IMG/VR virus record: IMGVR_UViG_3300050821_001464
Location: 1-41,591 of that record
Origin: a virus
Direction: 5' to 3' (one strand)
DNA: 41,591 bases
Shown here: positions 1 to 41,591 of the stretch, piece after piece
How positions within the stretch are numbered: position 1 is the first letter of the stretch
Layout of the letters: every line of letters begins with the position of its first letter
Notes under the pieces: generated by a model
What the model saw: the letters and a program-made list of their open reading frames with translations, nothing else
Told to the model about the DNA's origin: nothing
The model's database searches: none
Translations under genes and position numbers: made by a program

Positions 1-542
1 GTGCCGTCAAAGTCGTAACGGTTCAGGCCAAGGCCGCCGTTGGTGACCGCACCCCACCCGCCGATGATCGCCTGGAGGGTATTGGTGCCGGACTTGGTCG
101 CCGCAGTGTAGAAGATCGCCTTGCCACTCGGGCCCGCAAGCTGGCCATTCTGGACCGTACCCGCAGTAAGCGAGGACCACAGAGCCGTCTGAGAGGTCGT
201 GGCAAAGTAGAGGCCGAGGCCGTTCACAACGGTCGTGGCAACCACATACAGGAAGTCCGACCGGATCAGTTCAACATTCACGCCCGAGCCGACCGGATTG
301 ACCAACGCGAAAAGCTGGCCAGCGGTCGAGAATAGCGGAAGCGTAACGGCCGCCACATTGGCAGTAAACACTGCACCCCGGATGTTGGCCGTCGCATACT
401 TCCCGCGCGTCATGGAGACGATTTGCTCGCCACCCTGACCGTAAGTCGCATTGACGCCATTCAGAGAACCGTCAGTGTACTTGATCGCATACGGGTTGAA
501 GACTGTCCCGGTCAGCGTCATCGTGTTTGAATACTGAGACAT
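1..542 (-). CDS. virion structural protein, paralogue A (3' end cut by window edge)
   Basis: This leftward gene starts at the ATG at 542-540 and stays open to the window edge, giving about 180 residues with no stop. It begins MSQYSNTMTLTGTVFNPYAI and is clearly a paralogue of the next gene upstream (555-1217). Shared landmarks are an NPYA-[IV]-K start region, an FAL-x-NP-x-GSGV segment, an ATTVVNG-[LY]-G segment and a TAGTV segment. The family is unknown to me. Its place in a late operon just after capsid and minor head genes, and its Ala/Thr/Gly/Val-rich beta-type composition, suggest a surface or decoration protein of the particle. The C-terminus lies outside the window. Confidence 0.75.
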   Translation of the reverse strand, partial: MSQYSNTMTLTGTVFNPYAIKYTDGSLNGVNATYGQGGEQIVSMTRGKYATANIRGAVFTANVAAVTLPLFSTAGQLFALVNPVGSGVNVELIRSDFLYVVATTVVNGLGLYFATTSQTALWSSLTAGTVQNGQLAGPSGKAIFYTAATKSGTNTLQAIIGGWGAVTNGGLGLNRYDFDG

Positions 543-554
543 AGCCTTCTCCGC

Positions 555-1217
555 TTACTGGTTGTACTCAATCCAACTGGCGCTCACAGTGAGGCCAGAG
601 GCCGTGGAAGCCGCGGTGGTAGCCGCGACCGAGGCCAGAACTCCGGGCGGAATGAGCACCGTCCCGTCGAACCTATAAGGCACACCTTCCACCTGGTTGG
701 CTTGGGTGACGGCGCCGTGCGCGTAACAAAGCGCCTGGAGCGTCGGAGTGCCCGAGTGAGCGGCCGAAGTCCAGAACTGAACCTTGCCTTGCGGCGAGCC
801 CACCAAGTTGCTGATGACAGTACCGGCAGTCGTGAAGGTAGCCAGGGCCGACTTCGCAACCGTCGAGTAGTAGATGCCGTAACCGTTGACGACCGTAGTG
901 GCCAAGACCGTGGTGATATTGAGCGTCACCAGTTCGGCCCACACACCGGAGCCGGGCGGGTTGTAGAGTGCAAACACCGAAGCCAGGGAGGCCGCATTCA
1001 CCGGGATAGTGACGGCTGCGGCGGTAGCCGAGAAGCCGGCATTGCGCTGACTGGAGACGCCATACACGCCTGATCGGGGCGATACCATCGGGCAGCCGGC
1101 CTGGTCATAAATCGCCTGGACACCACCTTGCTGGTTGTCAGCAAACTTGACGGCATACGGGTTCAGGACCGAGCCGACCAGGATGATCGGAGTGGGAAAG
1201 AGGACTGAGGAACTCAT
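555..1217 (-). CDS. virion structural protein, paralogue B
   Basis: The protein is about 220 residues and starts MSSSVLFPTPIILVGSVLNP. I chose the ATG at 1217-1215 rather than an in-frame start further upstream because GGAGATGATGCT lies directly before it. That ATG also overlaps the stop of the 52-residue gene upstream (ATGA). It shares most of its length with the truncated neighbour at 1-542, so the pair arose by tandem duplication. It is Ala/Thr/Val-rich with no predicted membrane segment or catalytic motif. A decoration or head-associated role is an inference from operon position; no family is recognised. Confidence 0.8.
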   Translation of the reverse strand: MSSSVLFPTPIILVGSVLNPYAVKFADNQQGGVQAIYDQAGCPMVSPRSGVYGVSSQRNAGFSATAAAVTIPVNAASLASVFALYNPPGSGVWAELVTLNITTVLATTVVNGYGIYYSTVAKSALATFTTAGTVISNLVGSPQGKVQFWTSAAHSGTPTLQALCYAHGAVTQANQVEGVPYRFDGTVLIPPGVLASVAATTAASTASGLTVSASWIEYNQ

Positions 1218-1372
1218 AGCATCATCTCCAGCTTGGCCTTGACCGCAGCAGCGTTCTTCATCAGCCAAGCCCACGCGGCTTCGGCCTCGGTTTCGACAGC
1301 CTTAACTTCCGCGACTACCTTGGCCTCGATAGCCTTGACTTCGGCTTCCACCTTGTTGACGAAATCGTTCAT
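1214..1372 (-). CDS. 52-residue helical protein, Ala/Lys/Glu-rich
   Basis: This small gene fits exactly between two others through ATGA overlaps at both ends: its ATG (1372-1370) overlaps the stop of the 80-residue gene, and its stop overlaps the start of 555-1217. The product begins MNDFVNKVEAEVKAIEAKVV and repeats an EAxVKAxE pattern, so it should be one long amphipathic helix, probably a coiled coil, ending WAWLMKNAAAVKAKLEMML. There is no signal peptide. Perfect translational coupling on both sides is the main reason to call it. The function is unknown; a small oligomeric virion or assembly accessory protein is possible. Confidence 0.7.
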   Translation of the reverse strand: MNDFVNKVEAEVKAIEAKVVAEVKAVETEAEAAWAWLMKNAAAVKAKLEMML

Positions 1373-1611
1373 TGGGCCAAGTCCGTGGTGTAGATCGACA
1401 TACTCTGGATCGCTCGCTCGAAAGCCAACAGGGCCTTCTTGATCTCAACCCTCGTGATCGTGTTACCGTTCTGGTCCGTGGCCGCTACCCGCAACTCGAT
1501 ATCGACCGTTGAAGTAGGCGCGTTGGTGCCTACCGTCACCTTGTTGAGATTGCCAACGGTGTCAGTACCCTCGCCATTCTTCACGCCGAGACTGAGCGCA
1601 GTATTGGCCAT
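1369..1611 (-). CDS. small minor head protein, 80 aa
   Basis: The product begins MANTALSLGVKNGEGTDTVG. The ATG at 1611-1609 overlaps the TAA of the preceding 334-residue gene (TAATG), which fixes the start inside a longer open frame. The C-terminal half reads VDIELRVAATDQNGNTITRV, then a helix (EIKKALLAFERAIQ). The mix of a beta-rich part and one amphipathic helix is common in small phage head proteins, but I do not recognise the family. Its coupling to the capsid-side genes suggests co-production with the head. Confidence 0.7.
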   Translation of the reverse strand: MANTALSLGVKNGEGTDTVGNLNKVTVGTNAPTSTVDIELRVAATDQNGNTITRVEIKKALLAFERAIQSMSIYTTDLAQ

Positions 1612-2615
1612 TAGAAAATGTACTCCGCACGGCCGATGATGTTGCCAGCGACGGCGGTAGTCGAAGCCACCGTCACGTTGATGATAATGTCGCACCAGCC
1701 GGGGTTGTCGATCACGTAGCCCTGCTTGCTGGTGTAGCCAAAGATACGCGCCAGAGGCGTCTGCCACAGCGTGATCAGCGGGATCGCGGAACTGCCAGCC
1801 GCGAGCGCCACGCCCGTCACCGCGGGCGCCAGCGAATAGGGAGTGCCCGGAGCGGCCAGGGTCACGTCGATCGGAGGAACCGGATTGGTCGTGCCACCGT
1901 TACCCGAGAGGGTCATGAGGCCGAAAGCCTTGTTGCGCGAAGCAGCATTGGCCGCAACCGACACACCAGTCTTGGTCGTGTCAGATACGAGGCCCTGGAG
2001 GTAGTACGGCGTGCCGTCGCCAAGGCTGTCACTGAAGCCGACCGAGATATCGAACGCCAGAGTTTGCGGATTGGCGCTGTCAAGCACGATATCTGTGCCG
2101 ATAAAGAGATGCTGGAGACGAGCGTTGGCCGGGATCCGGAGCAGACGGCCGTAGTTGGCGGCAGCGCTCTGGAAGGCGACAGAAGCCGGCAAAGCATCGG
2201 TAAGAACTTGATCGTTGCCGGCGATACCTTCACCCGCCGTCAGAGTACCCAGACCAAGAAACCCAGTTGACGGGATGCTTGCAGGGTTCTGATCCAACAG
2301 CGTAATGTTGGCAGAAAGGGCGTTCGTAACGACAGTCATGGAACTCTTCCCTTTTACAAAGCCGTTTGCCTGCGAAGCAACCTGCTTCAGACTGGTCCGT
2401 ACCGGACCCTGGTATTTCCGTTGGCCCGAGAGCCGCTGCGATACGCCCTTTAAGCTGGACCGTATCGTACCTTTGACCTTGACTGCGCCCTGGAGGGTTT
2501 GCTTTGCCCCCTTGAGGCTAGTCCGAACCGATCCTTTTATCGCCTTTCGAACCGTCCCCTTGAGTGTCTGCTTGACACCCTTTAGGGTAGTTCGAACCGT
2601 TCCAGTAGACGCCAC
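1611..2615 (-). CDS. head structural protein with basic RxxLKG-repeat N-terminus
   Basis: The long form is 334 residues from a GTG at 2615-2613. The first 92 residues are strongly basic and made of repeats of the form G[TSP][VI]R[TS][TS]LK. From Met93 (ATG 2339-2337) a beta-rich, Ala/Thr/Gly-rich domain follows (MTVVTNALSANITLLDQNPA), ending GNIIGRAEYIF. The internal ATG has a strong ribosome binding site (AGGGAAGAG, 4 bases before it), while the GTG has only a weak one. Two forms, 334 and 242 residues, are therefore possible. Lying directly downstream of the major capsid gene, the main domain is probably a decoration or minor head protein. The basic part could bind DNA or the capsid interior (inference). 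Confidence 0.75.
   Translation of the reverse strand: MASTGTVRTTLKGVKQTLKGTVRKAIKGSVRTSLKGAKQTLQGAVKVKGTIRSSLKGVSQRLSGQRKYQGPVRTSLKQVASQANGFVKGKSSMTVVTNALSANITLLDQNPASIPSTGFLGLGTLTAGEGIAGNDQVLTDALPASVAFQSAAANYGRLLRIPANARLQHLFIGTDIVLDSANPQTLAFDISVGFSDSLGDGTPYYLQGLVSDTTKTGVSVAANAASRNKAFGLMTLSGNGGTTNPVPPIDVTLAAPGTPYSLAPAVTGVALAAGSSAIPLITLWQTPLARIFGYTSKQGYVIDNPGWCDIIINVTVASTTAVAGNIIGRAEYIF
2340..2603 (-). repeat. protein-level repeats of basic RxxLKG units
   Basis: On the minus strand this region encodes four full units (GTVRTTLKG, GSVRTSLKG, GTIRSSLKG, GPVRTSLKQ) spaced 21-23 residues, plus two shorter ones (GTVRKAIK, GAVKVK). The copies differ mostly at synonymous positions: leucine as CTA, CTC, TTA and CTG; arginine as CGA and CGG; serine as AGC and AGT. 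This argues that the repeats are translated and kept at protein level rather than being a DNA-level element. Confidence 0.7.
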
Positions 2616-2628
2616 ATGGGCCTAACCC

Positions 2629-3561
2629 TTACGGGGTGATATCAGCCCCCGTGGTATCGGCGCAGAGCACCTGAATGACCTTTCCAGGCTGGGTACGGGT
2701 CGCCCCGAACATGGCCTTCGTGTAGAGATCCCACGGCTCGCTCGACAGCCAGTTGGCGATCGAAACCCGGTTCATCATGTCCTGCCAGATGCCGAGGTAG
2801 ATGCCGGACTTGACCCACGCGAGACAGCCGCGAACAGAGCCGACAGTGCTTTCAGGCACGCGCTCCAACACCTTGATGTTGAACCCGAGAAACTTGACGA
2901 CACGTCCGTCAACCAGAACAGGGCGATCGTTGAACTCGGTAGACACGACCTGAACCTGACGCAGAAGATCAGCCTCCTGCTGCGACCCGATAGCGATCGT
3001 AAGAGTCTCGGTGTCGAGATCGTTGTGGAAGTGGCGCAGGATACGCTTGGTCTCAATGAGCTTGTCAATTGTCAGACCGACGTTGGAACCTGCGTTGAAG
3101 TTCACAGCCACCTGGAAGTTGGCCGTAGAAAAGGTCTCTTGCACGAGACCGCCCGCGTCCACGCCGGTGAACGCAGTCCTCGTCATGGACGAGAGAATTT
3201 CGTCGTCATACGCGCGGCCGATCGCGAACGCCGCGTTGGTCGTGTAGCCAGACTTCGGATCCACAATGGTCTGAAGCTCGTCAAAACTATCGATCATCTG
3301 ATCGATTTCTTTTTCGATCGGGAAGACCCAGCGCCGGACGAACTGACTGTCAGTCCGCACCTTAGGCGCAAAACGGCCGGCAGGAGACTTGGCCTGGATG
3401 GGCGCGATCTGATTGACCGGGCTCGCCATCTTGCCGACGTGATAGCCAGTGTCGCAATACTCACGCAACATCGACCCCTTCTGCTGCAAGAGCAGTTGGA
3501 GATTCGTGGAGTACTGGGCGGTAAAGAGAGGGATCAATCCCTGGTCAGCAGAACCGGCCAT
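2629..3561 (-). CDS. major capsid protein
   Basis: The protein is 310 residues from MAGSADQGLIPLFTAQYSTN. The start at 3561-3559 has AGGAG seven bases upstream; an in-frame start further upstream is ignored. It resembles the HK97-fold capsid family of podoviruses: an N-terminal arm, a segment FVRRWVFPIEKEIDQMIDSF, a central AYDDEILSSMT helix, a LTIDKLIETKRILRHF spine-like helix, and late strand motifs such as VDGRVVKFLGFNIKVLERV. About 310-350 residues is normal for this family. It follows scaffold and acetyltransferase genes and precedes minor head genes, the usual place. It builds the icosahedral shell around scaffold. The ribosome binding site lies inside a hairpin (3567-3602). Confidence 0.85.
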   Translation of the reverse strand: MAGSADQGLIPLFTAQYSTNLQLLLQQKGSMLREYCDTGYHVGKMASPVNQIAPIQAKSPAGRFAPKVRTDSQFVRRWVFPIEKEIDQMIDSFDELQTIVDPKSGYTTNAAFAIGRAYDDEILSSMTRTAFTGVDAGGLVQETFSTANFQVAVNFNAGSNVGLTIDKLIETKRILRHFHNDLDTETLTIAIGSQQEADLLRQVQVVSTEFNDRPVLVDGRVVKFLGFNIKVLERVPESTVGSVRGCLAWVKSGIYLGIWQDMMNRVSIANWLSSEPWDLYTKAMFGATRTQPGKVIQVLCADTTGADITP

Positions 3562-3566
3562 CGAAA

Positions 3567-3602
3567 AACTCCTGGATAGAGCCGTGGCCGTATCCAGGAG
3601 TT
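3567..3602 (-). promoter_or_regulatory. 12-bp hairpin sequestering the capsid gene ribosome binding site
   Basis: AACTCCTGGATA (3567-3578) and TATCCAGGAGTT (3591-3602) are exact inverse complements with a 12-base loop. Read leftward, the 3' arm contains the AGGAG that serves the capsid ATG at 3561 and is followed by a TTTTT run. It could be a translational switch, a leaky intrinsic terminator or an RNase-processed stem that stabilises the capsid message. The U-run is short and partly inside the stem, so full termination is unlikely. Confidence 0.7.
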
Positions 3603-3629
3603 GGGGGCCGAGCAACAATCTTGCGCAAC

Positions 3630-4046
3630 CTACTCCTTTGTAATTTTCTTGTCAAGTAGGCAAATATAGTTGCGCGCATCTTCCTTTCGTTCAAAACCTT
3701 CAGATCGATAAAGTCCTGCGGCCAAGTTGGATTGGCCGGTCACCAGATGCACAGCCAAGCAATTTTCTTTCGCCGCGAAAGAAACGATCTGCTTGACAAG
3801 AGACCGCGCAATCCCCTTACGTCGATGCTCCGGATCAACAAACAACTCCAGTAGCTCCAGCACCGGCTTGGTCTGGTACGGATGAGGGCGGATAAAGAAG
3901 ATCGCCCGCCCCACTACCTTACCCTCGAACTCTACATCCATCTTGGGGAAGCGGGGGTCGTCTACCTCAAGGATAGAGGACCTTAGACCATTGTCTGGGG
4001 TAAGGACAGGAGGATCCGCGGTACGATGCCCTGGTGCAAGAGTCAT
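3630..4046 (-). CDS. GNAT-family N-acetyltransferase
   Basis: The protein is 138 residues. The acetyl-CoA-binding core is visible: strand LLELFVDPEHRRKGIARSL carries the R-x-x-G-[IA] pyrophosphate loop, then a helix, the strand LAVHLVTGQSNLAAGLYRSE and the typical AxxLYxSxGF end (AAGLYRSEGFER). The family transfers acetyl groups from acetyl-CoA to amines on proteins or small molecules; the substrate cannot be read here. The ATG at 4046 overlaps the stop of the upstream 61-residue gene (ATGA), with GAGAGGA before it. It sits between scaffold and capsid genes, so acetylation of a virion or host protein late in infection is possible (inference). Confidence 0.85.
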   Translation of the reverse strand: MTLAPGHRTADPPVLTPDNGLRSSILEVDDPRFPKMDVEFEGKVVGRAIFFIRPHPYQTKPVLELLELFVDPEHRRKGIARSLVKQIVSFAAKENCLAVHLVTGQSNLAAGLYRSEGFERKEDARNYICLLDKKITKE

Positions 4047-4228
4047 TTCATCCTCTCAGTCCACTTGGTCCTGTTCCGGTCGTGATGGGCGTTGATCACC
4101 GGAAACCAATTGGCCAAGACTGTGTGAACGTCCTGGAGGTTCATGTCTGGCTCGTCCAAGGCGAGCACGTCCAGCGACTCCTCCATCGCCTCATGGATCT
4201 TCTGGTGGAGTTGGTTCTTGTACGCCAT
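4043..4228 (-). CDS. small head-operon protein, 61 aa
   Basis: The product begins MAYKNQLHQKIHEAMEESLD. It has a good ribosome binding site (GGGGAGG, 5 bases before the ATG) that lies in the last codons of the scaffold gene, and its end is coupled to the acetyltransferase. It is an acidic and His-containing helical protein (MNLQDVHTVLANWFPVINAH) with no motif I recognise. Function unknown; co-translation with scaffold suggests an assembly-related role. Confidence 0.65.
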   Translation of the reverse strand: MAYKNQLHQKIHEAMEESLDVLALDEPDMNLQDVHTVLANWFPVINAHHDRNRTKWTERMK

Positions 4229-4230
4229 GA

Positions 4231-5106
4231 CTACCTCCCCGCACTAACGAGGATAGTATTGAGCGCCTTCATCTGCGCTACCTCCTCATTGCCGCCGGCT
4301 AGATAGCGGTTGACCCATGCCTGATCTTGCATCAGAGCCGTCTTCTTCTCGGCTGCCTGATCCACCGTCATGATGCTGCTATCACCAATCCGAGTCGAAC
4401 CTCGGACGAACTTATCCTCGCCAATCTTCTCTCCGATCTGGCGGAACATCTCCATAGTCTTGGCGTAGCCGATCGAGCCCTCAAGTGCATTGAGAACCTC
4501 GGCATCCACGCCAAGCGCCTTGGCGGCATTCTGGGCCACGACACGATTGACCGCATCGTTGGCACCCCAGTTCTTGGCCAGGGCTGCCTTCTCGTTGGCA
4601 AGGTTGGCAGTCTGGGTTGCCTTCGTGGCCTCCCCGTCAGCAATCGACTGCGCCACGACGGCCTGGGCAAGCTGCTTGGCGCCGTCCACAGTCAGGTGGA
4701 GATCGGCAGCCGTCTTCCGGAAGAAGTCCTGGAGGGCTGGCGTAAGGTCGGTATCGCCGACTTTAATGCCGTCGAACTTGTAGGCGGTCGGGTCGGCAGG
4801 CGCCCCGAGCTTGGTGTACACGTCCTTCCACTCAGGAGCGTTCGGAGTTTTTGGTATCCGGATCAGTTCCTCTGCGGGAACGCCAATCCGCTTCTCCAAC
4901 TCGCGGTGGCCTTTCACAGCCTTGAAGGCGATATCCTCTAGGGCGCCCTTGTCCATACCGCGGTTGGTCAACCAAGCTATATCGTCTGCCTCGGTAATCT
5001 TACCATTGTACCAAGGCTTCGCGGCACTCGCCGCAGCAGCGGCAGCAGCGGCAGCAGCCGCAGCAGCATCGCCTCCGGTGTTACCACCAGTAACAGCTTC
5101 AGGCAT
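4231..5106 (-). CDS. head scaffolding protein
   Basis: The protein is 291 residues with AAGGAG nine bases before the ATG. After a short acidic/Gly start comes a run of 13 alanines (about residues 14-26) encoded by GCN codons. The rest is highly charged and helical with few aromatics: DIAWLTNRGMDKGALEDIAF, a DPTAYKF motif around residue 105, a long coiled-coil middle, and a basic or polar tail. Such a low-complexity, helical, charged protein just upstream of the capsid gene is typical of podovirus scaffolds, which template procapsid assembly and leave before or during packaging. The polyalanine run is probably a flexible linker prone to slippage. Confidence 0.8.
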   Translation of the reverse strand: MPEAVTGGNTGGDAAAAAAAAAAAAASAAKPWYNGKITEADDIAWLTNRGMDKGALEDIAFKAVKGHRELEKRIGVPAEELIRIPKTPNAPEWKDVYTKLGAPADPTAYKFDGIKVGDTDLTPALQDFFRKTAADLHLTVDGAKQLAQAVVAQSIADGEATKATQTANLANEKAALAKNWGANDAVNRVVAQNAAKALGVDAEVLNALEGSIGYAKTMEMFRQIGEKIGEDKFVRGSTRIGDSSIMTVDQAAEKKTALMQDQAWVNRYLAGGNEEVAQMKALNTILVSAGR

Positions 5107-5120
5107 CGTCTCGTTCTCCT

Positions 5121-5459
5121 TTAGTGTTGTGGGACATCATCAGTCTCTTCTTCTTCCTTGAGTTTGGCCAGGGCTTCCTGGATGTGCTGGCCGTTGTACA
5201 TGGTCAGGAGTTGCTCTGGGTTCAGGTTCAGGTGTTGGAGGATCCTGAGAAAGACCTCATGATGCCCAATCGCGACATCGGTAAGGCGTTGATCAGCGTT
5301 CCAAACTGACTTGTTGGCGTGGCAGAACTGAGCAAGGTCATCCAGAACCAACTGCCCCGCCGGACTGCCGAATGCCAGGCGGTAAGCGGTACTTCGATCC
5401 TTGAGGAACACAAGGGTGCGGTCTCGGAGTTTTCCAAGCTGATCTCCTGCGTATGACAT
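5121..5459 (-). CDS. Bbp19-like virion-associated protein
   Basis: The protein is 112 residues. The N-terminal part (residues 22-60: RSTAYRLAFGSPAGQLVLDD, LAQFCHANKSVWNADQR) has the RxxYRxxFxSxxGxxVLxDLxxFC pattern I associate with the Bbp19 family, named from Bordetella phage BPP-1. It also has the typical later VFLRILQHLNL. Its C-terminus is acidic (KEEEETDDVPQH). The function of the family is not established; members sit beside portal and scaffold genes. The ATG overlaps the TAA of the upstream gene (TAATG). Confidence 0.65.
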   Translation of the reverse strand: MSYAGDQLGKLRDRTLVFLKDRSTAYRLAFGSPAGQLVLDDLAQFCHANKSVWNADQRLTDVAIGHHEVFLRILQHLNLNPEQLLTMYNGQHIQEALAKLKEEEETDDVPQH

Positions 5460-5956
5460 TAGACCATGACCCTTTTGATTGCGTCGTACGTTACCTTGTC
5501 GTCAGTGTACGGACCCATAAATAAATCTTTCGGGCATATGATGATCGGATCACCTTCGATCGAACTCACGTATTGGTCCACATACTTGTTGTAGGCTACC
5601 GGGTCTCGGCCGGCCATGAAGACCGCATGGTCTTCAGCCGTGTTAGCCCAGCGGTGACCTTTAAGATAAGGCATGCCCAGATGAACCATGCAATACCATT
5701 CCGTAGTCTCATGCACTGCAATAAATTGTCCGGTGTCCATCCCGTTATAATTCCGAGGATAGAAGCGGTCAAGATAAACAGTAGTGGCGTCTCCAGAGAT
5801 CCCACCCAGGAAGGGAATGTCATACTGGGTGTTGATGTTGAACGGCATGGCCAGAAGCATGAGGAGGCGCGGGTTGTGCGCCCGAAACTCTGCCCAGCGC
5901 TCGTCTGAGAACTCCACATTGTCGATATCTCCAGCCGACATATGCCCAGCGCTCAC
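5459..5956 (-). CDS. portal-linked protein with HExxE motif
   Basis: The protein is 165 residues from a GTG at 5956 that overlaps the portal stop (GTGA). An in-frame ATG five codons later (5941) is an alternative, and the first ten residues repeat SAGHMSAGD-like. The striking part is FIAVHETTEWYCMVHLGMPY followed by LKGHRWANTAEDHAVF, an HExxE helix with a second His/Glu-containing helix downstream, which looks like a metal-binding zincin-like arrangement. I recall similar short proteins next to podovirus portals, but no function is established. It could be a maturation protease or only a structural metal site. Confidence 0.6.
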   Translation of the reverse strand: MSAGHMSAGDIDNVEFSDERWAEFRAHNPRLLMLLAMPFNINTQYDIPFLGGISGDATTVYLDRFYPRNYNGMDTGQFIAVHETTEWYCMVHLGMPYLKGHRWANTAEDHAVFMAGRDPVAYNKYVDQYVSSIEGDPIIICPKDLFMGPYTDDKVTYDAIKRVMV

Positions 5957-7701
5957 TGTCCACCAGGAGCTTGCGGGCCGCCGAAGGCTTGTCCCGGAGC
6001 AACCCCGGGCTGATTCTTCTGGACGACTGCCTGAGCCTTGAGCATGGCTGCCTGAGCCGGTAGCGCCTGGATCTGCGCCTGCTGGGCTTGCGTCTTGGCC
6101 CGGTTGCCGCGCTTGACCTTGATCTCGCTGTCAGTCGCCATCCAACTCTCCGGAACGGCCTGGATCTCCGCAATCGCCGGGATAGCCACATCGAAGTTGA
6201 ACGGGTCTAGCAGGCTCGGGTCGCCCGTGATATTGACCAGTTCCTTGACGCTCTCAACCGTCCGGATGAAACCAGCCGCCTCCTGGGCTTTCATAGCCCG
6301 CGAAATCGGCGCCGTATAGACCGCGTGATACGCGCCCTTAGCTTCTTTAAGCAAGGGCGGCATGGGTGGGAGCATTCGCAGTTGGGCAAGGATATCGAGT
6401 TCACGATCAATAAGCGGCCCCAAATACTCCGACTGTTGTCTCCCCACAGTTGGAGCAAGCAAAATCCCTTTCTCATTGGTCCTTTCAATGACTTCAGTCG
6501 CCGTCATCTGTGGCGTCTCGGTGAGGATCTGGAAGAGGGTGACAAGGAAGCTGTCATTGATCAGAAGCTTCTCTTCCGCCATCATCTCCTTCGAGATCTG
6601 GATATTGCCGGTAGGCAGAATATCCACAAGGCGTTTTCCGTCTTGTGACATACCGCCAATGTTCGTGGCTCCTGGTCTCTGGTTGAGATCAAGGATGCCG
6701 TTGTCCGCCGTAAGTAGGACAGGGTCGGCCGCTCGATGCCCCTGCTTGAGAAAGGTAGACTTCTGTGCGTTGAGTGTCTTGAGGGCTGGGAGAACATCCT
6801 GGGCCGGCCCTCTACCATACACCTCGCCCGGAGCCTGGCAGTATCGGGAGATCGGTAGAGGGAAAGTATTGTAACCACCTTCCGACAGAAGGCACTCGCC
6901 CGCGATGCAGATGTTGTAAGATGCATAGGGCTTGCCCTTGTAGTCGAGCCGATCCTGGTCATAGTCCGATCGCGGGCACACGCGATGCAGAAGATCGAAC
7001 GGTGTCTGTAGCTGGCGCTCCAAAGCCGGCCGCAAGATCTCCGGGAAACTATCTGGCCACTTCTCATGGATCTGACTCGCCGTCAGCCGGTACCAGCGGA
7101 TAAACCCGTTGATTTGACCTTGATGATTGTCTCGAAGGTAGACTTCTCCGACTGGCAGGCAGCGATAGCGAAGTCCGTGTTGTCCAGTAAGTGAGAAAAG
7201 AGTGTCAACGAATAGAGGGCCATTACCAAAGGCCCCGAGCAATTGATAACTCTGGTAGTTCTGTCCGGCAAAGTTTGCCGTAGCGGCATAGCGGGCGCGG
7301 AATAGAGCGTTCTTGGCATCGTCAAACCAGAGACGGGTATCTTTGTCTTTCTTGAGGTAGTCATGCTCGGCCTCCAAGCCATGCCAGAACATATTACGAG
7401 GAGTCAGTAAGCTGTCACAAATGGCCGCGAACTTGGCGTTGGCCATCATCCCGGTAGCGTCGATCTGACGGAAAGTCTTCTTCTGGCCAGGCCAATCCCG
7501 ATTGCCATAGAAGAATGTGTTGCGATAGTTCGGCGCGATAAGCTCGGCAGTCTCTTCCCATTGACCCGCATGAACGTTGCGGTAGGTCTGCATTTCCCGA
7601 AACTCCATCATAGTTTCGGCAAATATATCCATCTCGTAACTACTTTGGCGCCTTGGTTGATATCGCCCCCCGTCCAAGGATCCAGTTGAAACATCAGCCA
7701 T
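5953..7701 (-). CDS. portal protein (head-tail connector)
   Basis: The protein is 582 residues from MADVSTGSLDGGRYQPRRQS, with GGGGAGG before the ATG. It matches the podovirus head-to-tail connector family: WEETAELIAPNYRN near the start, an early DATGMMANAKFAA segment, the FGNGPLFVDTLF and CLPVGEVYLRDN motifs of the wing, a YGRGPAQDVLPALKTLNAQK stem-region motif, and LVTLFQILTETPQMTATEV before the C-terminal crown. The C-terminus is Gln/Ala/Gly-rich. Twelve copies form the ring at one capsid vertex through which terminase packages DNA and to which the tail attaches. The length is usual for this family. Confidence 0.9.
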   Translation of the reverse strand: MADVSTGSLDGGRYQPRRQSSYEMDIFAETMMEFREMQTYRNVHAGQWEETAELIAPNYRNTFFYGNRDWPGQKKTFRQIDATGMMANAKFAAICDSLLTPRNMFWHGLEAEHDYLKKDKDTRLWFDDAKNALFRARYAATANFAGQNYQSYQLLGAFGNGPLFVDTLFSLTGQHGLRYRCLPVGEVYLRDNHQGQINGFIRWYRLTASQIHEKWPDSFPEILRPALERQLQTPFDLLHRVCPRSDYDQDRLDYKGKPYASYNICIAGECLLSEGGYNTFPLPISRYCQAPGEVYGRGPAQDVLPALKTLNAQKSTFLKQGHRAADPVLLTADNGILDLNQRPGATNIGGMSQDGKRLVDILPTGNIQISKEMMAEEKLLINDSFLVTLFQILTETPQMTATEVIERTNEKGILLAPTVGRQQSEYLGPLIDRELDILAQLRMLPPMPPLLKEAKGAYHAVYTAPISRAMKAQEAAGFIRTVESVKELVNITGDPSLLDPFNFDVAIPAIAEIQAVPESWMATDSEIKVKRGNRAKTQAQQAQIQALPAQAAMLKAQAVVQKNQPGVAPGQAFGGPQAPGGQ

Positions 7702-8086
7702 TATTGCCTCCCCTCTCCAAATAGGAGATAGCAGAAGCAAGCCGAACCTTGCTGTCCTTGAATTGTCCTAAGCCAGTATTGCAGGATAGACACAAAAGTC
7801 CTCGCACTCTACCAGTATTGTGATCATGATCAACCTGCCAACTCCAACCTGATCTTCCAGGATCGGTAGTATGACAAATCGCACAGCAGAAACATTGTGT
7901 CTCCAGAATAGCTTTTACAGCTTCAGGCGTCAAGCCATACTTGTTTTTCAACAAGCTCTTTCGTCTTACCGCTGCTGATGGGCCAGGTAGCGGATGAGTC
8001 TTCCTCCTAATCCGAATACGCTCACGGTTAGCACGGTAATATGCTAGAGACCGTGCCCGTTCTTTAGGGGAAGTCTTAAACTCCAA
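7694..8086 (-). CDS. HNH endonuclease, recombination endonuclease VII family
   Basis: The protein is 130 residues, apparently from a TTG (8086-8084), since no ATG lies before the conserved part. The N-terminal third is basic (RANRERIRIRRKTHP). The C-terminal domain has the endonuclease VII zinc site and active site: CFCCAIC, WQVDHDHNTGRVRGLLCLSC and NTGLGQFKDS, with the His of the DHDH motif catalytic. Such enzymes cut branched or specific DNA; free-standing phage copies are often homing endonucleases. The gene overlaps both neighbours (11 bases and 8 bases) and sits between lysis and portal genes, so it may help resolve DNA before packaging or may be a selfish insertion. Confidence 0.85.
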   Translation of the reverse strand: MEFKTSPKERARSLAYYRANRERIRIRRKTHPLPGPSAAVRRKSLLKNKYGLTPEAVKAILETQCFCCAICHTTDPGRSGWSWQVDHDHNTGRVRGLLCLSCNTGLGQFKDSKVRLASAISYLERGGNNG

Positions 8087-8276
8087 GTCCCATCCCCATA
8101 GGCCCCATCAAGTCCTGGGCGACATTTCCAAACTGCTCAGATAGCGGCTTCTGTTTCTTCTGCTTGGCCTTCTGATCGGCTACCTGATCATCAACCTGGA
8201 CCTTTAGCGCATCTCCTAGGCCAAGGTCAAGCGCTGCTGATCCTACTCCAGCGTTTTTCTGGTTCATCAGGGGCAT
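8076..8276 (-). CDS. small polar protein, 66 aa
   Basis: The product begins MPLMNQKNAGVGSAALDLGL, has a Lys/Gln-rich middle (KAKQKKQKPLSEQFG) and a Gly/Met-rich end (MGPMGMGLGV). It has no membrane segment. An ATG three codons later is an alternative start. It lies between the holin and the HNH gene in the same operon. I do not recognise it; its charge pattern suggests a disordered virion-associated or assembly protein. Confidence 0.5.
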   Translation of the reverse strand: MPLMNQKNAGVGSAALDLGLGDALKVQVDDQVADQKAKQKKQKPLSEQFGNVAQDLMGPMGMGLGV

Positions 8277-8281
8277 GGCCG

Positions 8282-8656
8282 TTACTTCTTCCTGATCGTG
8301 GGCGGTAGGTTATTGAGCTTCTCGACGGTGCGCATAGTGCCGAGCCCGAGCATACCGGCCAGTATCGAAACAATGTTGCTCGTATCCACGGCCGGCAAAT
8401 GGAAGACCGGGCCGACGATGGAATAAACAAACCCAAAGCCACAGACCCAGCCGATGAACGGCCGCCATCCTGAGACGAACAGAGACGTGTTGGCCGCCTC
8501 CGCAGTGTCGATCGCAGCCTGCTGGGCCGAGATTGCCGCCTGGGCGTCCTGGATCTTGCTGGCCGCAGCCGCCCTCTGCTCCGCAGTCGGGAACAGTTGG
8601 ATCAAGTCCTTCATCACGTCCGCGATCGGACCTAGCCCCAGATCGAAAAAACCCAT
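8282..8656 (-). CDS. holin, 3TM (GTA-type) family
   Basis: The protein is 124 residues with GGAG nine bases before the ATG. An N-terminal amphipathic helix is rich in Ala/Gln (AAAASKIQDAQAAISAQQAA). It is followed by the hallmark SGWRPFIGWVCGFGFVYSIV, then a second and a third hydrophobic segment (NIVSILAGMLGLGTMRTVEK). This matches the family of three-membrane-segment holins first noted in gene transfer agents. Holins make the inner-membrane lesion that releases or activates endolysin. The gene overlaps the end of the endolysin gene by 25 bases, so the lysis genes are co-translated. Confidence 0.8.
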   Translation of the reverse strand: MGFFDLGLGPIADVMKDLIQLFPTAEQRAAAASKIQDAQAAISAQQAAIDTAEAANTSLFVSGWRPFIGWVCGFGFVYSIVGPVFHLPAVDTSNIVSILAGMLGLGTMRTVEKLNNLPPTIRKK

Positions 8657-9408
8657 TTGATGAAACTCCAGAGCGAGCCGATTTGCGGCGGAGCGGGATT
8701 GACTTGTACCGGTGCAGCAGGAGGAACTTGCGGCAGTTTCCCTTGATCCGGATGCGGCACATTAGTAGGCGGCTGCTTGCCGAACACGATCGACTTGTCG
8801 ATCTTCATCATCGAAGCCAAGATAGCCGCGCAGCCTTCCTGAACGTCTACCGCAGAAGCACGATACACATGATCGGCAACAAACTTGCCAGACACATACT
8901 CGCTAGTACCAGACCATACGTAAGCGGATGGCACTCCTCGGGAGGCGTAGCCGAGGCCATTGTACTCCTCCCATAGCGTGAGGACTCCCCCGATCGACCA
9001 GTCAGTCCACTTGGCCGCGTGAGGAGCGCAGTCAATCAGTGCGTCGAGCGCAGCCCGGAGCCAAGCGTTGTTATCAATTGTATCTCCCATATGACTGAGG
9101 AAAGGGCCTCGGCCTATAGGATCGTGGCGAGAGACCGAGTTCAAAGGATCGCCTTGACCTAATTGGCAATCCCACCGTGGCGGCCCGCCATACTCCCTAA
9201 CTGCCACGATAGCGATGAACCACCAGGGCACCGGCTGTAGTCCAGCCGGAAAAACCAACCGCTTGGTCACAGCCTGAAAGCGCTGCTTATTCTCCAGAAG
9301 ACAGAGCGTCATCGCGATCTTGTCAAAGGTCGCGATGCGATCCGCTTTGAGATGCATGTTGGCCCATCGCTCGGCATTCCGAGCGACTAGGGCATGAACG
9401 TCAACCAT
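8632..9408 (-). CDS. endolysin (lysozyme-family muramidase)
   Basis: The protein is 258 residues. The catalytic region is residues 55-175: VPWWFIAIVAVREYGGPPRW, LGQGDPLNSVSRHDPIGRGPF, ALDALIDCA, WSIGGVLTLWEEYNGLGYAS, VPSAYVWSGTSEYVSGKFVA. This matches the lysozyme-like family (COG5526 type), where the Glu in the early helix is the likely catalyst and NGDPL/YNGxGY motifs shape the glycan cleft. A Pro-rich linker (about residues 218-245) leads to a C-terminal hydrophobic end, LWSFIKWVFSIWG, which could be membrane-associated. There is no N-terminal signal peptide, so export by the holin is expected. It is coupled to the preceding gene by TGATG. Confidence 0.75.
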   Translation of the reverse strand: MVDVHALVARNAERWANMHLKADRIATFDKIAMTLCLLENKQRFQAVTKRLVFPAGLQPVPWWFIAIVAVREYGGPPRWDCQLGQGDPLNSVSRHDPIGRGPFLSHMGDTIDNNAWLRAALDALIDCAPHAAKWTDWSIGGVLTLWEEYNGLGYASRGVPSAYVWSGTSEYVSGKFVADHVYRASAVDVQEGCAAILASMMKIDKSIVFGKQPPTNVPHPDQGKLPQVPPAAPVQVNPAPPQIGSLWSFIKWVFSIWG

Positions 9409-9641
9409 CAGGCCGGATCTCCCGCAGTCGAACTATCCCAACAGACTCCGACAGCGATAACCTTATCGGCGCCGAAATGCTCTCTCATGTTCCCAATCAC
9501 CGCATCCTCGATATGAGGACGAGCTTTTTCACACTCAGCCTTCGTGGCAAACTTCGGCTTCATATCGTTCATCTCAGAATAGCCCGCGTCGATACCTTGA
9601 GACGAGACGAGAAGACCTGAAAGAATGACAACGATCCACAT
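9408..9641 (-). CDS. small exported protein in lysis cassette, 77 aa
   Basis: The product starts MWIVVILSGLLVSSQG, a short hydrophobic signal-type segment. A polar domain follows with two cysteines (KAECEKARPHIEDAVIGNMR ... GVCWDSS), so a periplasmic disulfide is possible. It has a perfect AGGAGG that lies in a palindrome (9648-9661). It is immediately before endolysin and holin. A spanin or inhibitor role would fit the position, but it lacks a lipobox and coiled coil, so I make no firm call. Confidence 0.6.
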   Translation of the reverse strand: MWIVVILSGLLVSSQGIDAGYSEMNDMKPKFATKAECEKARPHIEDAVIGNMREHFGADKVIAVGVCWDSSTAGDPA

Positions 9642-9647
9642 GATAGC

Positions 9648-9661
9648 CTCCTAGCTAGGAG
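9648..9661 (-). promoter_or_regulatory. 14-bp perfect palindrome covering a ribosome binding site
   Basis: CTCCTAGCTAGGAG is self-complementary. On the leftward transcript its 3' half plus the next G gives AGGAGG, six bases before the ATG at 9641. Folding would pair the ribosome binding site, which could delay the start of the lysis cassette. It lies in the 40-base gap after the terminase gene. Confidence 0.5.
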
Positions 9662-9681
9662 TAAGCTTTCCCTATAGCAGA

Positions 9682-11160
9682 CTATTCGCCGGGTGTCCAG
9701 GGATCCCAGTTCACATTGCGCTCGTCATAGTAGGTTGTCCGCTTACGCTGCTTGAAGTTACCCAAAGGTACCGCACGGGCAAAGCGCTTGGCCATCACAG
9801 CCACCCGAGTAGCCGAGAGTAGATCATCCCGCTGCTTAACGATCTGGCCGTCCTTGCGATGGTACATGCGGAATTCTTCGAACCAGTCGGCCAGGTGGGC
9901 AGCAACCTTAAACCGGCCCGTAGTCATCCGCTGATCGATTTCGAGAACTCCCGCTTCCGTCGAAATGCTCCCATCCTCGAAGGTCGCGTGCGTCGGACAC
10001 ATCAATAGGTCGCACGGCTTTTCCCTGTAGAGACTCGCGAGGGGCTTTCCCGAGGCTTCTCTGGCAGTTCCGTCCTGCGGCCAAGCAACAGGGACGGATG
10101 CCCCCATATTCCTGATTGCCGCGGCATGATGTATTGGCTGTACGTCCGCTTGTCGATAACATGCATGGACATGTATCACATCGTTGTCCTTGTCCCATAG
10201 GATCAGCACAGCCGCAAACGGATGGCCGATCCCGAAGTCGATCCCCCACAGCTTCGTCCAGTGCTCGGGGATGTAGTCGATCGGCTGCTCCTTGATCATA
10301 TCTTGGTCGTACGGCCATACTCTTCCCTGTCCTAGTAGCGGCATACCCATGAGGCGGGCGTCCTTCTGCCACGAAGGACACTTGTCACGGATAGCCCGTT
10401 TCTCTTCCTCAGTCCAGTGCTCGGCCTCGTCCAGGATCATCGTGATGAAAGCACGATCCTGGGAAGCCTCTTTCATGAACCGCTGTACGATCGGCGTATC
10501 GCCGATCAGCGGCGTAGCGGTCATGAACAGGATGCCGCCGCCGGCCATGCGGGTCAGGAACTCAATGTAAAGCTCGAAGCCTTTCTGAGGATCCATATCG
10601 GGCTCTTCGTCCGACCAGCCCCAGTCAAGTTTCTCCCCTTGGAACTTCGACCGGCCCTGCTCGTACGATTTGAAAGTAGCTGTTGAAACACCATCCCGGA
10701 CACCATTCGTCGAATGGTAGACCTGGATCGTGTCGAAGATTCCGGTCACGCCATGCCCGGCACTCGGCTTCTGTACAAATAATTCCTTCGGGATCATCCC
10801 CGTACCGAAATCCGCATCGACGTATGGTGGGCCGCAGAGCTTCGCCTGTTGAATGTCCCTGACCGCCTGGCTGCTTTCCCCCACTACCCAGCCGCGGGTT
10901 GGATGATCGAACTTCTTTCCTGGCCACCATTCTGGATAAGATCCTGTCATATGGGCTGCGACTTCGAACGCGCCGGTCTCAGTCTTGCCGACACGGTTGG
11001 CCGCCATGAAGTATCGTTCGAGCTTGGTCTTACCTAGTTCGAGAAACTGGAGTTGTTTTGGATACGGCTGCCAAAACTCCATCTTGTGCGTGCGTTTGTA
11101 TTCGGCCAAGCGCTTCCGAACCTCGATCTCCTTCCGGAGTGCTTCGCGATCGATACTCAC
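9682..11160 (-). CDS. terL: terminase large subunit
   Basis: The protein is 492 residues from a GTG at 11160-11158, two bases after the previous gene. The ATPase domain has a Walker A-like loop AANRVGKT (residues 53-60) and a Walker B WGWSDEEP (about 180-187), then the coupling motif FMTATP. The C-terminal RNase H-like nuclease shows LWGIDFGIGHPFAAVL (first Asp) and a late QRDDLLSATRVAV (last Asp). It pumps DNA into the procapsid through the portal and cuts it at the end of each round. The length and motif order are normal for T7-/BPP-1-like podoviruses. Confidence 0.95.
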   Translation of the reverse strand: MSIDREALRKEIEVRKRLAEYKRTHKMEFWQPYPKQLQFLELGKTKLERYFMAANRVGKTETGAFEVAAHMTGSYPEWWPGKKFDHPTRGWVVGESSQAVRDIQQAKLCGPPYVDADFGTGMIPKELFVQKPSAGHGVTGIFDTIQVYHSTNGVRDGVSTATFKSYEQGRSKFQGEKLDWGWSDEEPDMDPQKGFELYIEFLTRMAGGGILFMTATPLIGDTPIVQRFMKEASQDRAFITMILDEAEHWTEEEKRAIRDKCPSWQKDARLMGMPLLGQGRVWPYDQDMIKEQPIDYIPEHWTKLWGIDFGIGHPFAAVLILWDKDNDVIHVHACYRQADVQPIHHAAAIRNMGASVPVAWPQDGTAREASGKPLASLYREKPCDLLMCPTHATFEDGSISTEAGVLEIDQRMTTGRFKVAAHLADWFEEFRMYHRKDGQIVKQRDDLLSATRVAVMAKRFARAVPLGNFKQRKRTTYYDERNVNWDPWTPGE

Positions 11161-11162
11161 GA

Positions 11163-11345
11163 CTATTTCTTCTTTTGTTCTCGAATCTGGTAAATGGTCG
11201 GAGTAAGTTTCCGGCGCAACTCGGTGGCAGCAACCAAGTCGGTAGAACTCTTGATGGCTTCCATCGTCACAACAGATAGCCAGTTCTCCAGAATGTTGGC
11301 AGCTTCCTCAAGTCCGACATTCCGGCCGTGGTCATAGGGGGTCAT
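11163..11345 (-). CDS. small protein between terminase subunits, 60 aa
   Basis: I choose the ATG at 11345 because GGAG lies seven bases upstream; the gene then overlaps the end of TerS by 14 bases. The product begins MTPYDHGRNVGLEEAANILE and ends in a Lys-rich tail (YQIREQKKK). The G-x-E-x-AANIL pattern occurs in many short phage proteins of unknown function. Its position between both terminase genes suggests a packaging accessory, without direct evidence. Confidence 0.65.
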   Translation of the reverse strand: MTPYDHGRNVGLEEAANILENWLSVVTMEAIKSSTDLVAATELRRKLTPTIYQIREQKKK

Positions 11346-11949
11346 CGAAGTTCTCCAATATGTCGGCATCAGGGTCAGCCTGATGTTCAATCAAAGGGAG
11401 GGTTTCAACATCTGCTGAAACCGGCTCGTCCGGTGAATTTTTGCTTTTGCGGGCGGCCCGAGCGTCCACCATGCGCTGCCACTCGGGCGAGAGAGGCTGG
11501 CCGGACTGTTTGGCCAAGATGGCAAGCTGGTCGAGATCCTCTTCAAGGGTCGAGTTGATGTTGACGGTTTCCACGCGGTGCTCCGTGATCTCGTGTAGCC
11601 CAGTTCGATTCATGATTGCAAGTAGAGCTTTTAGCTTGACGGTTTCGTTCGTGGTCGAGTTTGCCATGATCAGTAATTGCGAGACCGCCATGATCTTGCC
11701 AGCGGCAAGCCGGCCGATCGCCTGCTCGTGAAGGGCCTCCTGGACCTTCCGATTGTGGAACATCCCATGGGCGCTGACGGCCAAGCTGTTTTCATTGATG
11801 GCCTGCGAGCCAGCCATGCGGGCAGCCCGGCTGTGCTGTAGATCGCCGAGTTCGAGTAGGGCCATTACGAAGCGACGCTGCATTGGGGTGCAGAGGGCCA
11901 TCTTGGGGCCCGCTTCGGGGCCTGGGTCTGCTATGAGGGCGCGTTCCAT
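11332..11949 (-). CDS. terS: terminase small subunit
   Basis: The protein is 205 residues. The N-terminal half has a helix-turn-helix-like region (TPMQRRFVMALLELGDLQHSRAARMAG, then a second segment around SAHGMFHNRKVQEAL) as in DNA-binding small terminases. The middle is an oligomerisation helix pair (KIMAVSQLLIMANS, VKLKALLAIMNRTGL), and the C-terminus is acidic and disordered (ADPDADILENFDDPL), typical of the part that contacts TerL. It recognises the packaging start site. It is the first well-supported gene of the leftward late operon. The ATG at 11949 has GGGG almost adjacent, so a downstream Met (17 or 23) is an alternative start. Confidence 0.8.
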   Translation of the reverse strand: MERALIADPGPEAGPKMALCTPMQRRFVMALLELGDLQHSRAARMAGSQAINENSLAVSAHGMFHNRKVQEALHEQAIGRLAAGKIMAVSQLLIMANSTTNETVKLKALLAIMNRTGLHEITEHRVETVNINSTLEEDLDQLAILAKQSGQPLSPEWQRMVDARAARKSKNSPDEPVSADVETLPLIEHQADPDADILENFDDPL

Positions 11950-11958
11950 TCCCCTAGG

Positions 11959-12261
11959 CTACACTAAGTTATTATATAAGTCAATAAGATATTGCCTCGC
12001 CTCACAGAATTTGGGCGCCAACCGCTCAAGCTCGGCAATGGCTGGGTAGGCCGGCACCCACCCCCGGTCTTTTCTTGCGCGAAATATAGAGTTGGCCAGC
12101 GCAATTTTATTGCGAGTTGGCGAAAGATTGTTGCGCAGTGTTGCAAAAATGTCACATACTGTGGCAAAAATGTCACAGATTACGGGTCGTGGGCCAGGGG
12201 GCGGCCGAATTGGAGGGGATAGGAGGGCAATCCGTACCCAATCCGTACGGTGGCCAAGCAA
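11959..12261 (-). CDS. possible small gene upstream of terS (start uncertain)
   Basis: A leftward frame open from a TTG at 12261 ends at a TAG ten bases before terS. The last 60 residues look like a real protein: LSPTRNKIALANSIFRARKD then RGWVPAYPAIAELERLAPKF and CEARQYLIDLYNNLV. The first 40 residues are much less protein-like, and no ATG lies in frame, so the true start may be a rare codon further in. The tandem 21-bp repeats (12139-12177) fall in this frame as two CDIFAT units. If real, the late operon starts upstream of terS and the apparent promoter-like TATAAT (11976-11971) is only coding sequence. Confidence 0.4.
   Translation of the reverse strand: MLGHRTDWVRIALLSPPIRPPPGPRPVICDIFATVCDIFATLRNNLSPTRNKIALANSIFRARKDRGWVPAYPAIAELERLAPKFCEARQYLIDLYNNLV
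12100..12114. repeat. CGCAAT-ATTGCG dyad in control region
   Basis: CGCAAT and ATTGCG flank TTT exactly (12100-12105 and 12109-12114). It lies in the divergent region just left of the 21-bp tandem repeats and may be another protein-binding dyad. On the leftward strand it reads as ordinary codons of the possible small gene, so it may also be chance. Confidence 0.3.
12139..12177. promoter_or_regulatory. tandem 21-bp dyad repeats (candidate operators)
   Basis: TGTTGCAAAAATGTCACA (12139-12156) and TGTGGCAAAAATGTCACA (12160-12177) differ at one base and are exactly 21 bp apart, two helical turns. Each copy is itself an imperfect dyad: TGTGGC and GTCACA pair over an AAAAAT centre. Same-face spacing in a divergent intergenic region is typical of cooperative operator sites. 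They could bind a phage or host regulator that controls the early/late switch. The CRP consensus does not fit because the half-site spacing is two bases too long. Confidence 0.55.
12228..12249. repeat. 11-bp tandem direct repeat CAATCCGTAC[CG]
   Basis: CAATCCGTACC and CAATCCGTACG are adjacent, one helical turn apart; the second copy continues into the palindrome CCGTACGG. It is part of the same control region and could be a binding site array or an origin element. No gene is known to use it. Confidence 0.4.
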
Positions 12262-12320
12262 TATTCTTTCGCCTGGGCAGCACTATCTTGCGGCTATCCG
12301 AGGGGCTCGCTCGATTGATG

Positions 12321-12336
12321 ATCACGAAAACGTGAT
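12321..12336. repeat. ATCACG-AAAA-CGTGAT hairpin dyad
   Basis: A perfect 6-bp inverted repeat with an AAAA loop, followed shortly by TGTGATCGG. The same GTGAT/ATCAC word recurs at 12702-12742 on the other side of the first early gene, so a shared binding protein is possible. Confidence 0.35.
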
Positions 12337-12366
12337 AAGATGTGATCGGTCGCTGGCCAAAAGGTA

Positions 12367-12394
12367 TTGACTTTTCAATCTTCACTGTGTTAAT
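12367..12394 (+). promoter_or_regulatory. weak candidate early promoter
   Basis: TTGACT (12367-12372) matches five of six bases of a sigma70 -35 box. With a 16-base spacer it faces GTTAAT (12389-12394), which matches only the last four bases of a -10 box. It would place a start just inside the long stem-loop ahead of the first rightward gene. This is the best candidate I see in the gap, but the -10 match is poor. Confidence 0.25.
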
Positions 12395-12479
12395 GATCTT
12401 CGCGCAGCTTCGCTATCGCCGAGGCCCCTGCCTGTCGGCGGCACGTCGAGCGGTGTGCGAGAGATCATTACACAGTGAA
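12381..12479 (+). promoter_or_regulatory. long stem-loop leader before first early gene
   Basis: TTCACTGTGTTAATGATCT (12381-12399) pairs with AGATCATTACACAGTGAA (12462-12479) over 18 base pairs with one bulged T. Inside the 62-base loop, CGCCGA and TCGGCG form a second 6-bp stem over a 12-base loop. The structure ends 14 bases before the first rightward ATG (12494) and leaves GAGAGGAC free for ribosomes. It may be a transcript-stabilising or attenuating leader, a small structured RNA, or an origin hairpin. I see no U-run, so it is not a standard terminator. Confidence 0.55.
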
Positions 12480-12493
12480 AAACCAGAGAGGAC

Positions 12494-12697
12494 ATGAAAA
12501 TGACTACGCAGCAATTGAACGCCTTCCTTGCCGATCCACGCACATCGTACTGGTTGCAAGAGGCAATCAAAGGCGCCTTGAAGCGTGACCCCTTGGACGC
12601 GTCACGTGACGCTGATATCCTGGCCACCTTGCTTCGCCAGCGTGCCGATGAAGCGTTACAGACATTTGAGCGTAAGTCTGTTTGGCCGGATTGGTGA
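12494..12697 (+). CDS. early small protein, 67 aa
   Basis: This is the first rightward gene, starting MKMTTQQLNAFLADPRTSYW with GAGAGGAC directly before it. A second ATG two codons in has better ribosome spacing. The sequence is helical and charged (LQEAIKGALKRDPLDASRDAD, LATLLRQRADEALQTFER) with no membrane segment. It ends KSVWPDW. No family is recognised. As the first transcribed early gene after a structured leader it may act on the host, which is only an inference from position. Confidence 0.7.
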   Translation: MKMTTQQLNAFLADPRTSYWLQEAIKGALKRDPLDASRDADILATLLRQRADEALQTFERKSVWPDW

Positions 12698-12701
12698 TTG
12701 A

Positions 12702-12742
12702 TCACAAACTTGTGAGCGCTGGTCACGTTGCTGTGATCAGCG
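12702..12742 (+). promoter_or_regulatory. two adjacent hairpins after the first early gene
   Basis: TCACAA-AC-TTGTGA (12702-12715) is a perfect dyad. CGCTGGTCAC (12717-12726) then pairs with GTGATCAGCG (12733-12742) over ten positions with one G-T pair and a six-base loop, followed by TTTAA. The second stem could act as a weak terminator or attenuator between the first two early genes; its T-run is too short for a confident terminator call. Confidence 0.4.
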
Positions 12743-12800
12743 TTTAACACTCCGTTAAGATTTGCTTGCTACAGTCACAACGTTCCAACCAGAAGGATAC

Positions 12801-13040
12801 ATGAAGATGACAAGCCAAGACCTTATCGCCAAGATTGACGAGAGCAAACGCCGCTACGATCTGCAAGCAATCCGCGAAGGATATGCCCCATACCACAATT
12901 TCGCTGAATTCCAGATCGGTTACACTGACTATATCCTTGGCCGCAGTCACAACCCATTCGGCCTCGACGGCGTAGCGTGTCAATCCTGGGACCGTGGCGC
13001 TGAATGTGCCATGAAGGCGAAGCGTGCTGGCCTGATCTAA
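12801..13040 (+). CDS. early small protein with GYxDYxxGRxxNP motif, 79 aa
   Basis: I choose the ATG at 12801 (AAGGA, five bases upstream) over an in-frame start 13 codons earlier. The product begins MKMTSQDLIAKIDESKRRYD, close to the start of the previous gene (MKMTTQQL). A second part reads IGYTDYILGRSHNPFGLDGV and then CQSWDRGAECAMKAKRAGLI. The GxxDYxxGRxxNPF-x-GVxxQAWDRG-like pattern is one I have seen in small phage proteins of unknown function, where it marks a compact conserved domain. No function can be assigned. Confidence 0.7.
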   Translation: MKMTSQDLIAKIDESKRRYDLQAIREGYAPYHNFAEFQIGYTDYILGRSHNPFGLDGVACQSWDRGAECAMKAKRAGLI

Positions 13041-13053
13041 CGGCCTGCTAGTT

Positions 13054-13094
13054 TTAGAGCCCCAGAATAGGGCTTTAAGGCGAGCATACCGCTC
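13054..13094 (+). promoter_or_regulatory. intergenic hairpins before 71-aa gene
   Basis: TTAGAGCCC (13054-13062) pairs with GGGCTTTAA (13070-13078) with one mismatch and a seven-base loop. It is followed by CGAGC-ATACC-GCTCG (13081-13095). The second stem ends at the ribosome binding site GGGAG of the gene at 13108. They may tune translation or protect transcript ends; there is no terminal U-run. Confidence 0.35.
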
Positions 13095-13107
13095 GGGAGC
13101 AACGAGC

Positions 13108-13323
13108 ATGCGAGACTTAGACAAGCAAGAGAAAGATCAGCTAGAGGCGCTAATTGACGGCTGCGGGCTGTCATCCGTCTTGATGGCACTGAGCGAAATC
13201 TGCGGCGAGAAATCAGAGCACGTTGCCACCAATTGGCAGGACAAGACCTTGGCCCGCGATTGGGCTATTGCGGAAAATCGCATTGGTGCCATCGTGCCTT
13301 CCATCGCAATGCGCAACCTATGA
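13108..13323 (+). CDS. early small protein, 71 aa
   Basis: The product begins MRDLDKQEKDQLEALIDGCG. It continues with LSSVLMALSEICGEKSEHVA and NWQDKTLARDWAIAENRIGA, a pattern (LSxVLxALSEIC-x-EKAEH) seen in short conserved phage proteins of unknown function. It is helical and soluble. The start is preceded by GGAGCAACGAGCATG, one of three nearly identical initiation regions in this cassette. Its end overlaps a possible upstream start of the next gene. Confidence 0.7.
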   Translation: MRDLDKQEKDQLEALIDGCGLSSVLMALSEICGEKSEHVATNWQDKTLARDWAIAENRIGAIVPSIAMRNL

Positions 13324-13331
13324 GGCTGAAT

Positions 13332-13718
13332 ATGAGCGAGGACAAATTCGAACACGCACGTGAGAACGCTAAGGGCTGGTTAGCCTCAATCGAGGAAATG
13401 CTTGCATCATTGACGCCAGACGCAAGCACGTATGAGACAGAAGAGAAGCAGAATATCCACGAAAGCGTGTTGAGCGTCATGGTGCGCGATGACTGGCGCC
13501 AGCCTTCTTCCTCAGAATGCCGAGAAGGTCCGGACGAATATGAAATCTTGTTGACCACGGGCGGACCGGCTTTGCGTATCTGGGGAAAGCTCGACGAACA
13601 CTGTCAGCCTCATACCGCGGAACTCCAGATGCAAGACTGGGGCACGCCCTGGACACGCTATCCCGCACCCGAGGCGACGCTGATCAATTTCGCCTCTTGC
13701 TTCTATTTCGGAGATTGA
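13332..13718 (+). CDS. early protein with DDWRQP motif, 128 aa
   Basis: I take the ATG at 13332 (GAGG seven bases upstream); an ATG at 13320 in the same frame overlaps the previous stop and is an alternative. An N-terminal helical half (HARENAKGWLASIEEMLASL) is followed by VMVRDDWRQPSSSECREGPD, then EYEILLTTGGPALRIWGKLD and a C-terminal ASCFYFGD. The pattern of VRSDWH-x-P, EYxILLxTGGPAxRIxGxL and FxxxFYF is familiar from small conserved phage proteins of unknown function. No catalytic site can be named. Confidence 0.7.
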   Translation: MSEDKFEHARENAKGWLASIEEMLASLTPDASTYETEEKQNIHESVLSVMVRDDWRQPSSSECREGPDEYEILLTTGGPALRIWGKLDEHCQPHTAELQMQDWGTPWTRYPAPEATLINFASCFYFGD

Positions 13719-13772
13719 AGCGCGACGGTCAGCCTACGGGCTGACTATCAGGCTTCAAATGGAGTAACGATC

Positions 13773-14105
13773 ATGAGATACATTTTTGAACACGAAGGGC
13801 GCCAATACACTCCAGATGGTGTTGTGGACGTGCCCAATACTGAGGCGTACAATCGCGACCTCGAAAAGCAGGAACTAGAATACTGGTCGGCCAAGCCCGA
13901 CCGCTGGCAAGGGTATGTCGTGAATGACAAGATAACGACATTTCTTGGCACCGTCATCGGTACCGTGCACTACTCACGTAAATACACGGATGGCCTTGGC
14001 CATAGGATGCACGCAATCCGCTTCCGTGGCACGAATGGTGAAAGCTATTACGGCCGGTATGGCTGCGACTGGGCGCAGTTCTGCCGCTTCCGCAAGTTCA
14101 AATAG
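13773..14105 (+). CDS. early protein, 110 aa
   Basis: The product begins MRYIFEHEGRQYTPDGVVDV and contains FLGTVIGTVHYSRKYTDGLG and IRFRGTNGESYYGRYGCDWA, ending FCRFRKFK. The middle GxVxxxxxYRxxxG-x-RMxxIRFxxxNGxxYxGRYG-x-DWxQxxRxR is compact and aromatic, and looks like one small beta domain conserved in phages, but I cannot assign a role. It starts behind GGAGTAACGATCATG. Confidence 0.7.
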   Translation: MRYIFEHEGRQYTPDGVVDVPNTEAYNRDLEKQELEYWSAKPDRWQGYVVNDKITTFLGTVIGTVHYSRKYTDGLGHRMHAIRFRGTNGESYYGRYGCDWAQFCRFRKFK

Positions 14106-14116
14106 GAGCAACGATC

Positions 14117-14197
14117 ATGATGAATTTTGATGACTACCTGGCCCTGGTTTCCGTGCTCTGCTTCGTGGCAGTGGCACTCCACATGCTGGGAGGCTGA
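14117..14197 (+). CDS. 26-residue single-span membrane peptide
   Basis: This very short frame encodes MMNFDDYLALVSVLCFVAVA followed by LHMLGG. It has an acidic start and then one hydrophobic helix, as in small inner-membrane peptides. It begins behind GGAGCAACGATCATG, shared almost base for base with two other genes in the cassette. Its last codons carry the GGGAGG used by the next gene. A membrane-acting early peptide is plausible; function unknown. Confidence 0.6.
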   Translation: MMNFDDYLALVSVLCFVAVALHMLGG

Positions 14198-14198
14198 C

Positions 14199-14387
14199 AT
14201 GAAACTGGTATGGATTAACCCAAACGTTCCCGACTATGACAACATGACCGATGAGGAACTCGAACATGAGTTCCGCCGGCACAACACCCGCAAGCCGATC
14301 CTGGTTGACTACATGACCACGAAGGAGCATGTAGATCGCTGGTTTGGCGCCAATAGCCTGCCACTATGGGGAGGCCGCAACACATGA
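14199..14387 (+). CDS. early small acidic protein, 62 aa
   Basis: The ATG at 14199 is preceded by GGGAGGCTGAC. The product begins MKLVWINPNVPDYDNMTDEE and continues LEHEFRRHNTRKPILVDYMT. It is soluble and ends in WGGRNT. The same initiation sequence recurs at 15138-15150. The family is not recognised. Confidence 0.65.
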   Translation: MKLVWINPNVPDYDNMTDEELEHEFRRHNTRKPILVDYMTTKEHVDRWFGANSLPLWGGRNT

Positions 14388-14464
14388 CGCCTTTTGTCAC
14401 CCTGTTGCCTAACGGAGATTTTTTCCATGGGCGCAAACTGTACCGCAAACCTAAGGAGGCCGCA

Positions 14465-14668
14465 ATGTCTGAGCAAACTTACAGAATCCGGCGCAACTAT
14501 TTCGACAGCCATTGGGGTTGCCTCACGATCGAGACAGGCTTGACGCTGGAGGAGGCACAAGCCCATTGTCGCAACCCTGAAACGTCGAGCCGCACGGCCA
14601 CAAGCGCCGAAGCTATCCGCCATACAACGGAACGTGGCGCTTGGTTCGATGGATATGAAAAGGAATAG
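14465..14668 (+). CDS. conserved small phage protein (YRIRR ... EEAQAHC), 67 aa
   Basis: The product begins MSEQTYRIRRNYFDSHWGCL and has the hallmark ETGLTLEEAQAHCRNPETSS followed by RTATSAEA and GAWFDGYEKE. I recognise this as a widespread small phage protein: YRIxRxYFN...IKTGLTLEEAQAHCxDPETSSxT...GPWFDGYxE, of unknown function. The ATG has a perfect AAGGAGG five bases before it. An in-frame ATG at 14384 would add 27 residues; it overlaps the previous stop and also has a GGAGG, so two start sites are possible. Confidence 0.8.
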   Translation: MSEQTYRIRRNYFDSHWGCLTIETGLTLEEAQAHCRNPETSSRTATSAEAIRHTTERGAWFDGYEKE

Positions 14669-14670
14669 GC

Positions 14671-14766
14671 ATGGAAGTTTTTCGGGCGTGCTTTGTTGGC
14701 CTTGCCATTGAGGTGCTGGTTGTGCTAGGCGTGCTCCTTGTCCTCCACTTGGCAGGGATCGTATGA
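14671..14766 (+). CDS. 31-residue membrane peptide
   Basis: The frame encodes MEVFRACFVGLAIEVLVVLG followed by VLLVLHLAGIV, one long hydrophobic helix. It starts two bases after the previous stop and its own stop overlaps the next ATG (ATGA), so it fits the operon exactly. The ribosome binding site is weak (AGGAATAGGC). Together with the 26-residue peptide it makes two tiny membrane proteins in the early cassette. Confidence 0.55.
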   Translation: MEVFRACFVGLAIEVLVVLGVLLVLHLAGIV

Positions 14767-15146
14767 GCGAGCACAAGATGAAACCCAAGCTAGGGCCTGG
14801 TAGCTGGCAATGGCGAGCCATTGAGGCTACACAGGCCCACACCTCGCAGCTAGGCGCTATCCTCCTGGCTGCGCTCGACATGGGACGCAACAAGCTGCCT
14901 CGATTTGGCCGAAAGGCCACTATCACGGCCGAGGGCGCCGTGGTCGCACCCTTCATCACGCGAGCCAGTGAGTTCCATGCTCACGCCTTCGTGTGCAGCG
15001 TGGCCGACCTGATACGCAATTTCCGCGGACTCGCCGATCACTTGAAGCTTTCGGACACTGAGCGGACCGAAATGTTCACCGCGGTTCGCCGTTGGTGCGC
15101 CACGGACTATCGGCCTGGCGCTTCGGGTGAACTCTTTGGAGGCTGA
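14763..15146 (+). CDS. early protein, 127 aa
   Basis: The product begins MSEHKMKPKLGPGSWQWRAI, then has the helix TSQLGAILLAALDMGRNKLP and the C-terminal helical domain SVADLIRNFRGLADHLKLSD followed by TERTEMFTAVRRWCATDYRP. It is soluble with no known catalytic motif. It is coupled by ATGA to the membrane peptide upstream. Function unknown. Confidence 0.7.
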   Translation: MSEHKMKPKLGPGSWQWRAIEATQAHTSQLGAILLAALDMGRNKLPRFGRKATITAEGAVVAPFITRASEFHAHAFVCSVADLIRNFRGLADHLKLSDTERTEMFTAVRRWCATDYRPGASGELFGG

Positions 15147-15147
15147 C

Positions 15148-15318
15148 ATGGAACGGAGTCACTTTATCGAGCATAACGGGGATTGCTGGCAAAGCGTATT
15201 CCCGAAAAGTGAAGCGCATTTGTCGCAACTCCATACCTCGCCTGAGGACGCTTACCAATACATGGTAGGTGAATGCGGCATCCCTCAAGAGCGTATTCTA
15301 ACCATTTGGCCGAAATGA
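15148..15318 (+). CDS. early small protein, 56 aa
   Basis: I choose the ATG at 15148, preceded by GGAGGCTGAC, over an in-frame start seven codons upstream. The product begins MERSHFIEHNGDCWQSVFPK and continues LSQLHTSPEDAYQYMVGECG. The stop overlaps the ATG of the next gene. It is soluble and compact; I do not recognise it. Confidence 0.6.
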   Translation: MERSHFIEHNGDCWQSVFPKSEAHLSQLHTSPEDAYQYMVGECGIPQERILTIWPK

Positions 15319-15515
15319 GCGAGCAAACGGGTTGCCAGACCTGCAAACACTGGCACCGCACGGGCGTCGGGCAAGGCGATTGCCGCGCTCATCCGCCGAC
15401 CGTGGCATTCCTGATGAACGGCCCCAACATCGCGAGGCTTACGGGCTATCCCGAGCGAAAGGCCAATGATCCCACATGCGGCGAGCACAAACCTGTCATG
15501 ATCCTGGCGGGCTGA
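15315..15515 (+). CDS. small Cys-cluster (zinc-ribbon-like) protein, 66 aa
   Basis: The product begins MSEQTGCQTCKHWHRTGVGQ, then GDCRAHPPTVAFLMNG and a final DPTCGEHKPVMILAG. Four cysteines (CQTC near the start, DCRAHPP, PTCGEH) look like a structural zinc site. The CxxCxxW...GxCRxxPP...CGE/DH pattern is common in small proteins of phages and bacteria with no known role. The start overlaps the previous stop as ATGA. Confidence 0.7.
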   Translation: MSEQTGCQTCKHWHRTGVGQGDCRAHPPTVAFLMNGPNIARLTGYPERKANDPTCGEHKPVMILAG

Positions 15516-15516
15516 C

Positions 15517-15840
15517 ATGAAAGAGCGGTGCTGTCATTATTGCGGCCAGACGTTGCCCGAGATGCGGCTGGGCGTCCGCTTAACCGCTCTCAAGGCCCGC
15601 ATTTTCGACCTTGTTCAGCGTGGCGGCATAGGCGGCATAGACCGTGAAGACTTGTTTGATATCGTGTTTGGCGACAGTGACGTGGCCCGCAGCAATCTCA
15701 AGAGCCACATCAGTCAAATCAACGAATTGATCGAGGATTCAGGATATCGAATCGCCGGCCGCTCAGTAGCGAGATTGGAGCAAATCAATGAAAACCTGGA
15801 TGGATATCCTCGACCCGCTCAACAAGACTCCCATTCCTGA
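15517..15840 (+). CDS. winged-helix DNA-binding protein with N-terminal Cys motif
   Basis: The protein is 107 residues. An N-terminal CCHYCGQTLPE (CxxC) precedes a winged-helix segment: LGVRLTALKARIFDLVQRGG, IDREDLFDIVFGD, RSNLKSHISQINELIEDSGY and RIAGRS. The LTxxxxxIFDLVxxxG ... LKxHIxQINExLxxxGYRI layout is like the DNA-recognition wings of OmpR/PhoB-type regulators and of a small-protein family common in alphaproteobacterial phages. It probably binds DNA and may regulate phage or host transcription. Its 3' end overlaps the next gene by 53 bases. Confidence 0.7.
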   Translation: MKERCCHYCGQTLPEMRLGVRLTALKARIFDLVQRGGIGGIDREDLFDIVFGDSDVARSNLKSHISQINELIEDSGYRIAGRSVARLEQINENLDGYPRPAQQDSHS

Positions 15841-16213
15841 AATCGTGGCATACATCGAAGATGCGGCCAAGGAGCAACTTAGCACCCTGGCCGATACGGA
15901 ATGGTGGCGCACGGTCGAACTCGCCGACCACATCTGGCCTCCTGAACCAAATAACGAAGTCGCATTTCTTGTGCGGTCTCGGCTCTACAAGTTCCTTGGC
16001 CATATCGACCGGCGCACCATGCGACCAACTATCCTGCCCCAATGGCGTCGGCGCGGCGGCTTGACACGCAGCGCCTTCGGTAAATACGTGCGGCCATGGC
16101 ACTGGTTTAATCTGTTGGCGACTGCTCACGAAAATGTGAATACCCAATCTGCATGTTCTATGCCAAAAGAGGCGGGCGCGAAGGGAGAGGAGGTACAGAG
16201 GAGACTCGAATGA
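15788..16213 (+). CDS. early protein, tandem paralogue 1 (ELADHIWP family)
   Basis: The protein is 141 residues, with GGAG seven bases before its ATG inside the previous gene. The conserved core is TVELADHIWPPEPNNEVAFL, VRSRLYKFLGHI, RPTILPQWRRRG and WHWFNL. The next gene repeats this plan (ELGERIWP, KRMFSLL, LPNARRR, WEWFNP). The helix patterns and following basic loop look like a winged-helix-type domain, but this is weak. The C-terminal 30 residues are polar. Coupling to a DNA-binding protein upstream suggests a shared regulatory role (inference). Confidence 0.7.
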   Translation: MKTWMDILDPLNKTPIPEIVAYIEDAAKEQLSTLADTEWWRTVELADHIWPPEPNNEVAFLVRSRLYKFLGHIDRRTMRPTILPQWRRRGGLTRSAFGKYVRPWHWFNLLATAHENVNTQSACSMPKEAGAKGEEVQRRLE

Positions 16214-16719
16214 CAATCCACGAATCGACTACCAATGCCTGGAAAATCATCTTGTCAGATATCAGTGCCGAGGGCACCAAGAAGGCCGTCTCGGCACTGA
16301 GTTTCGCCGCTGCTGCGATCCTTGATGATCTTGAGCCCGGCGCGACAATTTCCACCACAGAACTCGGCGAGCGTATCTGGCCAAAGTCGCCCAGCCGCGG
16401 GGATCATGAAACCCTGCGGCTGCGAAAGCGTATGTTCTCGCTCTTGCTCCAAACTGGGCAGAACGTGATTCTCCCGAATGCGCGTCGGCGCACCGACAGC
16501 GCCTACACCAATCGCTACGGTGTCGAGACGCACCCTTGGGAGTGGTTCAATCCAGCAGTGACCGCCAAGAAGGTCTCTCGCGTTGGCCTGGCCACGCCCA
16601 TGACTTCGGCTCAACAGGCCATGGATCAACTTCTCACGCACTACGGCGTGGGGCAGGATCAGCGGGATCGTGTGCTGCACCACATCGACCCTACTCAGGC
16701 GCCGAAAATGGCGCGCTAG
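16210..16719 (+). CDS. early protein, tandem paralogue 2 (ELGERIWP family)
   Basis: The protein is 169 residues. The ATG at 16210 overlaps the previous stop (ATGA) with GGAG seven bases upstream. It shares with the upstream protein the core LGERIWPKSPSRGDHETLRL, RKRMFSLLLQTGQ, LPNARRRTDSAYT and HPWEWFNPA. It has an added N-terminal helix and a C-terminal segment (SAQQAMDQLLTHYGVGQDQR). Duplication followed by divergence is clear. The 3' end overlaps the oppositely oriented primase-helicase gene by 29 bases. Confidence 0.75.
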   Translation: MTIHESTTNAWKIILSDISAEGTKKAVSALSFAAAAILDDLEPGATISTTELGERIWPKSPSRGDHETLRLRKRMFSLLLQTGQNVILPNARRRTDSAYTNRYGVETHPWEWFNPAVTAKKVSRVGLATPMTSAQQAMDQLLTHYGVGQDQRDRVLHHIDPTQAPKMAR

Positions 16720-18589
16720 GCTCGAAACACCAGCGGCGATCTCGCCCGCTGCCGAACGTCAAAACGCGTAGACTGGACTGAGCGAGGCGGATCAAGCTTC
16801 GCTCAGTTTCTTTTACGCGCGCCGCATACCTGGCCGGCGCTTCGTTCTCGAACTGCGGTGACAGCAAGCCGGCCAGTATGGCCGTAGAGGCTGCCAATTC
16901 AGCCGTAGTGAAGCCGTGCTCCATCAAGCAGGCTGCTACGTTCGAGCGGCTCAGCGGATCGGCGGCCTTCCTGGCGGCATTTATGGCCTCTCTATTGACG
17001 GGCAGGAAGACCAGCGAATCCGCCACCTTGCGGCCTTCCAGGTAAATAGGCTTTTCTCGCTCGGGGGCGCCGCGTTGTCTGACCACGTTCACGGATACGT
17101 GATTGGAGTGTGTGCTGTTTTGCACAGATTCATTTTCTCCGCGGTGGCAAGTCAAGAGCGTGTCGAAACCAGCTTCAAGGGCATTGGTCCCGCGGGTGCC
17201 GCGGGTGTTGTCCTTGCCGAAGTGAGCCGGCACGAGCACCGCAGCCTGCGGGAACATCTTTAGGAGGGCTCTGCAATGGAATATGAACCGGTTGGCATCG
17301 CCTGGGTCGTTCTCGTCACAACCCATCATCGCGGCAGAATAGGTATCAATTATGATCAGCCTGACAATACGATCATGTGCTGTCATCTGGATAGCCTTGC
17401 CGAACTCCGCAAAATCGTCAACAATGGAAAGGCGTGGTCCTTCCGACATATAGAACCCGATATCGTCGAGGGGATCAAAGCCGTGATATTGGCACGAGGC
17501 GACCCGGTGCATCTTGCTGAGCAGCGTAAAGCCCTCGTGGGCACCGTAGAACGTGCAACCCTGCAAGCTGGGTATCCCCATGCATCCCGCGCCGGTCGCT
17601 ATCCCAAGCGCGAACTCTAAGGCCAGGAAGCTCTTGAAACTGCCCTTGGCCGCCGTGAGCAAACAAAGTGCCCCTTCCGGGATCAGGTCTGGAACAATCC
17701 ACTCCGGAAGGGGTTGGTTCATCATCTCGGCGGCAGTGAGGAACTTGAAACGCGTTTTGGCCTCTGGAGGGCCATCTTGTGGTACAACATAATCAAAAGG
17801 TTCGCTCGACACTGCATGGGCGCCGGCCTCGTTCTGGCCATAGCGCTCGACGTTGCCGGCGATTGTCATCAGGTCGTCATGATCCCATGGTGGGATGCAA
17901 TGCGGGTTCCAATGGTCTTTGATCAGTGATACTGCGGTGGAGGGTCGTAACCCCAAGTCCCTAATAAGCTCTGACAGTACTTGGTATGTAGTGCTATTTC
18001 CTCCTCGTCCTGAGACTGCAACAACCCCTCCGCGCACGAGAGCGCCGAGGCGAGCAATTGCACGCTCGATATTGGCAACTCCGTCTCGCTCCTCAGTAAG
18101 AGCCCGAGCGGGGTCATGGCTTGCTGCAAGTCGAGCTTCAATTTCCAGAGGTAAGGCAACGGCTGGCCGGTCATTGTCCCATACATAGATACCATCCCCC
18201 GTTTGCGATGGTGGCAAAAGAGCATAGCTTCTTTGTCCGCGGGTGTCTATATGGTCGCCAAGCAATCCGACAGTAGCACGGCAAGAGCCCAAGAAATGAT
18301 AATGGCGCCCGCCACGGGGGGTACGTATCGATCGAGTAACGGGTAGATCGAGCGGTGTCGGATCAGCCCCAGGATCGACATCAATGGCAGCCAATCCAAG
18401 ATCATCAGGACAAAAAGCAATGTTAGCATCAGGGTGTCGAATGTAAAATTCATCGACTTGCTCCTTGGTCTCAAGGGCATTCCCGAGCCAGTCTTCCATC
18501 ATCGGAAATTTGGTGCCGGCTCGGCATGGAATGATCCTATAGCCTTCCTCCACATAGGCTAGGGCAGCGGCGTGGAGGGCTGTTGACAA
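16691..18589 (-). CDS. bifunctional primase-polymerase / RepA-type helicase
   Basis: The protein is 632 residues from a TTG (18589-18587) with GGGAG eight bases upstream. The N-terminal Prim-Pol domain (residues 5-150) has AYVEEGYRIIPCRAGTKFP, the metal-binding LAAIDVDPGAD (Asp70, Asp72), RGGRHYHF (His96/His98) and DTRGQRSYALLPPS. The middle is a linker helical domain. The C-terminal ATPase has a P-loop TAAKGSFKS (about 311-319) and Walker B LIIIDTYSAAMMG (about 413), typical of RepA/AAA_25 replicative helicases. It should prime and unwind phage DNA. It is the only leftward gene inside the rightward early region, which suggests a separate promoter or a past inversion or insertion. Confidence 0.85.
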   Translation of the reverse strand: MSTALHAAALAYVEEGYRIIPCRAGTKFPMMEDWLGNALETKEQVDEFYIRHPDANIAFCPDDLGLAAIDVDPGADPTPLDLPVTRSIRTPRGGRHYHFLGSCRATVGLLGDHIDTRGQRSYALLPPSQTGDGIYVWDNDRPAVALPLEIEARLAASHDPARALTEERDGVANIERAIARLGALVRGGVVAVSGRGGNSTTYQVLSELIRDLGLRPSTAVSLIKDHWNPHCIPPWDHDDLMTIAGNVERYGQNEAGAHAVSSEPFDYVVPQDGPPEAKTRFKFLTAAEMMNQPLPEWIVPDLIPEGALCLLTAAKGSFKSFLALEFALGIATGAGCMGIPSLQGCTFYGAHEGFTLLSKMHRVASCQYHGFDPLDDIGFYMSEGPRLSIVDDFAEFGKAIQMTAHDRIVRLIIIDTYSAAMMGCDENDPGDANRFIFHCRALLKMFPQAAVLVPAHFGKDNTRGTRGTNALEAGFDTLLTCHRGENESVQNSTHSNHVSVNVVRQRGAPEREKPIYLEGRKVADSLVFLPVNREAINAARKAADPLSRSNVAACLMEHGFTTAELAASTAILAGLLSPQFENEAPARYAARVKETERSLIRLAQSSLRVLTFGSGRDRRWCFEPSAPFSAPE

Positions 18590-18643
18590 GAAAACTGCTC
18601 CCGTGATAGACAGCCCCTTACACTACTCGGAACCGGGCAGTCA

Positions 18644-19018
18644 ATGGCTTTACCACTAAATTCTGATCGGCTGCGCTTGGTCTATGACCTTCTGGCCGAG
18701 TGTCCTCCCTTTGACAAGTGGAACTTGCCCCACGGGGAAGACGTTCACTTTCGCGTGAGCCGCAAGGTTAAAGAGTACGGCCAGCATAGACGAACGATAT
18801 CGAATCGTGGTAAGTACAAACATCATATTGAAATCTCGGCAGTGAATGTCACTACGTTGGAGACATTGGTGCGGACTATGGCCCACGAGATGATCCACGT
18901 TCACGAGCAGGCCAATCAGGTCTGCACCCCGCATCAATCTACGCTACACACCGAGGCGTTCCGCTGCTTTGCGCTAGAAGTCTGCAAGGTGCACGGCTTC
19001 AATCCTGACGCCTTCTAG
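18644..19018 (+). CDS. SprT-like zinc metalloprotease
   Basis: The protein is 124 residues. The HExxH motif is in RTMAHEMIHVHEQANQ (His81, Glu82, His85), with a third zinc ligand probably in LHTEAFRCFA (His102). This is the SprT/Spartan-type arrangement. Family members cleave proteins crosslinked to or bound on DNA, and phage copies often lie in replication regions, as here next to a SNF2 helicase. It lacks the C-terminal zinc ribbon of bacterial SprT, so it is the catalytic core only. It begins 55 bases from the start of the divergent primase gene. Confidence 0.85.
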   Translation: MALPLNSDRLRLVYDLLAECPPFDKWNLPHGEDVHFRVSRKVKEYGQHRRTISNRGKYKHHIEISAVNVTTLETLVRTMAHEMIHVHEQANQVCTPHQSTLHTEAFRCFALEVCKVHGFNPDAF

Positions 19019-19026
19019 GAGATACA

Positions 19027-19338
19027 ATGGGGATATTTTCGATAGCCCAAGACCTTCGGGCTTTGCGGGAGGGTCAAACACAACTGTTGAAGGAACTCAA
19101 GATGGTTGATGCGAATGTTGCGGCTCTGAAGATTGGTCTCGACCAGCTTACGGGGGATGTGGCCGCGGTTGCGGCTGCTTTGAAGACGGCTCTGGACGCC
19201 CTGTCGGCGGGTATCAGCGCCGAGAATGAAACGGCTGTCACGGCAGCGGTTGCTGAGATCTCTTCGATCCATGCAAGTCTTGCGGCTCTAGTCCCGCCTC
19301 CCCCGGCGTCCACTGGGGCGGCCACTACGGCGGCCTAA
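19027..19338 (+). CDS. coiled-coil protein, 103 aa
   Basis: The start has AGGAG five bases upstream. The sequence is Ala/Leu/Val-rich in heptad patterns (LRALREGQTQLLKELKMVDA, VAAVAAALKTALDALSAGIS) and ends in a Pro/Ala/Thr tail (LVPPPPASTGAATTAA). Similar short coiled coils with Pro-rich tails are found in many phages without known function. It overlaps the helicase ATG by one base (TAATG), so both are made together. Confidence 0.65.
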   Translation: MGIFSIAQDLRALREGQTQLLKELKMVDANVAALKIGLDQLTGDVAAVAAALKTALDALSAGISAENETAVTAAVAEISSIHASLAALVPPPPASTGAATTAA

Positions 19339-21023
19339 TGCACCTGGATTACAACCAGGTCAACGATACCTTCATACTTCGGGTGCCCAGAAATGGGCAC
19401 TCGATTAAAGGTCTCATGCATGAGCACGGCCTTGACTTCTCGACTGCTGCCTCTTCGGCCAATGAAGCTGTTCTATTTACAACAGAGCCTTACGCGGCCG
19501 CTTCATTCGCAGGCGATGCTACAGATCGCGCACGAGATAAACTGGCTCCAATCCTTACTGAGATCGAGCAGAGTTGGAAAGCGGCCAGTACGGCCAACTA
19601 CGCAGTACCGGAAGATAAGGAACTCTGGGAATTTCAAAGAGCAGACCTCGATTATGCATTGCGGCGCCGGAATACACTTATTGGAGATCAACCCGGCCTT
19701 GGCAAGACTGAGACGGCGATTGTATTCGCCAATGAAATACACGCCAAAAATATCCTCGTCATTTGCCCTGCCAACATCCGTATACAATGGGCACACCGTA
19801 TCGCAGAGTGGTCCACCACTCCTTCGTGGTCTCGACGTGTGCATCTAACCAAGCAGGCAAAACATGGCACCCATCCGCCAGAAACAGGAAAACAAGTCTG
19901 GAACGTCGTCTCCTACGATCTCGCCCGAAATGAGGGAGTTGGAAAGGCTATTGAACGGTACCATTACGATCTATGTATCCTCGACGAACCACACTATCTC
20001 AAGGACAGTGACAGTCAGAGAACTCGTGCAATCTTCGGTGGGGGCTCGGTTCGACATTTCCGACCTATTGCGGATCAGTGCGAACGAATTCTCGGGCTCA
20101 CTGGTACTCCGCTGCCGAATAGACCTAGAGAAGCTTTCACCCTAGCGAAAGGGTTGTGCTATGACGCAATCGACTGGTTGTCCGAGGACAATTTCAAAGC
20201 TCGCTTCAATCCCTCGCAGCGAATTGAGAGGATTGATCCTGAAACTGGCCGAAGCAAATTCTTTATCGATGAACGTAGCGGAAGACATTATGAACTCCAA
20301 AACCGTCTACGTGCAAATTTCATGGTGCGACACCTCAAACACGGACCGAACGGGGTCATGGGGCAGCTTAAGCTCCCTGTCTATGATCTGATTCAGGTGA
20401 CGGAGACAGCTAGTGTCAAGCAAGCCCTCAAAGCCGAAAGTTTCCTGCATATCGATCCAGAGAACCTGGAGGGGGCGGACATTCAAGTTCTTGGCCAAAT
20501 TGCTACTGCGCGTCGCCTCATGGGCGTTGCGATGGCACCGCAAGTTGCAGATTATGTTTCTGACTTGATCGAGAGTGGCGAAGAGAAGATCACTTTGTTC
20601 GCCTGGCATATCGAGGTACTTGACATTTTGGAAAATAGGTTGTCTAAGCACGGCTTGGTCAGGATAGATGGAAGCACCGGAGCACAGCGGAAAGAGCGCC
20701 ATGTCAAGCAATTCATCACCGATCCTGGAACCAAAATTATTTTGGGAAATCTTCTCTCTATGGGCGTCGGGACCGACGGATTACAACAAGTTTGTAACCA
20801 TGGTCTCATCGCGGAGCCGGATTGGACGCCCGGGGTTAATATCCAAGCGTTCGACCGCTTGGATCGAGGAGGTCAACGGCAGCAAGTACAGGGTGACATT
20901 TTCGTTGCACCTGGAAGTCTCGCGGAAAAAATCCTCGCCAAAGCGCTCCGCAAGGGTCAGACAATACACAAAACTCTCGACGATCGCATAGGAGACCAGC
21001 ATGCCACAGATCACGGCCGGTAA
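19338..21023 (+). CDS. SNF2-family DNA helicase/translocase
   Basis: The protein is 561 residues. The N-terminal 90 residues are a small extra domain. The first motor domain has the Q-like WEFQRADLDYAL, the P-loop GDQPGLGKTETAI (116-128), Walker B CILDEPHYLKD (DEPH in place of DEAH, 216-219) and motif III LTGTPLPNRP. The second has LFAWHIEVLDIL, RIDGSTGAQRKERH, the motif V region LGNLLSMGVGTDGLQ and the arginine-finger motif FDRLDRGGQRQQV. This SNF2 type recurs in phage modules with the DUF2800 nuclease, the DUF2815 protein and a Pol I-like polymerase, as found downstream. It probably remodels replication intermediates. Confidence 0.85.
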   Translation: MHLDYNQVNDTFILRVPRNGHSIKGLMHEHGLDFSTAASSANEAVLFTTEPYAAASFAGDATDRARDKLAPILTEIEQSWKAASTANYAVPEDKELWEFQRADLDYALRRRNTLIGDQPGLGKTETAIVFANEIHAKNILVICPANIRIQWAHRIAEWSTTPSWSRRVHLTKQAKHGTHPPETGKQVWNVVSYDLARNEGVGKAIERYHYDLCILDEPHYLKDSDSQRTRAIFGGGSVRHFRPIADQCERILGLTGTPLPNRPREAFTLAKGLCYDAIDWLSEDNFKARFNPSQRIERIDPETGRSKFFIDERSGRHYELQNRLRANFMVRHLKHGPNGVMGQLKLPVYDLIQVTETASVKQALKAESFLHIDPENLEGADIQVLGQIATARRLMGVAMAPQVADYVSDLIESGEEKITLFAWHIEVLDILENRLSKHGLVRIDGSTGAQRKERHVKQFITDPGTKIILGNLLSMGVGTDGLQQVCNHGLIAEPDWTPGVNIQAFDRLDRGGQRQQVQGDIFVAPGSLAEKILAKALRKGQTIHKTLDDRIGDQHATDHGR

Positions 21024-21645
21024 GGTAAGCTTCGCCCGCTCAGTGCAGCCGGCGCAGTATGAGACCAAGAAAGCCGAGGTGGAGCTTTCCTTCTCCCTGG
21101 CCGAGGGTGAAGAACTCGGGGCTTGGCTTGACGACGTGGCGGCTAAGGCTCAGGCCAAGGCGCTGGAGATGGTCGGTTTGAAGCCGGCCCAGGAAGCCAA
21201 GCACGTTTCAGTAGCGAAGGCTCAGCCCAAATCGAAGGATGTTCTGGACGCTGAGATTGCCAAGGCTGAAGTTCAGGAGAAGCAGAAGGCGAAGGAAGCC
21301 TATGCGGCCAAGCAGCGGGTCGGTGAAGACCTGGAGGCGGCCAAGAAGCTCGCCGAGAAATCCAATACGGCCAAGGTTCCGGTTGACAGCCTGATGGACC
21401 TTGCTGAGAACACCAATGGTCAAGGGTTGGCGGATCCCGATGCTGATCTTTTGGCGGACGTGCCGAAGGAAGTCTCGGATCAGGATTTGGTGGCGGCGGT
21501 TACTCGCAAGAACCAGGAACTTAAGGATCCGAAGAAGATCCATGCCTTGCGTGAGACGTTCGTGAAGTTGCCGAAGGGACTCCGCGATATCCCGGCTGCC
21601 GACCGGCCGCGCTTCCTCGCCGAATTGGAGGCTCTGAAGAAATGA
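21001..21645 (+). CDS. replication-module accessory protein, 214 aa
   Basis: The ATG lies inside the end of the helicase gene (23-base overlap). The N-terminal 80 residues form a conserved-looking beta/alpha part: ITAGKVSFARSVQPAQYETK, KAEVELSFSLAEGEELGAWL. The middle is a charged helical linker rich in Ala/Lys/Glu (DAEIAKAEVQEKQKAKEAYA), and the end has ALRETFVKLPKGLRDIPAAD. I recall N-terminal relatives next to DUF2800/DUF2815 genes in other phages, where they may bind single-stranded DNA or the nuclease; this is not established. Confidence 0.65.
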   Translation: MPQITAGKVSFARSVQPAQYETKKAEVELSFSLAEGEELGAWLDDVAAKAQAKALEMVGLKPAQEAKHVSVAKAQPKSKDVLDAEIAKAEVQEKQKAKEAYAAKQRVGEDLEAAKKLAEKSNTAKVPVDSLMDLAENTNGQGLADPDADLLADVPKEVSDQDLVAAVTRKNQELKDPKKIHALRETFVKLPKGLRDIPAADRPRFLAELEALKK

Positions 21646-21899
21646 AATGCTGCAAGCTATGTGGGTTTGACCTTGCTACTGGCCGACATGGGGTGACTTG
21701 GTGCATATCAGCAGAAGAATGGAGAGAACAACGTGACAACAGAGACAAGAGCAATACACAGTCCCTTAGGCGCGAGTGGCGCCGAACGGTGGATGAATTG
21801 TCCCGGCAGTGTTTCACTTTTGAAGAGGATGGACCTTCCGGAGACGGACGAGCCAGAGTATCGATCGAAGGGCACAAGTGCGCATTCTGTGGGCTATGA
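21642..21899 (+). CDS. possible small Cys-motif protein overlapping the nuclease gene
   Basis: An ATGA-coupled frame of 85 residues begins MKCCKLCGFDLATGRHGVTW and ends GHKCAFCGL, so CxxC pairs stand at both ends like a zinc ribbon. However, two thirds of it (167 bases) overlap the start of the Cas4-like nuclease gene in another frame. The second CxxC falls in that overlap and may be coincidental. The start has GGAGG ten bases upstream. It may serve mainly to couple translation across the 87-base gap before the nuclease start. Confidence 0.4.
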   Translation: MKCCKLCGFDLATGRHGVTWCISAEEWREQRDNRDKSNTQSLRREWRRTVDELSRQCFTFEEDGPSGDGRARVSIEGHKCAFCGL

Positions 21900-22869
21900 G
21901 TGCCTGACGCAGGGCAAGGACGCCTGGGAGTTTGCCGGTACAGAGCACGGTAAGCACGAGGCCGACATGGAAATCATGACGGCCATACAGGTCTATGTGG
22001 ACGAGTGCCGCAGCCTGATCACTCCAACCGCCGAGGTGTTCCATGAGTTCAACATCGCTGACCCCGATTTCCATCCGGATTTCTTTGGCACTCTTGACTT
22101 CGGTGCAGTCGATGGCGCTACGATGTATATTCGGGATTACAAGCATGGCGCGGGTATCGCAGTTGACTGCGAATGGAACCCTCAGATCATGTATTATGCG
22201 TGGGGCCTGTTACGCCGGTTTCCTAATGTTGAGACCATTGACTTGGCCATTGTGCAGCCTCGTGCGTTTCATCCACAAGGCCCAATTCGCCGTTGGACCG
22301 TATCTGCGGAGGAATTACGCAGATGGGCACTTGATGATCTCCGACCAGCCATGGCACGGACGGAAGAAGATGGCTCGCTCGATGCTGGTCCGTGGTGCCG
22401 GTTCTGTCCCGCGAAGCTGGTTTGCCCCTTGATGGTCAGCCTCTTTGGGGCTGCCTGTACGGCGGATCCGAAGCTAGTAGTCAAGCTCGATACTCAGAGC
22501 CTTGGCCGATCGTATCAGTACACTGCCGCCGTGAAGTCATACCTCAAGGCTCTGGAGGAGGAGACGCTACGCCGTCTAATGGCTGGTGACGAGGTGCCTG
22601 GTACGAAGCTTGTGAACAAGAAGGCCAATCGTATTTGGAAAGATGGGGCCGAGAAGTATCTGTTGGCTAGCCCGGTCGGCATGATTTACACGGAGCCCCA
22701 GTTGAAGTCTCCAGCCCAGCTTGAAGACCTTGGCCCCCTGGCCAAGAAGCTTGTAGCCGAGTGGGCCTATACTCCCGTTACTGGCCTCACTGTCGCGCTT
22801 GCTTCTGATAAGAGGGTGGCTCAGAAAGTAGAACCCGGGTCTGTTGCTTTCAAAGACGTAACTCCATGA
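21733..22869 (+). CDS. Cas4/RecB-like PD-(D/E)XK exonuclease (DUF2800)
   Basis: The protein is 378 residues from a GTG at 21733 (GGAGAG seven bases before). Nuclease motifs are the His in GTSAHSVGYE (about residue 51), FGTLDFGAV (Asp122) and IRDYKHGAG (Asp135, Lys137), followed by the QIMYYAWGL helix. Cysteines at 24 (NCPGS) and CRFCPAKLVC (222, 225, 231) would hold an iron-sulfur cluster as in Cas4/AddB. It likely resects or processes DNA ends in replication or recombination with the single-strand-binding protein encoded next. Its 3' end differs from a duplicated copy that follows the stop (22884-22973), so the C-terminus has been remodelled. Confidence 0.85.
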   Translation: MTTETRAIHSPLGASGAERWMNCPGSVSLLKRMDLPETDEPEYRSKGTSAHSVGYECLTQGKDAWEFAGTEHGKHEADMEIMTAIQVYVDECRSLITPTAEVFHEFNIADPDFHPDFFGTLDFGAVDGATMYIRDYKHGAGIAVDCEWNPQIMYYAWGLLRRFPNVETIDLAIVQPRAFHPQGPIRRWTVSAEELRRWALDDLRPAMARTEEDGSLDAGPWCRFCPAKLVCPLMVSLFGAACTADPKLVVKLDTQSLGRSYQYTAAVKSYLKALEEETLRRLMAGDEVPGTKLVNKKANRIWKDGAEKYLLASPVGMIYTEPQLKSPAQLEDLGPLAKKLVAEWAYTPVTGLTVALASDKRVAQKVEPGSVAFKDVTP

Positions 22870-22883
22870 CCCTATTTGGCTAG

Positions 22884-22973
22884 GGGTTGACAGTAGCGTT
22901 GGCCTCGGATAAGAGGGTGGCGCAGAAAGTCGAGTCAGGCTCGACAGCATTCAAGCAGTACACAGGAGAGTAA
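22884..22973 (+). pseudogene. duplicated 3' end of the Cas4-like nuclease gene
   Basis: After the nuclease stop at 22869, a second copy of its last codons appears 101 bases downstream in another frame. It reads GLTVALASDKRVAQKVESGS then TAFKQYTGE and a stop. The functional gene ends GLTVALASDKRVAQKVEPGS then VAFKDVTP. The two copies differ mainly at synonymous sites (GTC/GTA, CTT/TTG, GAA/GAG). The relic ends at TAACATG, and its AGGAG serves the next gene, so it is probably the older 3' end displaced by a recombined version. Confidence 0.75.
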
Positions 22974-22974
22974 C

Positions 22975-23664
22975 ATGGAAAAGCCTACCTCGCTCGTGAA
23001 GATTGATGTGCCGGTGACGATGATCTTCCCGGCAGTCATCACGCCCAAGCCCTATAAGAACCGTGCCGGCTCGGAAGCCTACAGCGCCAGCTTCGTGCTC
23101 AAGGCCGACCACCCGGCGATCGCAGCCCTCAAGGCGTCCATTGTCGCGGTGGCCAAGGAAAAGTGGCCGGGCCGAGACTTAGCTGCCGCGGTAGCTGCCC
23201 GCGAAGTCATGCTCCCCTTCCAGAAGGGCGACACGCTTATCGCCAAGCGGCAGGCTGATCTCCAGTCGAAGGGCAAGGCGTACAAGGGCGAGAACGATTT
23301 CATGTCGGGCGCCCTCGTGCTCAAGGCTTCGACCAAGAAGTACCCGCCTCAACTCGGTTACTGGGACAGCAAGGCCAAGAAGTGGATCGACCTTGACGAC
23401 CAGAGCAAGGGTCAGCATGGTAGCAAGTTCTACTTCGGAGCCGAGGCCCTTGTCGAGATCAACCTGTCGGCCTATGACAAGGTGAACTCGGAGGCCAAGG
23501 ATGGCGTTACGGCCTACCTCCAGAAGGTCTATGTGACCGGCAAGGGTAAGCGCCTGATCGGTGGTGCTCCCGGCTCTGAGACGTTCTCAGCCTACGTCGG
23601 GCACGCCAGCGATGAAGACCCCACCCAAGGTATGGGTCGGCCAGAGGAATGGGGCGATTTCTGA
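22975..23664 (+). CDS. single-stranded DNA-binding-like protein (DUF2815)
   Basis: The protein is 229 residues. It starts with VKIDVPVTMIFPAVITPKPY, then an OB-fold-like body (YSASFVLKADHPAIAALKAS, GDTLIAKRQ, FMSGALVLKAST, FGAEALVEINLSAYD). It ends in an acidic tail (HASDEDPTQGMGRPEEWGDF). This matches the DUF2815 family, thought to be T7 gp2.5-like single-strand binding proteins, whose acidic tails recruit polymerase and helicase. Its position between nuclease and polymerase agrees. AGGAG lies seven bases before the ATG. Confidence 0.8.
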   Translation: MEKPTSLVKIDVPVTMIFPAVITPKPYKNRAGSEAYSASFVLKADHPAIAALKASIVAVAKEKWPGRDLAAAVAAREVMLPFQKGDTLIAKRQADLQSKGKAYKGENDFMSGALVLKASTKKYPPQLGYWDSKAKKWIDLDDQSKGQHGSKFYFGAEALVEINLSAYDKVNSEAKDGVTAYLQKVYVTGKGKRLIGGAPGSETFSAYVGHASDEDPTQGMGRPEEWGDF

Positions 23665-23675
23665 TCGGGTGATCG

Positions 23676-25643
23676 GTGGCACTCTCTTGGGTAGTGCTTG
23701 ACTTCGAAACGATCTCCGGGCTCGACGTTACGGACGTTGGAGCCTGGAGATACGCCGAGGATCCTAGCACCGAGATTGTCTGCTGTTGCTATAGCCATGG
23801 TGGAGTAGGGGCTCAAACCTGGACGCCTGATGACCCTGGCCGCGGGCTAGTTGAGTTTGCTCGCGACGATAGCTGCACCTTCATAGCCTTCAACGTTCAG
23901 TTCGAGAAGGCTATCTGGCGCCACATCATGGTGCCGCAGTTCGGCTTCTCTGACGTGCCGAACGAGCGATGGCATGATGTGCAGGCCGTAGCGGCCATGA
24001 AGGTTGTGCCGCAGTCGTTGGACAAGCTCGCTTCCGTGTTGAAATTTACCCACCAAAAGGGTGATTTTCGCGCACAAGATATGAGCAAGTTCAATAAGAA
24101 GACCGGGCAGAGCTTGCTCACACCAGAAGTGCGGGAGAAGTGCTACTCGTACTGCAAACAGGATATCCGAGCGGAGGTAGAAGGACATGATCGACTTGGA
24201 TTTCTGCCAAGAGGCGAAAGAAAAGTTTGGCTCCTTAACCAACGGGTTAACGAACGAGGGATCCGCTTGGATCTCACCTACATCGAAAAATGCCAAGAAG
24301 TTGTTCAGCGTGCTTCGATACCTTTGGTCGCAAGGTTTCGAGATCTCACTGGACTTAAACCGTCCCAAGGCGAAAAATTCAAAGACTGGATCCGAGCCCA
24401 AGGTGTAGAGGGCCTAGACAGCTTGGCCAAAGGGCTGCTGACGGAGGCACTGAGCGATGATGAAGAGATACCTGGAACGCTATTTACCGGTGGTATGGAC
24501 TTTCCGGGGCCGGTGCGTGAAGCCTTGGAGATCCGTCAAACGATCGGTCACGAGAGCATCAAGAAACTCCAGCGGATGGTGGATTGTGTTAGTGCTGACG
24601 GCCGCTCTCGGGGCCTACTTCAATATCATGGGACTGGTCCTGGCCGCAGCGCTGGTCGCCTTTGGCAGCCTCATAATCTCCCTAAGCCGACTTTCAAATA
24701 TGAGATGAATGCTCTCGTCGATGCTCTGATGACAGGAGACCCGCAATGGGTGGAAGACGTGATCGGGAAGCCGGCGATCGAATGTGTGGCTGCCGGGCTC
24801 CGACATGCTTTAGTGTCCGATCCTGGGCGGGTGTTTATGTCTGCCGACTATGCTGGTATCCAAGCCCGTTTGGTCCTTGCGTTGGCCGGCCAGATGGACA
24901 AGGCTGCAATGTTGGCGGCTGGGAAGGACGTGTACGCAGACATGGCCCAGGCCATCTACCGCCGGCCAATCGACAAGGAGAAGGATCCGGTCGAGCGGCA
25001 GATTGGTAAGAACTGCGTCCTTGGCCTCGGGTTCCAGATGGGGGCCGGTACCTTCCAGGGGAAGATGGCACGCGATCGGGATATCCCGTTCTGTCAAAGC
25101 TGTGTGACCGCCTACCGCAAGGAGTGGGCACCCAAGGTTCCTTACGTCTGGTACGGCTTGGAGGACGCGGCTGCTGCGACAGTGCACACAGGGCGTCCGC
25201 ATGAAGCCTACGGCATACTGTACGCCATCAAGGACCAATGGCTTACTGCCAGGCTACCCTCGGGCCGACTGATGTGGTACTACAACCCGCAGCCTACCCG
25301 CCGGCAGGCGCCATGGGATCCCAAGGAACTCAAGAACGGATTCACCTACCAGGCTACCAAGATGGGTCAGTTCAAGACGATTGACGCCTTCGGGGGTCAG
25401 TTGACCGAGAATGTCATCATGGGCATGGAACGGGATATCATGACCAAGGCGCAACTGACCTGTGAGGCTAACGGCCTGCCTGTGGTACTTGAAGTACATG
25501 ACGAGGTAGTGGTCGAGCCCCTGGCCAAGGATGCTGACGAGAAGGCATTCCATCAAATTATGCTTGACACCGACGATTGGGTGCGCTCTATCCAGGTTCC
25601 GATTGCTGTTGAGGGGTGGGTCGGTGACCGCTACAGGAAATAG
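23676..25643 (+). CDS. family A DNA polymerase (3'-5' exonuclease + polymerase)
   Basis: The protein is 655 residues from a GTG at 23676. The exonuclease has VVLDFETIS (Asp9, Glu11), AFNVQFEKAIW (Glu in place of the usual Asp of exo II) and YCKQD (Tyr159, Asp163). The polymerase motifs are A (SADYAGIQARLVLAL, Asp391), B (RQIGKNCVLGLGFQMG, Arg441, Lys445) and C (EVHDEVVV, Asp609). Two sites differ from E. coli Pol I: Gln396 replaces the steric-gate Glu710, and Leu449 replaces Phe762. It lacks the 5'-3' exonuclease domain. It should be the replicative polymerase of the module. Confidence 0.9.
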   Translation: MALSWVVLDFETISGLDVTDVGAWRYAEDPSTEIVCCCYSHGGVGAQTWTPDDPGRGLVEFARDDSCTFIAFNVQFEKAIWRHIMVPQFGFSDVPNERWHDVQAVAAMKVVPQSLDKLASVLKFTHQKGDFRAQDMSKFNKKTGQSLLTPEVREKCYSYCKQDIRAEVEGHDRLGFLPRGERKVWLLNQRVNERGIRLDLTYIEKCQEVVQRASIPLVARFRDLTGLKPSQGEKFKDWIRAQGVEGLDSLAKGLLTEALSDDEEIPGTLFTGGMDFPGPVREALEIRQTIGHESIKKLQRMVDCVSADGRSRGLLQYHGTGPGRSAGRLWQPHNLPKPTFKYEMNALVDALMTGDPQWVEDVIGKPAIECVAAGLRHALVSDPGRVFMSADYAGIQARLVLALAGQMDKAAMLAAGKDVYADMAQAIYRRPIDKEKDPVERQIGKNCVLGLGFQMGAGTFQGKMARDRDIPFCQSCVTAYRKEWAPKVPYVWYGLEDAAAATVHTGRPHEAYGILYAIKDQWLTARLPSGRLMWYYNPQPTRRQAPWDPKELKNGFTYQATKMGQFKTIDAFGGQLTENVIMGMERDIMTKAQLTCEANGLPVVLEVHDEVVVEPLAKDADEKAFHQIMLDTDDWVRSIQVPIAVEGWVGDRYRK

Positions 25644-26034
25644 GAAGCCTCCAGTTTATCGGAAGGAACTGGCAGATGGCACGAAAGTCACTCCCAAGAA
25701 GCCGAAAGTCAATAGCCGAGCCAAGGGTGCCCGCGGTGAACGTGCCTTTGCCTCTTTTCTACGAGATCAGGGACTTACTGCGTATCGCGGTCAGCAGTTC
25801 CGAGGAGGCACAGACAGCCCTGATGTTGTTTGTCCAGATCTTCCCTACTGCCACTTCGAAGTCAAAAACTGTAAAGCCTCGTTGGAGCCGTATGTCTGGA
25901 TTGCGCAAGCGATTAAAGATGCTGGACCAGGGAAACTCCGGATAGTAGCTCACCGGGCGAAGCATCACGACTGGCTGGCGATAATGCCCATTGAAGATCT
26001 CATGAAGCTGGTGCTCAATGGCGGCCAAGGATGA
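25624..26034 (+). CDS. PD-(D/E)XK nuclease, Holliday-junction-resolvase-like
   Basis: The protein is 136 residues from a GTG at 25624 inside the polymerase end; GAGG lies upstream. A Lys-rich start (KVTPKKPKVNSRAKG) leads to ARGERAFASFLRDQGLTAYR, GTDSPDVVCPDL and CHFEVKNCKA, the E...D...ExK layout of small resolvase-like endonucleases. The later part has YVWIAQAIKDAG and KLRIVAHRAKHHDWLAIMP. It would cut branched replication or recombination products. The family matches small phage resolvase-type nucleases (not RuvC). It is coupled to the polymerase by a 20-base overlap. Confidence 0.75.
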   Translation: MTATGNRKPPVYRKELADGTKVTPKKPKVNSRAKGARGERAFASFLRDQGLTAYRGQQFRGGTDSPDVVCPDLPYCHFEVKNCKASLEPYVWIAQAIKDAGPGKLRIVAHRAKHHDWLAIMPIEDLMKLVLNGGQG

Positions 26035-26209
26035 TCGATACAACAAATCTCCTCTTGGGCGAGAACGGATGCGGAGATACTGGAAATCTCCTTTAGGTCG
26101 TGCGGCCGATAACCGATATCGCCGCACACCACGTGGTAGAGAGAAGGACAGACTATGGCGCCGCAACCAAAAACAGACGCAGACCGACTTGCCGACGCCA
26201 GTGAGATAA
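26018..26209 (+). CDS. tiny basic repeat protein, 63 aa
   Basis: The frame overlaps both neighbours (17 and 55 bases). It encodes about three units of roughly 15 residues: DRYNKSPLGRERM, RRYWKSPLGRAAD and NRYRRTPRGREKD, then RLWRRNQ. KSPLGR is coded as CTT-GGG-CGA in one copy and TTA-GGT-CGT in the next, so the codons differ but the residues do not, which supports real translation. Such [RY].[KS]P.GR repeats resemble the DNA-binding lead-ins of some phage HNH nucleases. A nucleic-acid-binding role is an inference; there is no strong ribosome binding site. Confidence 0.55.
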   Translation: MAAKDDRYNKSPLGRERMRRYWKSPLGRAADNRYRRTPRGREKDRLWRRNQKQTQTDLPTPVR

Positions 26210-27261
26210 TCCGGCAGAAGCTTCAGAGAATCCAACACCTTGAGAAACAGGTGAAGGAGATCCAGAAGCATAACGATTCCGAGGCCAAGATCCGAGAAGA
26301 GATATTCCGGCTGTCAGAGTACATTCCGGATCCGCCGAAATGGCTGACCCAGAAGCGGGATCCGAAGCTGCCAGGCGTCCCTATGACGATTTGGAGCGAT
26401 TTTCATTTTGGCGAGCAGGTCTTCAAAGAACAGGTCGGGGGTGTCAACGAATTCAATTTGCGTATTGGCCAACAGCGGGTGAAGCGCTTGGTTGACACGA
26501 CCATTGACCTGTGCTTGAACCATATGGTCAACCCGGAGTATCCTGGAGTAGTGGTCTGTCTCGGGGGTGACATGATCACCGGATCAATTCATGACGAACT
26601 TGCAGCGACGAATGACGGCACGGTCCAAGACGCGCTCTTTGCTGTCGAAGATAGCCTCATTGCAGCGCTCACAACTATGGCCGATGCTTTCGGCCGGGTG
26701 TTCGTTCCCTGTGTTATCGGAAACCATGGACGCGATACGATCAAGCCAAGGTTTAAAAATCGTCCCAAACAATCGTTTGAGTGGGGCCTATATCACCACC
26801 TCGAACGTCACTTCAAGAACGATAAGCGTCTTGAGTTCAAAATTCCGAACGAAACAGATTACCACTTCACTGTCCAGGGGCACACTTTCACCCTCACTCA
26901 TGGCGACACTCTTGGGGTCAAAGGGGGCGACGGAATCATTGGTGTTATTGGGCCTATCGCTCGCGGTGCAACGAAGCTTGGCCGGTCAGAAGCCCAGATC
27001 GGCCGCGCGTTCAAGACCCTCCTGATCGGTCATTACCACACCTATTTCCACGGTGGAGACGCGGTGCCTGTGGTAGCGAACGGATCGTTGATTGGATACA
27101 ACGAGTATGCCCGCCTCCAACTCCGTGTGCCGTACTCCCGCCCTTGCCAAGCTTTGTGGTTCATGCACGCAAAGCACGGTGTCACGGCCGCTTGGCCAGT
27201 CTATCTTGATGGCCAGCGGCAATCGCATGACGACAAACGATGGGTAACATGGAGCGAATGA
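26155..27261 (+). CDS. metallophosphoesterase (Mre11/SbcD-like fold)
   Basis: The protein is 368 residues. A helical/coiled-coil N-terminus (LQRIQHLEKQVKEIQKHNDS) leads to all the metal motifs: WSDFHFGE (Asp82, His84), LGGDMITG (Asp139), VIGNHGRD (Asn190, His191), LTHGDTLG and LIGHYHTY. The two-metal site cleaves phosphodiester bonds. Phage relatives sit in replication regions and may act as nucleases on DNA or on cyclic or modified nucleotides; the substrate is not visible here. There is no partner SbcC-like ATPase in the window. Confidence 0.8.
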   Translation: MAPQPKTDADRLADASEIIRQKLQRIQHLEKQVKEIQKHNDSEAKIREEIFRLSEYIPDPPKWLTQKRDPKLPGVPMTIWSDFHFGEQVFKEQVGGVNEFNLRIGQQRVKRLVDTTIDLCLNHMVNPEYPGVVVCLGGDMITGSIHDELAATNDGTVQDALFAVEDSLIAALTTMADAFGRVFVPCVIGNHGRDTIKPRFKNRPKQSFEWGLYHHLERHFKNDKRLEFKIPNETDYHFTVQGHTFTLTHGDTLGVKGGDGIIGVIGPIARGATKLGRSEAQIGRAFKTLLIGHYHTYFHGGDAVPVVANGSLIGYNEYARLQLRVPYSRPCQALWFMHAKHGVTAAWPVYLDGQRQSHDDKRWVTWSE

Positions 27262-27722
27262 TGCAGCGATATGTCTACCTTGCCGGCCCGATTATGGGCC
27301 GAACCAAATCCGAGGCCAACGACTGGCGGAAAGATGCGGCCTGGAGGCTAGCCGACCAAGGCATCGTAGGCATATCGCCGCTTCGCTGTGAGCCGTTGCA
27401 AGGGGAGCGCTATGGCGTCAGTCATGACCCTCTCTTTGGTACGCCGCGGGCGATCGGGGCCAAGAACCGATTCGATGTGCGGGCCGCCAACATCATTCTG
27501 GCCTACATGCCAGAAGAGCAGCCCTTGTCGCTCGGCACACTCGGCGAGATCTTCTGGGCTGACGCCTATGGCAAACAGGTGATCATGGTCACGACCGATC
27601 ACAAGCTGCTGGAACATCCGGTCCTGGATGCTGCGGTGGACTGGAAGCTCTCAACTCTGGACGAGGCGATCGACGTGTGTATCGGGATCCTCGGCGGATA
27701 CAATGGAGGGAAGAATGTGTGA
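27258..27722 (+). CDS. nucleoside 2-deoxyribosyltransferase-like protein
   Basis: The protein is about 154 residues. It shows the nucleoside-binding start RYVYLAGPIMGR, a middle AKNRFDVRAANIILAYMP (Asp that orients the base) and the catalytic-Glu segment SLGTLGEIFWADAYGKQVIM. The family swaps bases on deoxyribosides or hydrolyses deoxynucleotides. The start overlaps the preceding stop as ATGA, with ATG 27261 an alternative. Its neighbour 28161-28526 also looks like a purine dNTP enzyme, so together they may reshape the deoxynucleotide pool. Whether it transfers or only hydrolyses cannot be told. Confidence 0.8.
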   Translation: MMQRYVYLAGPIMGRTKSEANDWRKDAAWRLADQGIVGISPLRCEPLQGERYGVSHDPLFGTPRAIGAKNRFDVRAANIILAYMPEEQPLSLGTLGEIFWADAYGKQVIMVTTDHKLLEHPVLDAAVDWKLSTLDEAIDVCIGILGGYNGGKNV

Positions 27723-28158
27723 ACGATGGGTTCAGCGTCTCCTGTTGGCTTTACTTATCGGGTCGGGTTTGGCAGCCGTGTGCAATCTTGCTTATTTACG
27801 GATAGCTCATAGTCGCCCCTCTGGCCAATGGGCTCAGGCTTCTCCTGAGCGTCAGCAGTGGTTTGAACAAGCCCGCCGGCCAGGGAGTGACCCCAAGGGT
27901 GACTGGCACTCTATCCAAAGCTGTTGCGCCGAGGACACGGATGCCTATGAGACGGATGACTTCGAGACTGAGGACGGGGAACTCTACGCCACCATAACAG
28001 GCGGCGGCAATGGCATACCAGCCGGCTCACGCATCCACATCCCGAAAGATAAGATCCTCACGGACCTGGATTTCCTGCGGCGGAATCCTACCGGCCACGG
28101 CTGGGTGTGGATGATCGGGCGAACTGTCTTCTGCTACGTCCTACCGTCTGGAGGTTGA
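27715..28158 (+). CDS. membrane-anchored protein with SCC motif, 147 aa
   Basis: The start at 27715 has GGAGG five bases upstream and overlaps the previous gene. A signal-anchor (VQRLLLALLIGSGLAAVCNL) is followed by a polar region: WFEQARRPGSDPKGDWHSIQ, SCCAEDTDAYETDDFETEDG and then IPKDKIL...VFCYVLPSGG. The WF...RRP...SCC...D...W..VP...C..P plan is a secreted conserved family of Gram-negative bacteria and their phages with unknown function. The cysteines should form disulfides in the periplasm. It is out of place among nucleotide enzymes; an envelope function is possible. Confidence 0.7.
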   Translation: MCERWVQRLLLALLIGSGLAAVCNLAYLRIAHSRPSGQWAQASPERQQWFEQARRPGSDPKGDWHSIQSCCAEDTDAYETDDFETEDGELYATITGGGNGIPAGSRIHIPKDKILTDLDFLRRNPTGHGWVWMIGRTVFCYVLPSGG

Positions 28159-28160
28159 CC

Positions 28161-28526
28161 ATGAAGACCGATGCTAAAGAGCGGAAGGCTACTCCCATGG
28201 CCCGCGGTCTGCTCGACTACTTCCCTGACGCCTTGGCCGCCGTGGCAGAGCTATCCAGGATCGGGAATGAGCAGCACAACCCTGGCCAGCCGATGCACTG
28301 GGCCAGGGAGAAGTCCACCGACCATGCCGACTGCATCATCCGTCACATGGTTGACCGGGGGACGGCGGACACAGATGGTGTGCTTCACTCGACGAAGGTG
28401 GCGTGGCGGGCACTTGCGCAGCTACAGCTTGAATTAGAGGTGCGGCCTCGGCCAGTAGCTTCTCCTCACGAGGATCATATTCACGGCGAGCTTCGGCATT
28501 TCGGTGTGCCTGATGTTGGCGTTTAG
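28161..28526 (+). CDS. dATP/dGTP diphosphohydrolase-like protein (MazZ-related, DUF5664)
   Basis: The protein is 121 residues, with GGAGG six bases before the ATG. It matches the N-terminal all-alpha domain of phage dATP/dGTP diphosphohydrolases: GLLDYFPDALAAVAELSRIG, NEQHNPGQPMHWAREKSTDH, ADCIIRHMVDRGTADTDGVL and STKVAWRALAQLQLELE. The EQH, DHADCIIRH and D..G..H.TKVAWRALA segments correspond to metal- and substrate-binding helices of the MazG-like fold. In Z-DNA phages, MazZ supplies precursors for 2-aminoadenine, but many phages without PurZ also carry this domain. The last 30 residues overlap an opposite gene. Confidence 0.75.
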   Translation: MKTDAKERKATPMARGLLDYFPDALAAVAELSRIGNEQHNPGQPMHWAREKSTDHADCIIRHMVDRGTADTDGVLHSTKVAWRALAQLQLELEVRPRPVASPHEDHIHGELRHFGVPDVGV

Positions 28527-28707
28527 CCTTGCGGTGGAAACGCCACTCCCGAACGGTATGGCTTTCCCAGATCATGATCACGTACCAGATGATGCCGAGG
28601 ATCGCGGCCAGGGGTGGGAGCACGTTCAGAAACGTGCTGAAGATCGCGCCGGCAGCCGCCAGGTCTCCCATCCATCTAGTGGAATGATCGTGCAACCACT
28701 CCCCCAT
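28336..28707 (-). CDS. small membrane protein, second holin candidate
   Basis: The protein is 123 residues. An N-terminal polar helix (GEWLHDHSTRWMGDLAAAGA) leads to one or two hydrophobic segments (FLNVLPPLAAILGIIWYVIM), then a basic cytoplasmic tail (REWRFHRKAKRQHQAHRNAE). One long span plus basic tail fits class II/III holins and other T7-like small lysis proteins. It is the last gene of the leftward tail block, next to tail fibre genes, where T7-like phages keep lysis genes. Its C-terminal half overlaps the end of the rightward dNTP gene by 191 bases, so the two coding ends constrain each other. Confidence 0.6.
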   Translation of the reverse strand: MGEWLHDHSTRWMGDLAAAGAIFSTFLNVLPPLAAILGIIWYVIMIWESHTVREWRFHRKAKRQHQAHRNAEARREYDPREEKLLAEAAPLIQAVAAQVPATPPSSSEAHHLCPPSPGQPCDG

Positions 28708-28711
28708 GACG

Positions 28712-29158
28712 CTAATCCGACGAGGTGCCGTCTGGCAGGGTGATCACCCAGGATGTGATGGCTACCGAGGATCCTTGTACGATGGAGGTCGTGTTTAGGA
28801 TCATGTCGGCCGAGGCCGTCCCCACCGTCCCCTGGATGATCACCGTGCCAGCCCCGTTTAGGGCTCGGTAGTAGCCGGCTGTTCCATTGGCTGCGCAGTT
28901 GTTGTCCGTCCCCACAGCGTTGGCCGTAGCGGTCGCCAGGCCCGTGGTAACGCCATCTACAGCGGTCGGGAATGCTGTTGCCGACAGGGTACAGCCCGAG
29001 GACAAGAGCGTCCCAGTTGCCGCCACTAGGGTACCGCCAGCCGGCGGACTGCCGCTGTAGATATTGATGTGCCCGGCGCCCCCGGTGTTCAGGAGCGCCG
29101 TGATGGCATTGAGGGCGGCAATGGCTGCCGCCATGGAAATTACGGGTGTAGCAGCCAT
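28712..29158 (-). CDS. small tail-associated structural protein, 148 aa
   Basis: The product begins MAATPVISMAAAIAALNAIT and is Ala/Thr/Gly/Val-rich with little charge: AGHINIYSGSPPAGGTLVAA, then TGYYRALNGAGTVIIQGTVG and a final TSWVITLPDGTSSD. The G-x-I-x-I-Y-x-G-x-x-P start, GTAGYYRA middle and SWxxTxP end are a pattern I have seen in phage structural proteins next to tail fibres. It starts one base after the fibre gene stop. The function is not known; a fibre-associated or receptor-binding accessory is likely. Confidence 0.7.
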   Translation of the reverse strand: MAATPVISMAAAIAALNAITALLNTGGAGHINIYSGSPPAGGTLVAATGTLLSSGCTLSATAFPTAVDGVTTGLATATANAVGTDNNCAANGTAGYYRALNGAGTVIIQGTVGTASADMILNTTSIVQGSSVAITSWVITLPDGTSSD

Positions 29159-29159
29159 C

Positions 29160-30578
29160 TCACAAATACCACGTCGTGTTGCTGGCCTTGAAGATGGCCG
29201 TAAAGGTTTGCCCGAGCGCAGCAGTTGTCGGGGCTCCCGCTACACTATTCCCATTGCCACCGATAGTCAAGGCAGTGATCACTTGACTGAAACGGAAGTC
29301 TACTACTTGGCCATCGACCGGGCTGGCCGGCATATTTACTGTCAGGGTGGCCAGGGTGCCGGCTGGATCGATGATCGTGTGGTAGGCGGTGGCCGAGAGC
29401 GTGACGGTCCCTCCCGTAACTGGTTGAGAGTATCCATAGCCGGTGTCGATCCTGGCTTTATCGGTCGTAAGGCTACCAACGACGTGAACTGTTCCCGCAG
29501 CTTGTGGTTCCAATGTTAGGGTTATATTGGTATCGGATCCATTTGCGGCCAAGCGAACAGGATTTCCTGTTGTATTGCTATAGATGTTGAGATAGTTCGC
29601 CGTCGAGCTTCCAGTATTCGTACACTGTATCGTATGGTTTCCACCTTGATCCTGAAAATTCCACGCATTGTCTGTTATGTTTAGCGAAGCTCCTTTGCCG
29701 GACGTCGCAACTCCGGACACAATATAAAAGGCTTCATTGTTATTCCCATCATACCACGATATGTGATAGTTTTTTCCCAACCCAATTGCTCTGCCGCGTC
29801 CGCCAACCAGTGTCAAAGAGTTGTTGGCAAATATGATGCCCTTGTTCCAGGTCGAAGCTCCGGTTTGGAACAAGATCCCGGTGTTAGACGGATTGGTTGG
29901 GGAGCCGCCGTAAGACGCATCTCCACCCGCAGTAAGCTGAATCCCGTAGGTTCCAACATCCAACAGATCCGGGGTTGAAGTCTTGTTGGCCGCCTTGTTC
30001 TTGATCGCTAGCTCCAGGCCATAGCCATATCCGAGCGTGCCTGTTGCTTGGAATTGCAAATCACCATAGAGGGCTCTGGCTGTTTGTGTAGTCGAGCTAT
30101 CGTTTATGACGAATCCTGCAACCCCAATTACGGCCGGATTGGCTGCGCCTCCATCTGAAGCACGGGAGATACCTGTAACCGCCAAGCTTCCTCGATCATC
30201 CAAGACAGCAAATTGACTATCACGTACCGCCCAATTGGCTCCGGTGGCTGCATCGGGGATGATGGTCGTAACACCAACGCGAGTATCGTCTTGTGTGGTA
30301 GCATTGCCGATGAACATGCGGCGTGTGAAACGCCAAACGGAGGCAGACCCATCTACATCTGACCAGAATCCCGTGCCTATCCCGGTATTGGTGACTTCAA
30401 CAGCCACACCTAGAGGGATGGCTACGGCTGCCGCCTTGGTCAGAGCGTCGCCAAGTTCCTTAATAGAAACCAATCGGGCCGGGCCGGCAGACAAGCCAAT
30501 CCTCCCGAGCACGTAGCCCGGTGGAATGGTCATCCGCACGCCACGGATTGTTACGTCAGGTGCGCCTTGAGTGGTCAT
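29160..30578 (-). CDS. tail fibre / receptor-binding protein
   Basis: The protein is 472 residues. The N-terminus (about 1-60) has VTIRGVRMTIPPGYVLGRIG and a short helix, likely the particle-attachment part. The middle is repetitive beta-structure (GTLGYGYGLELAIKNKA, YGIQLTAGGDASYGGSPTNP) as in trimeric fibres. The C-terminus has TYHTIID-like and NMPASPVDGQVVDFRFSQ, ending TFTAIFKASNTTWYL, a common tip domain of phage fibres and esterase-type tail proteins. No peptidase or hydrolase motif is visible. Host recognition is the likely role. Its ATG overlaps the stop of the large ejection protein (ATGA). Confidence 0.75.
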   Translation of the reverse strand: MTTQGAPDVTIRGVRMTIPPGYVLGRIGLSAGPARLVSIKELGDALTKAAAVAIPLGVAVEVTNTGIGTGFWSDVDGSASVWRFTRRMFIGNATTQDDTRVGVTTIIPDAATGANWAVRDSQFAVLDDRGSLAVTGISRASDGGAANPAVIGVAGFVINDSSTTQTARALYGDLQFQATGTLGYGYGLELAIKNKAANKTSTPDLLDVGTYGIQLTAGGDASYGGSPTNPSNTGILFQTGASTWNKGIIFANNSLTLVGGRGRAIGLGKNYHISWYDGNNNEAFYIVSGVATSGKGASLNITDNAWNFQDQGGNHTIQCTNTGSSTANYLNIYSNTTGNPVRLAANGSDTNITLTLEPQAAGTVHVVGSLTTDKARIDTGYGYSQPVTGGTVTLSATAYHTIIDPAGTLATLTVNMPASPVDGQVVDFRFSQVITALTIGGNGNSVAGAPTTAALGQTFTAIFKASNTTWYL

Positions 30579-33500
30579 CCCGGCCTCTTGTACAGATTCG
30601 GGCTCGGCTTGACCTTCTCCATCAGATCCATTTTGTTGTCTTGGATCTGATCAATGAAGCGAACCGGGTTGTTTTGCCTCATTTCGTCAATAGCATTTTT
30701 TCGTGCTTCTTGTATAACTTCTCGAATGTCTCGCGCACGGTCTGCATCTGGCTGCTCTCGGTAGCCCGGTTCCTGGAGAAGCCCTTTAAGCAAGGGTTGG
30801 GCGTAATCGCCGAAGGAATGTGTAAGATCTCGCCACTCTTCGGGCGTGAGTGTGAGGCCGTCAACTGTCTTCTCCATCATGGCCGGCTTGATATCGAGCC
30901 GCTGGACTTCCTTATAGACTTCCTGCAACTGCGGATCAAGGGCGGCCTTTGTGGGCATCAGAAAGTTGAAGCCCTGACGTGGATTGGCGATCGGGTTCCC
31001 GAGCCAATCGAGCTTCTGTGCGAGGCTCTCGCGGCCGAAGCCCCAGGCATTGCCCGGAATCTTGTATTTGAGGGCATCGATCACGCCGTCAACTTGGCGG
31101 GACCAGGGGTCGCGCGCTGCGGCAGCTTGGCCAAGGAGCGAGGGTACAAAGCCGCTGGCCAGGTTCTCACCCTCTCGGATGCCATCGCGCTGGGAGCCGC
31201 TCATGGCGTTGATGAGGTTGACAATCTGCCGCAGACCTGCTTCATCGACGATGTGTCCTACAGCGTGAGCCGCGAGACCCCATGCTTCACCGTACTCTTC
31301 ACCGCGAAGCTTTTTATCTTCATCAGACACGTTGGGACCACCGATGGCTGATTGAAGTGCCCGTCCAGTTTCGGCCAAGGCTGCGCTCCATCCTAGAGCA
31401 ATTGAAACTGAACCCCAGCCATCGAAGCTGTGCCACTCCCCATCCTTCGAAGTCCGAAACGAATTCGGCTGATTAGTGAGCATCCATTGCGTACGCTGGT
31501 CCGGATCGACCGGCCCATTGCCCGTGATGTAGTCCGGCCCTAACACCGCAAATGTAGCGAGGATGCTATGACCTACTACGAGCTTGCCAAATGCTGCACT
31601 CTGCTTGATAGCGCCGTTCTTACCCAGAAGATCGGCCCGGAGGCTCGACGAAAGATACTGGAGGCCAGGGCTGTACTCGATACCCTTCTTCGCGACTACT
31701 ACCGGGACATGGTTGAAGGTCCAGGCCAAGAAGCCGAGGGGGTGATTACGGAAGCCGGCCGCAATTGGCCCTAGCACCTTCCCGAGTGGTGCCGTCAGGC
31801 TCATGTTCTGCGCTACGTCGAGCGCGCTCTTGATGGCAGCCGGGGATGGGTTTGCCACGTAGTCGGCAACACGGGTTGAAAATGTAGAAGATCGGGGCGA
31901 GAACCCGTCCGCAATAGCTCTTCGGTAAGCCTGGACCTTAATCTCTCGCGCATATCCGATGAAACTATGGTAGACGTGGATGCCAGCCACCGCTCGCATA
32001 AACGGTCCACCTCCCGATGGCCAGCCGGGGATAGGGTTGCCCGCTTTATCATAGCGTACCTCTCCGGGTAGTGGCGGCCGGAACCCCGTCCTGGTGCTCT
32101 CCAGCATCGCTTGAAAAGCTTCGGTGTGTCCCGTCATCAGTCCCATGCCGATTTCGCCGAACCGTGCCCGCTCTCCGGGTTGGAATTGTTTCCCAAAAGC
32201 GGCTTCGACAGTGTGGAGAGTAGCATTGAAAAAGGGGACTACAGTTGAGCCTAACCCGTTCCGGATAACACCGGCAACTGCATAACGGAAGTGGCTGAAT
32301 GGGCCGCTCACTAGGCTCTCGCGGTAGAGTTTTTCGTACCATGGGCTGTCCTCTATCTCTTTGGCCTTCTTCAGCTTGGCGCCCTCGCGCACGACCGCGT
32401 TGGTAGCCGGGTTCAGTTCCGATACCCGCTTGGCCCGGGATCGGACTTCCTCGGTGCTCTCGCCGCGGGCCTTATTGAAGGCGTCGAGCGTCTCCTTGTC
32501 CTTCACCTTCTCGCGGAACTCTTTCAGTCCGTCTGACTTGGAGAAGGTGGGCTTCTCGGGCTCTGCTCCTTCGGCTCGGGGCTTGGGCTTAGCCGGCTCC
32601 TTGGCCAGGGGGCGTTGGGTTCCCCGTCCTTCATAGAACTCTTGAGTAACAGCAAGGCTTCGTCCAGCTTCAGCCAGCTTGCCGGTGACGAACTCTTGGA
32701 TAACGCCATGAAGAAGCTCCTGCTCCTGATACTTGATGAGGCTCTGCACATCGTTGCCGGCCACGGCCTGCTGGGCTGCGCTATGCCATTGATGGGCCGT
32801 GTCATGCAGGGCTTGCATCCCCGCCCTGACCTTGCTGTCGTTGTTGAACTTGATACCGATACCATCGGTCACAAGCTCGTGCGCCGGTATCCCGGTAGCC
32901 TGACTGATCGTCTGGACGTGTTCGGCCGGCATCTCCCCAGCCCGAGCGGTAGCGAACCCACCGTTGTCCTCATTAACCTGATCAACCAGGGCGCGCACAT
33001 CCGTCTCGTCATGGATGCCTTTCCACACGTCCGAGCGGATGTTCCCGAGCCTATCGGTCGCAACGCCGTCGTGAGCTCTGGCAGGAGGCGCTGGAGGAGC
33101 CTTTGGGGGCGGGGGCGGCACAGGCGCCCCCTTCTCCTGAAGCGGCTCCACGAGCCTGCTATCGAAGACCACATGGCCGCCTTCGACCTTGATCCCCTGG
33201 ACGCCCACAGCATGGAGCGCCTTCGAGGCGTCCTCGGGCGAACCAAGCTTCTTGGCCAAGGCGTCATAAAGATCCTTGCCGGTCATGTCCTTGCTGAAGT
33301 CGTCTCCGAGGACCGACCGGCCGAGTGCCTTGGCATTCTGGTTCTCTACCGGCTGGCCGGCCTCCAACATGGTGGCTTCGTGGTCGGTGTGAACCCGAAC
33401 CTTGTCCGGTAAAGGAGTAGGCTCACCGGTCAGGAACACCTTATGCCGTGGATCACCACCTACCATCATAGCGGCATCTTTATCCGCCTGCGTGAGCATG

Positions 33501-34756
33501 GCACGATTGTCATTCGGGTAGACTGTCAATTTAGGATTGCCGGTTCCCGGTTTCATTTCAGCATGAAGATCCGCGAGCGGCACGTCTGGTAGCTCGGCAT
33601 GAACCTTGGCAATGTCTACAAACTGATACTTCTCCCTGGCCGCAATCTCGGCAATCTTCTGCTCAACCCGTTGGCGTAATGGAACAGGTTCCGCTTCAGT
33701 CTTGACAAACAAGCCCTTGATGTCACCCCACGTCGGGATAGGGCCGCCGCCCCCAATATCGGAGATCAATCCTTCTCGGGGTTGGATTGCATCATAGTTA
33801 CGGTTGCTAGGAAACGCCGCAGATGGTGGCCTAATTTGCGCCTCCGCAATCTCCTTGGCCGACATGGCTGTACCATCGGCTTTGACATGAACTTCTTGTA
33901 ATTGTGGTCCGATAATTCCTGTATCTCGTGCGCGGTCAAGATTTGGGGCATCTCCGAAACCTCCCGTTACCTTCACTTTTCCAAGCGTGCCGAAGCGGCT
34001 GATCAGGTGCAGCCCTGCTGCCGCCATAGCTCCAGGTGGGCCAATCCCCTCAATCGTAGCCTGGATACCAGGATCCATGACGGCTTCGCCGGCAGTTTCT
34101 CCGATGTCCTCGGGGATTGCTCCTGGAAAGCCGAGGTTGATCGCCTTGCCTGCCAGACCGACACCAGTTGAAACCGTGCCGCGGATAGCATCTGAAGCAA
34201 GACCAAAATAGCCCTCAAGGGTACGAGCACCGGCATAGGTTATGTCCTGTATGGTCTTGTGGAGGGCGTCGGCCAGGGGGCGGTCCTTCATAACGCCCGG
34301 CTCATAGCCCGAGTTCACTTCAATCTCGCGCAACTGCCTGGAGAACTCGCCCTCACCTTCTTTCGCGAAGAAGCGGGTATTGAGATCATCGGCGAACTTC
34401 GTGACGACGTTCTTGTACCAGCTAGTCTCCCGGTTTTGGCTTTCAATCCGCGAGACGGGTTCGATATCGCCCATGTTCGGCTTCGGATCAAACCGCGGAT
34501 CCATGGGATCGTTCGAGGCCGGCTTCGGATCGAAAGCCTTGTCCATCGGATCGGTAGGCAAGGATGAGACAGCGGTAGGCTCCTGACCTTCCTTCGCGCC
34601 CCACCCCCAGTTGGCCAAGTCGGTCTGCGAGTGCGCGTATGGGTCGCGGCCGGCCGGCGCATTGGGGTCAATTGGGGGCTGCATAGAATGCGGCTCTTGC
34701 CGCGGGTCTTCCGGAAAGCCTTGATCGTTCCCTGCGTCTTGCGGGTTAACCGCCAT
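30575..34756 (-). CDS. giant internal virion (DNA ejection) protein, 1393 aa
   Basis: The first 120 residues are disordered and Asp/Pro-rich, with repeated MDPRFDPKP-like words. A hydrophobic region (about 185-265) has several potential membrane or amphipathic helices (GLASDAIRGTVSTGVGLAGK, PGAMAAAGLHLISRFG). A Pro/Glu-rich linker follows near 555 (APVPPPPPKAPPAPPARAHD). The C-terminal half is helical, with PLGFLAWTFNHVPVVVAKKG, ending NLYKRPG. Size, modular order and position next to a hydrolase-bearing protein fit T7 gp16-type ejection proteins that build the DNA channel through the cell envelope. No lytic transglycosylase motif is seen here; the hydrolase is on the neighbouring protein. 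Confidence 0.75.
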   Translation of the reverse strand: MAVNPQDAGNDQGFPEDPRQEPHSMQPPIDPNAPAGRDPYAHSQTDLANWGWGAKEGQEPTAVSSLPTDPMDKAFDPKPASNDPMDPRFDPKPNMGDIEPVSRIESQNRETSWYKNVVTKFADDLNTRFFAKEGEGEFSRQLREIEVNSGYEPGVMKDRPLADALHKTIQDITYAGARTLEGYFGLASDAIRGTVSTGVGLAGKAINLGFPGAIPEDIGETAGEAVMDPGIQATIEGIGPPGAMAAAGLHLISRFGTLGKVKVTGGFGDAPNLDRARDTGIIGPQLQEVHVKADGTAMSAKEIAEAQIRPPSAAFPSNRNYDAIQPREGLISDIGGGGPIPTWGDIKGLFVKTEAEPVPLRQRVEQKIAEIAAREKYQFVDIAKVHAELPDVPLADLHAEMKPGTGNPKLTVYPNDNRAMLTQADKDAAMMVGGDPRHKVFLTGEPTPLPDKVRVHTDHEATMLEAGQPVENQNAKALGRSVLGDDFSKDMTGKDLYDALAKKLGSPEDASKALHAVGVQGIKVEGGHVVFDSRLVEPLQEKGAPVPPPPPKAPPAPPARAHDGVATDRLGNIRSDVWKGIHDETDVRALVDQVNEDNGGFATARAGEMPAEHVQTISQATGIPAHELVTDGIGIKFNNDSKVRAGMQALHDTAHQWHSAAQQAVAGNDVQSLIKYQEQELLHGVIQEFVTGKLAEAGRSLAVTQEFYEGRGTQRPLAKEPAKPKPRAEGAEPEKPTFSKSDGLKEFREKVKDKETLDAFNKARGESTEEVRSRAKRVSELNPATNAVVREGAKLKKAKEIEDSPWYEKLYRESLVSGPFSHFRYAVAGVIRNGLGSTVVPFFNATLHTVEAAFGKQFQPGERARFGEIGMGLMTGHTEAFQAMLESTRTGFRPPLPGEVRYDKAGNPIPGWPSGGGPFMRAVAGIHVYHSFIGYAREIKVQAYRRAIADGFSPRSSTFSTRVADYVANPSPAAIKSALDVAQNMSLTAPLGKVLGPIAAGFRNHPLGFLAWTFNHVPVVVAKKGIEYSPGLQYLSSSLRADLLGKNGAIKQSAAFGKLVVGHSILATFAVLGPDYITGNGPVDPDQRTQWMLTNQPNSFRTSKDGEWHSFDGWGSVSIALGWSAALAETGRALQSAIGGPNVSDEDKKLRGEEYGEAWGLAAHAVGHIVDEAGLRQIVNLINAMSGSQRDGIREGENLASGFVPSLLGQAAAARDPWSRQVDGVIDALKYKIPGNAWGFGRESLAQKLDWLGNPIANPRQGFNFLMPTKAALDPQLQEVYKEVQRLDIKPAMMEKTVDGLTLTPEEWRDLTHSFGDYAQPLLKGLLQEPGYREQPDADRARDIREVIQEARKNAIDEMRQNNPVRFIDQIQDNKMDLMEKVKPSPNLYKRPG

Positions 34757-37356
34757 CAGAAGCTCCTACGGAAGATATACCGAGTCATGGGGAAATTACG
34801 GGGACCACCCTGATTGCCACCGGCTGACGCGAATGTCCCATCCCCATTGACACCTTCGACTACCGTGACATGGCTGCCAGCGTTGCCTACCACGATCGGC
34901 TGCCCGCGTCCAGGACCATGGGTTTGGTAAGCCGCAACTGCGATATCTCCGGGCTGTGGCAAGCCGTTAACAGCCTGACCCCAGTTAGCCCAGTTAGACG
35001 CTACCATAGCCTGCTCGTATGGCAATGCTTGGCCGCCTGCCGCCGTCACAACCGAACCAGCAAACTCCCCACACCAAGCTCCCGATCGAGGATACCCTTG
35101 CTGTGCCATGAACTGTTGTAGAGAAGTTGCTGAACCTCCCGCACGGATAAACGAGGCAGCGATCTCCGCGATACGTTGTGGAACTCCAGCATTCGAAGCC
35201 AACTGCTCGGGGGTAGCATAGGGTTGCCCCTGGCCAACGGACATCGGGTTATTCTCTTCCGGCTCCGCTCCTGGCTCCCCGGAGAACGGCCGGGATGGCG
35301 GCAGCGGTACTTGGCCAGACATGAGGCCGGGAGGGTTGCCAGGGTCGAAATTGGCGCCGGCCTTGCCGTTGATCACTTCGGTAGCCGCCTGCTCCTGCTG
35401 CGGCGTTAACTGTTGGAATTGCTCGGAGACGGCTTGCGAGGAGGGGCTGTTCAGATACGGATAGTCCGTGGTGCTAAGCGGCGTAATCGCGGACGGCTGG
35501 TCGCCGGCTACGCTAGTGTCGAGATTCGACGGCACGCGAGCGAAGCCAGGGATAGATTGCTGGGTAGCGACCTGTGGCGCCGCTGGCATCATTCCATACT
35601 GCTGGCCTTGGAATATCAATGGGTCTCCCGCCTGGGGGATCTGCATAGGTCCCATAGGAGTATTGACCCAACTTCCCGGCGTCTGCTGTTGCACCCACGC
35701 AACGATATCGGACTTCGGAGTAAAGATGCCGAAGTTGGGCGTAGGCACAGTATTGTCTGCTCCCTGCGGAGCGCCGGCCAAGAAGCGGGGGTTCTGTACA
35801 GCCGGCCCCGTGACCGTCTGGGTAGCGTTTGCGGGCCGTGGCGTAGGCAGCGGCGGGTTTTCGATCGGGATGTTCTCAGGCGGCCGAGGAGGCGGCAGAG
35901 TATTCTCAGTCGGAGTGAATAGCGGCTCAGTTGGCTCTGTGCTTGGCGCGACTGAGCCGAACACCGGCTGAACGGTTTGAGTAGGCGTGAAAATCGGCTC
36001 AGTCGGATCCGTACTCGGCTGCACCGATCCGAACTCTGCTGGGGGTGTTACAATCGGAGACGGCTGCTCGTCGAGCGTAGGCCAGCCCTCGCTCGGCGCA
36101 CCTTGCGGTTCGAGGTTATACTGCATGACCGAGAGCGGCGTGATCGGAGTAGGCAACTGCTGCTCTGGCTGGAATATCTGGCCAAGGTCTTGCTGCGAGC
36201 TTGTCTGCGTCCAAGGGTTGACCGGCGGCAGGCGGCCGAGAGTTGGCGGGGCCGCGCCTTGCGCGCCTCTGGCGTTATCTAGCGCCTGTTGTACCTGAGC
36301 GTCCGTAGACCAGACACCGATCGGGCCGGTGTCCATCCTGGGAGCGTTCGATTGATCGGCCAAGGTGCCATCGGAATTGTAGAGTGTACCGCTCGGCCCC
36401 ACCCAAGTCGTATCCGCTGGCGGGCTCTCGTCAGTCAACGTTGGCTGGAAAGGCTGGAAGTTATTCTCCAGCGGCGGCAGGACTGGCCAGCCTTCGTTCG
36501 GCTGGCCTTGAGGAACCGTTGCGTCCGGAGGGGGTGGGGGTGGCGCATTGGGATCCTGCATGGCAGGGATCAGCCATTGGCCCGTCTCCGGGTTGTACTG
36601 ACTCGGATCGGTCTGCATGACCGACTGAAGATCTGTGCTTGGCGTCTGATCCGTAGGAGCGACCGGAGGAGCATTTGGATCCTGCATGGTCGGGACTGAC
36701 CACTGCCCCGTCTCAGGATTATATTGGCTCGGATCAGTCTGCATAACCGACTGAAGGTCTTGGCTCGGAGCCTGCATGGGTGCAGGCTGGTCACCAATCG
36801 TCGGTGCTTCCGGAGCGCCGGGCCGAGACTGAACATTCCCTGGCTGAGTGCCGAACTGAGGCATGTTCAGTTCGGGTTGGATCGGTATGGTGCCAAACTC
36901 TGCTAGCTGGCCGCCGGGGTTGCGTCCACCGAACGTCTGCTCGTAAAACCCAACGTCAGCCTGGGGCGTATTGTAATAGGAGCCAGACTGAGCTGCACTC
37001 TCCGTAGCCGGTTGATACACTGAACTGGTAGGAGCAAACCCTTGCGGAGTCCAAGACACCTTAGCCGGCGAGGACTGGGTGATTTGCTCAGTAGGAGTTG
37101 AGGCGTTGAAATTCTGAGTGAACTGGTCGAACTGAGAGAACGACTGGTTCACCTGATTTAGAGCATTCATTCCCTCAATTGCTTGCGATATTCCGGCCTG
37201 ATCGCCAGACGAGCCAGAGACCATGTTGGCCGGCTTGTTGCTGCCGGTCACATAGCTGGCAGGGCCGAAATTGATCGGGTCGGCATTGCCGACGAACCCA
37301 TTCGGAGACCAGATAGCCCTGCCGCCAGCCGTGATCGGTTTGAAATTGATTGCCAT
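34756..37356 (-). CDS. virion protein with C-terminal CHAP-type peptidoglycan hydrolase
   Basis: The protein is 866 residues. About 650 residues are low-complexity, rich in Pro/Gln/Thr/Asn, with long tandem repeats (see 36551-36776). The last 150 residues are a folded cysteine amidase: RSGAWCGEFAGSVVTAAGG (Cys762), GLPQPGDIAVAAYQTHGPGR, NAGSHVTVVEG (His829) and TFASAGGNQGG (Asn848). This Cys-His-Asn set is typical of CHAP-like endopeptidase/amidase domains. It likely opens the cell wall at infection while the disordered arm threads through the tail. The start overlaps nothing; the stop is coupled to the giant ejection protein (TGATG). Confidence 0.8.
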   Translation of the reverse strand: MAINFKPITAGGRAIWSPNGFVGNADPINFGPASYVTGSNKPANMVSGSSGDQAGISQAIEGMNALNQVNQSFSQFDQFTQNFNASTPTEQITQSSPAKVSWTPQGFAPTSSVYQPATESAAQSGSYYNTPQADVGFYEQTFGGRNPGGQLAEFGTIPIQPELNMPQFGTQPGNVQSRPGAPEAPTIGDQPAPMQAPSQDLQSVMQTDPSQYNPETGQWSVPTMQDPNAPPVAPTDQTPSTDLQSVMQTDPSQYNPETGQWLIPAMQDPNAPPPPPPDATVPQGQPNEGWPVLPPLENNFQPFQPTLTDESPPADTTWVGPSGTLYNSDGTLADQSNAPRMDTGPIGVWSTDAQVQQALDNARGAQGAAPPTLGRLPPVNPWTQTSSQQDLGQIFQPEQQLPTPITPLSVMQYNLEPQGAPSEGWPTLDEQPSPIVTPPAEFGSVQPSTDPTEPIFTPTQTVQPVFGSVAPSTEPTEPLFTPTENTLPPPRPPENIPIENPPLPTPRPANATQTVTGPAVQNPRFLAGAPQGADNTVPTPNFGIFTPKSDIVAWVQQQTPGSWVNTPMGPMQIPQAGDPLIFQGQQYGMMPAAPQVATQQSIPGFARVPSNLDTSVAGDQPSAITPLSTTDYPYLNSPSSQAVSEQFQQLTPQQEQAATEVINGKAGANFDPGNPPGLMSGQVPLPPSRPFSGEPGAEPEENNPMSVGQGQPYATPEQLASNAGVPQRIAEIAASFIRAGGSATSLQQFMAQQGYPRSGAWCGEFAGSVVTAAGGQALPYEQAMVASNWANWGQAVNGLPQPGDIAVAAYQTHGPGRGQPIVVGNAGSHVTVVEGVNGDGTFASAGGNQGGPRNFPMTRYIFRRSF
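36551..36776 (-). repeat. tandem 126-bp repeat in the CHAP protein gene
   Basis: A unit starting GGATCCTGCATGG occurs at 36551-36676 and again from 36677 (partly to 36776). It encodes two 42-residue copies of DLQSVMQTDPSQYNPETGQW followed by a Pro-rich stretch (VAPTDQTP). The copies differ at many silent sites, so the duplication is not new. A second, looser repeat (PSTDPTEPIFTPTQT and PSTEPTEPLFTPTEN) lies near 35900-36030. Confidence 0.75.
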
Positions 37357-39120
37357 TTACCGGCCCATGATACTGTCAAGAAGGCCCTTCTGCGGAGCGG
37401 CCGGCGTAGCTTCGGGCTGCGGGACTTGGCGAAGCTTCCCGTTGTACATGAAATACGTACCAGGCTTCTGTTGACCAACCCACTTGCCAAAGTCCTGACC
37501 CTGCGGAACCGTCACGGGATTGGCCGCCGAAGTCCCCGGCTCGCCACGCGTGCGCGCTTCGGTGCGCTGCTGGCGAACCTGCTCCCGCGTCACCAAGCTG
37601 TCCTTGAACTTCTGAGTGTTGCCGATGAACGCCTTGCTATCAGGATCGAGGAGATCGCGAGGATCTTTCGTATTGGGGTTCAGCCCTTGCCGGACCTTCT
37701 CAGCCTCGTCCTGGATCAACTTGCGGACCTTGTACTCGGCTTGGCCGCCAGCAATCGATAGCTTCATCGGATCAAGATTGCCGGTGATCGTGGCTTTGTA
37801 GTCATTCATAAAGGCCCGCATGTCGTCATTGAACTGCTTGTTGTCCGGACGAGCAGCGCCAGCGATCTGCGAAGTCAACTCCTGGTGCTGGGCCTTGGTG
37901 ATAGAGTGCTCAACACCGTAAGCAACATCCACCCGATGCTGAGCAGCATCAGGATCGACGCCAGCACGACCAGAGACCACAAGCTGATTGAAAAGCTGAT
38001 CGCGCGCCTTGTCAGAGACGACAGGGTCCGGCTGATTGATGTGAAGGTCGAACTCACGGTTCGCCTGCACCATCCCTTCAACTGTGTGACCCCACTCGGG
38101 GTTTTTCTGATAATAAGGATCCTTCCGCGGGTCAAATACTTTACCGTCTGTCGTGGCCTGAGCAAATCGGTTATCCGCAGCCTTCTTCTCAGCACGGTCT
38201 TGCTCCTGTGATTGCAAGCGACGCTCGGCCATCTCCTCACGCTGGACCGTGAGCAAGCGCTGCGTCATTGCATTGGTGTTGGATCCGATGTAGGGGGTGT
38301 ATCTCGGATCATGAATAAGTCGATTTGCTTGTCCGAGCCCGGTATTCGGATCGTTAAGATCTCCACCTGCTCGTGCCATCCCTTCGGCAGCTTGCGTGAT
38401 AACGTGGCGTTTTGCCTTGTCCAACTCTCCAGCCATAGCCTTCTGAGCTTCAGATCCGAGAACGCCTGGAGCACCAAAAGTATTTCCCCAATCCTTATCG
38501 AGTCCCTTGAGGATAACGTCAAGATCGCCTGGATTACTGGATGCGTATTCGGCTGCGGAGTTTGTGAGTTTCTCGGCATTGGCCGTCGCCTCCACGCCCG
38601 CCATGGCGTGAACCTCGGCGGCCGTCTTGTGAGTAATCATCGTCTTGTGTTCAAGCGCCCGCTCGTCATGAGCATTGAGCGCCTTCTGACTGGCCCCAGC
38701 CGCAACCATCTTGTCGCGGATAACCTGCTGGGCTTCGTCATAGTCCTTCAATTGCTGAGCAGCAGTAGTCTTGGTGTCGGCCAGGGAGGGGAAGACCGTA
38801 TTGCCCTGATCGTCCTTGGTTGGCTTTCCCATCTCCCCGATCTTGTCGTTGTAGGCAAGATCGAGATTGGCGCTATCTTTGTTGGCCTCCAGGAGCGCCT
38901 GGGCATCGGTGTTAGCCTGGGCCTTGTCTACAAAGGAAGTAACAGACGAGCCGATCTCATGGAAAGAGCGATCTATGATGGCTCCACTCTCGCGCATGAG
39001 CCGCGCGGTCTGATCCGTGTACTCGCGTGCGACCGTGCCGGCCCGCACCTCGGCCGCGCTACCGATCTCGCTCGGCTTCAGTTCGCCGGGGCCAGCCTCG
39101 TAGGTCTTGATAGTAGGCAT
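37357..39120 (-). CDS. internal virion protein, helical (587 aa)
   Basis: The protein is almost wholly helical and charged. Its N-terminus has YEAGPGELKPSEIGSAAEVR, then long coiled-coil stretches (EYTDQTARLMRESGAIIDRS; EAQQVIRDKMVAAGASQKAL). The C-terminus has PVTVPQGQDFGKWVGQQKPG and TYFMYNGKLRQVPQPEAT before a short tail. Composition and place between a gp14-like and a hydrolase-bearing protein fit a T7 gp15-type core or ejection protein. No enzyme motif is visible. The ATG is coupled to the upstream stop by TAATG. Confidence 0.7.
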   Translation of the reverse strand: MPTIKTYEAGPGELKPSEIGSAAEVRAGTVAREYTDQTARLMRESGAIIDRSFHEIGSSVTSFVDKAQANTDAQALLEANKDSANLDLAYNDKIGEMGKPTKDDQGNTVFPSLADTKTTAAQQLKDYDEAQQVIRDKMVAAGASQKALNAHDERALEHKTMITHKTAAEVHAMAGVEATANAEKLTNSAAEYASSNPGDLDVILKGLDKDWGNTFGAPGVLGSEAQKAMAGELDKAKRHVITQAAEGMARAGGDLNDPNTGLGQANRLIHDPRYTPYIGSNTNAMTQRLLTVQREEMAERRLQSQEQDRAEKKAADNRFAQATTDGKVFDPRKDPYYQKNPEWGHTVEGMVQANREFDLHINQPDPVVSDKARDQLFNQLVVSGRAGVDPDAAQHRVDVAYGVEHSITKAQHQELTSQIAGAARPDNKQFNDDMRAFMNDYKATITGNLDPMKLSIAGGQAEYKVRKLIQDEAEKVRQGLNPNTKDPRDLLDPDSKAFIGNTQKFKDSLVTREQVRQQRTEARTRGEPGTSAANPVTVPQGQDFGKWVGQQKPGTYFMYNGKLRQVPQPEATPAAPQKGLLDSIMGR

Positions 39121-39620
39121 TAGAATAGCCCTCCGACGAAGCTCACAAGACCACCCAAGAGGCCAAATAAGCCAGAAGTCTGCTGGGCATTGGCCTGCTG
39201 GACAGCGGCCGCCGCAGCCGCGTTAGCCGATCCAGCCATGCCCTGATAAGCAGTCGCCTGCTCCTCGAAGGCGTTCTTCTGGATATCGCCCTGCGTGGTC
39301 ACGAGCGTCTGCGCTAGAGCCCCCTGCTGGAAGCTTTCCCGCATCAGGTCGCCGGCACTACCGCCGCCAAGATTGTTCGCACCCGAGGCAGCCGTCTGGC
39401 TGCTGACGGTCTGGTAGATCTTCCGGTTCAACTGCGCCTGCTGGATCGCGGTGGACATGCCTTCGATACCAACGTTCTGAACCGCGATGTTGGCCGCCTT
39501 GTTATAGCTGGCCGCCGCCGTCTGATCGCCTTGGGCCAATAGCTCCGAGGCCGCCGCCGTCGATTGAGACGACAGGAACGTGCCAACATTTCCGATTAGA
39601 CTTCCAAGACCCGTAAGCAT
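39120..39620 (-). CDS. internal virion protein, gp14-like (166 aa)
   Basis: The sequence starts with MLTGLGSLIGNVGTFLSSQS and ends with QTSGLFGLLGGLVSFVGGLF, both Gly/Leu/Phe-rich and membrane-seeking. The centre is Ala/Gln-rich helices (AASYNKAANIAVQNVGIEGM; AYQGMAGSANAAAAAAVQQA). Small Ala/Gln-rich proteins with a hydrophobic C-terminus directly upstream of two large ejection proteins match the T7 gp14 class, which inserts in the outer membrane during genome entry. The identification is by composition and synteny, not by a conserved motif. Confidence 0.65.
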   Translation of the reverse strand: MLTGLGSLIGNVGTFLSSQSTAAASELLAQGDQTAAASYNKAANIAVQNVGIEGMSTAIQQAQLNRKIYQTVSSQTAASGANNLGGGSAGDLMRESFQQGALAQTLVTTQGDIQKNAFEEQATAYQGMAGSANAAAAAAVQQANAQQTSGLFGLLGGLVSFVGGLF

Positions 39621-39621
39621 A

Positions 39622-41591
39622 TCACACGTCCGTTGTCGTAATAAACCCGCCGTAAGCTACGATCGAGGCCGGGTACGGCCGAAGGATTTGCCACGACAAC
39701 ATGCTGTCGAAGTCATACCCGTCTGCCAAACTGTCGCGCACTATGCCACTGAACAGCACTGGCGGTAGGATCTGGTTCTGACCCAGGTCTCTGAAGTATA
39801 TCGGATTGAGGGTCGCCCCAAAGTCTGTCCCAACCTGGATACCGTTGCTGTTCTGGACCTGAAGCCCGAATCGGTTCGTACGCTTGGTCTTGGCAAACCC
39901 CAAGCCCATATGAACTCCAGTATCCTGAGCCAAGGCTGGTCTTAAGAGTTGGCCTTGAGACGTGAATGTTGTACCGACTACACATGGGAACCCCGCTGTG
40001 GTTACGTCGTGAGTGATCGTGTATCCGGTCGGACAAGTCGGCGCATTGCCGCCGATCTTCACCAAGTCCGTGCCGATGAATAGCTGGCACCAAGTCCCGC
40101 TAACATCGCCAGATCCGTTGATACGAGCGACAGCGCTAGCAACAGTATGATCAGTGGCGCCATAGAAGATGAGACTGTTAGAAGCATCATCATAAGCCTG
40201 GATAAACGTGTGCCCGCTGATATCATGATAGACTCCCGGTACAGCAAAGATGCAGTACAAGCCTGTGGTCGTGTCGATCCGGTACAATGTGCCGATATGG
40301 TTGTTCGATCCGGTCTGTTGGGCCAAGAAGCAGAAGAGGCCGAAGCGGCACGAGCCTCGCGCCATCATGTCGCCAAGGTCGGCGATGTTGGAGTTACTGA
40401 GCGGTATCTGCCAAATCACGCCGAAAGGTATCAGAGGTTTGGCATTGGTTCCGTTGTTGAATCCATCCACGTTGTAGGGGAACGTCGAGATCTTGACCAG
40501 GTATTGCTGATTGCCCGAGGCGTTCGTGTTCTGAACGATGAACATCAAGTTGTTGTCGATCTTGTCTACTAACGCGCCCGTGACCCCGGTTATGGTTGTC
40601 CAGGTCGGGTCGATCTGCTGTGGAGTGAGTGTGCCAACCTTGCCGAAGAAAGCACCGACAACGCCAGCCGAACTCCCTGGCCGACCAACACCGTAGATAG
40701 GCACAACAACGTGAGGGCCTCCCCAGATGTTCTGACAAGCGTAGAGCACGCCACCGGAGAAGAAGCCCGCCTTGAGGAAATTAAGGATTGCCTGCTGCCC
40801 CTCTTCCTGCGTCACCACATAGATAGTCAGTGTATGCGTATCGCCAGCCGTGATGAAAAACGGAACTGAAGTCGGAGTGAAAGTAGTCGTGCCGTCCGCG
40901 TTTGTAGTCTTGGAGTTGTTCATGCCGCCGCCGGCCGCGACGTTCGCCCCTAGCGCGCCTCCAGGAGACATGAGCCAGGGCGAGGGCGAGAGACCCTGAT
41001 ACTGAAGCCCCTGACCATTGCCCGCAATGAAAGACCCATCAACACCATAGTTGAGCGTGATGTTCCTGGTCGATCCGCCCGTGCCGACCGCAACCAGCCA
41101 ATCCCCTTTCAAGGTAGCAACGTCCATCGACGTGGGATTGATCATCCCCGGATTGTCGATGTTGAAAGTAGACATATTTAGGGTCGGTCCGAACGTGCTG
41201 CTCACGCCAGCCACGTAGGTTGCGAGATCGGTATTTGGGTTGACCTTCACAACCGCGCTATAGTTCCCGCTGTCGCTTCCAGTGTAGAGAGCATTGGCTT
41301 TCTGAGCCGCTGTCTGCGTCGGTATCGTAGCCACATTGTTCGAAGCCGCCACCCAGTTGAGTGGAGCAGCAACCCCACTGATCGCCGACCACTGGGCATC
41401 CGACAACTCCGTCGCATTCAGTGTACTGAAGATACGAAGCCGGCTGTTGGTCAGGCTCTCGATATAGGCCAGGCTGTTTGTCCAATCGACGATTACGTTG
41501 TCCTTGCGGACTTGATCTCCGGTATCCAGAGTCGGAGCAAACGCCTGATAGGTCGTGACCGCACGCAATGTACGGGCCGGGCCGATCGTGA
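39622..41591 (-). CDS. tail nozzle-like protein (5' end cut by window edge)
   Basis: At least 655 residues are encoded; the frame stays open to the right edge (TIGPARTLRAVTTYQAFAPT), so the true start lies outside. The sequence is beta-rich throughout (Thr/Gly/Asn/Val). The C-terminus has TKRTNRFGLQVQNSNGIQVG, LFSGIVRDSLADGYDFDSML and SWQILRPYPASIVAYGGFI. The G-x-x-x-G-x-D-F ... LFxG...DGYDxDxxxxxxQxxPxPxxIxAxxG order is one I associate with podovirus tail nozzle or tubular-B-type proteins, which close the tail tip until infection. Position before the ejection genes agrees with this. Confidence 0.55.
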   Translation of the reverse strand, partial: TIGPARTLRAVTTYQAFAPTLDTGDQVRKDNVIVDWTNSLAYIESLTNSRLRIFSTLNATELSDAQWSAISGVAAPLNWVAASNNVATIPTQTAAQKANALYTGSDSGNYSAVVKVNPNTDLATYVAGVSSTFGPTLNMSTFNIDNPGMINPTSMDVATLKGDWLVAVGTGGSTRNITLNYGVDGSFIAGNGQGLQYQGLSPSPWLMSPGGALGANVAAGGGMNNSKTTNADGTTTFTPTSVPFFITAGDTHTLTIYVVTQEEGQQAILNFLKAGFFSGGVLYACQNIWGGPHVVVPIYGVGRPGSSAGVVGAFFGKVGTLTPQQIDPTWTTITGVTGALVDKIDNNLMFIVQNTNASGNQQYLVKISTFPYNVDGFNNGTNAKPLIPFGVIWQIPLSNSNIADLGDMMARGSCRFGLFCFLAQQTGSNNHIGTLYRIDTTTGLYCIFAVPGVYHDISGHTFIQAYDDASNSLIFYGATDHTVASAVARINGSGDVSGTWCQLFIGTDLVKIGGNAPTCPTGYTITHDVTTAGFPCVVGTTFTSQGQLLRPALAQDTGVHMGLGFAKTKRTNRFGLQVQNSNGIQVGTDFGATLNPIYFRDLGQNQILPPVLFSGIVRDSLADGYDFDSMLSWQILRPYPASIVAYGGFITTTDV

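Follow-up and report, generated by a model that had tools for sequence, protein, structure and literature searches.

A glutamine steric gate in a family A DNA polymerase and an adjacent NDT–DUF5664 gene pair in a PurZ-less podovirus-like phage

Introduction

Does a phage DNA polymerase with an altered nucleotide pocket, encoded in one operon with two enzymes of purine-nucleotide metabolism, mean that the phage uses non-standard DNA? The question is raised by a single IMG/VR record, 41,591 bases long and lacking terminal repeats, which was analysed at its full length (the window). A first-pass annotation had considered a 2-aminoadenine (Z) phage, another base modification and ordinary dNTP scavenging. 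Canonical phage DNA with control of the dNTP pool is, in our analysis, the most likely reading.

Results

Genomic context of the polymerase gene

The window contains portal, capsid, terminase and internal-virion genes, which point to a podovirus-like phage. Its right-end open reading frame resembles the C-terminal portion of frames of 900–1540 codons in most relatives. Judged by how far apart the right-end frame and the left-end gene lie in relatives measuring 42–47 kb, about 3–6 kb are absent from the window, within the tail genes. The replication genes and those following them are:

16691–18589, minus strand: PrimPol-AAA primase/helicase, probable priming partner, on the opposite strand to the polymerase (PF09250, E 9e-22; PF13481)
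19338–21023, plus strand: SNF2-family helicase of the replication module (PF00176, E 3e-15; phrog_62)
21733–22869, plus strand: DUF2800 protein, RecB/PD-(D/E)XK-type exonuclease (PF10926, E 6e-59; PF12705; phrog_69, exonuclease)
22975–23664, plus strand: Enc34-type single-strand DNA-binding protein (PF10991, E 6e-11)
23676–25643, plus strand: family A DNA polymerase with 3'-5' exonuclease domain, 655 amino acids (PF00476, E 8e-11; phrog_17, E 3e-72)
25531–26034, plus strand: small PD-(D/E)XK nuclease, resolvase-like (PF24608, E 3e-5, below cut-off; phrog_244)
26155–27261, plus strand: metallophosphoesterase-type DNA exonuclease (phrog_284, exonuclease, E 2e-44)
27240–27722, plus strand: NDT-superfamily enzyme, predicted (deoxy)nucleoside 5'-monophosphate N-glycosidase, possibly a transferase (PF05014, E 3e-9)
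27715–28158, plus strand: small protein, encoded between the NDT and DUF5664 genes, whose N-terminus has a hydrophobic segment (from reading of the sequence)
28161–28526, plus strand: DUF5664 (dGTP_diPhyd_N) protein, predicted purine-dNTP pyrophosphohydrolase of the phrog_27780 subtype (PF18909, E 3e-10; phrog_27780, E 6e-40)

The 5' end of the small PD-(D/E)XK gene overlaps the polymerase gene, and a later start is likely. The start of the small protein gene likewise overlaps the NDT stop codon; Pfam and PHROG searches with this protein gave no match. The DUF5664 reading frame spans 28107–28526, with the ATG at 28161 as its likely start.

Leu762 Group I, as described in PMC6302109, is characterised by a Leu762 PolA whose gene has SNF2 and RecB-like neighbours. 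The window resembles this group in having leucine at position 762 (Leu449), in the SNF2 and RecB-like genes that neighbour polA, and in that no RNR was recognised among the genes scanned. Judged by the leucine residue and the neighbouring genes, its replisome appears to be Leu762-Group-I-like. A description of the Phe766 and Gln710 of the window polymerase was not found in the Group I paper (PMC6302109).

Active site of the polymerase

The AlphaFold model of the polymerase (pLDDT 89.8) matches Klenow and other PolA structures. Motif A reads D391-Y-A-G-I-Q396-A-R398, with glutamine five positions after the metal Asp, at the site of Pol I E710. In motif B, R441-QIG-K445-NCV-L449-GLG-F453, Leu449 occupies the F762 site, and motif C is H608-D609-E610. 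The two substitutions that had been reported for the steric-gate glutamate and Phe762 are therefore both present. A third pocket change, unmentioned earlier, is Phe453 at the Y766 site. A hydrogen bond links Y766 to E710 in Pol I, and both residues have been called universally conserved across family A (PMC4882331). We searched the literature for phage family A enzymes with glutamine as the steric gate and found none.

Polymerase scans yielded 205 distinct sequences, four of them DpoZ and 201 non-DpoZ. Leu762 is present in 201 of the 201 and, being universal in the family, was ruled out as a special feature. Position 710 is exclusively Glu or Gln among the roughly 200 relatives. Glutamine is found in 12 of the 201, all 12 with Phe766, which occurs in 88 of the 201 altogether and accompanies a Glu gate in 76. 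The base rate of the gate residue was computed without the A5 scan, whose search pattern contained the Glu motif, and is 118 Glu against 12 Gln. Genes specific to Gln-gated phages were also looked for and ruled out, as the same operon genes accompany the Glu gate too.

On a polymerase tree built without these residue columns, well-supported branches force three separate changes to the Gln gate, and about nine changes are needed for the F/Y state at 766. Glutamine has appeared at the steric gate on three or more occasions, each time where position 766 is Phe, and this looks new. For the coupling of the two residues, three origins are too few for significance, and an independent-pairs test was not significant. 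The pattern fits the loss of the E710–Y766 hydrogen bond: replacement of Glu710 by glutamine would be tolerable because Phe766 has already removed the tyrosine hydroxyl that hydrogen-bonds Glu710.

The gate glutamate of Pol I blocks ribonucleotides (PMC9324360) and Taq E615G admits 2'-modified nucleotides (PMC9738464). Gln396 and Phe453 could, by analogy, loosen ribonucleotide exclusion, leaving some rNMPs in the phage DNA. We regard this as quite unlikely. Engineered relaxed mutants carry small side chains, whereas glutamine is as bulky as glutamate, and the restriction of position 710 to these two residues suggests that bulk is under selection. As to sugar selectivity, we infer that Gln396 should still exclude ribonucleotides, because its size is close to that of glutamate.

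The NDT-fold and DUF5664 proteins

The presence of a nucleoside 2-deoxyribosyltransferase-like enzyme in the polymerase operon, as first annotated, is borne out by the PF05014 match. The sequence neighbours of this protein in the PDB are CMP N-glycosidases, and BlsM is among its sequence matches; NDTs and MilB share the fold of its model (pLDDT 89), transferases being mixed with hydrolases among the fold matches. The fold and the catalytic positions, Tyr, Asp or Asn, and Glu (Y13, N76 and E103), are those of the NDT superfamily, and Y13, S97, G99, T100 and E103 are invariant in 26 homologues. Asp79 was considered as the catalytic Asp and ruled out by alignment with BlsM and DmtZ, which places Asn76 at this site. 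The NDT fold, the catalytic Tyr and Glu positions and an uncharged Ser97 near the phosphate site are shared with DmtZ (Ghobes, Wayne) and with the DNPH1, MilB and BlsM N-glycosidases, and the asparagine at the catalytic site with DmtZ. The window protein differs from DmtZ in its very remote sequence (E 0.39 to Wayne), in not being fused to Dut, and in having, in this remote alignment, a methionine at the position of the essential Asp12 of DmtZ. NDT was ruled out as a marker of Z phages: homologues 40–48% identical occur in T4-like marine phages, beside uvsW-/gp47-like genes and without a DUF5664 neighbour.

The DUF5664 protein matches PF18909 with 40.6 bits against a cut-off of 27. Its description as dATP/dGTP diphosphohydrolase-like is upheld by this match; the accompanying label "MazZ-type" is imprecise, since MazZ activity in Z phages belongs to DUF550 or MazZ-2, domains from which DUF5664 is distinct (PMC12884076). 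PF18909 was the sole domain found in the window protein, with no DUF550 or MazG-like domain. Within the window's polymerase clade, 33 of 49 whole records contain DUF5664, against 3 of 31 more distant records, and two distant subtypes occur. The DUF5664 of the Z phage Wayne scores E 4e-6 with the profile of the window's subtype, against 1e-24 to 1e-23 with the canonical subtype. The assayed Z-phage enzymes belong with the canonical subtype and the window's protein with the other; in a weakly supported tree it lies on a branch separate from Z-phage DUF5664-1 and -2. Compared with the proteins of Arthrobacter phage Wayne and Acinetobacter phage SH-Ab 15497, it has the same Pfam domain and the shared R-H, D, G and H residues, but belongs to a different subfamily, without a DUF550 fusion and without PurZ. 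Similar chemistry of the two subtypes is likely, because R61-H62, D70, H76 and a G position are conserved in both.

The nearest named carriers of the window's subtype are Sphaerotilus phage vB_SnaP-R1 (gp27, 62%) and Xanthomonas phage phiL7 (P37, 43%), both without annotated PurZ. Unlike the window, vB_SnaP-R1 belongs to the Autographiviridae; it encodes an RNA polymerase of its own, and its DNA polymerase is of another type. Cyanophage MazG is comparable as a phage dNTP pyrophosphohydrolase with a proposed role in the dNTP pool, but is of a different protein family, with dGTP and dCTP as substrates (PMC6850273).

The NDT–DUF5664 gene pair

In about 17 loci, several of them outside the window's polymerase clade, an NDT gene lies directly or closely upstream of DUF5664 of either subtype. 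This adjacency, involving two distant DUF5664 subtypes, looks new and is the best evidence for both enzymes acting in sequence. NDT is rarer than DUF5664, and the pair is optional, because NDT is found in just 6 of the 49 whole records of the clade. The recurrent pair supports ordinary purine dNTP metabolism, the third option of the first-pass annotation.

The patchy pair seems mobile between phages with different gene neighbourhoods, and the DUF5664 subtypes replace one another, as might be expected of a counter-defence system or of enzymes acting on a host purine-nucleotide signal instead of the dNTP pool. The pair is, however, located inside a replication operon, beside the polymerase, and no defence-related neighbour was seen; we consider such a role unlikely.

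Very unlikely, in our judgement, is a different, PurZ-independent modified purine, for which NDT would swap the base of dAMP or dGMP, DUF5664 would deplete dATP and dGTP, and the altered pocket would accept the product. The two enzymes would supply both steps, natural deoxyribose-5-phosphate transfer is known from DmtZ (PMC12884076), and the pocket departs from the two residues termed universally conserved (PMC4882331). Yet in a comparison of independent pairs on the tree neither the Gln gate nor Phe766 is linked to DUF5664, most DUF5664 carriers lack NDT, and the Pfam and PHROG matches in the operon include no base-synthesis gene. Moreover, the gate discriminates between sugars, not between bases.

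Relation to DpoZ and the 2-aminoadenine phages

Phenylalanine at the Tyr766 site is shared by the window polymerase and the DpoZ enzymes (phiVC8 and SH-Ab 15497; Wayne and Ghobes), and is the sole characteristic residue common to both DpoZ clades (PMC8599892). The overall fold is also the same (7pbk is among the structure matches), and Leu762 is shared with DpoZ-2. Unlike the window polymerase, all four DpoZ references keep the Glu gate and are encoded with PurZ. The phylogeny that had been proposed as a check places the polymerase with neither DpoZ-1 nor DpoZ-2: the four DpoZ are distant, set apart from its relatives with a support of 99 and long branches. Phe766 itself is common in phages without PurZ and not diagnostic of DpoZ.

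The PF00709 profile detected PurZ in all four Z phages used as positive controls. In the window it gave no match at E ≤ 1, in agreement with the first reading of the sequence, and it found PurZ in 0 of 101 related records (36 + 46 + 19), several of which are fragments. That PurZ is hidden in the missing 3–6 kb is unlikely, and this part falls inside the tail genes.

A 2-aminoadenine phage that lacks a PurZ of its own, or encodes it in the unsequenced part, and whose polymerase acts as DpoZ, would account for Phe453 and for Leu449, which matches DpoZ-2 (PMC8599892). In addition, both NDT and DUF5664 occur in Wayne-type Z phages, and NDT Asn76 aligns with DmtZ Asn77. We nevertheless hold this to be highly improbable. 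The link to 2-aminoadenine fails on the Glu gate and distant branch of DpoZ, on the universal Leu762 and common Phe766, on the absence of PurZ from the related records, on the differing DUF5664 subtype and its nearest named carriers, and on the methionine in place of the essential Asp12. Going by these sequence features, the window's proteins would not belong to DpoZ, to the Z-phage DUF5664 proteins or to DmtZ.

Discussion

The window probably derives from a PurZ-less podovirus-type phage with ordinary DNA, in which a Leu762-type PolA replisome is combined with a purine-nucleotide catabolic pair. The replication block would comprise the SNF2 helicase, the RecB-like DUF2800 nuclease, the single-strand DNA-binding protein, PolA, the nucleases and PrimPol, with the catabolic pair following the replisome genes in the same operon. 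We infer the substrates of the pair from homology: in Z phages, activity has been measured on dATP, dGTP and dUTP for DUF5664 homologues and on dAMP for NDT homologues (PMC12884076). The DUF5664 protein most likely cleaves dATP and dGTP to dAMP and dGMP, and the NDT-fold protein would then cleave (or transglycosylate) the dNMP, yielding free base and deoxyribose-5-phosphate. In this way the pair would tune the dNTP pool or clear unwanted purine nucleotides during infection, while the polymerase would copy ordinary DNA. The window's components are similar to those found in PurZ0 Z phages (PMC12884076), and by analogy NDT and DUF5664 may work like DUF5664 and DmtZ, outside a 2-aminoadenine context.

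For polymerase specialists, the double change to Gln710 and Phe766 is the new part. A clade altered at both E710 and Y766 is a natural experiment on the function of the sugar gate and a ready source of enzymes for testing. The NDT–DUF5664 pair recurs outside Z phages; therefore, the NDT and DUF5664 genes alone are no sign of modified DNA, and the nucleotide-pool enzymes of the Z-DNA phages belong to a wider phage repertoire.

Other genes of the window

18644-19018: SprT-like metallopeptidase, head of the replication operon (PF10263, just under the cut-off)
27715-28158: small protein with a hydrophobic segment at its N-terminus, between the NDT-superfamily gene (NDT) and DUF5664, ends overlapping
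39622-41591: tail gene, cut at the right end of the window

The SprT-like metallopeptidase is present in 6 of the 11 relatives with Gln at the polymerase steric gate, versus 5 of the 28 with Glu (raw counts). The small protein matched no family. Homologues of the neighbouring NDT are common in T4-like marine phages, sharing 40-48% identity with it and lying between uvsW-like and gp47-like genes (neighbourhoods L187-L251). In relatives, the frame of the right-end tail gene reaches up to about 1,500 codons, against 648 in the window; the gene is therefore incomplete here.

Relatives of the polymerase

In L169, a contig of an Elusimicrobia MAG, the related family A polymerase carries an insertion of more than 300 residues within motif B. 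The insertion starts with Cys and ends with His-Asn, followed by Cys; these terminal residues give it the appearance of an intein, placed in the helix of the active site.

Five different contigs (L142-L146) of the 'Patescibacteria' MAG REEB161 each encode one polymerase of the window's family; they are probably binned phage contigs.
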